From Geobacteraceae bacterium (GTDB taxonomy: Bacteria > Desulfobacterota > Desulfuromonadia > Desulfuromonadales > BM103), in NCBI GenBank assembly GCA_024641085.1, contig JAHEDT010000018.1, forward strand, positions 1-55,995: a stretch of DNA of 55,995 bases, written 5' to 3'. The position numbers were made by a program, and so were the translations under genes. The notes under the pieces were generated by a model. It was not told the origin of the DNA. It worked only from the letters and a program-made list of their open reading frames with translations, and searched no databases. Positions 1 through 55,995 of this stretch are shown here, one piece after another. How positions within the stretch are numbered: the first letter of the stretch is position 1; the number at the start of each line of letters is the position of its first letter.

Positions 1-665
1 TGGCCGAAGGGCCACTTGATGAAGACGCTGCGCGGCGGCTGGACCTTTTCGGTGTACTCGCGGATGATCGTCACCCCGACGGTGGGGATGCCGGCTTTCT
101 CGATCTCTCTCTGGATCAGTCCCACGGACTGATTGCAGATGCCTCAGGCCGGGGTCAGCAGGACCAGGTCGACGCCGTCCCGGCGGAGCCGGTCCGCGAC
201 CTGCCTGGCCGTCTGGCCGATCAGGGTGGCGATGTGCCGGCCGTCGATGTGCCCCATGAAGGAGTAGTGGGTGTCGGCCAGGTGGCCGATCACGCCCTCC
301 TGCTGCAGTTCCCGCAGCCGGTCGAGGGGGAAGATAATGTTGAGGTCCTTCTCGGCGTCGCTGTGGTCGTAGTAGTCATGGGTGATCCGGTAGTCCTCGC
401 CGATGGTCGCCCCGTCGATGGCCCGGAAACTCGGATCGCCCTCGCTGTCCTGCATGTCGAAGGACGGCTGGCCGCGATGGTGGACGCCCGAGGTGGTGAC
501 CAGGGCCAGCGTGCATTCGCTCAGCGGCTTGCGCGGCGGCGTCCACGGGATCGCCTCCCCCGACTCCCAGGGCTCGTAGGCGGTGATGAAGCGTTGGGCC
601 AGCCCCGGGTAACGGGTGATCAGCTTGGCAATCAGGCGGTTTTTCAATCGGCTGGTGATCGACAT
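1..665 (-). CDS. GrdB/PrdB-like selenoprotein (glycine/sarcosine/betaine reductase B family), 3' end outside window
   Basis: The frame from ATG 663-665 runs 173 codons to a TGA at complement 144-146 and then stays open to the window edge. The downstream part (GICNQSVGLIQREIEKAGI, later PPRSVFIKWPFG) continues the same family without a break. In Cys-containing relatives, as I recall them, this position reads TPVCPxCHQ..GL; here it is TPA-U-GIC, so UGA replaces the first Cys of a CxxC and gives a UxxC redox motif (U174, C177). A hairpin directly after the UGA (115-133) resembles a bacterial SECIS. The family contains the substrate-activating B subunits of glycine and proline reductases; the short stand-alone members have no firm function. 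A GAAGAG precedes the ATG by four bases. It is divergent from a radical SAM gene. A gene finder would wrongly truncate it. Confidence 0.85.
115..133 (-). other. Candidate bacterial SECIS hairpin for Sec insertion
   Basis: On the minus strand an 8-bp perfect stem (ATCAGTCC / GGACTGAT) closes a GUG loop. The loop lies 19-21 nt after the UGA at complement 144-146. Bacterial SECIS elements sit just 3' of the UGA, with a G or GU in the apical loop about 16-37 nt downstream, so both geometry and loop fit. The stem is perfect although it lies inside coding sequence. SelB recognition is inferred. Confidence 0.72.
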
Positions 666-747
666 CGGCTCTTCTCGTCAGGGTTGCATAAGGCATTATA
701 GCCTGATTTTCGTGGCGCGCGGCACTTTTCCGCGCATGGCGCAGCAT

Positions 748-820
748 CAGTCCCTGCCGTCAGGTGGGCCCTCGAGTTTTTCAGTCTACTGATTTCCGGA
801 TTCTGGATTCTGACTTCCGG
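748..820. repeat. Dispersed intergenic repeat, copy A
   Basis: This stretch between the divergent selenoprotein and radical SAM genes resembles 14867-14932. Both run CAGTCCC, then a CAGGTGG block, a GCGAGTTTTT-like block, and end in (C)TGGATTCTGGAT-like runs. The similarity also appears as related shadow translations on the minus strand (KNSRAHL.AGTD versus KNSRSHL.VGTD). It has no coding role that I can see; it is probably a REP/MITE-type family of the host chromosome. Confidence 0.55.
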
Positions 821-993
821 CTCCTCACCGGCTGGCCGTGGCGGAGTTAATTTGCACACAGATTTCCCCCTGTCCAAGGCCCGCCTGCACTAACCAGAAA
901 TTGTTTCCAGGCCATGGCTGTGGTAGGCTTTGTGAGCAGTCCTTGTCCAGGGGCTGTCGCTGTTTGCGCAGGGATCAAAATCGGGGGCAATTG

Positions 994-2325
994 GTGGCAC
1001 AAGGCAAAACCATACTGGCGGTGGTCGCCGACGTTCAGGGCGAGGTGTTCGAACACCCCGACCTGCTGATGGCGGGCATGAACGGCACGCAGGTGGTCGC
1101 GCCGCTGGCGGCGGAAATGATTCCGATGCCCGAGGGCAGCCGGCTGTTCACCATTCCGCAGACCCCGCCGGTCGGTTACGACCGGCGCAGCGGCCAACAG
1201 CTGACCACCGATCGCCTGCCCAAGAAGTGGGGCGGCGGGGCGATCCAGGCGGTCTCCGCTTTCCTGACCCCCGGCTATACCCGCACGCTGCTGCCGGCCG
1301 CCGACTACCAGCGCAAGGGCATGACTCTGCCGCTCTGGTCGTACACGGCGGTCGGCTGGTGCGTGGAGGAGGAGCGCTTCTACGTGGCGGCGGTCCAGGT
1401 CGATCGCAACAGCCAGTGGCAGCCCGATCACTTCGATGACCGCAAGCTCGATCCCCTGGTCAGGAAGGCGCTGAAAGCCAACCCCGACAACCGCCTGCTC
1501 GACCAGCTCGCGCGCTGTGCCCTCGATTACCACTGCTTTGCCGCGAAAAACCTGTTTTTCCGGCGCTGGGAAGCGCCCCTGCCAACGTCGCCGACCTGCA
1601 ACTCGCGCTGCGTCGGCTGCATCTCCCTGCAGGAATCGGACTGCTGCCCGGCCAGCCAGGAGCGCCTGACGTTCGTGCCGACCGTCGAGGAGCTGTGCGC
1701 CGTGGCGGTGCCGCACCTCAAGGAGGCGCAGAACGCGATCGTTTCCTTCGGCCAGGGCTGCGAGGGCGATCCGATTCTCCAGGCCGAGGTCATCTGCGCG
1801 GCGGTTCGCGAGATGCGCCGGGCGACCGCGCGCGGCACCATCAACTTCAACAGCAACGCCTCGCTGCCCGATGCCGTCGACCGGCTGGCGGCCGCCGGGG
1901 TCGAGTCGATCCGTGTGTCGCTCAACTCAGCCCGCGAACCGTTCTACAATGCCTACTACCGGCCGCGCGGCTACCGCTTTGCCGATGTCGTCGAATCGCT
2001 GCGCCGGGCCAAACGGGCCGGTCTCTATACCATGCTCAACTACCTGGTGTTCCCCGGGGTCAGCGACCGGCCCGACGAGATCGAGGCGCTGGCCGGCCTG
2101 GTCGAGGAGGTCGGCGTCGACATGATCCAGATGCGCAACCTGAGCCTCGACCCGGTCCTCTACCTGACCGCTCTGGGGGTGACCGGGCAGGGCGTCGGCA
2201 TGCTGGAGATGCTCAAGTGGCACAAGGCGCGTTTCCCGAAACTGCAGTACGGCTACTTCAACCGCACCCGCGAGACCTTTTTCCCGCCCGGTTACGAGAC
2301 GGAGTGGCCGATTGTACATGCTTAA
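994..2325 (+). CDS. Radical SAM domain protein
   Basis: About 443 aa from GTG 994, preceded by a GGGGG run six bases upstream; TTG 991 is an alternative, and the frame further upstream lacks family-like sequence. The radical SAM cluster motif is CNSRCVGC (CX3CX2C) near residue 200, followed by a second Cys-rich patch (ESDCCPAS) and a SFGQGCEGDP segment in the position of the usual GGEP SAM-binding motif. The first 190 residues form an extra N-terminal region that I do not recognise. The C-terminal barrel continues through NSNASLP, RVSLNSA and FPGVSD, typical of SPASM-free radical SAM enzymes. The substrate is unknown. Being divergent from the selenoprotein is suggestive but not evidence of a shared role. 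Confidence 0.8.
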   Translation: MAQGKTILAVVADVQGEVFEHPDLLMAGMNGTQVVAPLAAEMIPMPEGSRLFTIPQTPPVGYDRRSGQQLTTDRLPKKWGGGAIQAVSAFLTPGYTRTLLPAADYQRKGMTLPLWSYTAVGWCVEEERFYVAAVQVDRNSQWQPDHFDDRKLDPLVRKALKANPDNRLLDQLARCALDYHCFAAKNLFFRRWEAPLPTSPTCNSRCVGCISLQESDCCPASQERLTFVPTVEELCAVAVPHLKEAQNAIVSFGQGCEGDPILQAEVICAAVREMRRATARGTINFNSNASLPDAVDRLAAAGVESIRVSLNSAREPFYNAYYRPRGYRFADVVESLRRAKRAGLYTMLNYLVFPGVSDRPDEIEALAGLVEEVGVDMIQMRNLSLDPVLYLTALGVTGQGVGMLEMLKWHKARFPKLQYGYFNRTRETFFPPGYETEWPIVHA

Positions 2326-2517
2326 CTTTTCTCGGAGAACCTTTCGGTGAATACTGACTGGGATTGTCCTCGCCAAGAGCTCTGGTGGATCATGGCCACA
2401 TAAGGCCGTTACCAGCCGGACAATGATTTCCCCGAACGGGATTGTATGATTTAATGATGCCAGCCATTGGCTGAACGGGATGAGAGTGTAAAGAACAAAG
2501 GCCGGGAGGGTTTACTC

Positions 2518-3351
2518 ATGGGTTATGGCGATTTGCTTGGGAATACCGCGGAATGGTCCGTGGCCACGTTGCGCGAATATTTTCAGCAGCACCACCCCGA
2601 AGACTACCAGCTGATCGATGTCCGCCAGCTGCCCGAGTACAGCGCAGAACATCTGCCCGGCGCCCTCTGGATGCCTGCGGAAGAGCTGCCGCAGCGGCTG
2701 GCTGATATCGATGCGGCCAAAACCACCATCGTCTACTGCTCCCTTGGTTCGCTCAGCCGCGCCGCGGCCCAGCTGCTCATCAAGGCCGGTTTTCGTGACG
2801 TACATGTGCTTCAGGGGGGGATGCACAGCTGGCTTTACGGCGCGGCGACCGGTCTGCCCGGGCAGTTCTCCGCCCACCTGGCTGATGCCGGCAGCGCTCA
2901 GGAACAGGCCGTGCTGGCCTGGCGGGTCGAAGAGACCACCCGCCAGTTCTACGAGGAAATGGCGGATACCATAGACGATCCTCAAGTCTCCGCGCTGTTT
3001 GCCGAACTGGCGGCCGCGGAGAGCCACCACAAGGCCACCCTGCAAGCGCTCTGGGAGGCGCTGGCCGGCCGGCCGGCCGACCCGGTTTTCCCGGAAACGC
3101 CACCAGCTGAACAGGAGCTGATGGAGGGGGGAACGCGCCTCAGCGAGGCGCTCGCCTGGGCGGCGCAAAGCACCACGGCCAGGATTCTCGATTTCGCCAT
3201 GGCCCTCGAACTCAACGCCTACGATCACTATCTCTACCTGCAGCGCCACAGCACCGATCCCGACAGCCAGCGGCTGTTCGAAGTCATGGCCGACGAGGAG
3301 CGTCGTCATCTGCGGACCCTCGGCAAATCCCTGGAGAACCTCCAGCACTAG
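2518..3351 (+). CDS. Rhodanese-rubrerythrin-like fusion protein
   Basis: 277 aa; ATG 2518 is chosen because GGGAGGG lies eight bases upstream, whereas the longer open frame has neither a ribosome site nor family sequence. Residues ~15-115 form a rhodanese domain (LIDVRQLPEYSAEHLPGA; catalytic Cys in YCSLGSLS). Residues ~130-275 form a four-helix ferritin/rubrerythrin-type domain with diiron ligands in EETTRQFYEEM, AAAESHHKAT, ALELNAYDHY and DEERRHL. Such fusions are known in anaerobic delta-proteobacteria and are thought to act in sulfur or oxidative stress handling; the exact reaction is unproven. It is a single gene, convergent with acpH, and ends against a large palindrome. Confidence 0.85.
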   Translation: MGYGDLLGNTAEWSVATLREYFQQHHPEDYQLIDVRQLPEYSAEHLPGALWMPAEELPQRLADIDAAKTTIVYCSLGSLSRAAAQLLIKAGFRDVHVLQGGMHSWLYGAATGLPGQFSAHLADAGSAQEQAVLAWRVEETTRQFYEEMADTIDDPQVSALFAELAAAESHHKATLQALWEALAGRPADPVFPETPPAEQELMEGGTRLSEALAWAAQSTTARILDFAMALELNAYDHYLYLQRHSTDPDSQRLFEVMADEERRHLRTLGKSLENLQH

Positions 3352-3421
3352 GGGTCAGGTCTACACATTTCACATTTTTTGCAAAAAAAGCTTTTTTTGT
3401 GAAATGTGTAGACCTGACCCC
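3351..3421. repeat. Near-perfect palindromic REP-like element between convergent genes
   Basis: Arms 3351-3373 and 3399-3421 are exact reverse complements (23 bp) beginning GGGGTCAGGTCTACAC. The centre holds a second palindrome, AAAAAAAGCTTTTTTT (3383-3398). The GGGGTCAGGTCTAC end resembles sequences I associate with REP-associated tyrosine transposases (RAYT), but no transposase is nearby. The stem with its internal T and A runs would also terminate transcription from both sides. It touches the stop codon of the rhodanese fusion and contains the last codons of acpH. Confidence 0.8.
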
Positions 3422-4008
3422 TCTACCGTAATATCAAACTGTTGTTTAACAAAATCTGCGGCTTCGGACATGAAGCCTGCGAAATCCTGGCGCAGGGATG
3501 CTTCGTGGATGGCCAGGTCGTCGACCCCTTCGGCGAGGGGCAGGGGTCGGCTCAGGCGCTGGGCGATCCGCTGCAGCGCTCTGCCGACCACTGCGCGGTG
3601 CTGGTAGGAGAGCAGCCAGTTGTGTGCAATCATGTGGGGGGTGATGCGTTGGAGGCTGGCCGGCAGCTGGCCGTGGTTGTCCTGCAGCAGGCGGTACACC
3701 GCTGCGGCATAGTCTTCCAGCGGCACCGGTGAAAAGTCTGACCAGGCCGTGGCGAGAAAGTGGTCGTAAAAGATGTCGACGATAATGCCGCGGCCGTGGC
3801 CGAATTTCGGGTGGAGTCTCTGGCGGCTCTGCCGGGTATGCGGGCTGTTCTGGGCCAGACTGTCGATCCGGCGGTGCAGCTGCAGGCCGCGGACCAGTTG
3901 CTCGGGGTAGCTGTCCGGAATAGGTCCCTTGACGAAGTCCCCCATCAGGCCGCCGAGCTGCAGCTCGGGGTCCGGACCGGCCAGGTAGAGGTGAACCAGG
4001 TAATTCAC
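3370..4008 (-). CDS. acpH: Acyl carrier protein phosphodiesterase
   Basis: 212 aa of the ACP_PD family, which removes the 4'-phosphopantetheine arm from holo-ACP. The diagnostic start MNYLVHLYLA, the LMGDFVKGP segment, LHRRID and the IFYDHFLA block are present in the usual order. It overlaps by four bases (ATGA) with the preceding MshEN gene, so the two are translationally coupled. Oddity: about the last 16 residues (from SGLHISQKK) are encoded by the palindromic repeat 3351-3421, suggesting that the repeat entered the 3' end and supplied a new stop codon. Confidence 0.88.
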   Translation of the reverse strand: MNYLVHLYLAGPDPELQLGGLMGDFVKGPIPDSYPEQLVRGLQLHRRIDSLAQNSPHTRQSRQRLHPKFGHGRGIIVDIFYDHFLATAWSDFSPVPLEDYAAAVYRLLQDNHGQLPASLQRITPHMIAHNWLLSYQHRAVVGRALQRIAQRLSRPLPLAEGVDDLAIHEASLRQDFAGFMSEAADFVKQQFDITVEGSGLHISQKKLFLQKM

Positions 4009-5150
4009 AACCTGAGGATTTTGTTGTGCAGGATGAGGAGTTCGAAGGCCATCAAGGCCTTGCTGGCGAGTTGCTGCACGTCCACCACGGCCTCGGGGAG
4101 ATCTTTCGCCGGGTCGTCGACGTAGATCAGGCCGACCACGCGCCCGAGCATGCTCATGGGGATAAGCAGGGCGGTTTTGGGTGCCGGCTTGCCGAGAACC
4201 GCGGTCAGGGCCAGGTTGGTGTCACTCTGCGGCACCGGGCCGAGGAACAGGCTTTTGCTCTCCACCGCGGTCTTCAAAATGGACGGTTCGGAGAGCGGCA
4301 GCTGAAACTGGTCGAATCCCGGGATCGGCCGACCGTCCTTGGCCGAGCGCCAGCCGGTGACCTGGCCGGCAACCACCATGAAGAGAGCCGCCCGGGCGTA
4401 ATGTGCGCCGAGGTAGGCGATCACGGCATCGGCGACATCGTCGCGGTCGGTCGCCTTGACCAGGGCCTGAACGGTGCTCGCCAGGGTGATCCCTTCCTGG
4501 CCCACGTCCTCGATCAGGTCCTGATCGGTTAATTCTTCGATCGCCTCGACAACCGGTTCCGTGGTGTCTTCGGGCTTCTGGTAAATCCATTCCGAACCGG
4601 GCATGCCAAGCTCTTCATCGGTTTCGGGTGCCGCGACCGGTCCTTCCGGTGTGTCGAAGATGTGCACCTGGTTCAGCTCTTCGCGGACCTGCCTGGGCGG
4701 GGCGATATAGCGCATGGTGCGCTTGATGCCGTAGTACTCTTCCAGGGCAAAGACCAGCCGCACTTCCAGGGCCAGGACCGGTTTGACGATATAGCCGGTA
4801 CGAAACGAGATCTCGTCGATCGATTTCAGGTTGTGAGGGTCGGCCATGGCCAGGGTCAGCTTCTTGCCGTTGACCGCAACCGGTATGACTTTGTGCTTTT
4901 CTGCCAGTTCGGGACTGATGATTTTGATGACATCGGCAGAGATGTCCTGCATCTGACCCGGTTGCGCACAGGGGATCGAGAGGAGTTGGGCCAGGTTCTC
5001 GGCCAGGGCCCCCTCGCTGATCAGGCCCATTTCGATGAGTATGGTGCCGAGCTTGCCACCGAAAATGACCTGGGCCTGCAACGCCTCTTCGAGCTGCGCC
5101 TTGGTCAGCATATCTTTCTTGATCAGCAGTTCGCCTAGTCTGATTTTCAT
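4005..5150 (-). CDS. MshEN (T2SS E N-terminal) domain protein with GAF-like C-terminus, no ATPase
   Basis: 381 aa. Residues 1-60 carry two tandem MshEN-type motifs (RLGELLIKKDMLTKAQLEEA and KLGTILIEMGLISEGALAEN), the pattern that binds cyclic di-GMP in MshE-like ATPases. Residues ~60-150 complete the GspE_N fold (AEKHKVIPVAV..LTLAMADPHN). There is no Walker A, so this is not a pilus ATPase. After an acidic, probably disordered linker (~165-205), the C-terminus (LASTVQALVKATDRDD..ALLIPM..VVGLIYVDD) looks like a GAF-type sensory domain. It lies between an M23 peptidase and acpH on the same strand. A c-di-GMP receptor role is inferred. Confidence 0.75.
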   Translation of the reverse strand: MKIRLGELLIKKDMLTKAQLEEALQAQVIFGGKLGTILIEMGLISEGALAENLAQLLSIPCAQPGQMQDISADVIKIISPELAEKHKVIPVAVNGKKLTLAMADPHNLKSIDEISFRTGYIVKPVLALEVRLVFALEEYYGIKRTMRYIAPPRQVREELNQVHIFDTPEGPVAAPETDEELGMPGSEWIYQKPEDTTEPVVEAIEELTDQDLIEDVGQEGITLASTVQALVKATDRDDVADAVIAYLGAHYARAALFMVVAGQVTGWRSAKDGRPIPGFDQFQLPLSEPSILKTAVESKSLFLGPVPQSDTNLALTAVLGKPAPKTALLIPMSMLGRVVGLIYVDDPAKDLPEAVVDVQQLASKALMAFELLILHNKILRL

Positions 5151-5171
5151 GGTGCGCGTCCCTTGAGGTGA

Positions 5172-6491
5172 TTAATTCGAAGATGGGCTGTCTGACGATT
5201 CTGTGCTGGCCGTCTGGACGCCCGGCGGATCGTTCAGCCGGGCCATGAGGTTCTCTGCCTGGATGTTGAAATCAGCGAGGTTGGTTTTGGAAACCGGTTG
5301 GGCCGCAGGGGCCTTGACGCGGCTCGGGTTCGCCGGGGCGCCGTTTTTGAACATCCGGAAGCAGAGGTGCGGCCCGGTGGCGAGACCGGTGCTGCCGACG
5401 TAACCGATCACCTGCCCCTGGGCAACCCGCTTACCCTGGCCGATGCCCCTGGCAAAACCCTTCATGTGCAGGTACATGGTTTCGTAGCTGCTGTTGTGGC
5501 GGATCTTGACGAAGTTGCCATTGCCGCGCGTGTAGCCTTTCCTGATGATGACGCCATCGCCGACGCTTTTGATCGGGGTCCCGGGAGGCGCGGCGTAATC
5601 GATGGCCGGATGCGCCTTCCAGGTCTTGGTGATCGGGTGGAAACGGCGCATGGTGAAACCTGAAGAGATGCGTGAAAAGGAGAGTGGTGCTTTGAGAAAG
5701 GCTTTGCGCAGGCTCTGGCCGCTGGCATCGTAATAGTCGGCACGCCGGTCGCCGTCCTGGTAAAGGAAGGCCTGAAACGTGGCGCCCTGGTTGGTGAAAT
5801 CAGCGGCCAGGATCCGACCGTAACCCGCCGGCTGCCCTTCCCGGAAACGTTTCTCCACCAGGGCCTGAAAGGAGTCTCCCTGGCGAATGTCGAGGATGAA
5901 GTCGATATCCCAGGCAAAAATATCGGCCAGGTTCATGGCCAGGATATCGCTTTCGCCGGTCGCGGTGACCGCTTCAAAAAGGCTGCTTTCGATCGTGCCC
6001 CGGACGCGTACGACCTCCGTGGTGTATGGGATCGGCACCTTTTCGATGGCGAAGTTGTCAGCCTCTCGGGAGATAATCAGCTGTTCATCCCGGTCGATAT
6101 CATATTCAAAACGTTCGAACTGGTCGTCGCTCAGGCAGAGCCGGTAGGGTTGGCCTGCACTGAGCTTGGAGAGGGGAAAGACCTGTTTGCACTGCTGGCT
6201 CAATTCATGGAGTTCTGCCGCAGAGAAGAACTGTCCCAGCAGGCCGGTTGCCGTGTCGCCCTGGGCAATGGTCCCATTGATAATCTCTTTCCGGATTTCA
6301 GGGACGGGTGGCGGTGGTGGGGGCGCCGCCGGTGCGGCCGTGTGCGCCTCGGTCGTGGTGACCGTCGGACGCAGAAAGAGGGGCACCAGCAGCAGGACGA
6401 GCAGGCACAGAAGCAGCCAGATGCGCAGGCCGGGTATGGATCGGCCGGGTTTGGCCGTAGAGTTTTTGGGGGGGTGAAAATCGAAATCCAA
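5172..6491 (-). CDS. Membrane-anchored M23 (LytM) endopeptidase, OapA/MepM-like, with His-x-Cys variant motif
   Basis: 439 aa from a TTG (complement 6489-6491) with GGAAG eight bases upstream; no in-frame ATG lies nearby. One transmembrane segment (residues ~24-41) is followed by a proline-rich periplasmic stretch, a LysM/OapA-like region and an M23 domain at ~275-385. The first zinc motif HPAIDY (HxxxD) is intact. The second reads GPHLCFRM rather than GPHLHF, so the residue normally acting as the third zinc ligand is Cys. I believe the same variant occurs in some other M23 subfamilies, so activity may be kept. Likely a DD-endopeptidase for peptidoglycan expansion, 21 bp upstream of the MshEN gene. 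Confidence 0.85.
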   Translation of the reverse strand: MDFDFHPPKNSTAKPGRSIPGLRIWLLLCLLVLLLVPLFLRPTVTTTEAHTAAPAAPPPPPPVPEIRKEIINGTIAQGDTATGLLGQFFSAAELHELSQQCKQVFPLSKLSAGQPYRLCLSDDQFERFEYDIDRDEQLIISREADNFAIEKVPIPYTTEVVRVRGTIESSLFEAVTATGESDILAMNLADIFAWDIDFILDIRQGDSFQALVEKRFREGQPAGYGRILAADFTNQGATFQAFLYQDGDRRADYYDASGQSLRKAFLKAPLSFSRISSGFTMRRFHPITKTWKAHPAIDYAAPPGTPIKSVGDGVIIRKGYTRGNGNFVKIRHNSSYETMYLHMKGFARGIGQGKRVAQGQVIGYVGSTGLATGPHLCFRMFKNGAPANPSRVKAPAAQPVSKTNLADFNIQAENLMARLNDPPGVQTASTESSDSPSSN

Positions 6492-6799
6492 GGGTCACTT
6501 CCTGTCGGGGTAAGAGCGATAACTACCCGATAAACAAAATTTATCCATACTAGCAGGGTGACCAGCGATTTGTCTAGGAATCTGTGGGCGTCCAGGGATT
6601 GTTTTTATCCTGCCTCCGTCACGTTTATCGCGCTGAGAAGACCCATGACCCGCAGTGTGCGGCCGGAGAGCTGATTCGGTTTTGCTTGCCCGGCGATGTG
6701 GTGGTAAGCTGATTACCAGTACTGTCTGGCAACGGGCCTGGACGGTGCCGGATTCCCGGCGCCCTTGGCTTGATACCTTCAACATAAAGGAGTTTTTGC
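6492..6799. other. Intergenic region between divergent M23 and PepT-like genes
   Basis: About 300 bp without a convincing gene. It must hold the two divergent promoters, but I see no sigma-70 pair good enough to name. Short open frames here lack ribosome sites and recognisable sequence. Confidence 0.4.
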
Positions 6800-7936
6800 A
6801 TGATCAACCGGCAGCGTCTCAGCGATGGCTTTGCCCGTCTGGCCGCCATCAACAGTCCCCCATTAAAAGAGGGCCAGATCGCCCGTCACCTGGAAGAGCG
6901 TTTGCAGGCTCTCGGTGGTGAGGTCTGCTTCGACCAGGCGGCTGCCAGCACCGGTGGCGAGGTCGGCAACCTGGTCGCGTATTTTCCCGGCACCGGCAAG
7001 GGAACCGAGCCGCTGCTCTTTTCAGTGCACATGGACACGGTGGCTCCGGGCGGCCAGGTCGAACCGGTTTTGCGGGACGGGGTGTTTTACAGCGCGGGCG
7101 ACACGGTCCTCGGCGCCGATGACAAGGCCGGGATTGCCGAACTGCTCGAAGCTCTGGAGGTGGTTGGCGAGCAGGGCATTGTGCACGGCCCGATCGAGGT
7201 CGTGGTCTCGATCGCCGAAGAGATCGGCCTGGTCGGGGCCAAGCACCTTGACTACGGACTGCTCAAGGCGCGCCGGGGCTTCGCTCTGGACACAGAGGGT
7301 GTTGAGCAGATGGTCCTCAAGGCACCCGGTGCGAACCGCATGAAAGTGGAGATTACCGGCCTTGCCGCGCATGCCGGCCTGGCTCCCGAGCTGGGAATGT
7401 CGGCTATCCAGACGGCGGCCTTGGCCATTGCCCGCATGCAGTTGGGCCGCATCGACCACGAAACCACTGCCAATATCGGCCGTATCGAGGGTGGGGTGGC
7501 GACCAATATCGTGCCGCAGAAAGTGACCCTGCAGGGCGAGGCCCGCAGCCATGACCCGCACAAACTGCAGGCGCAGACGGAACACATGCTGGCCTGCTTT
7601 GAGGAGGCGGCCGACGCTATGGCCCGGGAGATCGGCGGCAAGCTGGTGCGCCCCGTGGTCAGCGTAGAGGTCAAGGCAGATTTTGCGAGGATGGCTGTTG
7701 CCGAAGAGGCCCCGGTCGTGCAACTGGCCAGGAGTGCCGCCGCTGCGGTCGGCCAGAAGATCGTGGTGCGCCTGGGCGGCGGCGGCAGCGATGCCAATAT
7801 CTTCAATGCCCACGGGATCGAAATGATTATCCTCGCCACCGGCATGCAAGGTGTTCATACCCATGACGAGTCGGTCGCGGTAGCCGACATGGCGCATGTG
7901 ACCGAACTGCTGGTCGAAATCATCCGCCAGGCTTAG
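6800..7936 (+). CDS. M20 family metallopeptidase, PepT-like
   Basis: 378 aa; AAAGGAG lies eight bases before ATG 6800. The dizinc site is complete: HMDTVAPG (His/Asp), GADDKAG (bridging Asp), the catalytic EE in IAEEIGL, ALDTEG, and the last His in GVHTHDE. The lid domain segment ITGLAAHAGLAPE is present. This matches peptidase T-like (M20B) aminopeptidases, which cleave small peptides in the cytoplasm. Length and motifs are normal. It stands alone and ends at a strong hairpin shared with the convergent srkA gene. Confidence 0.9.
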   Translation: MINRQRLSDGFARLAAINSPPLKEGQIARHLEERLQALGGEVCFDQAAASTGGEVGNLVAYFPGTGKGTEPLLFSVHMDTVAPGGQVEPVLRDGVFYSAGDTVLGADDKAGIAELLEALEVVGEQGIVHGPIEVVVSIAEEIGLVGAKHLDYGLLKARRGFALDTEGVEQMVLKAPGANRMKVEITGLAAHAGLAPELGMSAIQTAALAIARMQLGRIDHETTANIGRIEGGVATNIVPQKVTLQGEARSHDPHKLQAQTEHMLACFEEAADAMAREIGGKLVRPVVSVEVKADFARMAVAEEAPVVQLARSAAAAVGQKIVVRLGGGGSDANIFNAHGIEMIILATGMQGVHTHDESVAVADMAHVTELLVEIIRQA

Positions 7937-7999
7937 CGCCGCGGCACACTCTGCGAAGTGTGTAAAAGCTTTTTGCTGCAACTTATCTGTGGCGAGCTG

Positions 8000-8041
8000 C
8001 AAGCGCCGCCGGCAACCCTTTGAGGTTGCCGGCGGCGCTTG
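8000..8041. terminator. Strong bidirectional hairpin terminator
   Basis: Arms 8000-8017 and 8024-8041 are perfectly complementary (18 bp, very GC-rich) around CTTTGA, with AA before and TTGTTT after. It lies between the convergent PepT-like and srkA stop codons, so it can serve both. Confidence 0.85.
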
Positions 8042-8074
8042 TTTAGGGCTGGCCTTGGGTCCCGGTCCCGGGCG

Positions 8075-9067
8075 TCAGCTCAGCTCTAATGGTGGCTCCT
8101 GCAGGGCTGCAATCTGCTCGCGCAGCTGCAGGATATGTTCTCCCCAGTAACGCACGGTGTTGAACCAGGGGAAATGGTGAGGGAAGGCTGGATCGTCCCA
8201 GCGTCTGGCCAGCCAGGCACAATAGTGCAGTATGCGAAGGCTACGCAGCGCTTCAATCAGACGCAGTTCCCGTGGTCTGAAATCGTAGAACTCATTATAG
8301 CCCTCTACAATCTCAGCAATTTGTGCCATCTGGCGTGGCCTATCCCCCGATAACATCATCCATATATCTTGGATAGCTGGGGCCATACGAGAATCATCAA
8401 AATCTACAAAGAGGAGAGTTTTCCCTGTCCACAATATGTTGCCGGCGTGACAGTCGCCATGGGTGCGGATCAAAGGCGTATCGCCGGCATCGGCAAGCCG
8501 TTCGTCGATCGCCTGCAGCAGGTCGTGGGTGAGGGCGTCGTAATTGGCCTGGTACTCGGGAATCATGAACTTCTCGCTGATCAGGGCGACGGAGGCATGA
8601 CCGAAACTGGTGCTGTCGAGCCGCGGCCGGTGGACAAAGTCGCGGGTCGCGGCAATGGCATGCATGCGGCCCAGGGTTCTCCCCATGATCAGCAGGTTGT
8701 CGAGGTTGTCGAATTCCGGGGCGTGCCCGCCCTGGCGCGGGTAGAGGGCAAAGCGAAACTCACCGTAGCTGAACAGGCTGTTGTTCTGGTCGTTGATGAT
8801 CGGCGAGACGACCGGCAGTTCGTGCTCTTCCAGTTCGAAGCAGAACTGGTGCTCCTCGAGGATTTGCGAATCGCTCCAGCGCCCCGGTCGATAGAACTTG
8901 GCGATCAACGGCGCGCCGCTCTCGATGCCGACCTGGTAGACCCGGTTTTCGTAGCTGTTGAGGGGGAAGGTGCGGCAGTCGCAGATAAACCCGCAACTCT
9001 CGACGGCGTCCATGATGGTCCCGGGCGTCAAGGCTGCGAAGGGGTGCTGGTTCTGTTGATCGTTCAT
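8075..9067 (-). CDS. srkA: Stress response serine/threonine protein kinase (YihE/RdoA)
   Basis: 330 aa, the usual length of SrkA. The APH-like fold shows the Lys strand (APLIAKFYRPGRWS), the catalytic loop THGDCHAGNIL, and the metal-binding DFDDSRM that replaces DFG in this family. SrkA protects cells from stress-induced death and was linked to the Cpx response in enterics; its substrates are not settled. The gene follows the threonine-aldolase-like gene by 72 bp on the same strand. Confidence 0.88.
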   Translation of the reverse strand: MNDQQNQHPFAALTPGTIMDAVESCGFICDCRTFPLNSYENRVYQVGIESGAPLIAKFYRPGRWSDSQILEEHQFCFELEEHELPVVSPIINDQNNSLFSYGEFRFALYPRQGGHAPEFDNLDNLLIMGRTLGRMHAIAATRDFVHRPRLDSTSFGHASVALISEKFMIPEYQANYDALTHDLLQAIDERLADAGDTPLIRTHGDCHAGNILWTGKTLLFVDFDDSRMAPAIQDIWMMLSGDRPRQMAQIAEIVEGYNEFYDFRPRELRLIEALRSLRILHYCAWLARRWDDPAFPHHFPWFNTVRYWGEHILQLREQIAALQEPPLELS

Positions 9068-9139
9068 GAAGGGACCGTCTCGGGAAAGCCGTCATGGAGA
9101 AGCCTTGACATTCAAGGCTAGCAGGTGACAGGTGCCATG

Positions 9140-10204
9140 CTAAAGGGCCTGCATAATGTCCCTTATGTCGCTCGCCAGCGCCGCAATGTCAGCCTCGGCG
9201 GTGGCCCAGGAACACATGAATCGACAATGCCCGGAACCGATGAAGGTATAGAAGACCCAGCCCCTGGCGCGCAGCCTGTTGATGCACGCCTCCGGCAACT
9301 GGGCGAAGACGGCATTGGCTTCCGTGGGATGGACCAGTCTGACCTGCGGAATGGTCGCGAGTTGTGCGGCCAGTTGGCTGGCGCACGCGTTGGCGTGGCC
9401 GGCATGCCGGAGCATCGCGCCGTCTTTGATCAGGCCGAACCACGGCGCCGAAAGGTATCTCATCTTCGAGGCCAGTTGCCCGGCCTGTTTGCAGCGATAG
9501 TCAAATTCGCCGGCCAGGGTCTTGTCGAAGAAGACCACTGCCTCGCCCATCGGCATGCCGCACTTGGTGCCGCCGAAGGTCAGGACGTCAACTCCGGCCC
9601 GCCAGGTCAGCTCCTTGGGGTGAATCTTGAGTGCCGCGATGGCATTGGCGAAGCGGGCTCCATCCATATGCAGTTTGAGCCTGAGTCGTTTGGTCAGGCC
9701 GTGGATGGCAATCAGCTCGTCAGGGGTGTAGAGGGTCCCCAGTTCGGTGGTTTGCGTGATCGACAGCACCCGCGGTTTCGGGTAGTGGATGTCGCTGCGC
9801 TTTGTGACGGTATGCTCAACTTCGGCCAGGGCGACCTTGCCGCCGGCACCGCCGACCGTCAGCAGCTTGGTGCCGTTGGAGAAGAATTCGCTGGCGCCGC
9901 ATTCGTCGGTTTCGATGTGCGCTGTCTCATGGCAGATGACGCTATGGTACGACTGACAGAGCGATGCCAGGGCCAGGGAGTTCGCGGCCGTGCCGTTGAA
10001 GACGAAGAAGACCTCGCAATCCGTTTCGAAAAAATCGCGCAGGGCGTCACAGGCTTTGGCTGTCCATGGGTCGTCCCCGTAACTGGTCGCGTAGCCGTGG
10101 TCGGCTTGCTGCAGGGACTGCCATGCTTCAGGGCAGACCCCGGCGTAATTGTCGCTGGCGAACTGATTCTTGAGAGGTTTCATGGTCATGTCGGGCTCGT
10201 GCAT
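9140..10204 (-). CDS. ltaE: Low-specificity L-threonine aldolase-type PLP enzyme
   Basis: 354 aa of the beta-eliminating lyase/threonine aldolase family. The N-terminal SDNYAGVCPE, FVFNGTAANSLAL, HETAHIETDECGA, LHMDGARFANA and the PLP-lysine segment TFGGTKCGMPMGEA are in family order. It should cleave L-threonine or L-allo-threonine to glycine and acetaldehyde. The start is uncertain: ATG 10204, or internal ATGs six and eight codons later; none has a clear ribosome site. Same strand as srkA and the M16 protease. Confidence 0.82.
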   Translation of the reverse strand: MHEPDMTMKPLKNQFASDNYAGVCPEAWQSLQQADHGYATSYGDDPWTAKACDALRDFFETDCEVFFVFNGTAANSLALASLCQSYHSVICHETAHIETDECGASEFFSNGTKLLTVGGAGGKVALAEVEHTVTKRSDIHYPKPRVLSITQTTELGTLYTPDELIAIHGLTKRLRLKLHMDGARFANAIAALKIHPKELTWRAGVDVLTFGGTKCGMPMGEAVVFFDKTLAGEFDYRCKQAGQLASKMRYLSAPWFGLIKDGAMLRHAGHANACASQLAAQLATIPQVRLVHPTEANAVFAQLPEACINRLRARGWVFYTFIGSGHCRFMCSWATAEADIAALASDIRDIMQAL

Positions 10205-10256
10205 GCTGTGCTTTTCGGGATTGGTTCGTGTGCGATCATAATCAATACATGAAATG

Positions 10257-10351
10257 AACGCAAAGACGCAAAGAAAAGTGCTGCAAGACCCACAATCTTA
10301 CCGCATCTGGCGACTATGTGCGCCTGCTGCTTTCCTTTGTGTCCCCGCGTT
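10257..10351. repeat. Imperfect inverted-repeat element (MITE/REP-like)
   Basis: The left end AACGCAAAGACGCAAAG (10257-10278) reappears as an imperfect reverse complement at 10330-10351 (CTTTGTGTCCCCGCGTT). The ~50-bp centre is non-coding. It fills the gap between the M16 protease and ltaE. The internal GCAAAGAC repeat also gives a short direct repeat. It is probably a non-autonomous repeat; no transposase is nearby. Confidence 0.5.
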
Positions 10352-10357
10352 TGACAA

Positions 10358-13321
10358 CTACCGGCTGCCCAAGCGCTCGCTCTGCATGTTCATCTGCGCG
10401 AGAGGCTGCTGCGCCTTGCTGAACATCTCATCTCCAGCCAGAATCCCTACCGAACTGGCCGCAAAGCCCTGCTCCAGATACGTGCGGGCCACATGCCCCA
10501 GCTGCTTCTGGTCTGTGCCGAGAATGCCGTTGCGGAAAGCCTGGAGCATCTCGTGGGTGACCCCCTGCTGCTGATGGAGGAACTCCCGGTAGCCGCGGCC
10601 TCCCGGTGAGAGGGGGCGGTCGAGTTCGGCAAAGGCTGTCAATATCGACTGCTTGACCATTTCGTCACTGAATTCTGCCCGGCAGGCCCAGTCGACGGCC
10701 TGACGATAGACATCCAGGGTCCGCTCCAGGTGGGGGTCACGATAGGAGAGCATCGAGAACAGGCCGCCGTCGGCATTGTACCCGGCCATGCCGCCGTAAG
10801 CACCGCCCTTCTCGCGAATCTCGCGATGCAGGAAGTCGGCACGCAGCAGCTTGGCCAGGACCATCAGGGCCGGCGCATCGGGGTGCTGATAGGGGACCGT
10901 GCGGAACACGCGCGTGACGTAGGCGACTGGAACATTGTAGTGCCAGCCGATGGCACCGGCCCGGCTCGAGAACGGTGCGGGCGCGTTCTCTGTGGCACCG
11001 GACGTGTTCGGGAGCGCCGACAGCAGGCCGGCCAGAGGGGTGGCCATGCTCTGCAGAGCGGGCTCTTCCGCGGTGACGGCCAGGCTGGCTCGCGCGGCCG
11101 TCAGCAGTCCTCCGGCGATCGCCCGGAGGCTTTCTGCCAGCTCGGCCAGTCCCCGGTCGTCGAGTTCGCTGGCGTGCTGGATAACCCGGACCTGGGTCAT
11201 GCCGCTCCATTCCTCCCGCAAGGCCGCGGTGGGGGTCAGGGCCGCCGCAGCGGCGCGTGCAGCGAAGGAATGCCCGGCCCCGGGGATTGAATTCTCCATC
11301 GAAGTGCGAATCTGGCCGATGACGGTCTTCAGCCGGCCGAGATCGGCAAAGTCCGGTGCCGTCAGCATGTCGGCCAGGATCTCGCAGAGAGCCTTCTGGT
11401 TGCGATCCAGCGCTTTTCCCTTGAGCTCGATGACCGGGCACATGCGGTCGAGGTCAAGGGGGTTTTCCAACAGGTTGGTGCCGAGGCGGATGCCGCCAGT
11501 GGCTGCCGTAATCCGGCGCGACATCGCCAGGTAGTCGTGGCCTGCGGCGCCGACCTGCGGTAACAACGCGCAGAAAATCGGCAGGTACGTTCGCAGGGTG
11601 TCATTGAGGCCGCCGATGTCGAATTGCAGGTTGAGGTAGGTGATGCCGTTGGTCGGCTGGGTGAACCAGTAAATTTCCCCCCCGCCGGCCGCCTCGCGGC
11701 GAAATGGCGTGACCGGCTCTGTGGCTTCGATGTCGTCCAGCTCCAGGATCGGCAGGCAACTCATGTCCTCGGGAGCTTCCTGACTGCGCTGCAGTTCGAC
11801 TGCTTTCGCTTTGATCGCGGTGATGGCCGTATCGTCAAGGGTCTGCCTGATCTTTTGCAGGTGGTCGGCAAAGGCCTGATCTGCCCGCTGGCTGTGCTCG
11901 GGATCGGGACGCAGTAAAAGGGTCACCCGGTGTGGGTTGTCGAGCAGGTGCCTGCGGATCAGGTGCGGGAAAAAGGCCGGGTCGGACGTGGCATTCCTCA
12001 GGCGCTCGAGGTTGCTGTCGATCATCAAGGTACTGAAGGGGTCGTCGGCATGCAGCCAGGAGCCGAACAGTCGCATCATCAGACCGAGACCGTAAGGGTA
12101 CTGGTCCCCGGTCACTTCGCGATTGGCGAACTCATACTGATGAAGAGCGGCCGCAATCCTTTCCTGCGGGAACCCCTCACTGGACAACCGCTCGAGAGTG
12201 TCGAGAATCAGAGCTTCGATCGCCGGCAGCTTGTCCGGATCGGTCCCCTGCAGGCCGGCGGCCAGGAAGGTGTCGCGGTAGTCGTCGTGGTAGCCGGTGC
12301 CGGGAGCGAGGTTGCGGCCCAGCCCCGATTCGATCAGCGCCTGGTAGAGAGGGGCCGAGGGGTTGCCCAGCAGCAGGTTGGACAGAATACCGGTGGCGGC
12401 CCGCTCGAAGGTGTCTTCGATCGGGCAGGTCAGCCAGGCCATCTGCACCATGCTGCGTTGGTGCAGTTGATCGTCCGGGCCGACGGGGAAGGTCTCCGCG
12501 CTGTGGACCGGTGCCGTCAGGCGGCGCTCCAGGGGGATCGCGCTGGCGACCTCCTGCCGATCGAAGCGGCTCAGGGCCAGTCGTTCGATCTGCTCTAGAT
12601 GCCCTTCGACAGGGAGATTGCCGTAGGTGAAAATCCAGCTGTTGCTCGGATGATAGTAGCTCTTGTGGAAGGCCCGCAGCTGCTCCCAGGTCAAGTCGGG
12701 AATGTCCAGCGGTTCACCGCCGGAGTTCTGACTGTAACAGGTGGTCGGGTAGAGCGCGGCGTTGAGGCGGCGCCCCAATAACGATGACGGGTCGGCCATG
12801 GCGCCTTTCATCTCGTTGAACACAACGCCCTTGATCATCAGGCTGGCCGGGTCGTTCGGGTCGGCAAAATCGAGCCGGTGCCCCTCCTGGAGAAAATCCT
12901 GCTCACGCAAAAGCGGAAAGAAGGTGGCGTCGAGATAGATCCCCATCAGGTTGTAGAAATCCTTGCGGTTCATGCTGGCGACAGGGTAGAGCGTCCAGTC
13001 CGAGGCCGTCATGGCATTCATGAACGTGTTGAGACTGCGTTTAAGCATGGCGAAAAACGGATCGCGCACCGGGTACCTCTGCGAGCCGCAGAGCACGGTG
13101 TGTTCCAGGATGTGGGCAACCCCGGTCGAATCGGGCGGCGGGGTGCGGAAGCCGACGGCAAAGACGTTGTTCGGGTCGTCGCAGGCCAGATGCAGGAGGC
13201 GGGCGCCGGTCGGTTGATGCTGCAGGGTGACGGCGGTCAGGTTGAGCTCCGGAATCGGCCGGTTGTCCTGCGCAAGAAAACTGCCGAGGCGCGTGCCCGG
13301 CAGGGGGAGTTGGATAGTCAT
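10358..13321 (-). CDS. M16C zinc metalloprotease, presequence-protease (PreP)-like
   Basis: 987 aa, the usual size of PreP/M16C proteases formed of two fused halves. The inverted zinc motif is HILEHTVL (HxxEH) near residue 85, followed by CGSQRYPVRDPFF and SLNTFMNAMT; the C-terminal half has GGAYGGMAGYN. These enzymes enclose and degrade unfolded peptides. No signal peptide is visible, so it is likely cytoplasmic. GGAGAC sits just before ATG 13321 (minus strand). It may start the minus-strand run continuing with ltaE and srkA, although a repeat separates them. Confidence 0.9.
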   Translation of the reverse strand: MTIQLPLPGTRLGSFLAQDNRPIPELNLTAVTLQHQPTGARLLHLACDDPNNVFAVGFRTPPPDSTGVAHILEHTVLCGSQRYPVRDPFFAMLKRSLNTFMNAMTASDWTLYPVASMNRKDFYNLMGIYLDATFFPLLREQDFLQEGHRLDFADPNDPASLMIKGVVFNEMKGAMADPSSLLGRRLNAALYPTTCYSQNSGGEPLDIPDLTWEQLRAFHKSYYHPSNSWIFTYGNLPVEGHLEQIERLALSRFDRQEVASAIPLERRLTAPVHSAETFPVGPDDQLHQRSMVQMAWLTCPIEDTFERAATGILSNLLLGNPSAPLYQALIESGLGRNLAPGTGYHDDYRDTFLAAGLQGTDPDKLPAIEALILDTLERLSSEGFPQERIAAALHQYEFANREVTGDQYPYGLGLMMRLFGSWLHADDPFSTLMIDSNLERLRNATSDPAFFPHLIRRHLLDNPHRVTLLLRPDPEHSQRADQAFADHLQKIRQTLDDTAITAIKAKAVELQRSQEAPEDMSCLPILELDDIEATEPVTPFRREAAGGGEIYWFTQPTNGITYLNLQFDIGGLNDTLRTYLPIFCALLPQVGAAGHDYLAMSRRITAATGGIRLGTNLLENPLDLDRMCPVIELKGKALDRNQKALCEILADMLTAPDFADLGRLKTVIGQIRTSMENSIPGAGHSFAARAAAAALTPTAALREEWSGMTQVRVIQHASELDDRGLAELAESLRAIAGGLLTAARASLAVTAEEPALQSMATPLAGLLSALPNTSGATENAPAPFSSRAGAIGWHYNVPVAYVTRVFRTVPYQHPDAPALMVLAKLLRADFLHREIREKGGAYGGMAGYNADGGLFSMLSYRDPHLERTLDVYRQAVDWACRAEFSDEMVKQSILTAFAELDRPLSPGGRGYREFLHQQQGVTHEMLQAFRNGILGTDQKQLGHVARTYLEQGFAASSVGILAGDEMFSKAQQPLAQMNMQSERLGSR

Positions 13322-13395
13322 CGGGGTCTCCGTTTCGGGGTGTCATTATGATGATTAAGTGTAGCGTACTCACTTGCGATTGGTAGCTTCACTTA

Positions 13396-13427
13396 AAAAT
13401 AAACAGCCCCGCTTCACAGCGAGGCTG
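13396..13427 (-). terminator. Intrinsic terminator of the zinc-type dehydrogenase
   Basis: On the minus strand CAGCCTCGC - TGTGAA - GCGGGGCTG forms a 9-bp stem with one mismatch, followed by TTTATTTT. It lies 120 bp downstream of the dehydrogenase stop. Confidence 0.75.
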
Positions 13428-13549
13428 GTCTTTGCATCGTTTACAGGGACAGGCCCGTTGCAGGATCAGGGGATAAACGGCCCGGAACGTTGCGGCCGGG
13501 CAGTTCATTGCTCATCATGTTGTGTGGAACGACCGTTCCCCCGAATGTT

Positions 13550-14614
13550 TTATGGTTTTATGATGATCTTGCCAAAGAGACCTTTCCCAGACAGAAATTG
13601 CTTGTAGGCCGCTGCCGCCTGATCGAATCTGTACTCGGCACCGATGGCGGACTTGATCTTGCCTTGGCCCATCCAGTAAAAGCCCTGCTCAAGCTCAGCC
13701 TTGGTTCCCTGGGTGGAGCCGAGGATGTTCGTCCCTTTGAAGAAGACGTGGCGCAGGTCAATCTTGGCGTCATAACCGGTGGTGGCGCCGCAAGAGACCA
13801 GGGTGCCGCCGAATTTCAACAGGGTCAGCTGGGCGTTGAAATGGGTTTCGCCGACATGGTCAAAGGATACATCGATGCCCGGAGCACCACCTTTCTGCTT
13901 GGCGATTTCCTTGCAAATCCCCCGGACGTCCTTGACCCAGTTCTCGTCCCGGTGATTGACCACATAGTCTGCGCCCAGGTCCTTGCACATGTTGGCATTC
14001 TCCGGGCTGGCTGTGGCGATGACGGTACAGTTGTAGAGCTTGGCGATCTGGATCCCCAGGTGGCCGACACCTGAACGGCCCCCCATGATCAGAACGACTT
14101 GCCCGGGCTTGATCTGTGCCCTGCCAACGAGCATGTGCCAGGCCGTGAGCAGGTTCATGGCCGCGGCAGCGGCTTGCTCGTAGCTGACCGTGTCGGGAAT
14201 CTTCACCACGTTGATTTCCGGCAGGCAGACCTGCTCGGCGTGGCTGCCGGGGGTCGTCTGAAAGCCCCAGACCGAACGCTTGGGGCAGTCGTATTCGCGT
14301 CCGCTGGTGCAGGCCTCGCAAACCCGGCAGGACACGTTGGCGTGCACGGCGACCCGGTCGCCAACCTTGATACTGGTCACTTCACTGCCGACAGCAAGGA
14401 CATCTCCAGCGGCATCGGAGCCCGAGGTATGCGGGAGCTCAACCGGAATCGGGTTGCCGCGCATGCCCCAGACATCGTTATAGTTCAGTGCCGAGGCCTT
14501 CACCTGAATGAGAACTTCATTCGGCTTGGGGACAGGGTTCGGGACGTCCTCTACAGTCAGGATATCTCCAAAATTATCGTCGGGCGCGTACGATTTGTAG
14601 ACCAGTGCTTTCAT
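13550..14614 (-). CDS. Zinc-binding medium-chain alcohol dehydrogenase/quinone-reductase family protein
   Basis: 354 aa MDR enzyme. The N-terminal GroES-like half has SALNYNDVWGMRG and the structural-zinc lobe CRVCEACTSGREYDC with four Cys. The nucleotide-binding half has VLIMGGRSGVGHLGIQIA, a GxGxxG-like variant. The sequence resembles crotonyl-CoA carboxylase/reductase or acyl-CoA-type MDRs more than classical alcohol dehydrogenases, but the substrate cannot be read. It is divergent from a FadR-type regulator with a palindromic operator 97 bp upstream of this start, which suggests control by that regulator. Confidence 0.8.
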   Translation of the reverse strand: MKALVYKSYAPDDNFGDILTVEDVPNPVPKPNEVLIQVKASALNYNDVWGMRGNPIPVELPHTSGSDAAGDVLAVGSEVTSIKVGDRVAVHANVSCRVCEACTSGREYDCPKRSVWGFQTTPGSHAEQVCLPEINVVKIPDTVSYEQAAAAAMNLLTAWHMLVGRAQIKPGQVVLIMGGRSGVGHLGIQIAKLYNCTVIATASPENANMCKDLGADYVVNHRDENWVKDVRGICKEIAKQKGGAPGIDVSFDHVGETHFNAQLTLLKFGGTLVSCGATTGYDAKIDLRHVFFKGTNILGSTQGTKAELEQGFYWMGQGKIKSAIGAEYRFDQAAAAYKQFLSGKGLFGKIIIKP

Positions 14615-14710
14615 TGCTTCATCCTTTCCAGATAGTTTTTTCTTCCCGAATATCAGCGGTTATCCAATGGGTCCCGTTCATCGTTTGTGAGTTTTTGCCA
14701 GCATAACAGA

Positions 14711-14741
14711 ATTTATATATTTGTAAAACAAATATATAAAT
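14711..14741. promoter_or_regulatory. Candidate operator for the FadR-type GntR regulator
   Basis: A perfect 14-bp inverted repeat (arms 14711-14724 and 14728-14741, AAA between) has TTGTAAAACAA at its centre, matching the FadR-subfamily consensus TnGTnnnACnA exactly. It lies between the divergent dehydrogenase (start 14614) and the regulator (start 15015), nearer the former. Binding is inferred. Confidence 0.65.
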
Positions 14742-14866
14742 CTTTCCATAACCGTGTAAATGAGGTATCTTGAATCGATGCGAGGGCTCAGCCCCCGCAA
14801 CTTGCTGGGCCATGGATTGATTGCCGCTTGGTTCTTGCCTTATTGAGGGGATCCAGAATCCGGAAT

Positions 14867-14932
14867 CAGTCCCGACAGCCAGGTGGCTCCGCGAGTTTTT
14901 TCTGACGTCTGGATACTGAATTCTGGATACCC
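14867..14932. repeat. Dispersed intergenic repeat, copy B
   Basis: Partner of 748-820. It is flanked by CCAGAATCCGGAATCAG (14853-14869) and the near-complement ending TGAATTCTGG, so the whole 14851-14932 stretch is a loose palindrome. Non-coding. Confidence 0.5.
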
Positions 14933-15014
14933 CATGGCTTGCCGCGGGGCAGTTCATTCCTGGCAAAAATAATATTACCACTTGTGCCCTGAGTGGCCAG
15001 GGAGACTCGGAAAA

Positions 15015-15764
15015 ATGGCTATTGATTTTCAACCGCTTGTGGCAGAAAGCCTTGCCAAACAGATAGCGGAAAAGATTCGCAGCTCCATCTTGGATGGCAG
15101 TCTCAAGGTTGACGACCAGCTTCCGACCGAAGAGGTCTTGGCCGGAAAATTCAATGTGTCCCGTCCGACTATCCGCGAGGCACTCAAGCGGCTTGCGGCC
15201 CAGAATCTCATCCGCAGCCGCCGTGGCCCGACCGGCGGCACATTCGTCAATCGGCCCAGCCAGGAGGACCTGCGTTCATCGCTCACCGAAGCCGCGATGC
15301 TCATGGTCAGCATGGGTGAATTCAGCCTGTCTGAAATTGCCGAAGCACGCCGTGAGTTGGAGCTGACTTGTTGCCGCCTTGCCGCTGAGCGCCGCGAGCA
15401 AGGGCATCTGCTGGCCATGGCGGCAGAAATTGAACGGCAAAAAAATCCGGCCACAACCGATGAGGACTTCTGTGCCTCGGACGTCCGTTTCCACAGGGCA
15501 TTGGTTGATGCGACCGGGAACCCGGTCCTGCAGTTTGTGATGTTCGCCGTGATTGAGGCATTGCAGCCGGCGACCAACCTGGTTATTTTTCGGTTCAGGA
15601 AGCGTGAAAAGATTATCGCCCAGCATGAACGTATCTATGAATCGATCAAAGTCGGAAACGTTGACGTTGCCGAAGCGGCGATGTCCGAGCAAATGAATTA
15701 CTTGTGCGAACAATACGCCCAGGCCCAGGAGTGGCGACGCAGCCGTGATGAGGCACCGCAATGA
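15015..15764 (+). CDS. FadR-subfamily GntR transcriptional regulator
   Basis: 249 aa from ATG 15015, with GGGAG ten bases upstream; the open frame extends 11 codons further without family sequence. Residues ~12-75 form the winged helix (LPTEEVLAGKFNVSRPTIRE, then RRGPTGGTFV). Residues ~100-240 form the helical FCD effector domain with metal-binding positions in DVRFHRALV and the later QHERIYESI. FCD regulators commonly respond to organic acids or acyl compounds. The stop overlaps the next gene by four bases (ATGA), so regulator and AcuI-type enzyme form an operon. The palindrome at 14711-14741 is its likely binding site. Confidence 0.88.
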   Translation: MAIDFQPLVAESLAKQIAEKIRSSILDGSLKVDDQLPTEEVLAGKFNVSRPTIREALKRLAAQNLIRSRRGPTGGTFVNRPSQEDLRSSLTEAAMLMVSMGEFSLSEIAEARRELELTCCRLAAERREQGHLLAMAAEIERQKNPATTDEDFCASDVRFHRALVDATGNPVLQFVMFAVIEALQPATNLVIFRFRKREKIIAQHERIYESIKVGNVDVAEAAMSEQMNYLCEQYAQAQEWRRSRDEAPQ

Positions 15765-16753
15765 CGAAAAGATTCAAAGCTCTGCTCCTGACTGAGAAAA
15801 ATGGCAAGGTCGAGCCTCAGATCAGTCGGCTCTCCGTTGATGATCTGCCCGAGGGCGAAGTCCTGGTCGCGGTGACATACTCCAGTCTCAATTACAAGGA
15901 CTGTCTGGCGGTCCTTGGCAGGGGGAAGATCGTGAGCCGATACCCAATGATCCCCGGGGTCGATTTGTGCGGTGAGGTCCTGTCCTCAGACGCTCCAGGC
16001 TTTCATCCCGGTGAGCAGGTTTTGCTGACCGGCTGGGGTGTGGGGGAGCGGCACTGGGGAGGTTATACCCAACTGGCGAGGCTGAAAGCCGATTGGCTCA
16101 TTCCTCTGCCTGAAGGGCTGAACGGATTGCAAGCCATGGCCATCGGTTCTGCGGGTCTCACCGCCATGCTGTGTGTCATGGCGTTGGAAGAGCAGGGCGT
16201 GGCCCCGGGCCAGGGTACGATTCTGGTGACCGGTGCCAGTGGCGGAGTCGGAGGTGTTGCGGTCGCCCTGCTCGCCGAACTGGGCTACTCTGTCGCTGCA
16301 GTGACCGGGACAAGAGCTAACGACGACTACCTGTACCGACTCGGCGCTACAGAGATTATCAATCGGGCCGCATTTGAACGGTCGACTCGCCCTTTGGAAA
16401 AGCAGCGCTGGGCAGGCGCGATCGACACCGTCGGTGGCGCTGTCCTGGCCTGCCTGCTGGCCGAGGTGCAATATGGCGGCACCGTTGTCGCAACCGGTTT
16501 GACCGGTGGCAGCGAACTGCACACGACCGTCATGCCTTTTATTCTCCGGGCGATCAAGCTGGTTGGCGTCGAAGTAACCACCTGTCCGGTCGATCTGCGC
16601 AAAGTAGCGTGGGCGCGATTGGCCAAAGAACTTCCTGTCGATCTTCTGGAACAAATTTTCAAGGTCATTCCCCTGGAACAGGTTCCGCACTGTGCAGAGG
16701 ACCTTTTGGCGGGGCGGGTCAACGGTCGGGTGGTTGTCGATCTTACGCTTTGA
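15761..16753 (+). CDS. acuI: YhdH/AcuI-type MDR oxidoreductase (acrylyl-CoA reductase family)
   Basis: 330 aa, typical of YhdH/AcuI. Signature segments are SSLNYKDCLAVLGRGKI, IPGVDLCGEV, GWGVGERHWGGYTQLARL, ILVTGASGGVGGVAVALLAE and DTVGGAVLA. Characterised members reduce acrylyl-CoA to propionyl-CoA with NADPH. No zinc-binding lobe is present, as expected. Together with the regulator and the divergent dehydrogenase this suggests a small acyl-CoA or aldehyde detoxification regulon, but the true substrate is not fixed by sequence. Confidence 0.85.
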   Translation: MTKRFKALLLTEKNGKVEPQISRLSVDDLPEGEVLVAVTYSSLNYKDCLAVLGRGKIVSRYPMIPGVDLCGEVLSSDAPGFHPGEQVLLTGWGVGERHWGGYTQLARLKADWLIPLPEGLNGLQAMAIGSAGLTAMLCVMALEEQGVAPGQGTILVTGASGGVGGVAVALLAELGYSVAAVTGTRANDDYLYRLGATEIINRAAFERSTRPLEKQRWAGAIDTVGGAVLACLLAEVQYGGTVVATGLTGGSELHTTVMPFILRAIKLVGVEVTTCPVDLRKVAWARLAKELPVDLLEQIFKVIPLEQVPHCAEDLLAGRVNGRVVVDLTL

Positions 16754-16942
16754 GGAATACGCCAAGGTTTCCGTGAAAACTCGAGTGATCAGGTGAGCCG
16801 TAGAGCGGATGTCTTGATAAACTCTACAGCCCGATTACTTTTCGGACTGTTGTCTCGGTTTTTCTTTTCATGAGAATTCCAAACTGTTAAAATCTCACGA
16901 CTTTGTCATTTGGTACGCCGGTTGTTGGGGGTCGTGAGGTTC

Positions 16943-18982
16943 ATGCCGCTTCGCAAGTCATATTCCGTACAGCAGAAAATGACGCTGATCATTTTCATGG
17001 TCAGCGTGTTCGTTCTGCTGCTGACCTCTGTCCAGTTCGCCGTGTTCGAACTGAAACGGATTCGCGATGTCGCCGACGATGATATCAGTTCCCTGGCCAG
17101 ACTGATGTCGGCAAACACGCGTTTTGCTATGCAGATCAAGGACTATCCCGGCGCCGAAACCGTTTTGCGGTCCCTGGCTGTCCGCAAGGACGTGATTTCC
17201 TCCCACCTGCTTCTGCCAAATGGCCAGTCGGTCGTTCATTACATCCGTTCCCAAACCAGCCATGCCCGCGTCGATACAGCGGAGGAGCTCCAATACTTCA
17301 AAATCGAGGCCAGCCAGATCGCCGAGGGATTGCAGGCCGGCAAGGAACAAAGTTGGCGCGAGGGCGACCTTGTCGCGCATTTCTTGCCGGTCGCATACGA
17401 GGGAAATCATATCGGCTACCTCTACCTGAGCGCGGAACTTCTCGACATGCGCAGGCAGCAATTAGCCCTTGCCCTTGGTTGGCTGCTGGTCATGGGGCCG
17501 GCGACCGTGGCAACCTACCTGCTGAGTGAACGCCTGCATCGCCACATTTCACGCCCGGTCGAACAGCTCGCCGCGCAGATGGGACAGATTGCCCGAGAAA
17601 AGCGCCTGGTGGGCTTTGAGCCCAAGGACACCGAGGACGAGTTCAAACTGCTGTTCCACGGTTTTGATGAAATGATGCGCGCCTTGAAAGAGCGTGATCA
17701 GCTGCTGGAGAGCCACCGCAGGGATCTCGAACGTGAAGTCCAGGCCCGCACCCGCGCCCTCGAGGCGGAGAAAGAAAAAGCCGAGCAGGCGACCATCGCC
17801 AAGTCGCGATTCCTGGCAAACATGAGTCACGAGATTCGTACCCCGATGATCGGTGTCCTGGGCATGGCCGATCTGCTGCGGCAGAAACCGTTTGCCGAGC
17901 AGGACCGACACCTGGTCGAAACCATTTACCGATCGGGAGAAGCCCTGCTCGCCATTCTCAACGATGTGCTGGATTTCTCGAAGATCGAAGCTGGGCGGCT
18001 GGTGCTCGATTCCGTGCCGGTTGATATTGCGCAGCTTACCGAGGAAGTGATTTGCCTGATGGAGATCACCGCGCAGGCCAAGGGGATTGTCCTGGCCCTC
18101 GATACCGTGGCGGGGCTGCCGCTGGTGATGAGCGACCCCGTCCGGGTCCGGCAGGTCCTTTTGAATCTGGTCGGCAATGCGGTCAAGTTTACCGAGCAGG
18201 GGAAGGTCACCATCTCACTCACGGCCAAGAACCATGTTCTGTTGGACACCTGTGATCTGGTCATGGTCGTTCAGGATACCGGGATCGGCATTCCGGAAGA
18301 CGCCCGTGCACGGATTTTCGACTCTTTTGATCAGGGAAACAGCAGCAGGGCCAACAAGTTCCAGGGGGCTGGACTGGGCCTGTCGATCACCAGGGAGCTG
18401 GTGCGCATGATGGGTGGAGAGATCAGCGTCTCCAGCAGCCCCGGCAGGGGCAGCGCCTTTACCGTTCAATTGCCGATGCTCCTGGCCGGCCAGTCGGAAT
18501 CACCCGCATCGCTCGTGTCGGACGCCGTGCCCAATGAACCTGTGGCAATGGCTGCTGCGAAGGGTGATGGACCAACTGCAGCCTACCGCGGCCGACGCGT
18601 GCTTCTGGTCGAGGACAACCCAACAACCCAGCAGCTGATCTCCATCCTCATGGAACAGCTGGGGATAGAGTTGATCATCGTCGAAAATGGCCAGGCCGCA
18701 ATCGATTTTCTCGCTGAGCAACGTGTCGACCTGATCTTCATGGACTGCCAGATGCCGCTACTCGACGGTTTCGAGACCACGTCTCACTTGCGAACCCGAG
18801 GACTTTCAACCCCGATCGTCGCCTTGACGGCTTATGCCCTCGCGGAAGACGAGCAGCACTGTCTCTCCGTCGGCATGAATGACTTTCTCAGCAAACCGTT
18901 CCGTCAGTCCGAGCTGAGAACCGTGCTTGCGCGGTGGCTTTGTGCCAGTGCCATGCCGCAGAAGGCAGCTGATTCTGCCTGA
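16943..18982 (+). CDS. Hybrid sensor histidine kinase (CHASE8-like, HAMP, HisKA, HATPase, REC)
   Basis: 679 aa from ATG 16943 (GGGGGTCGTGAGG upstream); the longer frame would need a TTG. TM1 is ~11-35, then a ~140-residue periplasmic domain resembling CHASE8, TM2 ~174-194, a HAMP region, a coiled coil, HisKA with H296 in SHEIRTPMI (Ile where Asn is usual), and HATPase boxes (NLVGNAVKFTEQG, DTGIGIPED, GAGLGLSI). A C-terminal receiver has acidic VEDN, the phosphoacceptor Asp in FMDCQMP and the Lys in LSKPF. No HPt domain or output regulator is nearby. It is followed after 12 bp by two beta-propeller genes, so it is probably co-transcribed with them. Confidence 0.9.
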   Translation: MPLRKSYSVQQKMTLIIFMVSVFVLLLTSVQFAVFELKRIRDVADDDISSLARLMSANTRFAMQIKDYPGAETVLRSLAVRKDVISSHLLLPNGQSVVHYIRSQTSHARVDTAEELQYFKIEASQIAEGLQAGKEQSWREGDLVAHFLPVAYEGNHIGYLYLSAELLDMRRQQLALALGWLLVMGPATVATYLLSERLHRHISRPVEQLAAQMGQIAREKRLVGFEPKDTEDEFKLLFHGFDEMMRALKERDQLLESHRRDLEREVQARTRALEAEKEKAEQATIAKSRFLANMSHEIRTPMIGVLGMADLLRQKPFAEQDRHLVETIYRSGEALLAILNDVLDFSKIEAGRLVLDSVPVDIAQLTEEVICLMEITAQAKGIVLALDTVAGLPLVMSDPVRVRQVLLNLVGNAVKFTEQGKVTISLTAKNHVLLDTCDLVMVVQDTGIGIPEDARARIFDSFDQGNSSRANKFQGAGLGLSITRELVRMMGGEISVSSSPGRGSAFTVQLPMLLAGQSESPASLVSDAVPNEPVAMAAAKGDGPTAAYRGRRVLLVEDNPTTQQLISILMEQLGIELIIVENGQAAIDFLAEQRVDLIFMDCQMPLLDGFETTSHLRTRGLSTPIVALTAYALAEDEQHCLSVGMNDFLSKPFRQSELRTVLARWLCASAMPQKAADSA

Positions 18983-18994
18983 TAACCTCCTGAC

Positions 18995-21193
18995 ATGAAT
19001 CATTATCACCGAAAAATTCTTTTTTGGTTGTCTGTCACCTCACTTTACGCCTTGGTGGTCGTGGTTTTTTTCAGCCTGCTGAACGAGTCGAAAGACAACC
19101 AGCTTCTTCTGCCTGCGGATACTTCCCCTCCAGGCTCCCGGGAGCAGGTGAGTCTCCAGCGCCTGCTTGCCGAACAGGGGGCCGGTGACGTCTCAGGAGT
19201 CCTCCTGCCGTTGGGACCGGATGATGGTCGCCTGCCCGGGCTGCCTGAAATATGGGAGGCCCTACTGAGTGCCGGCTGGCGGGGGAACGAAACGACGGAT
19301 GCCGATGGTTTTGAGGGACTGCAGGCTGTTGCGTTCATGGATGAATATTCCCGGGACGCCGCCGCCGAGCTGTTCCTCTCCGGTTCTCCCCAACAGGTCT
19401 ACCGCCGTGGCAGCAACCTCATTTTTTTGAACAGCGAGGGCAAGGTGCTGATCATCGATTGCCGGAATGGGCGCGAGCCGAAGGTGACCGGCACCCTGCC
19501 ATTCGGCACGGTCAGACATATGGAGATGCGCGGGGACCTGGCCTACCTGCTGCTCAGTCAACCGGAGGCCCTGCATAGCATCATCGTCGTAGCTGACCTG
19601 AAGAATCCCGACAACCCCCGTCAATTGGCCCGCATCAGCCTTCCCAATCAAGTGACCTCCTTCTACCTCAATGCCGAGCGGTTGGTCGTGTCCAGCTGGT
19701 CAACGGAGCAGGGCGAGACAAAGTTCATCGAACTTTATGCGCTGAGCCGTGACTACCAGGTTGCCCCCCTAGGCAGGGTCTCAAGTGGCCTTCTCAGTCG
19801 AGGGTTCCTCAAGTTCGGGGAGTATCTGCTGGTCCCGGATTCACGTGCCGGGGTCCATGTCTGCGATTTCAGTGACCCGCTTCAGCCTGTGGTGGTCGCC
19901 TCCCTTGCGTTCCCCGATGCCGTCAGGCAGTTCGTTCAACATGACAAGACGGCATTTGTCATGGGCGGCCGTCGCACCATGTATGTCCTTGATCTGGAAG
20001 ATCCGGTCCATCCCGTGGTCTCGAGAGTCGCTGCAGGGGCGAATTATCCAGCCTATTTGATCGGGGTTGGCGATTACACGTATTATTTTACTCCGCAAGG
20101 CTACCTGCAGGCTTTCAATTTTCCGCCACTGCCCCCCCGGGTTTTTCGCGACAAGGGCACGGCAGGGGTTGCCGGGCCACTGTTTCCCCTGCAAAATGGC
20201 TCCGGCTTCGCTCTCCTGGGTGATCACCCGGGGCCATTGCCGAAAGGCGTCGCCGCTGTTTTCAACCTCGCCGGTGCCGCACATATTGTCGACACTGTCG
20301 CCTGGCGGGGCGGGGTCGTGGTTCTGCAAGAGAATGGTCTGGTCAGATATTTCCGCGGGGGCCGGGAGCCTGTCCCGCAATTGCAGGGTCGAATCAAGCT
20401 GCAGGCCGGCCAAAGATGGCTGGCTGCCAGTCAGGACCGACTCTATGTCGGCGGTCAACCGAAGGTCACGACCCTTGCCTTGAACACGCACAACCGGCTT
20501 GTTCTGGCCGGGCAGTTCGAAATCCCGGGCAAGACTTCCTGGGATGGCCTGGTGGTCGGAGAGACTTTGTGCGTCGCTGCCGGCAAAGACGGTATTTTGA
20601 CCTTTGCGCTGGCCTCCCCGGATCACCCTGCGGCCAATCCAGGCTGGACATTGCCACGTCACCTGGCCTCCCTGCTCGATGTCCGGCAGCTGGCGGCATC
20701 AGGAGACAACAGGGTCATTGCTGCGGCAGGACCGGCCGGGCTGCTGGATGGTCGGGTCGTTGCGGGCCAGTTTCAAGTGACCGGTCTGCTCGGCCTGCCC
20801 AGCCCGATCAGTACGATCGCTGTGATCAATCAACTTTGCCTGGCTGCAACGGCACAAAAAGTCTCTGTCATCGATATCAGGGAGAGCCGCTCATTGCAGA
20901 ATCTCGGGGAGATATCATTTCCCGGAGTTACCCGTCTCGTCGTTGCCCCACCCAGTTCCTGGGCCGGTTTGGTCCCCGGTGCGGGATGGTCGATATTCCC
21001 CGCCCCGCGCCTCCTGGAGCCTGGCGATGACGTGTATCTCGAACGGGTCCGGGCTGCGCCGATGGACGCCTTGCAGCCGCTCTATCGGTTGAATCTGTTC
21101 GATCCCCAAGGGGTTTATAACGTCCCGGGATTCCTTCATTTTTCTGCTCTCCCCCTCAATCAAGCCGTACGAGTGGCTGGCGATGGCAATTAA
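18995..21193 (+). CDS. Membrane-anchored LVIVD-repeat beta-propeller protein 1
   Basis: 732 aa. An uncleaved-looking N-terminal transmembrane segment (residues ~8-30) puts the rest in the periplasm. Repeats of the LVIVD type appear as KVLIIDCRNGREP, GVHVCDFSDPLQPVVVASL and TMYVLDLEDPVHPVV. They are well conserved up to ~residue 360 and more divergent after. Such repeats build beta-propellers used for protein or ligand contacts; no catalytic motif is seen. It lies 12 bp after the hybrid kinase and overlaps the next propeller gene by 11 bp, implying coupled expression. Function unknown; a periplasmic partner of the kinase or of the adjacent receptor is a possibility. Confidence 0.78.
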   Translation: MNHYHRKILFWLSVTSLYALVVVVFFSLLNESKDNQLLLPADTSPPGSREQVSLQRLLAEQGAGDVSGVLLPLGPDDGRLPGLPEIWEALLSAGWRGNETTDADGFEGLQAVAFMDEYSRDAAAELFLSGSPQQVYRRGSNLIFLNSEGKVLIIDCRNGREPKVTGTLPFGTVRHMEMRGDLAYLLLSQPEALHSIIVVADLKNPDNPRQLARISLPNQVTSFYLNAERLVVSSWSTEQGETKFIELYALSRDYQVAPLGRVSSGLLSRGFLKFGEYLLVPDSRAGVHVCDFSDPLQPVVVASLAFPDAVRQFVQHDKTAFVMGGRRTMYVLDLEDPVHPVVSRVAAGANYPAYLIGVGDYTYYFTPQGYLQAFNFPPLPPRVFRDKGTAGVAGPLFPLQNGSGFALLGDHPGPLPKGVAAVFNLAGAAHIVDTVAWRGGVVVLQENGLVRYFRGGREPVPQLQGRIKLQAGQRWLAASQDRLYVGGQPKVTTLALNTHNRLVLAGQFEIPGKTSWDGLVVGETLCVAAGKDGILTFALASPDHPAANPGWTLPRHLASLLDVRQLAASGDNRVIAAAGPAGLLDGRVVAGQFQVTGLLGLPSPISTIAVINQLCLAATAQKVSVIDIRESRSLQNLGEISFPGVTRLVVAPPSSWAGLVPGAGWSIFPAPRLLEPGDDVYLERVRAAPMDALQPLYRLNLFDPQGVYNVPGFLHFSALPLNQAVRVAGDGN

Positions 21194-23255
21194 ATCATAT
21201 AAATATCTGCTGCTCTATGTTGCGGCCCTCCTGCTTCTGGTCGCCTTGCTGGTCACTGAACTGCAACATGATCGGCCGCCATTCGTCCTGGAAAGCGCTT
21301 CTGGCCTGATGCAATCGGGCCAGCCCACTATCTCAGTCAATGGCGAACATTTCCATTCCGGCCTCAAGGGGGTTCTGGCAAAAAATCTCGTCAATCAAAA
21401 GGCCTTGCTCTGGCACCTTTTGGATGATGCCACTATCAAGGCTGTCGATGTCCACGAGCAGCTCGCCCTGGTCTCGTGCTATGGCAATAAGCTGGTCAGC
21501 ATCAGACTCCACGAGGGAGAGGCGCCGGAGTTGCTGGGCTCAATTGATTTACCCGACGATGTCAGAATGATCAAAATTATCGGTCGTCGGGCGCTGGTGA
21601 TGATGAAGCGTCACGCCGGCATGGCCCTGATCGATTTACAACACCCGGAGGATATGAAACGTATCGCAAGCTACCCTTTGCCGGGCCTGGTGACCAGTAT
21701 GGTCGCAGACCGGGATACGGTCTATTACGCGGACATGTACCGGGGGCTTGGCAGGATCGATCTGGCTGCCGAGAAGCCCGCTCTTGAGACACTGGTCGAA
21801 CTGAAATCGCCTTGGAGCATGGCCATGGAGGGGAAACGACTGGTCGTCGGCAGCCTCGAGGGGGGGGTGACGCTGTTCAATCTTTCTGCCAGTGGGCTGC
21901 CGGTCGAGGTCGGGAGACTCGCGTTAAACACGGATATCCGGGGGGTCGCGCTGACCGAAGAGGTCCTGGCCGTGGCTTGCCGCGATGGCGCAACCTATCT
22001 TTACAACCTGGCCGCCTGGCCGAAACTGGTTGAACGGGCGGAACTGCCTTTGCCCGGAAGCCCATTCCGGATTGCGCGAGTCCCTGGTCGCAAGACCATT
22101 GCCATCAGCCTGGTCGCCGGTGGCGTGGTGCTGATCGATGTCCGGCAGCCTGCCAGGCCGGTGATCTCGGCAGAGCTCAAAATTCCTACGACTTTTCTGG
22201 CAATGACCCTGCAGTCGACGAAAATCTGGGCGGCCACTCTGGCTGGACTGCAGGTGTTTGATCTGGATGAGATCGAGCATGGAGAAGATGCCCTGCTGGC
22301 GCCCAAGGCATTGGTCAGCGAAAATTTCTATCAGCTGTACGCCTGGCAGGGGCGCCTGTACGGTTACCGCAATCAGGGACTGGTCGACCTTGGCGAAACA
22401 GCACCCGCCGGCCATCATCCTGCGGACCATTTTCTGGCCGTCGCTGATGAGAATCAGGTCGTCCTCTTCGCACGTGAAAATGGTCAGGTGCGACGGGCCG
22501 GGGCGTTGCTGGTGGAGGAAGGTGCCTTTGCGGCACTGTACCGGGAGAACCTCCTGTACGTCATCAATCGGCGAGGATTGAAAATATTTTCCGGAAGCAC
22601 GTCTGAGGGGCTGCACCTCGTAAGCGAACTGCCGTTGCCCGGGCAATGCAAGAATCTGGCAAAGCTCGATTCCGGGTTCCTCTTGGTCGGCACACTCGAA
22701 CGCGGAGTTCTGGTGGTGGACGTCAAGGATGCACGTCAGCCGCAACTGATCGCCAGCCTGGATCCGGCTCCGCATCTTCTAATGACCACTGTGACCCAGG
22801 ACATCCTGGTAGACGGCCAGCGCGCCTTCGTTTCGGAGTGGTCGGGAGGGGTGCTTATTATCGATCTGAGCAACCCGAACGATCCTCAATTGCAGCAAAT
22901 TATCGATACCCCGGGCTATGCAGTACAAATGGCCCTCCAAGACGACCTGCTGCTGGTCGCTGATAAAAGCGAAGGTGTGTTCATGATCGATGTCAGGGAT
23001 CGCAAACATGCCCTGCCGATTGGCTCCTGGCCGACACCGGTGCGTGTTGAACAGATTGCCGTGGCGGGAGATCATCTTTTCGTGAGCAATTTCCCCGGGG
23101 GCACGCTGCGGCTGCCTCGGCCGCAGCGCCTGCAGAACCTGGAGATGGTCAGTCGTAATGAGTTGCGGGCCGATGTGGCCAGCTCTGATAGAGGGGAATA
23201 CGTCTACATCTATGAAAATGGCGGCGCAGAAAAGGTCCGGGTCGGGGCTCCGTAG
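21183..23255 (+). CDS. Membrane-anchored LVIVD-repeat beta-propeller protein 2
   Basis: 690 aa with the same layout as its upstream neighbour: an N-terminal membrane helix (~8-26) and a large periplasmic repeat domain. LVIVD-like units include GVVLIDVRQPARPVI, GVLVVDVKDARQPQLIASL, GVLIIDLSNPNDPQL and GVFMIDVRDRKHA. The pair probably arose by an old duplication. Start ATG 21183 lies inside the preceding gene. The stop is only 8 bp from the stop of the convergent TonB-dependent receptor, so antisense overlap of transcripts is likely. Function unknown. Confidence 0.78.
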   Translation: MAIKSYKYLLLYVAALLLLVALLVTELQHDRPPFVLESASGLMQSGQPTISVNGEHFHSGLKGVLAKNLVNQKALLWHLLDDATIKAVDVHEQLALVSCYGNKLVSIRLHEGEAPELLGSIDLPDDVRMIKIIGRRALVMMKRHAGMALIDLQHPEDMKRIASYPLPGLVTSMVADRDTVYYADMYRGLGRIDLAAEKPALETLVELKSPWSMAMEGKRLVVGSLEGGVTLFNLSASGLPVEVGRLALNTDIRGVALTEEVLAVACRDGATYLYNLAAWPKLVERAELPLPGSPFRIARVPGRKTIAISLVAGGVVLIDVRQPARPVISAELKIPTTFLAMTLQSTKIWAATLAGLQVFDLDEIEHGEDALLAPKALVSENFYQLYAWQGRLYGYRNQGLVDLGETAPAGHHPADHFLAVADENQVVLFARENGQVRRAGALLVEEGAFAALYRENLLYVINRRGLKIFSGSTSEGLHLVSELPLPGQCKNLAKLDSGFLLVGTLERGVLVVDVKDARQPQLIASLDPAPHLLMTTVTQDILVDGQRAFVSEWSGGVLIIDLSNPNDPQLQQIIDTPGYAVQMALQDDLLLVADKSEGVFMIDVRDRKHALPIGSWPTPVRVEQIAVAGDHLFVSNFPGGTLRLPRPQRLQNLEMVSRNELRADVASSDRGEYVYIYENGGAEKVRVGAP

Positions 23256-23263
23256 CCTGCAAG

Positions 23264-25774
23264 CTAGAAGTTGTAGGTCATGCCGAGCCAGACCTGGCGG
23301 CCGAGTTCATAGGTGGTGTCTGAATCTCCGGACGGCGGGGTCCGGTCAAAGACGTTGTTTATCTCCAGGGAAAGGACGACGTTCTGTTCCAGGTACATGG
23401 TCTGCTGCCAATCGAGCCGCCAGTCGAAAATCCAGTAGTCCGGACGGGTCACGTCATCATATGCCGTCAGATTGGTGGGAATGCCCTGGGCGGTTTTCTC
23501 GGCAGTGGTCAAGCGTTCCCAGGCCTCGTATTCGCCGAGGTACCGGGTGACGTTGGTGAAGGTGAAATTCCAGGGCAGCCTGCCGGTATAGATGATGTTC
23601 AGCAGATGCTTGCGATTATAGTCGACTCGGGGCAGGTCGCTGCTCTTGACGAGGTCACCGTTGTACCAGACGTCTTCCTCCAGATCCCCTTCATCAAAGA
23701 CGTCATCATAAGACTCATTGCTTGAGTCCTGCTTGCTGTAGGTGTAGTTGATGTTCAGGTAATGGTCCCGCCATTGCCGTTCCCAGGAGACCTTGACGCT
23801 TTTGTATTCGCTCGAACCGTTGTTATTGAGTTCCCAGCCCCGTTGCGTTCCACCGTCGACGGTTGCCGTATACAGCTCCTTGGCGAATTGATCCTGATTG
23901 TCACGTTCCAGGTAGTTGATTTTCAGGGTGCCTTCGAAAAAACGCTGTGCGATGCCGACATTCCATTCATCGGAGTACGGGGTGTCGAGTTTTGAATATT
24001 TATAGCCCAGGAGCGTCTCGTCCCGGTCAGGCTCCCAATCCGTCAACGCATTCGAGCCATCCGTTTGCTTGGTACGGGTTTCTATCTGGTAAGGGGTCCT
24101 GGCTTCACGCAGCGAATAGGTCAATAAAGGCCGTCCGTAGTACCGGTTATAGCCGCCGATCAAAACCGTGCGGCCATTTTGCAGGAGATCCCAGCTGGCG
24201 GCAAAACGATAGGCCAGGTCGGTGTTTTTCATGTAGTCATCATAGGTCAGGCGGACTCCGGGCCTGAAGCTGAACGGCCCGATGTCGATCAGATCGTCCA
24301 GGTAGGCCGCATAGCTGTTGATGGTCGCTGATTCATCTTCGGCATGATAGACCCGCCTTTCCCTGAAGTAGGCCTCATTGTCGATGCACGAGGGATCCCC
24401 TGCCGCACAACTGACCGTGTCGTCCATGACCGCCCGGTTCAGGGCGTGCTCGTAGTTGGTCTGTTTGCGATCGTAAGTGCCCCTGTCGTGATCGATGGCC
24501 AGTCCGGCATTGATGGTGTTGGTGAGCAGCTCGACGGGCAAGGGCCTGGACAGCAGGTCGAGTTTGAACTGGAGACTCTCCTCCTGGCTGTCGATGTCCC
24601 CGTAGCCGCCTTCGGCACTGAAGGGCAGGTCGTACAGCTCACCCCAGTTTTTGGAAGGGGTTTCTGCCGGCCAGAAGTAATGGCTGCTCCCGGCCTTGCG
24701 CGAATTGTCATTGGTCAGGTAGGCAGAAGAGAATTCGAGGACGCCAAGCTCGAGGTCGCGAGTCAGTTTGCCACTGAAGCTGTAGCCACCGCGGTCTATC
24801 GTAATGTCGCTGTTTTTGGTTTTGTCGATAAAAAATTCTTCCTCGGACGGGGTGTAGCTGGCGGTCAACTCAACGGTATAGGGTGTTGCAGGCAGCCAGA
24901 CATATTTCAGGAAGAAGTTCTCGAGGGTTTTATGGTTGGTTTGCCAATCATCGATATTGTAGATCTCCAGGTCCGAGCGAATCCTTTTGTATGCGGCAAG
25001 CACCCCCATCTCCTCATTGAGAGGCAGGTCAAGCTCAAACCCGGCATCGTATTTGTTGAATCGTGGCTGCAGACCCTGATCAGTGGAATGGTAAAAGTCA
25101 TCCTTGCGTTCAGAATCAATGTGGAACTGCGTCCATGAATCCTGCGTGGTCCGAAAGCTCGCCTGACCGCCAAGCTGACGCTGCGGCGGTCGCGTTTCCG
25201 CATCAATGACGCCGCCCACAAAGCCCCCGAACTTGACGGGGATGTTGCTGTCATAGACGGTGACTTTGTCGATCAGGTCCTGGTGTATGAAGCTGCGCTG
25301 CGGGTGACTAGGGACATCTCTGGCGCTCTCGGCATTGTTGTTGCCGGTCAGCGGGTCGAGGATGCTGTTAACATTGACTCCATCGATCGTGTAGTTGTTT
25401 TCGTAGGCCCGTCCGCCCGAGATGGAAATCAGTGGCGGCAGAATCTCGCCGCCATTCTCTGAGGTGCGTTGCCCTTCGCCGATCTGTACCCGGGGCAGGA
25501 CGGTGATGGTCTCCGTGAGGCTGCTGTTTTTCTTGGGGAGCTGTTGGAGCGTCTCGCCCGGCAGCTGCGAACTGCCGGTCAGCAGATCTTCCGCCTGACC
25601 GACCACCGTGACCTGCTGCAAGGTGGGAACTTTTTGAGATGTGTCTGCTCCGGCCTGACTCTCCCGGGCCGTTCCCGCCCCCTCAAGGGGGCCTGAGTCT
25701 GCGGCATACGCAGGCGTGGCCAGCATCGCAAGGAGCAGGGTGGCATGGGCTATGAAGGGTCTGTAAGCAGGCAT
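23264..25774 (-). CDS. TonB-dependent outer-membrane receptor
   Basis: About 836 aa from the ATG at complement 25772-25774, chosen because it begins a clean signal peptide (MPAYRPF..LLLAMLATPAYA-ADS); the longer open frame upstream has no such signal. A TonB-box-like LQQVTVVGQ follows at ~50, then a plug domain (ISGGRAYENNYTIDGVNVNS, PVKFGGFVGGVIDAETR) and a beta-barrel ending in the outer-membrane-type C-terminus GMTYNF. Two Cys (DTVSCAAGDPSCIDN) may staple an extracellular loop. No STN signalling or carboxypeptidase-like N-domain is seen. Substrate unknown. Divergent from a dedicated TonB. Confidence 0.88.
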   Translation of the reverse strand: MPAYRPFIAHATLLLAMLATPAYAADSGPLEGAGTARESQAGADTSQKVPTLQQVTVVGQAEDLLTGSSQLPGETLQQLPKKNSSLTETITVLPRVQIGEGQRTSENGGEILPPLISISGGRAYENNYTIDGVNVNSILDPLTGNNNAESARDVPSHPQRSFIHQDLIDKVTVYDSNIPVKFGGFVGGVIDAETRPPQRQLGGQASFRTTQDSWTQFHIDSERKDDFYHSTDQGLQPRFNKYDAGFELDLPLNEEMGVLAAYKRIRSDLEIYNIDDWQTNHKTLENFFLKYVWLPATPYTVELTASYTPSEEEFFIDKTKNSDITIDRGGYSFSGKLTRDLELGVLEFSSAYLTNDNSRKAGSSHYFWPAETPSKNWGELYDLPFSAEGGYGDIDSQEESLQFKLDLLSRPLPVELLTNTINAGLAIDHDRGTYDRKQTNYEHALNRAVMDDTVSCAAGDPSCIDNEAYFRERRVYHAEDESATINSYAAYLDDLIDIGPFSFRPGVRLTYDDYMKNTDLAYRFAASWDLLQNGRTVLIGGYNRYYGRPLLTYSLREARTPYQIETRTKQTDGSNALTDWEPDRDETLLGYKYSKLDTPYSDEWNVGIAQRFFEGTLKINYLERDNQDQFAKELYTATVDGGTQRGWELNNNGSSEYKSVKVSWERQWRDHYLNINYTYSKQDSSNESYDDVFDEGDLEEDVWYNGDLVKSSDLPRVDYNRKHLLNIIYTGRLPWNFTFTNVTRYLGEYEAWERLTTAEKTAQGIPTNLTAYDDVTRPDYWIFDWRLDWQQTMYLEQNVVLSLEINNVFDRTPPSGDSDTTYELGRQVWLGMTYNF

Positions 25775-25828
25775 GGAAGAGATTGACGCCCTGTTCAGAT
25801 TGTCATTAGATCGCAAATAAAACGCTGT

Positions 25829-25858
25829 ATTCTTGAAATAAAATGAAAAAAGTGTCAA
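25829..25858 (-). promoter_or_regulatory. Candidate sigma-70 promoter of the TonB-dependent receptor
   Basis: Minus strand: TTGACA (25858-25853), 18-bp AT-rich spacer, AAGAAT (25834-25829). The predicted start is some 50 bp before the receptor ATG. I see no convincing Fur box in this gap. Confidence 0.5.
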
Positions 25859-25944
25859 CCTAAAAACCCTTAACCATGCGATGCGCAGTTTATTCTGTCC
25901 CTTGTTGAGAACACCTAGGCTCCATTGAGCAGGTCGCTGTGTAC

Positions 25945-26766
25945 ATGATAATAAAGAGTTTGCACCCTTATCTGAGACTGTCCCTGTTCCTGCTCTTGTC
26001 AACCGGCATGCATGGCGGCCTGGTTTTTTATGACTGGATGGACGGTGCTGACGAGTCCGGTTTGTCGCCGGCCCCGCTGGTTGTCTCCTTGTTGCCGTTC
26101 GCGGAGCCATCTCCACCTGTGCCGGCACAAAGCGTCCAGCCTGCGATTGCGCCGCAGCCGGCACTCCCGCCGCCACAACCTCCAAAAAACAAGCCGCCCC
26201 GCGTTAAGCCAAAGATTGCGAAACCGTTGCCGGCGACAGTGCCCGCGACAATTCCTGCCAAGCAGATATCGCAAAAAAAAGCATTGCCTGAGGTTGCGCA
26301 GGCAGAATGGCCAGACGAGCCCTCGACGGCGCAGATGGTCTGCATGGCACCGCAGGACGTCGCCTCAACCAGCCTGTCGGTCATGCCACAGGCGGCTGCC
26401 GGCTCCCCCTCGCTAGAGCGGGCGGTTCTGCCAGAAACGGGGCCTGGCACGATCAGTGATAGCGGAGTCGCCGGGGCACGGGAGCTGACTGAAGCGATTC
26501 CCAACTACAGCAGCAACCCCTTGCCGGAATACCCCTTTCTGGCCAGGCAGAGGCACTGGCAAGGGGTGGTCTGGCTGCGGGTTGACGTGTCCATGGAAGG
26601 TATGGTGGAGGACCTGCGTGTTGAGCAGTCGTGCGGCCACACTATTCTCGACCGGGCCGCCAGCCGTACGGTGCGGCAGTGGCGGTTTACTCCGGCCAGG
26701 CGGGCCGGGCAGCCGACGGCCAGCCAGGTGCGCATTCCGGTTCGTTTCCAGCTGGAAGACAGCTGA
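25945..26766 (+). CDS. tonB: TonB family energy transducer
   Basis: 273 aa from ATG 25945; the GTG two codons upstream is an alternative. An N-terminal membrane segment (~8-28) is followed by a Pro/Lys/Ala-rich periplasmic spacer (PALPPPQPPKNKPPRVKPK) and a C-terminal TonB domain with YPFLARQRHWQGVVWLRVDV and VRQWRFTPAR. It transmits proton motive force to outer-membrane receptors. It is divergent from the receptor gene. No exbB or exbD is in the window, so it must use ones encoded elsewhere. Confidence 0.88.
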   Translation: MIIKSLHPYLRLSLFLLLSTGMHGGLVFYDWMDGADESGLSPAPLVVSLLPFAEPSPPVPAQSVQPAIAPQPALPPPQPPKNKPPRVKPKIAKPLPATVPATIPAKQISQKKALPEVAQAEWPDEPSTAQMVCMAPQDVASTSLSVMPQAAAGSPSLERAVLPETGPGTISDSGVAGARELTEAIPNYSSNPLPEYPFLARQRHWQGVVWLRVDVSMEGMVEDLRVEQSCGHTILDRAASRTVRQWRFTPARRAGQPTASQVRIPVRFQLEDS

Positions 26767-26768
26767 GA

Positions 26769-26799
26769 GAATGCCGGATTTCGCCGGGATGACTTTTAT
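26769..26799. terminator. REP-like hairpin after tonB
   Basis: TGCCGGATTTCGCCGGGA forms a short GC stem followed by GACTTTTATT. It may act as tonB terminator. It resembles the widespread CCGG..CGCCGG interspersed repeats, but only one copy is seen here. Confidence 0.4.
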
Positions 26800-26831
26800 T
26801 GCAGCCATTAATCATGTTATGTGAGTTTAGA

Positions 26832-26861
26832 CTTGCATTATTGATCACAGCATGCTAGAAA
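26832..26861 (+). promoter_or_regulatory. Weak candidate promoter of the Pro-Arg-His-Leu tRNA block
   Basis: TTGCAT, 17-bp spacer, TAGAAA, ending about 10 bp before tRNA-Pro. Match is modest; position is the main support. Confidence 0.35.
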
Positions 26862-26870
26862 ATCGCCCTT

Positions 26871-26947
<77 letters not shown>

Positions 26948-26950
26948 CTC

Positions 26951-27027
26951 GCGCCAGTAGCTCAGCTGGACAGAGCAACGGCCTTCTAAGCCGTGGGTCG
27001 AGGGTTCGAGTCCTTCCTGGCGCGCCA
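26951..27027 (+). tRNA. tRNA-Arg(TCT)
   Basis: Acceptor GCGCCAG pairs with CTGGCGC. Anticodon stem ACGGC/GCCGT with loop CTTCTAA gives TCT. CCA is encoded. It lies three bases after tRNA-Pro. Confidence 0.95.
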
Positions 27028-27104
27028 CTTTTCTCTGGCAATCGGGGGGTGCAGTTTCCCGTTGACAATGTCCCCGGCCATGGCTAAAATTTGCATCTTT
27101 TTGT

Positions 27105-27181
27105 GGTGGGTGTAGCTCAGTTGGTAGAGCACTGGATTGTGGCTCCAGTTGTCGCGGGTTCAATCCCCGTCACTCACCCCA
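27105..27181 (+). tRNA. tRNA-His(GTG)
   Basis: Includes the extra G-1 (27105) opposite C73, the hallmark of tRNA-His. Acceptor GTGGGTG/CACTCAC has one G-T pair. Loop TTGTGGC gives GTG. CCA is encoded. Confidence 0.94.
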
Positions 27182-27289
27182 TTACTAATTCCGGGCCTGC
27201 CTTTTCCCCGTCAACCCCTCTGAATGTGGCGGTTACCCCGGGAAAAGCCAGGCCTTAATTGTCTCTGGATGAACTCAAGGAAGTGTATT

Positions 27290-27374
27290 GCGGGTGTGGT
27301 GGAACTGGTAGACACGCTAGACTTAGGATCTAGTGCCGCAAGGCGTGGGGGTTCGAGTCCCTTCACCCGCACCA
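27290..27374 (+). tRNA. tRNA-Leu(TAG)
   Basis: 85 nt with a class II variable arm (TGCCGCAAGGCGT). Acceptor GCGGGTG/CACCCGC, anticodon loop CTTAGGA gives TAG, CCA encoded. Immediately upstream of tig. Confidence 0.94.
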
Positions 27375-27385
27375 GTTTGTCGTGG

Positions 27386-27413
27386 TTGACGAAATTCCAT
27401 AAGTGAACATATT
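27386..27413 (+). promoter_or_regulatory. Possible promoter of the tig-clpP-clpX run
   Basis: TTGACG, 16-bp spacer, CATATT, between tRNA-Leu and tig. A plausible sigma-70 site; no heat-shock sigma-32 pattern is evident. Confidence 0.35.
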
Positions 27414-27468
27414 GCCGGTTGCCGCGACCTGCCTGCGCGCACCGGTAGAGGAAGCGAGGAAACAGCGC

Positions 27469-28803
27469 ATGAATGTCAAGGTTGAAGATGTCAGCAGTAT
27501 CAAGAAAAAGTTGATTTTCGAAGTTGCCCCGGAGATGGTTGACAAGGAGATCAGCCGGGCGCTTAAAAAGATCGGCAAAACGGCCAAGATCAAGGGCTTT
27601 CGTGCCGGCAAGGTGCCGGTTGCGGTGCTGGAAAAATACTACGGCGCCCAGATGGAGCAGGAAGTGCTGGGTCGCCTGATCAACGACACCTATTTCAAGG
27701 CGTTGCAGGATCATGACATCCCGGCGGTGGGTGAACCGAGTATCATTGACAGCAGCGGCGTGAACAAAGGGGAGGCTTTTACCTACGAGGCCGAAGTCGA
27801 GATCAAGCCGGACGTGACGGCCAAGGACTACACCGGGGTATCGCTCGAGAAGGAAAAGTTTGTTGCCGATCCCAAGGCCGTGGACGATCGTCTCGAAGAG
27901 ATGCGGACCTCCCGGGCGCAACTCGAGGTCAGCAAGCGTAAAAAAGCCCGCCAGGGCGATTCGGTGGTGATCGATTTCGAAGGCTTTATTGGCGACGACG
28001 CTTTCGCCGGCGGCAAAGGCGAGGACTACCTGCTCGAACTTGGTTCCGGATCTTTTATCCCCGGTTTCGAAGACCAGGTCATCGGTATGCAGCGTGAGGA
28101 CGCCAAGGACGTCGCCGTCTCCTTCCCGGAGGACTATGGCCAGGCGGAGTTGGCTGGCAAGCCGGTGGTCTTCAAGGTGGTTCTCAAGGAGATCAAGGAA
28201 AAAGTCGCTCCTGAGCTCGACGACGAGTTTGCCAAGGATTTTGGGGCCGAATCGCTTGCCGAGCTCAAGGAACAGCTGCAGAAGAGTTATGAAACCCAGG
28301 AAACCAACCGGGTTGACAATGATCTGCGCGAGAAACTGGTCAGCACCCTGATAGAACGCAACCCGCTCGAAGTCCCCGAGGCGATGATCGCCAAACAGCT
28401 CGATTATATGTATGAGAACATCAGCAACCGCTTGCAGTCGCAGGGCATGTCGCCGGACATGCTGGGCATCACGTCGGACAATTTCCGTGAGAACTACCGG
28501 GACAAGGCGATTGAACAGATCAGCGGCACCTTGATTCTTGAGGCGGTCGGGCGCCAGGAGCAGATTGTCGCCGAAGAGTCTGAAATCGATGCTAAGCTGG
28601 AAGAGATCGCCGCTATGGCCAACGCTCCTGTCGATATGGTAAAGAAGTACTATGCCGGGGCCGAAGCCCGCAGCGGGCTGCTGGCGCAGATTGCTGAAGA
28701 GAAGGTGGTCAGCTTCCTGCTGGAGAAGGCCAAGGTCAAAGAGGTCGCTCCCAAAAAACCGAAAAAGCAGGCTGGCAAGCAGGCTGAGAAGGAGGATGCA
28801 TGA
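27469..28803 (+). CDS. tig: Trigger factor, ribosome-associated chaperone and prolyl isomerase
   Basis: 444 aa from ATG 27469 (GAGGA eight bases upstream; the open frame begins earlier but lacks family sequence). The ribosome-docking signature GFRAGKVP is near residue 45. The FKBP-type isomerase domain (~150-245) contains [17 protein letters not shown] and [12 protein letters not shown] long helical C-terminal chaperone domain ends in a Lys-rich tail. It binds nascent chains at the ribosome exit. It overlaps clpP by four bases (ATGA), the classical tig-clpP-clpX-lon order. Confidence 0.96.
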
Positions 28804-29384
28804 ACCTGATTCCGATGGTTGTGGAGCAGACCGGCCGTGGCGAGCGTGCCTACGACATCTATTCGCGGCTGCTCAAAGACCGGATCATCTTTCTCGGCGG
28901 CGGCATCGACGACCATGTGGCAAACCTGGTTATTGCCCAGATGCTGTTCCTTGAATCGGAGGATTCCGAAAAGGATATCCATCTCTACATCAACTCGCCG
29001 GGCGGTGTCGTTACGGCCGGGCTGGCGATCTACGATACCATGCAGTATCTCAAGGCGCCGGTGTCGACCATCTGTGTCGGCCAGGCGGCCAGCATGGGCG
29101 CCCTGCTGCTGGCCTCCGGAACGGCCGGCAAGCGTTATGCCCTGCCGCACTCGCGCATCATGATCCATCAACCGCTCGGCGGCTTCCAGGGCCAGGCCAC
29201 GGACATCGGTATCCACGCCCAGGAGATTCTGCGCCTGAAGGATACGCTGAACCAGATCATGGCCAAGCATACCGGCAAGGAATTGGGCAAGTTGTCGTCC
29301 GATACGGAGCGTGATTTCTTCATGGGTAGCGAAGCTGCCAAAGAATATGGTATCATCGACAACATAGTGACCAGGAAGAACTGA
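28800..29384 (+). CDS. clpP: ATP-dependent Clp protease proteolytic subunit
   Basis: 194 aa, normal length. Catalytic Ser in [14 protein letters not shown], His in [11 protein letters not shown], with the Asp further on; the N-terminal [11 protein letters not shown] and the hydrophobic ClpX-docking region are present. It forms the double-ring peptidase partner of ClpX, encoded 19 bp downstream. Confidence 0.97.
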
Positions 29385-29403
29385 GTTTCCAAGAGGTGAG
29401 GCA

Positions 29404-30651
29404 GTGACGCAAAAAAGTGGCCACGGTGATCAATTGACCTGTTCGTTCTGCGGTAAAGCGCAGGAGGAAGTGAAAAAGCTGATTGCAGGTCCGGCAGTTT
29501 ATATCTGCGACGAGTGCATCGAACTGTGCAAGGATATCATTGCCGAAGAGGCGCAGCTCGACGAAGTGCCCCTGGGCGGCGGCAAGCTGCCGAAACCGGT
29601 CGAAATCAAGGATGTTCTCGACGACTTTGTGATCGGCCAGGAGCGGGCCAAGAAGGTCCTCGCCGTCGCCGTCTACAATCATTACAAGCGGGTCGAAGCA
29701 TCGGAAAAGGCCGGCGACGTCGAAATCCAGAAGAGCAACATCCTGCTGCTCGGCCCCACCGGCAGCGGCAAGACCCTGCTGGCCCAGACCCTGGCCAGAG
29801 TCCTCGACGTGCCCTTCGCGATCGCTGACGCGACCAACCTGACCGAAGCCGGCTATGTCGGTGAGGATGTCGAGAATATTATCCTGAATCTTCTCCAGGC
29901 CGCAGATTACGACCTGGAAAAGGCGCAGAAGGGGATCATCTATATCGACGAGGTCGACAAGATCGCCCGCAAATCGGATTCGCCCTCAATTACCCGTGAT
30001 GTCTCCGGTGAGGGGGTGCAGCAGGCCCTGCTCAAGATCATCGAAGGGACGACTGCCAGCGTGCCGCCGAAGGGCGGGCGCAAACACCCGCAGCAGGAAT
30101 TTCTCAAGGTCGATACCACCAATATCCTCTTTATCTGCGGTGGCGCCTTTGCCGGCCTGGAAACGGTTATCGGTCAGCGGGTCGGATCCAAGACGCTCGG
30201 CTTCGGTGCCGAGCCCGTCAAGAGGAAGGATCAGCAGATCGGCGAGGTCCTCTGCCAGGTTGAACCCGGCGACCTGCTCAAGTATGGCCTGATTCCCGAG
30301 TTCATAGGCCGCCTGCCGATCGTGGCGACACTTGACGAACTGGACGAGGCCGCACTGGTCAGGATTCTGTGCGAGCCGAAAAACGCGCTGATCAAGCAGT
30401 ACCAGAAGCTCTTCGACATGGAGAACGTCGGCCTCAAGTTCACCGATGGTGCCATGGTTGCGGTTGCCAAGGAAGCCCTGAAGCGTAAAACGGGTGCGCG
30501 CGGGCTCCGTTCGATCCTTGAAAACGCCATGCTGGATGTCATGTATGATATCCCCTCGCAAGATCGCGTCAGAGAAGTGGTGATCAACGAAGATGTGATC
30601 TTCAAGGGCACCCAGCCGATCATCATCTACGAGTGTGCCGAATCGGCCTGA
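29404..30651 (+). CDS. clpX: ATP-dependent Clp protease ATP-binding subunit
   Basis: 415 aa from GTG 29404, preceded by GAGGTGAGG. The N-terminal C4 zinc finger ([16 protein letters not shown]), Walker [13 protein letters not shown], Walker [14 protein letters not shown], the IGF-type ClpP-docking region ([14 protein letters not shown]) and sensor-2 [10 protein letters not shown] are all present. It unfolds tagged substrates into ClpP. Confidence 0.97.
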
Positions 30652-30693
30652 TAGAGTTCCTGTCGGGCGAGCATTCAACTGGAATTTATTGAT

Positions 30694-33111
30694 ATGACAG
30701 AACTCCCAGAAGACTTGCTGCCTGAAACCGCGCATCCTGCAACCTTTCCGGTCCTGCCCCTGCGGGATATCGTGATTTTCCCCCACATGGTGACGCCTCT
30801 CTTTGTCGGACGGCCACGGTCGATCCACGCCCTGGAGTGGGCCATGGAACACGACAAAAACGTGCTCCTCGTCACTCAGAAGGACCCCAAGACCGACGAT
30901 CCTCTCACGGAAGACATGTACGACATGGGCACCCTCGGTCAGGTTGTGCAGATGTTGAAATTGCCGGATGGTACCGTCAAGGTCCTCATCGAAGGCAAGG
31001 TCAGGGCCCGGTTGCTCGATCTGGACTACACCGATGAGTGTATTTTTGCCTCTTTGCAGCAGTTGCCTGATCAGGAGAGTGATTCTCCTGAGCAGGAAGC
31101 CTTGATGCGCAGCGTCAACAACACCTTCGAGTCCTACGCCAACCTCAGCAAGAAAATTCCTGCGGAGATGGTCACGTCGATTGCCGGCATTGAAGAGCCT
31201 GGGCGCTTTGCGGATACGATCGTCGCCCACCTCACCGTACCGATTGCCGACAAGCAGGACATTCTCGAAGAGATGAATTCCCTGCTGCGCCTCGAGAAAC
31301 TGCTGGCTCTTATGGAACGCGAGGTCGAAATCCTGCAGATCGAGAAGAAGATCCGCAACCGCGTCAAGAGCCAGATGGAGCGCAGCCAGAAAGAGTATTA
31401 TCTCAATGAGCAGATGCGCGCTATCCAGAAAGAGCTCGGTGAAAAGGACGAGTTCAAACAGGAACTGCGTGAACTCGAGGAAAAGATCGAGAAGGCGCGC
31501 ATGTCCAAGGAAGCGACTGAGAAGGCGACCGCAGAATTGCGCAAGCTCAAGATGATGTCGCCGATGTCGGCCGAAGCCACTGTGGTGCGCAACTATATCG
31601 ACTGGCTGGTGTCGCTCCCCTGGAAAAAAGGCACCAAGGACCAGATCGACCTGGACCGGGCGGAGGAGATCCTCGAAGAGGACCATTACGGGCTCGAGAA
31701 GGTCAAGGAGCGCATCCTCGAATATCTTGCGGTTCAGGCCCTGGTAAAAAAAATCAAGGGCCCGATCCTCTGCCTGGTCGGTCCGCCCGGGGTCGGCAAG
31801 ACCTCGCTTGGCCGGTCTGTCGCCCGGGCCATGGGGCGCAAGTTCATCCGCGTCTCGCTTGGTGGCGTTCGTGACGAAGCGGAAATCCGCGGGCATCGCC
31901 GCACCTACATCGGCGCCATGCCCGGAAAGGTCATCCAGGGCCTGCGCAAGGTCGGCATGCGCAACCCGGTCTTTTTGCTCGATGAAGTCGACAAGATGAG
32001 CACCGATTTCCGAGGAGATCCGTCGTCGGCCCTGCTCGAGGTTCTCGATCCTGAGCAGAACAATACCTTCGGCGACCATTTCCTCGATGTCGACTATGAT
32101 CTCTCGTCCGTGATGTTCATCGCCACGGCCAATACCCTGCCGGCGATTCCCGGCCCGCTGCGGGACCGCATGGAAGTGATCCGCATCGAAGGCTATACCG
32201 AAGAAGAGAAGGTGCATATCGCCGAGCGCTACCTGCTGCCCAAACAGCTGCAGACGCACGGACTCAAGGCAGCGCAGGTCAAGTTTTCTTCAGCCGCCCT
32301 GCTCGAGATTATCCGTCGTTACACCCGGGAAGCGGGGGTGCGCAGCCTGGAACGCGAGATTGCCAATGTCTTGCGTAAGATCGCGCGCGATGTTGTCAAA
32401 GCCGGTCAGTCAGGTAAGCGTTTTCAGGTCGGCGCCCAACAGATCCGGAAATACCTGGGGGTGCCGCGGTTCACTTTCGGAGTTCGCGAAGAGGAACACA
32501 GGATCGGCCTGGTCAACGGACTGGCCTGGACCGAAGTCGGCGGAGAACTGCTGAACGTCGAAGTCACTATTTTACCCGGCCAGGGCAAGCTGACGGTTAC
32601 CGGTAAACTCGGTGAGGTCATGCGTGAATCTGCACAGGCCGCTCTCAGCTATGTGCGATCCCGATGGCTGGAACTGGGGCTGGAAAAAGAATTTTATAAC
32701 CGCATCGAGATTCATATCCATGTGCCCGAGGGTGCAATCCCCAAAGACGGCCCCTCTGCAGGGATTACCATGGCGACCGCCCTGGCGTCGGCTCTGACCG
32801 GGCTGGCCGTTTATCAGGACCTGGCGATGACCGGTGAAATCACCCTGCGTGGTCGGGTGCTGGCGATCGGTGGTCTCAAGGAGAAATTACTGGCGGCCAA
32901 ACGGGCCGGTATTCATCGGGTCCTGATCCCCAAGGAGAACGAGAAGAACCTCGAGGAAGTCCCCATGACGATCAGGAGATCCTTGCAGATTATCCCGGTG
33001 GCACATATGGACGAGGTTCTCGATGAAGCCATCCTTGGCAGTTTCCCGGTGCCGGTGTCCACCGACAACGCGGATTATGCCCGGGAGCCGGAAAAATCGG
33101 TGCACCATTGA
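30694..33111 (+). CDS. lon: ATP-dependent protease Lon
   Basis: 805 aa. N-terminal substrate-binding LAN domain ([20 protein letters not shown]), a coiled-coil region, AAA+ module with Walker [13 protein letters not shown] and [10 protein letters not shown], and a C-terminal peptidase domain with catalytic Ser in [10 protein letters not shown] and Lys in [11 protein letters not shown]. It degrades misfolded and regulatory proteins. It lies 42 bp after clpX in the same orientation. Confidence 0.97.
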
Positions 33112-33131
33112 CCGTTTCGGCCAATTATTAC

Positions 33132-33161
33132 TTGACTCATTTTTGACCGGTCTGATATAAA
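33132..33161 (+). promoter_or_regulatory. Sigma-70 promoter of the HU gene
   Basis: TTGACT (33132-33137), 18-bp spacer, TATAAA (33156-33161), about 50 bp before the HU start. One of the best promoter matches in the window. Confidence 0.7.
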
Positions 33162-33213
33162 GAAATCCGTTTTCAGCAGGGCTTAATCATTATTTTACGT
33201 GTGGAGGTATGTT

Positions 33214-33486
33214 GTGACAAAAGCCGATCTTGTGAATTCAATTGCGGAGAAGGCGGGACTTAGCAAGGCTGATGCAGAGAAGGCACTGAAAGCATTTACT
33301 GATGCTGTTGCCGATGCTCTCAAGGCCAGCGAGAAGGTCTCTTTGGTTGGTTTTGGCACTTTCAGTGTTGGCGAGCGTGCCGCACGTCAGGGGCAGAATC
33401 CCCAGACCGGCGCCAAGATCAACATCCCCGCTGCCAAGGTGCCCAAGTTCAAGGCCGGCAAGGCTTTGAAAGACGCCATCAACTAA
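33214..33486 (+). CDS. hupB: DNA-binding protein HU
   Basis: 90 aa from GTG 33214 with GGAGG upstream; the frame is open five codons earlier, but the family starts at (M)[14 protein letters not shown]. The DNA-binding beta arm [21 protein letters not shown] and the [16 protein letters not shown] tail are standard. A nucleoid protein that bends DNA as a dimer. Following lon is the usual order in this lineage and in many proteobacteria. Confidence 0.96.
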
Positions 33487-33542
33487 TCTTTAAAGTATCA
33501 AACACAGTCGCAGGAAAATTCCGCGCGGCTGTAGACGTAGTG

Positions 33543-33595
33543 GAAAATAGGAAACGTATGAGAGGGTTTCCCCTTGCGCGACGTTTCCTATTTTC
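33543..33595. repeat. Perfect 15-bp inverted repeat after the HU gene
   Basis: GAAAATAGGAAACGT (33543-33557) and its exact complement at 33581-33595 surround a 23-nt loop with a G/T-rich centre. The stem ends in TTTTC, so it may end HU transcripts before the tRNA block, though its low GC is unusual for a terminator. It could also be an interspersed repeat. Confidence 0.5.
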
Positions 33596-33605
33596 TATCT
33601 GTTGC

Positions 33606-33682
33606 GGGGCTGTAGTAGAGTCGGTTACAACGCCGGCCTGTCACGCCGGAGGTCGCGGGTTCAAGTCCCGTCAGCCCCGCCA
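33606..33682 (+). tRNA. tRNA-Asp(GTC), copy 1
   Basis: Acceptor GGGGCTG/CAGCCCC; anticodon stem GCCGG/CCGGC with GTC in the loop CTGTCAC; CCA encoded. Identical to the copy at 33783. Confidence 0.95.
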
Positions 33683-33691
33683 TTACAATTC

Positions 33692-33767
33692 GGGCGAATA
33701 GCTCAGCTGGGAGAGCATCGGCCTTACAAGCCGAGGGTCACAGGTTCGAGCCCTGTTTCGCCCACCA
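33692..33767 (+). tRNA. tRNA-Val(TAC)
   Basis: Acceptor GGGCGAA/TTCGCCC; anticodon loop CTTACAA gives TAC; CCA encoded. Sits between the two tRNA-Asp copies. Confidence 0.95.
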
Positions 33768-33782
33768 ATTTACAACGTGCTT

Positions 33783-33859
33783 GGGGCTGTAGTAGAGTCG
33801 GTTACAACGCCGGCCTGTCACGCCGGAGGTCGCGGGTTCAAGTCCCGTCAGCCCCGCCA
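33783..33859 (+). tRNA. tRNA-Asp(GTC), copy 2
   Basis: All 77 bases match copy 1; the flanks differ. Probably a tandem duplication raising tRNA-Asp dosage. Confidence 0.95.
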
Positions 33860-33867
33860 GATTCATT

Positions 33868-33904
33868 CGAGGCGATTCCCGTCAAAGGGGGTCGCCTCGT
33901 TTGC
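33868..33904 (+). terminator. Terminator of the tRNA-Asp/Val/Asp block
   Basis: CGAGGCGA (33868-33875) and TCGCCTCG (33892-33899) form a stem followed by TTTGCTT, nine bases after the last CCA. Confidence 0.7.
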
Positions 33905-34276
33905 TTGCTGCCGGGTGTTGGTCAGGTTTTTCATTCAATTTTCGAGGGTAATGTGTTACATCTCATTGCTGATGTCACCCTGTTCCAGCAACGTGATGCT
34001 GTCGATGGTCGATGACTCGCGAGGAAGAGTTTGAGACGGTTGCCCGTACAGCTCTCTCCATAGTCATGACGGGCGAACGGGTCCGACTGGACTGTCCCCT
34101 GCCGGGGCTGGTAAACTTCAGGCAAGTGCATGCAAGACAAACAACAGCGCTTCCCCGGTGTACAGTAAGGGCACTTTCAATCACCGCAGAATCAACCCGG
34201 TCAGCACAGGTTCAATAACCTCTGCCAACAAAACAACGAACGCTTCTATCTGCTTTTTGCCCAAAGACGCAGGAAC
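33905..34276. other. Intergenic region before ftsE
   Basis: About 370 bp. Several short open frames occur on both strands, but none has a ribosome site with recognisable protein sequence. It presumably holds the ftsEX operon promoter; no clear -35/-10 pair stands out. Confidence 0.4.
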
Positions 34277-34978
34277 ATGATTCAGCTTTTTAATGTCTGC
34301 AAGGCCTACCAGCGTGACCAGAACGCCCTGAACGACATCACCCTCAACATCGACAAGGGTGAGTTCGTTTACCTGACCGGGCCTTCCGGAGCCGGCAAGT
34401 CGACGCTGCTCAAACTGCTGTACTGCGCGGAACGGCCGACTCGGGGCCAGATCCTGGTCAACGGCAGAAACATTACCCGTTTCGGGCCTTCCCGCATTCC
34501 CTACCTGCGCCGTAACCTGGGCATCATCTTTCAGGATTTCAAGCTGCTGACCCGGCGGACTGTCTATGAAAACGTCGCTTTTCCGCTCGAAATCCAGGGG
34601 CGTAAGCGTTTTGAAATCAGCAAGAAGGTCTATCATACCCTCAAGAGTGTCGGCCTCGAGCATCGCCTCAACCACCATCCCCTGCAATTGTCCGGCGGTG
34701 AACAGCAGCGTGTGGCCGTGGCCCGCGCCCTGGTCGTCGATCCACTGATCCTGCTGGCGGATGAGCCGACCGGCAACCTCGATCCGGAAGTGACCCTGGA
34801 TATCATGGAGCTTTTCAAAATCGCCAATGCACGGGGCACGACGATCGTCATGGCCACCCATGACCGCAGCCTGATCCACCAGTTCCCGCGGCGCGTGGTG
34901 TCTCTTGAGGCCGGCAGTCTTGCCACTGATGACCTGCCTCTCTTCAGAGGACAGCCTGGGACGACTGGACACTTCTGA
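34277..34978 (+). CDS. ftsE: Cell division ATP-binding protein FtsE
   Basis: 233 aa ABC ATPase. Walker A GPSGAGKST, Q-loop IFQDFKLL, signature LSGGEQQRVAVARAL, Walker B LLADEPTGNLDP and the switch His in MATHDRS. With FtsX it forms a membrane complex that uses ATP to activate septal peptidoglycan hydrolysis through EnvC. AGGA precedes ATG 34277; it overlaps ftsX by one base. Confidence 0.95.
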   Translation: MIQLFNVCKAYQRDQNALNDITLNIDKGEFVYLTGPSGAGKSTLLKLLYCAERPTRGQILVNGRNITRFGPSRIPYLRRNLGIIFQDFKLLTRRTVYENVAFPLEIQGRKRFEISKKVYHTLKSVGLEHRLNHHPLQLSGGEQQRVAVARALVVDPLILLADEPTGNLDPEVTLDIMELFKIANARGTTIVMATHDRSLIHQFPRRVVSLEAGSLATDDLPLFRGQPGTTGHF

Positions 34979-35883
34979 TGATCTTGCGAGCCGGTTATTT
35001 TTTGAAGCGTGCCCTGCGCAACATGCGGCAAAGCCCCGTATTGAGCCTGGCGTCCATCGGAACGGTTGCGGTTGCCCTGGCGCTGCTCGCGTTCTTTGCG
35101 ATCGCCGTCCTCAATGTCCAGCAGTTGACGAAGTCGTGGGGAGAGAACCTGGCCGTGGTCGCCTACCTTGACGACGTCCCGGATGAAAAAACCATCGATG
35201 GCTGGGTCAAGCACATCGAAGGGTACCCGGAAGTTGCAACAGTGACCTTCGTTTCTCGTCAGGCCGCTTTTGAGCGCTTCCGCAAGCGTCTTGGCGACGA
35301 TTCCGACCTGGTCGAAGGGCTTGGCCCGGATATTCTGCCGGCTTCTCTGGAAATCACCCTTCAGGAAGACTGGCGCAACGAATCCGCGCTGGCAACTGTT
35401 GTTGATCGTCTCCGCAAGGACCATCGCTTCGGTGACCTGCAATATGGCCAGGGCTGGCTGGAAAAGCTCGAGGCCTTCCTGCTTCTGCTGAGAGTCTCAG
35501 GCTCGGCGCTTGGCGGTTTTCTGGTGTTTGCCGCCCTGGTGATTGTTGCCAATACGATCAAGCTGACTCTTTACGCGCGCCAGGACGAACTGGAAGCCAT
35601 GACCATGGTTGGCGGCACCTCGCTCTTTATCAAGCTGCCATACCTCGTGGAGGGTGCTCTCCAGGGCTTTATGGGCGGGCTGACGGCACTTGGCCTGAGC
35701 TTCCTGGTCTTCCAGGTGATTCTGCAGAAAAGCCTCGGCAGTTTGCTGCTGATTACCGGGATCGACACAATTCATTTTCTGCCGCCGATCTGGCAGGGCA
35801 TGCTGGTGGTCGGCGGTGGCCTGATCGGTCTTTTGGGCAGTCTCTTTGCGCTGCGCAAGTTTGTCCGCTTTGGAGCGTCATGA
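34978..35883 (+). CDS. ftsX: Cell division protein FtsX
   Basis: 301 aa. One transmembrane helix near residues 22-45, a periplasmic loop (~50-165, including VAYLDDVPDE and FVSRQAAFERFR), then three helices near 175-200, 220-250 and 265-290, the standard FtsX/MacB-like layout. The periplasmic loop contacts EnvC. It overlaps envC by four bases (ATGA). Confidence 0.94.
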   Translation: MILRAGYFLKRALRNMRQSPVLSLASIGTVAVALALLAFFAIAVLNVQQLTKSWGENLAVVAYLDDVPDEKTIDGWVKHIEGYPEVATVTFVSRQAAFERFRKRLGDDSDLVEGLGPDILPASLEITLQEDWRNESALATVVDRLRKDHRFGDLQYGQGWLEKLEAFLLLLRVSGSALGGFLVFAALVIVANTIKLTLYARQDELEAMTMVGGTSLFIKLPYLVEGALQGFMGGLTALGLSFLVFQVILQKSLGSLLLITGIDTIHFLPPIWQGMLVVGGGLIGLLGSLFALRKFVRFGAS

Positions 35884-37049
35884 AACATCTGCCGGGCACG
35901 TTTGGAATGCTCCTGGTCTGGCTGCTGCTGGCCGGCCTGGTTGCCCCCATGCCTGCCGCTGCGGCGGGTGATGAACTGGATGCGAGCCGACAAAGGCTTG
36001 ACCGGATTGAACAGCAGATCGAAGAGACCCTCAAAGGTTTGCGCAGCAAGCAAACGGAAAGCGGGACCCTGGCGGAAGAGCTTGAGCGTCTGAACGCCGA
36101 GACCCGCCGTATCGAGCGCCTGGCTGGAAAGAGCAGCCAGCAACTTGCCGAGATCACGGCGCGGCTGGAAAAGCAGCGCCTGGCTCTGCAAGCACTGGAG
36201 GAGCAACGCCGACTGACAGAGCAGCAGATCCGCAGCCGTCTGGTGGTGCTCTACAAAACCGGTGAGGTCGGACTGATCAAGGCTTTGCTGTCCGAAGCTG
36301 AGAGCCCCAGGGATATCGCTGAAAAATATGCATTTCTGTCGAGAATGGTCCGGCATGATCGCGACTTGCTTGGTTTGTACCGACAGCAGTCCCTGGAGCA
36401 TCAAGCTGCAGTAAGCGAACTGGAAGGTTTGCGCAACCAGCAGGCTGCTGTGGTCAAGCGCCGTCGCAATGAACAGGCGACGCTCCAAAGGGCCCACAGG
36501 AGTAAAAAGGTTCTCCTTGCCGATGTGACGCAGAGCACCGAACTTCTTGAAGGGATGCTTAAGGAATTACGTGCCAAGGCGGCTCGTCTCAATGAACTGG
36601 TCAAAAAACTTGAAACGGAACAATCCCAACCCTATACTGAACCCCTGGGTGGCCTGGTGGCTCACAAGGGGCGCCTGGCGTGGCCAGTGCCAGGTAAACT
36701 CCGGGTCGGTTTCGGCACCAGCCGTCATGGAGACCTCGGTACGCTCATTGAGAGCCACGGTTTCGACATCGAAGCCGAGGCTGGAACCCCCGTGCATGCA
36801 GCTGCGCCCGGCAAGGTGATTTTTGCCAACAGCCTGCGCGGCTACGGCAAGCTGATGATCGTTGACCATGGCAGCAAGTTTTACACCCTTTACGCCCATA
36901 TGGCGCGCTTTACCAAGCAGGTGGGCGATTCCGCCGCTGCGGAGGAAGTGATTGCCTATTCCGGGTATGAAGGTCGGGACGCTGTTTATTTCGAGATTCG
37001 CCAGGGCGGCAAACCCCTCAACCCTGCCGACTGGTTAAAGCCGCGCTGA
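35880..37049 (+). CDS. envC: EnvC-like murein hydrolase activator with degenerate LytM domain
   Basis: 389 aa. Signal peptide (MKHLPGTF..PAAAAG), a long coiled coil (~30-250, rich in Glu/Arg/Gln heptads) and a C-terminal M23-like domain. The zinc residues are lost: the HxxxD motif is replaced by SHGFDIEA with a misplaced His, and HxH by DAVYFEIR. It should therefore be non-catalytic and activate amidases when driven by FtsEX, as E. coli EnvC does. ctpA follows after 15 bp. Confidence 0.92.
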   Translation: MKHLPGTFGMLLVWLLLAGLVAPMPAAAAGDELDASRQRLDRIEQQIEETLKGLRSKQTESGTLAEELERLNAETRRIERLAGKSSQQLAEITARLEKQRLALQALEEQRRLTEQQIRSRLVVLYKTGEVGLIKALLSEAESPRDIAEKYAFLSRMVRHDRDLLGLYRQQSLEHQAAVSELEGLRNQQAAVVKRRRNEQATLQRAHRSKKVLLADVTQSTELLEGMLKELRAKAARLNELVKKLETEQSQPYTEPLGGLVAHKGRLAWPVPGKLRVGFGTSRHGDLGTLIESHGFDIEAEAGTPVHAAAPGKVIFANSLRGYGKLMIVDHGSKFYTLYAHMARFTKQVGDSAAAEEVIAYSGYEGRDAVYFEIRQGGKPLNPADWLKPR

Positions 37050-37064
37050 GATTCTGGAGGCTGT

Positions 37065-38366
37065 ATGTTCAAAAACAAGTTGTCCATGTTGCTGCTTACC
37101 CTGGCCCTGGTCCTGCTGGTTGGCCTGGTCTCCTTCGGCCGGAGTGAGGTGCCCAAGGCTGGTGCGGCCAGCGATTACCAGGAACTGCAGCTCTTCACCG
37201 ACGTCCTGACCATCGTCAAGCGCAGCTATGTGGAAGAAGTGCCGGTCAAGGACCTGGTCTACGGAGCGATCGAAGGCATGCTGGCCTCGCTCGACCCCCA
37301 CTCCAGTTTCATGTCGCCCGAAATCTACAAGGAGATGAAAGTTGATACCCGCGGCGAGTTCGGTGGACTCGGCATTGAAATTTCTCTGCGGGACAACCTC
37401 CTGACGATTGTCGCACCGATCGAAGACACTCCGGCCTCGCGGGCCGGACTCCAGGCCGGGGATCAGATCCTGAAAATCGAAGATCAATACACCAAGGACA
37501 TGGAAATCATGGAGGCGGTGCAGTTGATGCGCGGGGCGCCGGGGACCAAGATCACCATCACCATCATGCGCTCGAGTTTCGAAAAACCTCAGGCATTTAT
37601 CCTGGAGAGGGAAGTCATCAAGGTGCAGAGTGTGAAATCAAAAACGCTCGACCAGGGTTTCGGTTACGTGCGCCTGGTCCAGTTCCAGGAGCGCTCCAGT
37701 GAAGATCTCGCCAAGGCTTTGGACAAGCTTCGTGAAGACAACGGCGGAAGCCTGCAGGGGTTGGTCCTCGATTTACGTAACAACCCCGGAGGGTTGCTTG
37801 ATCAGGCGGTCGATATCGCCGACCAATTCCTGTCGGAAGGGCTGATTGTTTACACCAAGGGGCGTGAGGCTGACGCGCAAATGAAGTTTTCCGCCAAACG
37901 CAGCGGGACCGAACCCGATTACCCGATGGTCGTTCTGATCAATGGCGGTAGTGCCAGTGCCTCGGAGATTGTTGCCGGTGCCCTGCAGGACCACGGCCGC
38001 GCCGTGATCATGGGGGTGCAGAGCTTCGGCAAGGGGTCAGTTCAGACGATCATCCCGCTCAGCGATGATTCCGGGTTGCGCCTGACCACGGCCAAATATT
38101 ATACCCCGAACGGTACTTCGATTCAGGCCCGCGGCATCGTTCCCGACATCGAGGTGCTGCAGAGCGAAATCAAGGAAGTGCAGGATATCGACCATTTCCG
38201 CGAAAAGGATTTGAAGAACCATTTCGATACGGAAGGCAAGGGCGAGAATTCCACAAAGAAAGACGCCGGCCACGTCGACGAAGAGGTCCGCAAGGATTTC
38301 CAGTTGATGCGCGCACTTGACCTGCTTAAAGGCTGGAGGATCTTTCAGGGGATCAAGGCCGCTTGA
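37065..38366 (+). CDS. ctpA: S41 C-terminal processing peptidase
   Basis: 433 aa. N-terminal membrane anchor (~7-24), PDZ domain (~95-175; FGGLGIEISL, SRAGLQAGDQIL) and protease core with Ser298 in GGSASASEI and Lys323 in SFGKGSVQ, the Ser/Lys dyad. A periplasmic protease. Next to envC it probably trims cell-wall hydrolases or their regulators. GGAGG precedes the ATG. Confidence 0.94.
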   Translation: MFKNKLSMLLLTLALVLLVGLVSFGRSEVPKAGAASDYQELQLFTDVLTIVKRSYVEEVPVKDLVYGAIEGMLASLDPHSSFMSPEIYKEMKVDTRGEFGGLGIEISLRDNLLTIVAPIEDTPASRAGLQAGDQILKIEDQYTKDMEIMEAVQLMRGAPGTKITITIMRSSFEKPQAFILEREVIKVQSVKSKTLDQGFGYVRLVQFQERSSEDLAKALDKLREDNGGSLQGLVLDLRNNPGGLLDQAVDIADQFLSEGLIVYTKGREADAQMKFSAKRSGTEPDYPMVVLINGGSASASEIVAGALQDHGRAVIMGVQSFGKGSVQTIIPLSDDSGLRLTTAKYYTPNGTSIQARGIVPDIEVLQSEIKEVQDIDHFREKDLKNHFDTEGKGENSTKKDAGHVDEEVRKDFQLMRALDLLKGWRIFQGIKAA

Positions 38367-38403
38367 CCCCCTCTGGCCGTTGGTATTCTGAAAAGAGTTG
38401 CCG

Positions 38404-39558
38404 ATGACAAAACCAACCAAGCGGCGCCGCACGAAAAAGCGGCGCCCTGATTTTTTTCTGAAAAACAGAATCCTGCTCATAGTTATGGGTGTTGCCGGAT
38501 TGTTTGTCGCCGGCCTGGTTTGGTTTGCCCGCATGGAAGAACGACCGCACCCCCCCCTTGTCCCCCCGCCGGTCGTCAAGCCGCAGCTCGATTACACCCA
38601 AAAAGTCCATGGGGAAGTCGAGGCATTTCTGGCCGGTCTCAATACGGATGGCAGCAGTATTCAGCGTGACCTCGAGCATGAACCTGCCCGCTACACGGTT
38701 GCCGGTACGTTTCCTTCTGCAGAGCTGATTGCCGGTTTCCAGGGCCGGGTGCGGCAGATCCCGGGCGATTACGACGTGCGGCTGCGGCCGGCCAACTCGC
38801 TGACTGTTGAAAAGTCGCGGCTGACGAAAATCATTATTCTGTTTATCCCCCCGGCCCCGGCCATACCTGCCGGACCATTGCTGGCGATCATCATGGATGA
38901 CCTCGGCAGGAGCACATCGACCGCCAGGGTGCTGGCCTCCCTGTCGCAACTGGTTACTTTTGCCATTCTCCCCGATGAGCCCCAGGCCGTGCAGGTTGCC
39001 GAAATAGCGCATGCCGCGGGCCGTGAAGTCATGTTGCACGTGCCGATGGAGCCTCAGGGATACCCTGCGGTAAACCCGGGGCCGGATGCCTTATTTGTCA
39101 AGAACAGCGATGCAGAGATCCGGCATAACTTCGACCAGTTGCTTGCCAGGATTCCGTATGTTGCCGGCACCAATAATCATATGGGGTCGCGATTCACAGA
39201 AGATGCCAGGGCCTTGGCACCGGTGATGGAGAGCTTGAGGGAAAAAGGCCTGTTTTTTATCGACAGCCGGACCACGGGTCATTCCAGGGTGACAGAAGTG
39301 GCCTCCCGGTTTGGCGTGCCGACGATGAACCGGGATGTCTTCCTCGACAATGTCGCCGAGGTCGATGCAATTGCCCGCGAGATTCGGCGCCTTGAGGGCA
39401 AGGCTCGCCGCCAGGGCATGGCGATCGGGATCTGCCACCCTTACCCGGAGACCCTGGATGCCCTGAAAAGGGAACTGCCAGGTTTGACGGCGCGTGGCGT
39501 CACCCTTGTGCCGGTTTCCCAGCTGCTGCAGAAACTGGCTTTAAATCAGGGGAGCTGA
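38404..39558 (+). CDS. Divergent polysaccharide deacetylase family protein (DUF610-type)
   Basis: 384 aa from ATG 38404; a TTG two codons earlier is less likely. A very basic N-terminus (KPTKRRRTKKRRP), one membrane segment (~22-40), a proline-rich linker, then the Polysacc_deac_2 domain with LAIIMDDLGRS, HVPMEPQGYP, NNHMGSRFTED, FFIDSRTT and GICHPYPETL. The Asp and His residues fit metal binding. It commonly follows envC-ctpA, suggesting a role in peptidoglycan remodelling. Its 3' end overlaps the convergent ParA-like gene by 13 bp. Confidence 0.88.
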   Translation: MTKPTKRRRTKKRRPDFFLKNRILLIVMGVAGLFVAGLVWFARMEERPHPPLVPPPVVKPQLDYTQKVHGEVEAFLAGLNTDGSSIQRDLEHEPARYTVAGTFPSAELIAGFQGRVRQIPGDYDVRLRPANSLTVEKSRLTKIIILFIPPAPAIPAGPLLAIIMDDLGRSTSTARVLASLSQLVTFAILPDEPQAVQVAEIAHAAGREVMLHVPMEPQGYPAVNPGPDALFVKNSDAEIRHNFDQLLARIPYVAGTNNHMGSRFTEDARALAPVMESLREKGLFFIDSRTTGHSRVTEVASRFGVPTMNRDVFLDNVAEVDAIAREIRRLEGKARRQGMAIGICHPYPETLDALKRELPGLTARGVTLVPVSQLLQKLALNQGS

Positions 39559-40946
39559 GTACTGACTTTGGCCATGACGGCTGCGAAGTTGGAGAAATTC
39601 TGATCGTAGAGGATCTCTTCAGGCAAGTCTGAGCCGACCTTGCGCAGCAACAGGAAGGCATCGCCAAGGCGCCCCTCCTTGTCGAAGAGGGTCCGCTCAA
39701 GCAGGGGGAACAGGTCGGAGCGCTCCTTGGTGAGCAGGCGCTTCTCAAACTCCTGCAATTCAATGGTCTTGTGAGAGACTTCCAGCCCATTGTCGTCAAA
39801 GCGGTAGAAGGACAGCTTCTGCTGATAGAAGTTTCGGGTGTGCGGGGCCCGCTGCAACACGAAATAGGAACGTTGAGCTGATTCACGAAACAGGTCCCAG
39901 ATCGGGTCGTGCGCCTCGATAGTACGTTTTGCGCCGTAAAAATAGCGAAAGACCAGGCTGTTGAAGCATTCATCTTCGAGGTATCCGGAAATCCTGAAGT
40001 CCGAGCTCTGGGCAAAGTAGCCGGCCGGACCGATCACCTCTTTGCCCACCAGAGGTTGTCCGCACACCAGGCAACCGGCTTGAAGATTGCTGCGCCGTTT
40101 TTCGTAAGCGCCCTGGTGCTCGTGCTCGGCGTGGGCCATGTCCGTGCAATACTCGTCCAGACGCCGCTGATCGATATCAATGGAGTGGAGGTAGACTTGG
40201 CGTGCCACGTGGGTCATCTGGACATGCACCTCAGTGTGACGGCCGTGCGTCAGCACCGGGAAGATCTTCCCTTCGGGGTTGGTGTTGAGCGACTCAACCT
40301 TCGGGCTTTTGGCAATATAGCCCTCCATGCAACGATAGCCGCGGTTGATGGCATAGGCTTTCAGCAACTGATACGGATCACGGAACGGGCCATCGAAGTG
40401 GATGCGGCCATCCACCAGGCAGGGGAGAATCCGCAACGGCCGGCGTGACAGGCCATGCGAATCGAAGAAATCGTAAATATGCCGGCAGTTGTCCATGGAC
40501 GGGGCGTCTTTAACCGGTACAATAACCCGGTCAGCGGCAAAGAGCGCGTTCTGGGTGAAAATATCCAGGTCCGGTCGTGTATCGATAATTACGATTCCGC
40601 CGAGGCTGGATTTGGCCAGGGCCCTGATCAGAAGGCTTGGGTCCTCAAGGTCGCGCCGCAGAATGTGCAGCTGATTACTTGAAGGAATGAATTGTACACC
40701 GTATTCGCCGATTTCGATCAGCTCATCGGGGTTGGTGCCGGTGAAGAGGCTGCTGACATCGCCTCGCACTGGCTGCCGGCTGATGCTGAACATCTGGTCG
40801 ACGGAGAAGTGGTTGTCGAAACTCAACAGGGTGACATCCAGGTCCTCGTGAAGGGCCTTGAGGTAGATGGCCAGGTTGGTGGCCAGGGTGGTCTTGCCGA
40901 CGCCGCCCTTTTCACTCGAGATTGTGACAATGTACGGTGTTGCCAT
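39546..40946 (-). CDS. MinD/ParA-like ATPase with extra C-terminal region
   Basis: 466 aa from the ATG at complement 40944-40946, with GAGG eight bases upstream. A deviant Walker A (EKGGVGKTTLATN) and IVIIDTRPDLD place the first ~260 residues with CobQ/MinD/ParA ATPases. The ~200-residue C-terminal part is unlike ParA and contains a CxxC (GCLVCGQPL) plus a conserved-looking FRYFYGAKRTIEAHDPIWD segment. No parB or minC neighbour is present. It has its own promoter and is divergent from xseA. Possibly a positioning ATPase; cargo unknown. Confidence 0.8.
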   Translation of the reverse strand: MATPYIVTISSEKGGVGKTTLATNLAIYLKALHEDLDVTLLSFDNHFSVDQMFSISRQPVRGDVSSLFTGTNPDELIEIGEYGVQFIPSSNQLHILRRDLEDPSLLIRALAKSSLGGIVIIDTRPDLDIFTQNALFAADRVIVPVKDAPSMDNCRHIYDFFDSHGLSRRPLRILPCLVDGRIHFDGPFRDPYQLLKAYAINRGYRCMEGYIAKSPKVESLNTNPEGKIFPVLTHGRHTEVHVQMTHVARQVYLHSIDIDQRRLDEYCTDMAHAEHEHQGAYEKRRSNLQAGCLVCGQPLVGKEVIGPAGYFAQSSDFRISGYLEDECFNSLVFRYFYGAKRTIEAHDPIWDLFRESAQRSYFVLQRAPHTRNFYQQKLSFYRFDDNGLEVSHKTIELQEFEKRLLTKERSDLFPLLERTLFDKEGRLGDAFLLLRKVGSDLPEEILYDQNFSNFAAVMAKVSTQLP

Positions 40947-40975
40947 TAAGTTGCCTCGTAAATTCAATTCCGCTA

Positions 40976-41004
40976 TATATAGGGGGAAGTGAATGAAAAG
41001 TCAA
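40976..41004 (-). promoter_or_regulatory. Sigma-70 promoter of the ParA-like ATPase
   Basis: Minus strand: TTGACT (41004-40999), 17-bp spacer, TATATA (40981-40976), about 30 bp before the start codon. It overlaps the GTG-initiated 5' extension of the xseA frame, supporting the later xseA start. Confidence 0.7.
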
Positions 41005-41036
41005 ATAAAAACCACAAGATACGGGATGCCTGGCGC

Positions 41037-42236
41037 ATGACTGACGGGCTCCGCAAATTAACGGTCAGCGACCTGGTGGCCTTGCTCCAGGAGGTCGTGG
41101 AGACCAATTTTGTGGCCGTGACGGTGGAGGGTGAGATCTCCAATTTTTCTGCTCCGGCCTCGGGCCACTGGTATTTTACTCTCAAGGACAGTGGTGCTCA
41201 GCTGCGCAGCGTCATGTTCCGTAGCCGCAATCGTCTGGTGGAGACCAGGCCGCGGGATGGCCTGCAGGTGGTCTGTTCAGGGTCAGTGACAGTTTATGCC
41301 GCGCGCGGCGAGATGCAACTGGTCGTAGACCACATTGCGCAAGGTGGGCAGGGGCAGCTGCAAGCGGCGTTCGAAGCTCTCAAGGCGAAGCTGGCTGCCG
41401 AGGGTCTTTTTGCGGCCGAGCGCAAACGCCCTCTGCCGGTCTCACCGCAGGCGGTCGGTATCGTCACCTCGGCGACCGGCGCGGCGATTCATGATCTGCT
41501 CAACGTCCTCCAGCGACGGGCACCGGAAGTCCACCTGTTGCTGAGGCCGGTCAAAGTGCAGGGCGAGGGGGCCGCCGGAGAGATTGCCGCAGCGATCGAC
41601 GATCTGAATCGATACGGTGGCCTGGACGTCCTGATTGTCGGTCGCGGCGGCGGCTCACTGGAGGACCTGTGGGCCTTCAACGAGGAGATCGTCGCCCGGG
41701 CCATTGCCCGCTCGGAGATTCCGGTGATCTCGGCCGTCGGCCACGAGACCGATTTTACCATCGCCGACTTCGTTGCTGACTTGCGTGCGCCGACCCCGAG
41801 CGCTGCGGCCGAACTGGTTGTCAAGAACCGCCAGGAGATTGAGGCCCACCTCGACCATCTTATCATTCGGCTGCAGTCCCGTGTCGACCAGTTGATCGGG
41901 TTGGTTGCCGAGCGGGTTGCCGGTCTGGAAGGCCGGCTCAAACTTGCTGCGCGTGATTTTGCCGAGCTGCCAGATGCGATTGTCGATCTCGAACAGCGCC
42001 TTGGCCTGGCGATGCGTGCCTTGATGCGCCAATACGCTGATAGCCTGGGGATGGCAGCTGGCCGCCTGGATGCCCTGTCTCCGCTTTTGCAGCTTGACCG
42101 GGGTTACGTAATCGCCAGTCATGAACCGGGCTGTTCCGGCCTGGTGTCCACGGCAGACCTCAAACCGGGGGATCAGCTCTGGCTGCGTTTTGCGCGTGGT
42201 CAGGCGCGCACACGCGTGGAGGATGTTGAGTTTTGA
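41037..42236 (+). CDS. xseA: Exodeoxyribonuclease VII large subunit
   Basis: 399 aa from ATG 41037 (GGGATG upstream). Earlier starts are unlikely because a minus-strand promoter lies there and homologues begin just before LTVSDL. The OB-fold (TVEGEISNF, SGHWYFTLKD) and the catalytic region (AVGIVTSATGAAIHD, LDVLIVGRGGGSLEDLWAFN, VISAVGHETDFTIADFVAD) are intact, followed by a long coiled coil. With XseB it degrades single-stranded DNA. It overlaps the next gene by one base. Confidence 0.95.
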   Translation: MTDGLRKLTVSDLVALLQEVVETNFVAVTVEGEISNFSAPASGHWYFTLKDSGAQLRSVMFRSRNRLVETRPRDGLQVVCSGSVTVYAARGEMQLVVDHIAQGGQGQLQAAFEALKAKLAAEGLFAAERKRPLPVSPQAVGIVTSATGAAIHDLLNVLQRRAPEVHLLLRPVKVQGEGAAGEIAAAIDDLNRYGGLDVLIVGRGGGSLEDLWAFNEEIVARAIARSEIPVISAVGHETDFTIADFVADLRAPTPSAAAELVVKNRQEIEAHLDHLIIRLQSRVDQLIGLVAERVAGLEGRLKLAARDFAELPDAIVDLEQRLGLAMRALMRQYADSLGMAAGRLDALSPLLQLDRGYVIASHEPGCSGLVSTADLKPGDQLWLRFARGQARTRVEDVEF

Positions 42237-43075
42237 TGCGTTTGTGGCTGTTCATTGCAGTTGTTATGGGCTGGGCATGGCCTGCCTGGTCTGGTGAATT
42301 CAGTCTTGCTTCGCCGCAGGTTTATAACGGCGAAGTGGCCGTGCTGCGCTGGCAGGGTGAGCCTCTTTCTTTCGGGGTGGTCCGTTACCGTGACGAGGTC
42401 ATCTACCTCTATCCCGATCCGACGGGTGCGGTCGCTTTGCTGCCGGTCGCCCTCGATACCGCTGCCGGCGACTATCCGCTGCTGGCCGCCCTGGTTACCA
42501 GCCAGGGGCAGACCACGTTCAGGGAACTGATGCTGCAGGTTGCCCACAAGACTCGCCCTGAAGAGTCCTTGACCCTGCCGGAGCGCATGGTGAGCCCGTC
42601 AGCGGAGGATCTCGCACGCATCAACCGTGAGGGCTCCCTGCTCAATGAAACCTTCGCCGGGCGATCTCCCCGGCTCTGGACGACTTTCGAAAGGCCGGTC
42701 GATGGCCCGGTCAGCAGTGTCTTCGGCAAACGCAGGATCATGAACGGCCAAGCCAAGGCGCCGCATAGCGGCACCGACTTTCGCGGGTCCGCGGGAACCC
42801 CGGTCCACGCCATCAGCCATGGCCGAGTGGTCCTGGTCTCGGACATGTTTTATACGGGGAACACTGTCGTCGTTGATCATGGTGAGGGACTGTTCTCCCT
42901 GTATGCACACCTCTCCAGGGTTCTGGTGGGCAAGGGCCATGACGTGCGCAAAGGCGAAGTGCTTGGCAAGGTCGGCAGTACCGGACGCTCGACCGGTGCC
43001 CATTTGCACCTCACCGTCAAACTCCTGGGAGAGCGGGTTGACCCCCTTGCCTTGCTGGCGATTCTCAAGGAATAA
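42236..43075 (+). CDS. Secreted M23 (LytM) metallopeptidase
   Basis: 279 aa from ATG 42236, which overlaps the xseA stop (TGATG). A signal peptide (~1-20) and an N-terminal beta domain (~20-100) precede an M23 domain with both zinc motifs intact: PHSGTDFRG (HxxxD) and GAHLHLTV (HxH). Predicted to cut peptidoglycan cross-links in the periplasm. Lying between xseA and xseB is odd for a wall enzyme but is consistent with co-transcription. Confidence 0.9.
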   Translation: MRLWLFIAVVMGWAWPAWSGEFSLASPQVYNGEVAVLRWQGEPLSFGVVRYRDEVIYLYPDPTGAVALLPVALDTAAGDYPLLAALVTSQGQTTFRELMLQVAHKTRPEESLTLPERMVSPSAEDLARINREGSLLNETFAGRSPRLWTTFERPVDGPVSSVFGKRRIMNGQAKAPHSGTDFRGSAGTPVHAISHGRVVLVSDMFYTGNTVVVDHGEGLFSLYAHLSRVLVGKGHDVRKGEVLGKVGSTGRSTGAHLHLTVKLLGERVDPLALLAILKE

Positions 43076-43130
43076 AGATGCTTGACACAACACTGCGAGC
43101 GTGGTGTTTTACAGCTGAAAGGACCTGCGC

Positions 43131-43370
43131 ATGGCCGAAAAGATGACATTCGAAAAAGCGCTGAAGAATCTGGAAGAAGCGGTTGCCCGTTTGGAAAAGG
43201 GCCATATGCCTCTTGACGAGGCGCTGGACTGTTTTGAGGCCGGCGTGCAGAGTGCCAACCTCTGCCGCAAGAAACTGCAGGCAGTGGAAACCCGCATTGA
43301 AACGTTGATGAAAAAAGTTGACGGCTCGCTTGTTGCCGAGCCTTTTGGCCAGGACCAGAATCAGGACTGA
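43131..43370 (+). CDS. xseB: Exodeoxyribonuclease VII small subunit
   Basis: 79 aa; AAAGGA precedes the ATG. Family pattern FEKALKNLEEAVARLEKG..LDEALDCFEAG and LCRKKLQAVE. Partner of XseA. ispA follows after 8 bp. Confidence 0.95.
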   Translation: MAEKMTFEKALKNLEEAVARLEKGHMPLDEALDCFEAGVQSANLCRKKLQAVETRIETLMKKVDGSLVAEPFGQDQNQD

Positions 43371-43378
43371 CAGGCTTT

Positions 43379-44269
43379 ATGGTACTCAAAGATTATCTGC
43401 GCGATCGGTCCACGCTGGTAGACAAGGCCCTGGACCGCTGGCTGCCGGGTGAAAACCATCTCCCTCATGCCCTGCACGAGGCCATGCGTTATTCGGTTTT
43501 TGCCGGCGGCAAGCGCTTGCGGCCGATCCTGATGATTGCTGCCAGCGAAGCGGTTGGCGGTTCTGCCGATCAGGTCCTGCACGCAGCTTGTGCCATGGAG
43601 ATGATCCATACGTATTCCCTGATTCATGATGATCTGCCGGCTATGGACGACGATGATGTCCGTCGTGGTCGGCCCACCAATCACAAGGTCTACGGTGAGG
43701 CGGTTGCCATCCTGGCCGGCGACGCCCTGCTGACGGAGGCCTTTCGTTTGCTGGCGGATGCCGAAGCCAACCAGTCGACCCCGCCGGCGACGGTCCTGAG
43801 GGTCATCGAACTGGTTGCCCGCTACTCCGGATCCCAGGGGATGGTCGGCGGCCAGGTGGTTGATATGGAATCGGAGGGTCTTGAGATTGATTTCCCGACC
43901 CTGGAATATATCCATACTCACAAAACCGGCGGTTTGATCCTGGCCTCGGTTCAGGTCGGGGCCCTGCTCGGCGGAGGGGATGAACAACAGTTTGCCGCCT
44001 TGAGCCGCTTCGGGGGGGCGGCCGGATTGGCTTTTCAGATCGCAGATGATATCCTTGACGTCGTTGGCGATCAGGCTGAACTTGGCAAGAATGTCGGCAG
44101 CGACCAGGCCCGCGGCAAGGCGACTTATCCGGCCCTGCTCGGCCTTGCCGAGGCACGTCAACGTGCCAAGGAGCTTTGTGACCTAGCCGTTGATGCGCTA
44201 ACTCCACTGGGAGCTGCTGCAGAACCCCTGCAGAGGCTGGCCCGCTACATCGTTGATCGCAACTCTTGA
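43379..44269 (+). CDS. ispA: Polyprenyl (farnesyl diphosphate) synthase
   Basis: 296 aa. First aspartate motif [12 protein letters not shown] (DDx4D type of bacterial FPP synthases) and second FQIADDILD, with FAGGKRLRP for IPP binding. It condenses IPP with DMAPP/GPP. Its position between xseB and dxs is the common bacterial isoprenoid operon. Confidence 0.93.
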
Positions 44270-44288
44270 AACAATATATGTGGTAGTC

Positions 44289-46190
44289 ATGACCGAAATA
44301 CTAAAGCAGGCAAATCCGGTTGCTGCACTGAAAGGCCTTCCCGAAGGGGACCTGCCGCAGCTTGCCGAGGAGCTTCGGGACGTTATTGTCAAAACCGTGG
44401 CGCAGACCGGCGGGCACCTGGGCAGTTCTCTCGGGGTCATTGAATTGACCATCGCGCTGCACCGGGTGTTCACTACTCCCAACGATAAGATTGTCTGGGA
44501 TGTCGGCCACCAGGCCTACGCCCACAAGCTGCTGACCGGCCGCTACGACCGCTTTCACAGTTTGCGGCAGCTGGATGGCCTGAGCGGCTTCCCCAAGCGC
44601 GAAGAGAGCCCTCATGACTGCTTCAATGTGGGTCACGCCAGTACGTCGATCTCTGCGGCACTCGGCATGGCGACCGCACGCGATGCGATGGGGGGCAACG
44701 GCAGGGTCGTGGCTGTCATCGGCGATGGCTCCCTGACTGCCGGCCTGGCCTTCGAGGGGCTCAACCAGGCGGGACACCTGAAAAAGAACCTGCTCGTGAT
44801 CCTCAACGACAACGAGATGTCGATTTCACCAAACGTCGGTGCGCTCTCGTCCTTTTTCAGCCGTCAGCTGACCTCGGATTTTTTTGTGCGCTTGAAGCGG
44901 GAAACAGAACATTTTCTCGACAGTGTCCCTAAAATAGGCAAGGATCTCCGCCGCCTGGCGAAAAAAGCCGAGGAAGCGGTGAAGGGCTTTCTGACGCCCG
45001 GCATGCTTTTCGAAGCTTTCGATTTCGATTATGTCGGCCCGATCAACGGTCATAAGCTCGACGAACTGATCCAGACCCTGGAGAACATCACCAACATGGA
45101 CGGGCCGGTCCTGATGCATGTGGTCACCAAGAAGGGGAAGGGCTACCCCCCTGCCGAAAACAACCCGCCGCTCTATCACGGGGTCGGCCCGTTTGATCCG
45201 GTCACCGGCGAAGTCAAGAAGGGCAGCAGCAATGCCCCCAGCTATACATCCGTGTTCGGCAGCACCCTGGTCGAAGCCGCCGAGCTGGACGATCGCATCG
45301 TGGCGATCACGGCGGCCATGCCGGAAGGAACCGGGCTGCGGACCTTTGCCGAACGGTTCCCGAAGCGCTTTTTCGATGTTGGGATTGCCGAGCAGCACGC
45401 CGTCACCTTTGCCGCGGGCATGGCGACCCAGGGCCTCAGGCCGGTCCTGGCGATTTATTCCACCTTCCTGCAGCGCGCTTACGACAGTGTGCTGCACGAC
45501 GTCTGCCTGCAGAACCTGCCGGTCTCTTTCGCCCTCGACCGTGGCGGACTGGTCGGTGCCGATGGACCGACCCACCACGGTGCCTTCGACCTGTCCTATC
45601 TACGGCACATCCCCAACATGGTTTTCATGGTTCCTCGTGATGAAAACTATCTGCGCCACGCTGTCGTGACAGCCCTGGGCTACGATGGGCCGTTCGCCTA
45701 CCGTTATCCCCGCGGTTCCGGGACCGGGGTGGAGCCGCAGTCGCCGTGTCCGATCACGATCGGCCGGGGCGAAGTCTTGCGTAACGGCAAGGACGGTGTC
45801 ATCTTCGCGGTTGGCGTTCTGGTTTCTGAAGCTCTGGCTGCGGCTGAGTCCCTGGCCGGGGAGGGCCTGGACTTCACGGTCGTCGACCCGGTTTTCCTCA
45901 AACCGCTCGATCATGATCTGCTGGTTGCCGAGGCGGTAAGAACCGGTTTCGTTGTCACCGCAGAAGAGAATGCTCTGCAGGGCGGCTTCGGCTCAGCCGT
46001 CCTCGAACTGCTCAGTGAGGCAGGGGTGAACGTGCCCGTCAGGCGCATCGGCCTGCCGGACAAGTTCATCGAGCAAGGCAGTCAGCAGGAATTGCGGGCC
46101 CGTTACGGCCTGGATGCTGCGGCGATCGTCAAAACGGTCAAGCAGGCGATGGCTGAGGGTCGCTTGCCAATGGAACAGTCCGGCCGGTGA
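44289..46190 (+). CDS. dxs: 1-deoxy-D-xylulose-5-phosphate synthase
   Basis: 633 aa from ATG 44289; the frame opens 12 codons earlier with a TTG inside ispA. The thiamine diphosphate motif [26 protein letters not shown], the substrate region [12 protein letters not shown] and the C-terminal transketolase halves ([16 protein letters not shown]) are normal. It makes DXP from pyruvate and glyceraldehyde-3-phosphate, the first step of the MEP pathway. Confidence 0.95.
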
Positions 46191-46490
46191 GGGGAGACCC
46201 GGAATCCCGGGCTGTATTCAGTCGTGGCGGTCAATAAAGTTGTCAGCCAGCACTATCCTGGTCGTCGAAACGCTTGCATTCACATAAAATTTGCGAGTGC
46301 AGTGCAGAAACCCGCTGCGCCGACGACTTTTCAGGCCGTTCAGACCGGTATGACAAAAGCCTTGCAAAAGCCTGGCTGCCTGTTTATGGCGTCGCAACCT
46401 TGACCGCCCCTCATCATTCACATCAAGCGCTTTTCTCAAGGTTGTGTCGAGGTCGGTGCACTGTCTGACCAGTGTGCGGCCCGCTGCCCG
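46191..46490. other. Intergenic region after dxs
   Basis: About 300 bp with only a weak hairpin (CCCGG-AATC-CCGGG near 46200) and an open but unrecognisable minus-strand frame continuing from the pseudogene. No gene called. Confidence 0.4.
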
Positions 46491-46770
46491 GCCAATCTTG
46501 TATTGCTTAACCTTCCGGTCGAGTGTCATTCGCGACATTCCCTATGTCTTGGCGGTTGCCGGCATGTTGGAGCCGGTCTGCTCGTGGGCTGCCGAGAACC
46601 ACTCACGTTCCATATCCTGAAGGGTCCCGGGTCTTGATAATGGCCGCTTGTTGAGCCACTCTGGCAGCCTGATATGCCGGATCTCCAGAGCTTTGCCATC
46701 CAGAATATCCCGCGACCGCTGGGACGAGTCTCCAATTCACGGGCAATCCCCGGCTATTTGTGGAGACCGG
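46491..46770 (-). pseudogene. Decayed C-terminus of a sigma-54-dependent transcriptional activator
   Basis: Read on the minus strand with one frame change, this gives HK*PGIARELE (the WPGNVRELE motif with Trp changed to TAG at 46754-46756). Next comes ILDGKALEIRHIRLPEW and then MEREWFSAAHEQTGSN, leading to KT*GMSRMTLDRKVKQYKIG, a Fis-type helix-turn-helix with a TAG at 46542-46544. Both stops need a single base change. The AAA+ core and receiver are missing, the 5' side being cut near the bio operon. A relic of a large regulator gene, not functional. Confidence 0.75.
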
Positions 46771-46802
46771 GGTTTTCAAAAACGAGAACCGGATAGAGAG
46801 AG

Positions 46803-46833
46803 TTGTTAACCTGGCTTCTTGCAAGGTTGACAA
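46803..46833 (+). promoter_or_regulatory. Candidate BirA operator of the bio operon
   Basis: TTGTTAACC (46803-46811) and GGTTGACAA (46825-46833) form an inverted repeat, each half one mismatch from the BirA half-sites TTGTAAACC/GGTTTACAA. The 13-bp spacer is shorter than the usual 14-16. It ends three bases before the bioW ATG, so binding would also block the ribosome site. Confidence 0.55.
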
Positions 46834-46836
46834 GCC

Positions 46837-47673
46837 ATGGTGGCAATGATAATTTCTTCGCCCATGGACCCATCTCTCTATTCTGTGCGTATGCGAGCTT
46901 CGTCCCACGGGCAACACCTGACCGGTGCTGAACGGATCGTCCCGGCGGCCGCTGCAAGCGAGGTGGCGGCGGCTCTGACGCAACGTGCCATGCTTTGTGC
47001 CGGTGGCCCGGCCACCGAAGTGCATTGCAGCCTCGAGTGGATTGATCCGGCCAGGCTTTGCAACGCTCGACTCCCCGATATTTCCACGTACCAGGTCGAC
47101 ACCTGGCGCGAGGGGCGCCAAGCCGCCAGCTGTCTGCTGGTGCGGGCCGGCGTTCCGGTCGATGTCGCCAGGCAGGCTGTGAACGCACTCGCCGAGGGGG
47201 CCGGCCCGGGCGGCCGCGTCATGCGCGGGGCCATGATCGTGGACGCCGCGACCGGTGAGCGCCTCGAGAGTGATCCGGCCCGCGGTGTCAGGGCCTCCAG
47301 GATGGACTTGTCGGCAGAATTGCGTCCCCAGTTGGAGCGGACACTGGCCGCGGCCGGCCTGGCCCACCCGCGGGTCCTGGAAGCTCTGGTGCTGGCGGGC
47401 AAAGTGCTGCAGGCTCCGGGAATGGTTGCGGAACTCTGCTGGTCGGACGACCCTGCTTACTCGACCGGCTATGTCGCAGATCCGCGGTCCGGTTATCAGA
47501 GGATCACGGCTCTGAAACCGGATGGTGATTGGCGCGGTGGGCGGGTCTTCTTTGTTGATACGAAGATGGCCTCATTGACAGCGCTGGTCGACTACCTGGA
47601 GTGCCAGGCGGTCCTGTTCAATGCAGCAGGGGCGATATCGCCACCCGTGAAGTGGATTGCTGCTGATGAATAA
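46837..47673 (+). CDS. bioW: 6-carboxyhexanoate-CoA ligase (pimeloyl-CoA synthetase)
   Basis: 278 aa from ATG 46837 (AAGG ten bases before); an ATG at 46864, just before YSVRMRAS, is an alternative. BioW signatures are LYSVRMRASSHGQHLTGAERIV near the N-terminus, VMRGAMIVD, GVRASRMDLS and YVADPRSGYQRIT. It activates free pimelate to pimeloyl-CoA with ATP. First gene of a four-gene operon; it overlaps bioF by 8 bp. Confidence 0.9.
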   Translation: MVAMIISSPMDPSLYSVRMRASSHGQHLTGAERIVPAAAASEVAAALTQRAMLCAGGPATEVHCSLEWIDPARLCNARLPDISTYQVDTWREGRQAASCLLVRAGVPVDVARQAVNALAEGAGPGGRVMRGAMIVDAATGERLESDPARGVRASRMDLSAELRPQLERTLAAAGLAHPRVLEALVLAGKVLQAPGMVAELCWSDDPAYSTGYVADPRSGYQRITALKPDGDWRGGRVFFVDTKMASLTALVDYLECQAVLFNAAGAISPPVKWIAADE

Positions 47674-48841
47674 CTGGCACCTTGAACTGCTACGTCTCTC
47701 GCAAGACGGCATGCTACGCTCGCTGCGCGTCGTTGATGGTGGTCAGGGCCCTAAAGTTCTGGTCAACGGCCATGAAGTCCTGCTGCTTTGTTCCAACAAC
47801 TATCTCAGTATTGCCAACCACCCCGCGTTGGTTGAGAGAATGGTGGCCGCGACCAGGGAGTTTGGCGTCGGTGCCGGAGCCAGCCGCTTGATCTCGGGGA
47901 CCATGCCGCCTCACGCCGCCCTTGAGGAGCGCATTGCCGAGTTCAAGGGAACACCGGCGGCCATCCTCTTCAACTCGGGCTACGCTGCCAATACCGGGGT
48001 CCTCCAGGGGTTGCTCGGTCCGGACGATTTGATTTTCTCCGATGAACTCAACCATGCTTCGATCATCGACGGTTGTCGACTGGCCCGGGCGCGGACTCTT
48101 GTCTACCCGCACTGCGATATGACCGCCCTTGCCGAACTGATGGAACGCGAAACGGCCAACCGCAAGGGGCGCTGGCTGATTGTCACCGATGGCATTTTCA
48201 GCATGGATGGCGACCTGGCACCGCTGGCCGAGCTCTGTGACCTGAAGGAAACGTATGATGCCCTGTTGATGGTTGACGATGCCCACGGCACCGGGGTGTT
48301 GGGGTCTAGGGGCCGGGGTACGGGCGAATATTGCGATTGCCTCGAGCGTATTGACCTGCACATGGGAACTCTCGGCAAAGCCCTCGGCTGTGCCGGAGCC
48401 TATCTTGCCGCGGATCGGGTCGTGATCGATATGCTGATCAATCACAGCCGCTCGTTCATCTTTTCCACCAGCCTGCCACCGGGGGTGCCGGCCGCCGCCA
48501 TGGCGGCAATTGATCTGGTCGACAGCGAAGAGGGCCGGCAGATGCGCGAAAGGCTGGAGCAGAACCGCCTGCAGCTGGCCGGAGCCCTTACGGCTGGCGG
48601 CATGGACTTGCTGGGCAGCACCACCCAGATCATCCCGGTCTTGTCCCGTGAGCCGGCGCCGACCATGCAGATGACCGCCAGACTGCTCGAAGACGGCATC
48701 TTCCTGCAGGGTATCCGTCCTCCCACCGTGAGCCCTGGCCGCTGTCGCCTGCGTGCCACGGTCATGGCCAGCCATGACGCGGACGACCTGGCCCGCGCCG
48801 CCGCACAAATTATCGCAGTTTATCGTGAGTTTTCCCCATGA
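47666..48841 (+). CDS. bioF: 8-amino-7-oxononanoate synthase
   Basis: 391 aa from ATG 47666 inside the bioW end; a TTG three codons earlier is possible. Alpha-oxoamine synthase fold with LCSNNYLSIANHP, GAGASRLISGT, LNHASIIDG, MVDDAHGTGVLG and the PLP Lys in HMGTLGKALGCAGA. It condenses pimeloyl-CoA/ACP with alanine. It overlaps the next gene by four bases. Confidence 0.95.
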   Translation: MNNWHLELLRLSQDGMLRSLRVVDGGQGPKVLVNGHEVLLLCSNNYLSIANHPALVERMVAATREFGVGAGASRLISGTMPPHAALEERIAEFKGTPAAILFNSGYAANTGVLQGLLGPDDLIFSDELNHASIIDGCRLARARTLVYPHCDMTALAELMERETANRKGRWLIVTDGIFSMDGDLAPLAELCDLKETYDALLMVDDAHGTGVLGSRGRGTGEYCDCLERIDLHMGTLGKALGCAGAYLAADRVVIDMLINHSRSFIFSTSLPPGVPAAAMAAIDLVDSEEGRQMRERLEQNRLQLAGALTAGGMDLLGSTTQIIPVLSREPAPTMQMTARLLEDGIFLQGIRPPTVSPGRCRLRATVMASHDADDLARAAAQIIAVYREFSP

Positions 48842-49644
48842 AGGAAAATCGTTTCAACCTGCCGGACGGGCGTGTACTGACCTGGTACGAGGCCGGACGC
48901 GGCAAGCCGCTCGTGCTCTTGCATGGCTGGGCCATGTCTGCGGCAGTCTTCCGTGAAGTGGTCGAGTTGCTCGCAACTGGTTTCCGCCTTCTGGTGCCCG
49001 ACCTTCCCGGGCACGGCCGGTCTTCTCCTGCCGCGCGGAATAACCTGGCCGGCATTTCTGACATTCTGATGAGCTGGCTTGCGGAGGTTGTTCATGGGCC
49101 GTTCGGACTGGTCGGCTGGTCGCTGGGTGGCATGCTGTCCCTGGAGATTGCCCGTCAGCAAGTGCTCCCGGTTGACCGCCTGGTCCTGGTCAGTACCACG
49201 CCGCGTTTCACCCTCGGTGACGACTGGGATTTCGGTTTGCCATTGGCCCAGGTCCGTGCCCTGTCGAGAAACCTGGAGCGGCGCTTCGAGACAACCCTGG
49301 CCGATTTTTTCGCCCTGTCATTTGCCGGTGAACAGATTGACAGCGAGCGACTGTTGACGATCCGGCGCTTTGCCGTCAAGCGGAGCTCTTTGCCCGAGCA
49401 GGTCGCCGCGCGCGGTTTGCTCGACGTGCTGGCCACCCAGGATCAACGGGCCAGTCTTGCTGCAATTCAGCAGCCGGCCCTGATCCTCCACGGTGACCAG
49501 GACCGGATCGCTCCGGTTGCTGCCGGGCAATATCTGGCCGAGATGCTGCCCAGGGGGAATTTTATCAGCTTTGCCGGGATCGCTCACGGGCCTTTCCTGA
49601 GCCAGCCGATGACGGCCGCCGCTCAGATCCGGGAGTTTTGCTGA
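48838..49644 (+). CDS. bioH: Pimeloyl-ACP methyl ester carboxylesterase (BioH-type alpha/beta hydrolase)
   Basis: 268 aa. Triad Ser95 in GWSLGG, Asp222 in HGDQDRI and His250 in AHGPFLSQP, plus the oxyanion LLHGWAM and DLPGHGRS, all close to BioH. It removes the methyl group to end fatty-acid-style pimelate synthesis. The family is broad, but placement between bioF and bioC makes BioH the best call. It overlaps bioC by one base. Confidence 0.88.
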   Translation: MKENRFNLPDGRVLTWYEAGRGKPLVLLHGWAMSAAVFREVVELLATGFRLLVPDLPGHGRSSPAARNNLAGISDILMSWLAEVVHGPFGLVGWSLGGMLSLEIARQQVLPVDRLVLVSTTPRFTLGDDWDFGLPLAQVRALSRNLERRFETTLADFFALSFAGEQIDSERLLTIRRFAVKRSSLPEQVAARGLLDVLATQDQRASLAAIQQPALILHGDQDRIAPVAAGQYLAEMLPRGNFISFAGIAHGPFLSQPMTAAAQIREFC

Positions 49645-50486
49645 TGGCGCCGAATAAAGCAATAGACCGCTTGCAGATGCGCGACAATTTCTCATGCCAT
49701 GCCGACAGCTATGACCGGTATGCCTCGGTGCAGAGACGGGTGGTCGATTTGCTTGGCTGTCGCATAGCGGATCTGGATCCGGGAGCCGGTTTGGTTCTGG
49801 ACGTGGGAACCGGGACCGGCGCCCTTGCCGCGGAGTTGCTCAAGGCTGAACCGAGACGGCAACTGGTTGTGATGGATATCGCCCATGGCATGACCCGGGA
49901 GGCCGTAAAAAGGTTGCCAGCAGTTTCTTCCTGTGACGCTGATGCCAGCCACCTGCCTTTTGTCGACAGTGCCTTTGCAGGCGTTTTTTCAAGTTCAGTC
50001 TACCAATGGGTTGATTGCCTGCCCGCGGCGTTTACCGAAGTTGCCAGGGTCCTCAGGCCCGGCGGTTTCTTCGTATTTGCCCTCTTTGGCCAGCAGACTC
50101 TGCGTGAACTGCGCGCGGCCCATCGCCAGGCGATTGCCCTGAGCGGTCGGCACCGGTCATCACACGTCCAGAGCTTTCCGACGCTCGACGAGGTTTCGGT
50201 GGCGCTTGCGACCGCCGGGCTCTCCTGTAGCGACCTGTCCAGCACGATGGAAGTGGAATACCATCTGGATGTACCCGACCTCTTACGCCAGCTTAAACGG
50301 ATCGGCGCCAGCAACGCTTCTGCGGATCGACCACGTGGATTGGCGTCCCGCCGGGTGATGCAGTTGATGACGAAGCATTACGAGGCGACGTTTCGGTGCG
50401 CTGCAGGGCTGCCGGCCAGTTACGAGGTCATTATTGCACTGGCCGAAAAAACGTGGCAGCGATCGCCTTTTCCAATACAGTTATAA
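49644..50486 (+). CDS. bioC: Malonyl-ACP O-methyltransferase
   Basis: 280 aa from ATG 49644. BioC-like N-terminus (RDNFSCHADSYDRYASVQR), SAM motif I VLDVGTGTGALAAEL, and FSSSVYQWVDCLPAAFTEVARVLRPGG. It methylates malonyl-ACP so that the fatty acid machinery can build pimeloyl-ACP methyl ester. Last gene of the operon; bioA, bioD and bioB are not in the window. Confidence 0.9.
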   Translation: MAPNKAIDRLQMRDNFSCHADSYDRYASVQRRVVDLLGCRIADLDPGAGLVLDVGTGTGALAAELLKAEPRRQLVVMDIAHGMTREAVKRLPAVSSCDADASHLPFVDSAFAGVFSSSVYQWVDCLPAAFTEVARVLRPGGFFVFALFGQQTLRELRAAHRQAIALSGRHRSSHVQSFPTLDEVSVALATAGLSCSDLSSTMEVEYHLDVPDLLRQLKRIGASNASADRPRGLASRRVMQLMTKHYEATFRCAAGLPASYEVIIALAEKTWQRSPFPIQL

Positions 50487-50930
50487 TTAAGATACGCTCT
50501 CTGCCGGCCTGTTTTGAAATCTGAAATTCAGGAGTAGAACTTTCAGGACAATATTTTGGCGTGACCCTTGTTTCACCTCTCCCCTTTAATTTATCAAACT
50601 AATATTTTACTCATTTCTTTAGTCTCACCCCGTATCCAGACAGGTTAAAATTATAGATCCCGGTCTGTAGGCTGTCCTTTTAAATAGTCTGCCTGAGAGG
50701 GAAGGTGACGGGATCAAAAACTACCAGAAAGCATCCAACACCCGTCCCGATGCCGGGTCCATTCAGGCCATTCTTGGCAAAATCGGCATTTCCCGGCTGC
50801 TCATCATAAGGATGACGAAGCTCCTGATGCCCTTCCTCTGCCCAACCCGTTCAGATCCCCTCAAAAAAACATTCTTATAATTTTGTGATAGATTTAACGT
50901 TACAGAAAACATTCAAATCCAGGAGATCTT
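50487..50930. other. Intergenic region after bioC
   Basis: About 440 bp, more AT-rich than its surroundings. A frame is open from 50671 to TAA 50878-50880 (EGDGIKNYQKASNTRP..GKIGISRLL) but has no good start or ribosome site, and I do not recognise it. It could be a gene remnant. No terminator or strong promoter found. Confidence 0.35.
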
Positions 50931-51974
50931 ATGCGTTACAACAGACTTGGCAAAACCGGACTGTTTGTCTCAGAACTTTGCTTGGGCACGATGACTTTTG
51001 GCGGCGGAGGAGGAATCTGGGGGAAAATTGGTAATTTGCAACAGCAGGAATCTGAGCAGCTGATCGCTCGCTCTCTCGAAGCAGGTATCAACTTCATCGA
51101 TACCGCCGATGTTTACGCAAGTGGTGTCTCGGAAACCATCACCGGTCAGGCCTTGAAAAACCTCAAGGTCAAACGCGAAGAGGTGGTGATCGCGACCAAG
51201 GTTTTTGGTGAGACGGGGGCGGGGCCTAACGGCCGCGGCGCATCGCGAGCGCACATCCTCGATGGGGTCAAGGCCAGCCTCAAACGCCTGCAGATCGATC
51301 ATATCGATCTCTACCAGATTCACGGCTTTGATCCCGCGACGCCGATGGAAGAAACTGTCCGCGCGCTGGAAACGCTCGTTGCTCAAGGTCTGGTGCGTTA
51401 CGTCGGAGTCTCCAACTGGTCAGCCTGGCAGATTATGAAAGGGCTGGGGGTCGCCGATCGCCTCGGCTTCTCGCGCGTTGCCTCCTTGCAGGCCTACTAC
51501 ACGATTGCCGGTCGCGAGCTGGAACGCGAGATAATCCCCATGCTCAAGAGTGAAGGGGTCGGGCTGATGGTCTGGAGCCCGCTGGCGGGTGGTCTGCTCA
51601 GCGGCAAATATGGCCGGGACCGCAGCGGTGAAGATGGAAGTCGGCGGGTCAATTTCGATTTTCCGCCGGTGGATCTCGAACGGGCCTATCCGGTGATCGA
51701 CGCCATGCGCAAGATCGCTGATGCGCGGAGTTGCTCGGTGGCGCAGATTGCCCTGGCCTGGCTGTTGCACCAACCCCAGGTGACCACCATCATCATCGGC
51801 GCCAAACGACCCGATCAGTTGGACGATAATCTGGCGGCGGTCAATATTGAACTCTCGGCCGACGAACTGGCGACCCTCGATGAGGTCAGCGCTCTGCCGA
51901 TCGAATATCCGGCCTGGATGTTTGCCCGCCAGGGGGAGGTACGCGCCAAGCAACTGGCCGAAGAGAAAAAATGA
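50931..51974 (+). CDS. Aldo/keto reductase 1
   Basis: 347 aa; AGGAG precedes the ATG. AKR barrel with the catalytic tetrad Asp/Tyr in FIDTADVYASG, Lys in VIATKVFGE and His in LYQIHGFDP. NADPH-binding segments WSPLAGGLLSGKY and IIGAKRPDQLDDN are present. Reduces aldehydes or ketones; substrate unknown. A single gene, followed by a repeat-rich spacer. Confidence 0.9.
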   Translation: MRYNRLGKTGLFVSELCLGTMTFGGGGGIWGKIGNLQQQESEQLIARSLEAGINFIDTADVYASGVSETITGQALKNLKVKREEVVIATKVFGETGAGPNGRGASRAHILDGVKASLKRLQIDHIDLYQIHGFDPATPMEETVRALETLVAQGLVRYVGVSNWSAWQIMKGLGVADRLGFSRVASLQAYYTIAGRELEREIIPMLKSEGVGLMVWSPLAGGLLSGKYGRDRSGEDGSRRVNFDFPPVDLERAYPVIDAMRKIADARSCSVAQIALAWLLHQPQVTTIIIGAKRPDQLDDNLAAVNIELSADELATLDEVSALPIEYPAWMFARQGEVRAKQLAEEKK

Positions 51975-52048
51975 GGCTTCTGAAACCCAAAAAACCATTT
52001 ACACAAAATGCTTTACAGCCCTTCGGGTCGGGGGATGGCATTGCATTG

Positions 52049-52144
52049 CAGGGACAGCAAGAATCTTGTATTTAGGTCAGGATGATCACTTCGAAGCAAT
52101 ATAGGGGTATAAATAAAACGAACCGCAAAATGATGGCCACCTGG
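52049..52144. repeat. 96-bp intergenic repeat, copy 1
   Basis: Aligns without gaps to 55818-55913; the longest shared parts are CAGGGACAGC, GAAGCAATATA and CCGCAAAATGAT(A/G)GCC. It runs into a 9-bp hairpin ATGGCCACC/GGTGGCCAT (52133-52162), followed by ATCAGGGGCAG, which restarts the repeat. The layout resembles terminal multi-repeats of IS21-like elements; no transposase is left. Confidence 0.65.
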
Positions 52145-52162
52145 ATTTGCACGGGTGGCCAT
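52133..52162. repeat. Hairpin within the repeat module
   Basis: Perfect 9-bp stem around a 12-nt loop. A similar stem, ATGGCCACTT/AAGTGGCTAT, lies at 55775-55805 beside copy 2. Confidence 0.6.
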
Positions 52163-52209
52163 TTACAATTTATCAGGGGCAGTAAGAATTTCTCATAATC
52201 CCTTTAACT

Positions 52210-52228
52210 TAATTGTAATCCACAATTA
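52210..52228. promoter_or_regulatory. Possible operator upstream of aldo/keto reductase 2
   Basis: TAATTGT-AATCC-ACAATTA, a perfect 7-bp dyad 80 bp before the start codon. Regulator unknown; it could be chance in AT-rich DNA. Confidence 0.3.
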
Positions 52229-52277
52229 GTCCGCCGTTCTATGCACTACTCAATGCAATATAAGCATAACAAGGTAA

Positions 52278-53312
<1,035 letters not shown>

Positions 53313-53316
53313 CCTG

Positions 53317-53376
53317 CCATCCATAAAACACTAAAGCCCTCAATCTTCGGACCGGGGGCTTTTCCTTAGATTGCAG
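53317..53376. repeat. Duplicated 3'-flank repeat, copy a
   Basis: Shares its first 24 bases exactly, and most of the rest up to TTAGATTGCAG, with 55406-55463 after the antiporter gene. It includes a terminator hairpin. Confidence 0.75.
53333..53365 (+). terminator. Terminator of aldo/keto reductase 2
   Basis: AAAGCCC and GGGCTTTT pair around a 16-nt loop containing CTTCGG, followed by CC. Located 20 bp after the stop. Confidence 0.65.
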
Positions 53377-53473
53377 CAAATATCAGACGCGAAAAATCCC
53401 TATCTGCTGACAGGGGATTTCTATCGTATTGCCGAGTCATTTACAATGATACAAAATTATAGATCCATCACTT

Positions 53474-53501
53474 TTGACCTAGTCGTATACCCGAGTATAA
53501 T
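53474..53501 (+). promoter_or_regulatory. Sigma-70 promoter of the GYD-domain gene
   Basis: TTGACC (53474-53479), 16-bp spacer, consensus TATAAT (53496-53501), about 80 bp before the start codon. Confidence 0.65.
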
Positions 53502-53580
53502 TAAGGCTCAAAGATTACAAGTGCATCGGATCAGGCGAATTCGACAAAACAATTTTACTACGTGATAAGGAGAACAAATC

Positions 53581-53901
53581 ATGGCTAAATACCTTATTCA
53601 GGCTAACTATGTTGGTGAAGGAATAAAAGGGTTGCTCAAAGATGGGGGGTCTAAGCGACGTGCGGTCGTGGAAAACTTAGTCAAATCGGTAGGTGGCTCT
53701 CTCGAAGCATTTTACTTTGCCTTCGGTGACACTGATCTATACGCCATCGGCGATTTCCCGGACAATGCCTCTGTCACCGCAATGGCACTGACTGTCGCCT
53801 CCACTGGAACGGTCAAAATCAAAACGACTGTGTTGCTTACGCCTGAAGAAATCGACTCTGCGACGAAGCTAAAGCCTACGTTTAGCTCCCCTGGGAAGTA
53901 A
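53581..53901 (+). CDS. GYD domain protein
   Basis: 106 aa; AAGGAGAACAAATC precedes the ATG. It begins MAKYLIQANYVGEGIKGLLKDGGSKRR-type sequence, then GGSLEAFYFAFGDTDLYAIGDFPDN, the GYD-family pattern of small dimeric alpha/beta-barrel proteins of uncertain role. It has its own promoter and terminator. Short and probably cytoplasmic. Confidence 0.85.
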   Translation: MAKYLIQANYVGEGIKGLLKDGGSKRRAVVENLVKSVGGSLEAFYFAFGDTDLYAIGDFPDNASVTAMALTVASTGTVKIKTTVLLTPEEIDSATKLKPTFSSPGK

Positions 53902-53946
53902 GTGCTCCCTAGCTTCAGCACCTAACTCTTACCATCTGTAAACATG

Positions 53947-53979
53947 AAAAGGCCCTTCCGCTATGGAGGGGCCTTTTCT
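53947..53979 (+). terminator. Terminator of the GYD-domain gene
   Basis: AAAAGGCCC and GGGCCTTTT form a strong stem closed by TTCCGCTATGGA, ending TTTTCT. Confidence 0.85.
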
Positions 53980-53997
53980 CATATTGCAGGATTTTTT

Positions 53998-54058
53998 GAG
54001 ACAGAGAAAAACTCTGACGGCTTAGGCCATAAAATTTAATGAGACAATATTTGAGACA
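53998..54058. repeat. Three direct TGAGACA repeats
   Basis: TGAGACA occurs at 53998, 54040 and 54052, two within TTTGAGACAG. Either an operator array for the antiporter gene or leftover insertion-sequence ends. Confidence 0.35.
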
Positions 54059-54094
54059 GTCGATTTTTCGACCGTACTCTTCGATTCCTATAAC

Positions 54095-54123
54095 TTGACA
54101 AGACTTCGATTAACCAATCTGTT
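54095..54123 (+). promoter_or_regulatory. Possible promoter of the antiporter gene
   Basis: Perfect TTGACA (54095-54100), 17-bp spacer, weak TCTGTT. It places transcription start near 54130, favouring the ATG at 54186 over the GTG at 54135. Confidence 0.4.
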
Positions 54124-54185
54124 TTCACAAAGTAGTGTCACTACCTAAGCTTCTTTTAGATTGGTTTTATGCTAATCTTTCTCTC

Positions 54186-55391
54186 ATGTATGTAAATCTT
54201 GCAATTCTGGCTGTCTTTATTTTTCTTTACAGCGTGATCAGTGGACGGCTGGATCGCACAGTATTTAATGGTGCCATTGTGTTCACGGCCTTCGGCCTGG
54301 TTTTTGGCCCCTTGGGATTTGGTTTTCTGAATTTAAATGTCGATGCTGAGGGGCTTAGTACCCTTGCCGAGTTGACCTTGGCGTTGGTTTTGTTCACGGA
54401 CGCAGCCAATGCCAATCTGAGTGAGCTTAAGCATTCTTTTCGCATCCCGCAAAAACTGCTGCTGATCGGTTTACCACTGACCATCCTGCTCGGCTTCCTT
54501 GCCGGCGTTCTGGTTTTTGACGGACTGGGCCTTCTTGAGATCGCCATTATCGCGACGATGCTGGCGCCCACCGATGCTGCTCTTGGTAAAGCTGTGGTGA
54601 CCAATGAGGCTGTTCCGTCAAATATCCGCGAGGGGTTGAACGTGGAGAGCGGCCTGAATGACGGCATCTGTGTGCCTATTCTCTTCATCTTCCTGGCCTT
54701 CACCACAAACACATCTGGTGAGGGTAGTTCCTCGATGTTGGCCCTGAGGTTGGTGGGCGAGGCGATCGGCATTGGCGCGGCCATTGGTGCCGGGTTGACC
54801 TTCTTAGGGGTTCGTATTCTTGGTCGCTGCGCAAACCTTGGCTGGGTCACCAACTCCTGGCAACAGCTACCGGTCCCCGCATTGGCGGTAACCTGTTTTG
54901 CTGTGGCACAATGGCTCGGTGGTAGCGGCTTTATCGCCTGTTTCGTCGGTGGCTTGTTGTTCGGCGGGCTTGAAAAGCAACATAAATTTAAGCTCCTTCT
55001 CGCTGCCGAAGGCACGGGTGATACGCTTGCATTGATTACCTGGGTGGTGTTCGGTGCGGCGGTGGTCGGCCAATCGCTCGGGTCTTTGAGTTGGCAAGTC
55101 GTCATTTATGCTTTGCTCAGCCTCACGATTGTCCGCATGCTGCCAGTGTTCCTGGCGCTTTCAGGTATGAATCTGCGCACCGATGAAAAACTCTTCATGG
55201 GGTGGTTTGGACCGAGGGGGCTGGCCAGTATCGTCTTCGGTGTGATTGTACTCAATGAGCATCTGTCAGGAGGTGGCACGATTTCCATAACAGTAGTGTG
55301 TACCATCTTATTGAGTGTGATCGCCCATGGGCTAAGTGCCAATCCGTTGGTTGCTGCGCTTGGGGCAAGGGTCAAGGGGTCGTTTCTCTAA
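54186..55391 (+). CDS. CPA1-type cation:proton antiporter (NhaP-like)
   Basis: About 401 aa from ATG 54186 (no clear ribosome site; GTG 54135 would add 17 residues). Some 12 hydrophobic segments; core motifs LVLFTDAANANL, ATMLAPTDAALGKAV and LNVESGLNDGI carry the conserved Asp and Asn-Asp residues of CPA1 exchangers. FGPRGLASIVFG is also typical. It exchanges Na+ or K+ for protons across the inner membrane. The C-terminus is short, with no cytoplasmic regulatory domain. Confidence 0.85.
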   Translation: MYVNLAILAVFIFLYSVISGRLDRTVFNGAIVFTAFGLVFGPLGFGFLNLNVDAEGLSTLAELTLALVLFTDAANANLSELKHSFRIPQKLLLIGLPLTILLGFLAGVLVFDGLGLLEIAIIATMLAPTDAALGKAVVTNEAVPSNIREGLNVESGLNDGICVPILFIFLAFTTNTSGEGSSSMLALRLVGEAIGIGAAIGAGLTFLGVRILGRCANLGWVTNSWQQLPVPALAVTCFAVAQWLGGSGFIACFVGGLLFGGLEKQHKFKLLLAAEGTGDTLALITWVVFGAAVVGQSLGSLSWQVVIYALLSLTIVRMLPVFLALSGMNLRTDEKLFMGWFGPRGLASIVFGVIVLNEHLSGGGTISITVVCTILLSVIAHGLSANPLVAALGARVKGSFL

Positions 55392-55405
55392 ATTCCCAAA
55401 GGTCA

Positions 55406-55463
55406 CCATCCATAAAACACTAAAGCCCTTGATCTCCGGACCGGGGTATTTCTTAGATTGCAG
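55406..55463. repeat. Duplicated 3'-flank repeat, copy b
   Basis: Partner of 53317-53376. Here the right terminator arm has changed (GGGGTATTTCTT), so the hairpin is weakened. Confidence 0.7.
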
Positions 55464-55606
55464 GGGCAGCAGGTTTGTTCTATATATGTTCTGGCTAGTC
55501 ACTGCGGGTAAATTAGAGTAACATTTTAGAATAAAAACATAGCTGAAAACGCTGAAATTATTCACATAATTTGTTACGTTCAGACCCGTAACATACGGAG
55601 GCATGA

Positions 55607-55765
55607 ATGGATTTTTTACGTATTCTGATTGCGATACTTTTACCCCCGTTGGGAGTTTTCCTTCAGGTGGGGATTGGCGGGGCCTTTTGGCTAAACATCC
55701 TGCTGACTCTATTCGGCTACATCCCTGGAATAGTGCATGCGGTTTGGATTATTGCCAAGCGCTGA
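55607..55765 (+). CDS. YqaE/Pmp3 family small membrane protein
   Basis: 52 aa from ATG 55607; GGAGG lies five bases upstream. The sequence MDFLRILIAILLPPLGVFLQ followed by GGAFWLNILLTLFGYIPG and HAVWIIAKR is a classic UPF0057 protein with two transmembrane helices and the conserved PP and GYIPG turn. Members stabilise membrane potential under salt or cold stress in yeast and plants. A different frame over the same bases gives a longer but meaningless peptide. Next to a cation/proton antiporter it hints at an ion-stress role. Confidence 0.9.
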   Translation: MDFLRILIAILLPPLGVFLQVGIGGAFWLNILLTLFGYIPGIVHAVWIIAKR

Positions 55766-55817
55766 AGCTTATTTATGGCCACTTGGATAAATTAAAAGTG
55801 GCTATTTTCTTTTGGAT

Positions 55818-55913
55818 CAGGGACAGCGAGAATTTCACCTTTTGGCCGTGATGAGTGCCACGAAGCAATATAAGAATATAAATAGGACAACCCGCAAAAT
55901 GATAGCCACCTGG
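55818..55913. repeat. 96-bp intergenic repeat, copy 2
   Basis: Ungapped partner of 52049-52144. Preceded at 55775-55805 by the hairpin that in copy 1 follows the repeat, so the two loci carry overlapping parts of one repeating module. The last 80 bases of the window (55914-55995) hold no recognisable gene. Confidence 0.65.
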
Positions 55914-55995
55914 CAACGGGAGGCTTTTCTTTTTGTCAGCCCTTAGCTAAGTTGCTTGCGTGCTGCTTCAATGGCTTCATGGGTCCCCGTTATCG

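Follow-up and report, generated by a model that had tools for sequence, protein, structure and literature searches.

The start of this contig raises the question of whether a reading frame interrupted by an in-frame UGA codon encodes a selenoprotein and, if it does, which reaction such a protein could serve. The window, by which we mean the whole stretch of DNA that was analysed (55,995 bases), is the entire contig C108 of a Geobacteraceae draft genome of 3.5 Mb in 151 contigs, so the contig end truncates the gene. As originally predicted, an ORF with an in-frame UGA is present: it starts with an ATG at position 665 on the minus strand, meets its first in-frame stop, a TGA at 146-144, after 173 aa, and beyond it the reading frame is open down to base 1. 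The same prediction described a short protein, which turned out to be true of the window part only. When the own genome was searched, an identical copy of residues 183-221 turned up where contig C62 ends; the ends of C108 and C62 overlap by 121 identical bases, and joining them gives a frame of 280 aa. Automatic annotation would end this gene at 173 aa, while the product is very probably the full selenoprotein. The closest named relative is a protein of another Geobacteraceae bacterium (L023, 90% identity). Our preferred reading, to which we give a probability of about three in four, is that the gene encodes a 280-residue stand-alone selenoprotein that would act as a PrdA-independent selenol/thiol reductase, Sec 174 being presumably inserted through a hairpin, SelB and tRNA-Sec. 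The features concerned are the following.

Positions 1 to 665, minus strand: gene of a stand-alone selenoprotein of the GrdB/PrdB superfamily, first 221 of 280 codons; frame open save for one TGA, 3' end on contig C62.
Positions 144 to 146, minus strand: in-frame UGA, predicted selenocysteine 174 (U-G-I-C, residues 174-177); TGA in 110 of 111 partly overlapping matches, Cys in L165, L166 and L168.
Positions 115 to 133, minus strand: SECIS-like hairpin, 8-bp stem and GUG loop; covariation at pairs 15-31 and 18-28, only GGA or GGG at the Gly codon.
Positions 110 to 139, minus strand: extended hairpin with four additional pairs at its base, two of them invariant and two often unpaired.

The protein falls in the PrdB/GrdB superfamily, with 63.3 bits against PF07355 (GRDB, cut-off 22) and 78.3 bits against TIGR01918 (cut-off 65.45). 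Its best NCBIfam match is TIGR04483 (PrdB), at 146.2 bits for the 221 aa of the window and 179.1 bits for the full-length L023 protein, and all 61 family members compared match this model. This result, together with an identity of 37-40% to the best plasmid PrdB, could indicate a genuine PrdB, the selenium subunit of D-proline reductase, which would reduce D-proline with a PrdA encoded elsewhere; however, neither the window part nor the L023 protein reaches the equivalog cut-off of 300 bits. Genuine PrdB genes from six loci in plasmid records were taken as controls, and with three PrdA queries PrdA was found adjoining PrdB in 6 of 6, including L161 and L165, where it is missing from the gene table, and the unannotated L169. 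Weak GrdE-like matches to the same queries were obtained in the three GrdB loci L158, L160 and L167 (in L160 by one query of the three). In contrast, there was no PrdA match in the window or in the family loci (the best 80 of 208, with flanks of up to 5 kb, some of them shorter because contigs end), and the GrdE queries matched each other only and nothing beside these best 80 of 208. For a more distant PrdA in the own genome the search relied solely on PF09338, which had no match there and was equally silent in all 14 control genomes; for two GrdE from the same phylum the model gives 627 and 469 bits. One of the control loci, on a Paraclostridium bifermentans plasmid (L165, 3501-4139), carries a PrdB with Cys (CGTC) that is unannotated in the table, and the adjoining PrdA-like stretch is split over two frames.

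The tree and the invariant residues bear on the same point. The six PrdA-linked PrdB form their own clade (99/99) with the window protein outside it, and two further clades consist of GrdB and of the two Cys forms from alphaproteobacteria, the window protein being in neither. As the tree carries a long-branch warning, it was used only to tell the PrdB, GrdB and alphaproteobacterial groups apart from one another; it does not show the stand-alone proteins as one clade and its deep forks are unsupported, so that it allows PrdB to have arisen among them. Among 61 stand-alone proteins (of 75 usable named ones) 28 columns are invariant, and several of these residues differ in the four of six PrdB compared, with H101 replaced by N, N178 by H and P223 by N. 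Taken together, the score below the cut-off, the lack of PrdA nearby, the position outside the PrdB clade and the differing invariant residues suggest that the protein is PrdB-like around the UxxC but, by the tests made, not PrdB, and we regard a genuine PrdB with a remote PrdA as unlikely. The two proteins nevertheless share a superfamily, the UxxC at the same alignment position in five of the six PrdB (CxxC in the sixth) and a similar length, with 237-241 aa in four complete PrdB versus 280 aa here. GrdB is likewise a UxxC protein, and the window protein matches the second half of its models (PF07355, TIGR01918) above cut-off, but GrdB of L158 has 437 aa, whereas the window protein lacks the N-terminal half and has no GrdE nearby. 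The stand-alone Cys relatives from Roseomonas (L166) and Haematobacter (L168) resemble the stand-alone selenoprotein in that no PrdA match was found in the stretch fetched, yet they have CxxC in place of UxxC, share about 30-33% identity with it, form a separate clade and differ at several invariant residues.

The original prediction hoped for a potential new redox enzyme. The novelty is smaller than that, since UxxC selenoproteins of this superfamily are already catalogued in surveys as 'proline reductase PrdB'. In the Sargasso Sea, 42 UxxC PrdB selenoprotein genes were counted in 2005 (PMC1088965), the GOS survey lists PrdB with 235 Sec and 110 Cys forms under pfam07355 (PMC2398784), and a survey of 2006 credits 'Geobacter uraniumreducens' and Anaeromyxobacter with selenoproteins labelled 'proline reductase' (PMC1794560); PrdB and GrdB are also given as UxxC families in two reviews (PMC9312934, PMC13188914). 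By description, these environmental proteins resemble the present one in their UxxC, their UGA and their marine and deltaproteobacterial origin, and the sets probably include the stand-alone branch. They differ in that the accessible text of the three surveys (PMC1088965, PMC2398784, PMC1794560) sets no PrdA-less branch apart, and a text search of the open-access literature, within the text it covers, returned no paper on a stand-alone PrdB-like family. A large protein set that comes without the partner gene needed for this reaction has probably been counted as proline reductase. For fluoroacetate, a GrdB-like protein with another substrate has been proposed, alongside a GrdE-like gene (PMC10838667). 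The earlier suggestion that the stand-alone form has no assigned substrate is plausible and gains strength from the lack of PrdA or GrdE nearby; stand-alone proteins without a pyruvoyl partner gene probably carry out a reaction that has yet to be assigned. We lean towards the view that they make up a widespread, nearly Sec-exclusive part of the superfamily, present in Desulfuromonadales, other delta-type groups and Nitrospirota, which would catalyze a novel reduction without a pyruvoyl subunit and for which the proline and glycine reductase labels would be wrong.

Insertion of selenocysteine would require selA-selD in the host, as the original prediction pointed out. Three of these genes, selA (530 bits), selB (397 bits) and selD (374 bits), lie together on contig C146 of the own genome, whereas the fourth, selC, was not found in this draft. 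Neither the tRNA-Sec model nor a DNA query made from the 96-base tRNA-Sec of a relative detected the gene in the own 151-contig assembly or in the only other genome of the same genus (G005, about 270 contigs). The best match of the model in the own genome is a tRNA-Trp according to ARAGORN and was rejected. Altogether, tRNA-Sec was found in 13 of the 15 genomes searched, each time with 68 bits or more, the two without it being those of this genus, and ARAGORN calls a tRNA-Sec at 12 loci of the relatives. Such a pattern could mean that selC was lost in the genus and that the UGA is read through by non-Sec means, with another residue or a non-canonical tRNA. We consider this very unlikely because both genomes are drafts, the selA, selB and selD genes of the host are intact, selD itself carries an in-frame TGA (motif SSGUAAK) and both the window and L023 retain the hairpin. 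We read the missing tRNA-Sec as a probable gap in two draft assemblies. Within the order, selA is present in 36 of 37 genomes with a family match compared with 80 of 99 without one (Fisher p 0.014, uncorrected for relatedness), and the exception (G014), which has a family match and lacks selA, does have a tRNA-Sec.

The homologues argue for selenocysteine 174. The TGA is found at the Sec site in 110 of 111 tblastn matches, and the remaining one has GGA; these sets overlap in part, as they consist of the window, 81 matches in 80 named loci and 29 loci of the order that partly repeat the same genomes. Among the named genomes (best 80 of 208 confirmed stretches), TGA accounts for 80 of 81 matches and GGA for one. 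Cys was seen at the site in none of the 111 closer matches, although one of the six scan patterns had Cys there, so that Cys homologues were not disfavoured. The scan of the order gave matches in 37 of 136 genomes, of which G026 and G030 match solely through a remote GrdB-type frame of 449 residues. The in-frame TGA is present in 40 of the 41 places listed, its exact position having been verified in 29 loci, and the other place is the continuation of the window gene on C62. In the draw from the phylum 98 of 395 genomes match, and the sole near-full-length close match without a stop is the GGA gene, evidently the same genome again (selA present). This gene (L066, 5511-5513, Deltaproteobacteria GWB2_55_19) has Gly at the Sec position, an intact hairpin and selA in its genome, and the change may be either a sequencing error or a very recent loss. 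A remote match in another genome (G170, L156) has Thr at the Sec site.

The sequence behind the UGA is conserved as that of a protein. The original prediction saw similarity on both sides of the codon, and the homologues do go on past it with strong similarity: the majority residue accounts on average for a fraction of 0.67 over residues 41-173 and of 0.74 over residues 183-264, which shows no drop past the UGA. Compared with L023, the codon changes behind the UGA (16 synonymous and 12 not, in 106 codons) resemble those in front of it (25 synonymous and 17 not, in 173 codons). The UGA was also said to take the place of the first Cys of a CxxC, and in the alignment with more distant Cys relatives a Cys does stand there, in L165 (CGTC), L166 (CPVC) and L168 (CPIC).

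An RNA element lies directly behind the codon. An 8-bp stem with a GUG loop had been predicted 19-21 nt downstream and is located exactly there, the stem (AUCAGUCC/GGACUGAU) beginning at the 11th nucleotide past the TGA and the loop being the 19th to 21st. Hairpins of the bacterial SECIS type carry a G in the apical loop, and the first loop base is G in 77 of 78 unique sequences. The exception comes from a decayed-looking copy (L052, about 5499-5546) that has the loop UAC instead of GUN and 67 residues of open frame upstream. A search of Rfam gave nothing relevant in window positions 1-2400 or on contig C146. Against dinucleotide shuffles the window hairpin is unexceptional (z of -0.19, -1.18 and -1.05 for three cuts). 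Against codon shuffles that preserve the protein, the window folds at -14.8 versus -8.1 (sd 2.5), with 1 of 200 shuffles as good, and z is negative in 74 of 78 unique homologous segments (mean -1.87).

Changes in the stem occur in pairs. Of the 78 unique sequences, 63 have G-C and 15 have A-U at pair 18-28, with no mixed case, and the changes are synonymous on both sides (CAG/CAA with CTG/TTG). At pair 15-31, 67 sequences have U-A, 9 have C-G and 2 have the pair broken; the change on its 3' side replaces Ile by Val. One Gly codon takes part in the stem with its third base, and all 78 of 78 sequences use GGA or GGG for it, compared with 551 of 1284 Gly codons elsewhere in the same genes. For the named structure, counted on 61 of the 78 unique hairpins (L052 and L066 left out), 25 doubly changed cells were obtained versus 7.6 (sd 2.1) in shuffles and the covariation score was 0.175 versus 0.126, both values being reached by 0 of 500 shuffles and both inflated by the relatedness of the sequences; two of the five pair-count measures are no higher than in shuffles, and a slide of -1 also yields 25 cells. 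As to the longer form, pairs 10-35 and 11-34 are formed in 60 of 60 sequences and never vary, while of the 60 sequences 22 have pair 8-37 open, 25 have pair 9-36 open and 11 have pair 21-25 open. A hairpin kept through paired codon changes is a clear case of RNA constraint within a coding region. An ordinary stop or nonsense mutation, leaving a truncated protein or a pseudogene, would agree with the missing tRNA-Sec and with the decayed-looking copies L052 and L038, but is hardly credible in view of the near-universal TGA at the site in partly overlapping matches, the conservation over residues 183-264, the like codon changes on both sides of the UGA and the covarying hairpin. With Sec genes in the genome and homologues that do not stop at the site, selenocysteine stands as the best reading, as first proposed, and we hold it highly probable that the UGA is decoded in this way.

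Under the preferred reading of a stand-alone, PrdA-independent reductase, several steps can be proposed. Sec 174 would be inserted at the UGA by means of SelB, tRNA-Sec and the hairpin that immediately follows the codon. The selenol of U174 would attack a small electrophilic substrate, held by the invariant residues H96, Y99, H101, D107 and R212 that presumably line the pocket; C177 could then resolve the adduct as a selenenylsulfide, to be reduced by a thioredoxin-like donor. Since no gene of a pyruvoyl subunit (PrdA or GrdE) lies alongside, cleavage of an amino-acid C-N bond by the Schiff-base route is not expected, and the substrate is therefore probably other than proline, glycine, sarcosine or betaine. 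Its identity would reveal what a selenol of the GrdB/PrdB type is able to reduce without a partner.

The gene neighbours were considered as a guide to this substrate and set aside, as they are too mixed among groups to name any. A radical SAM gene in the window (838-2325) is divergent from the selenoprotein gene and is followed at 2467-3351 by a gene that fuses a rhodanese domain to a rubrerythrin/ferritin-like domain. On C62, the gene downstream in the same direction clusters with B12-binding radical SAM genes, a group seen in 7 loci including the window. A cluster of rhodanese genes occurs in 16 loci, 17 of its 18 genes being upstream on the same strand, and each of the two examples scanned carries a pair of rhodanese domains. 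P-type ATPases occur in 15 loci, with YHS domains in the one scanned. Among 119 neighbours chosen mechanically (same strand, nearby, at least 115 aa; 119 of the 122 listed, one duplicate and two long ones being left out), Rhodanese was found 18 times, P-type ATPase 13 times and radical SAM 8 times. Many Desulfuromonadales loci have a double-rhodanese gene immediately upstream, a hint of chemistry that involves sulfur or selenium.

For the fold, the AlphaFold2 model of the L023 homologue has a pLDDT of 94.6 and a pTM of 0.92, with alternating strands and helices. A sequence search of the PDB brought up nothing convincing (best E 0.34 and 0.095), Foldseek with this model gave no match at E 0.001 or better, and the best VIA hit with it (Z 7.8) is, according to the tool, perhaps merely a common arrangement. 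A link of the window protein to the Asp/Glu racemase fold is something we presume possible.

Some family copies depart from the usual form. In L038 a TAG follows 34 codons past the Sec site and the copy looks decayed, and in L157 (400-406) a truncated copy has its TGA and downstream frame one base out of register. The frame of L062 (3657-5141) extends 318 residues beyond the Sec codon instead of the usual about 100, and a second Pfam domain was looked for and not found. Finally, L056 carries two adjacent family copies (4302-5165 and 6732-7538), with 57% and 40% identity to L023; the second copy is divergent and also has the TGA.
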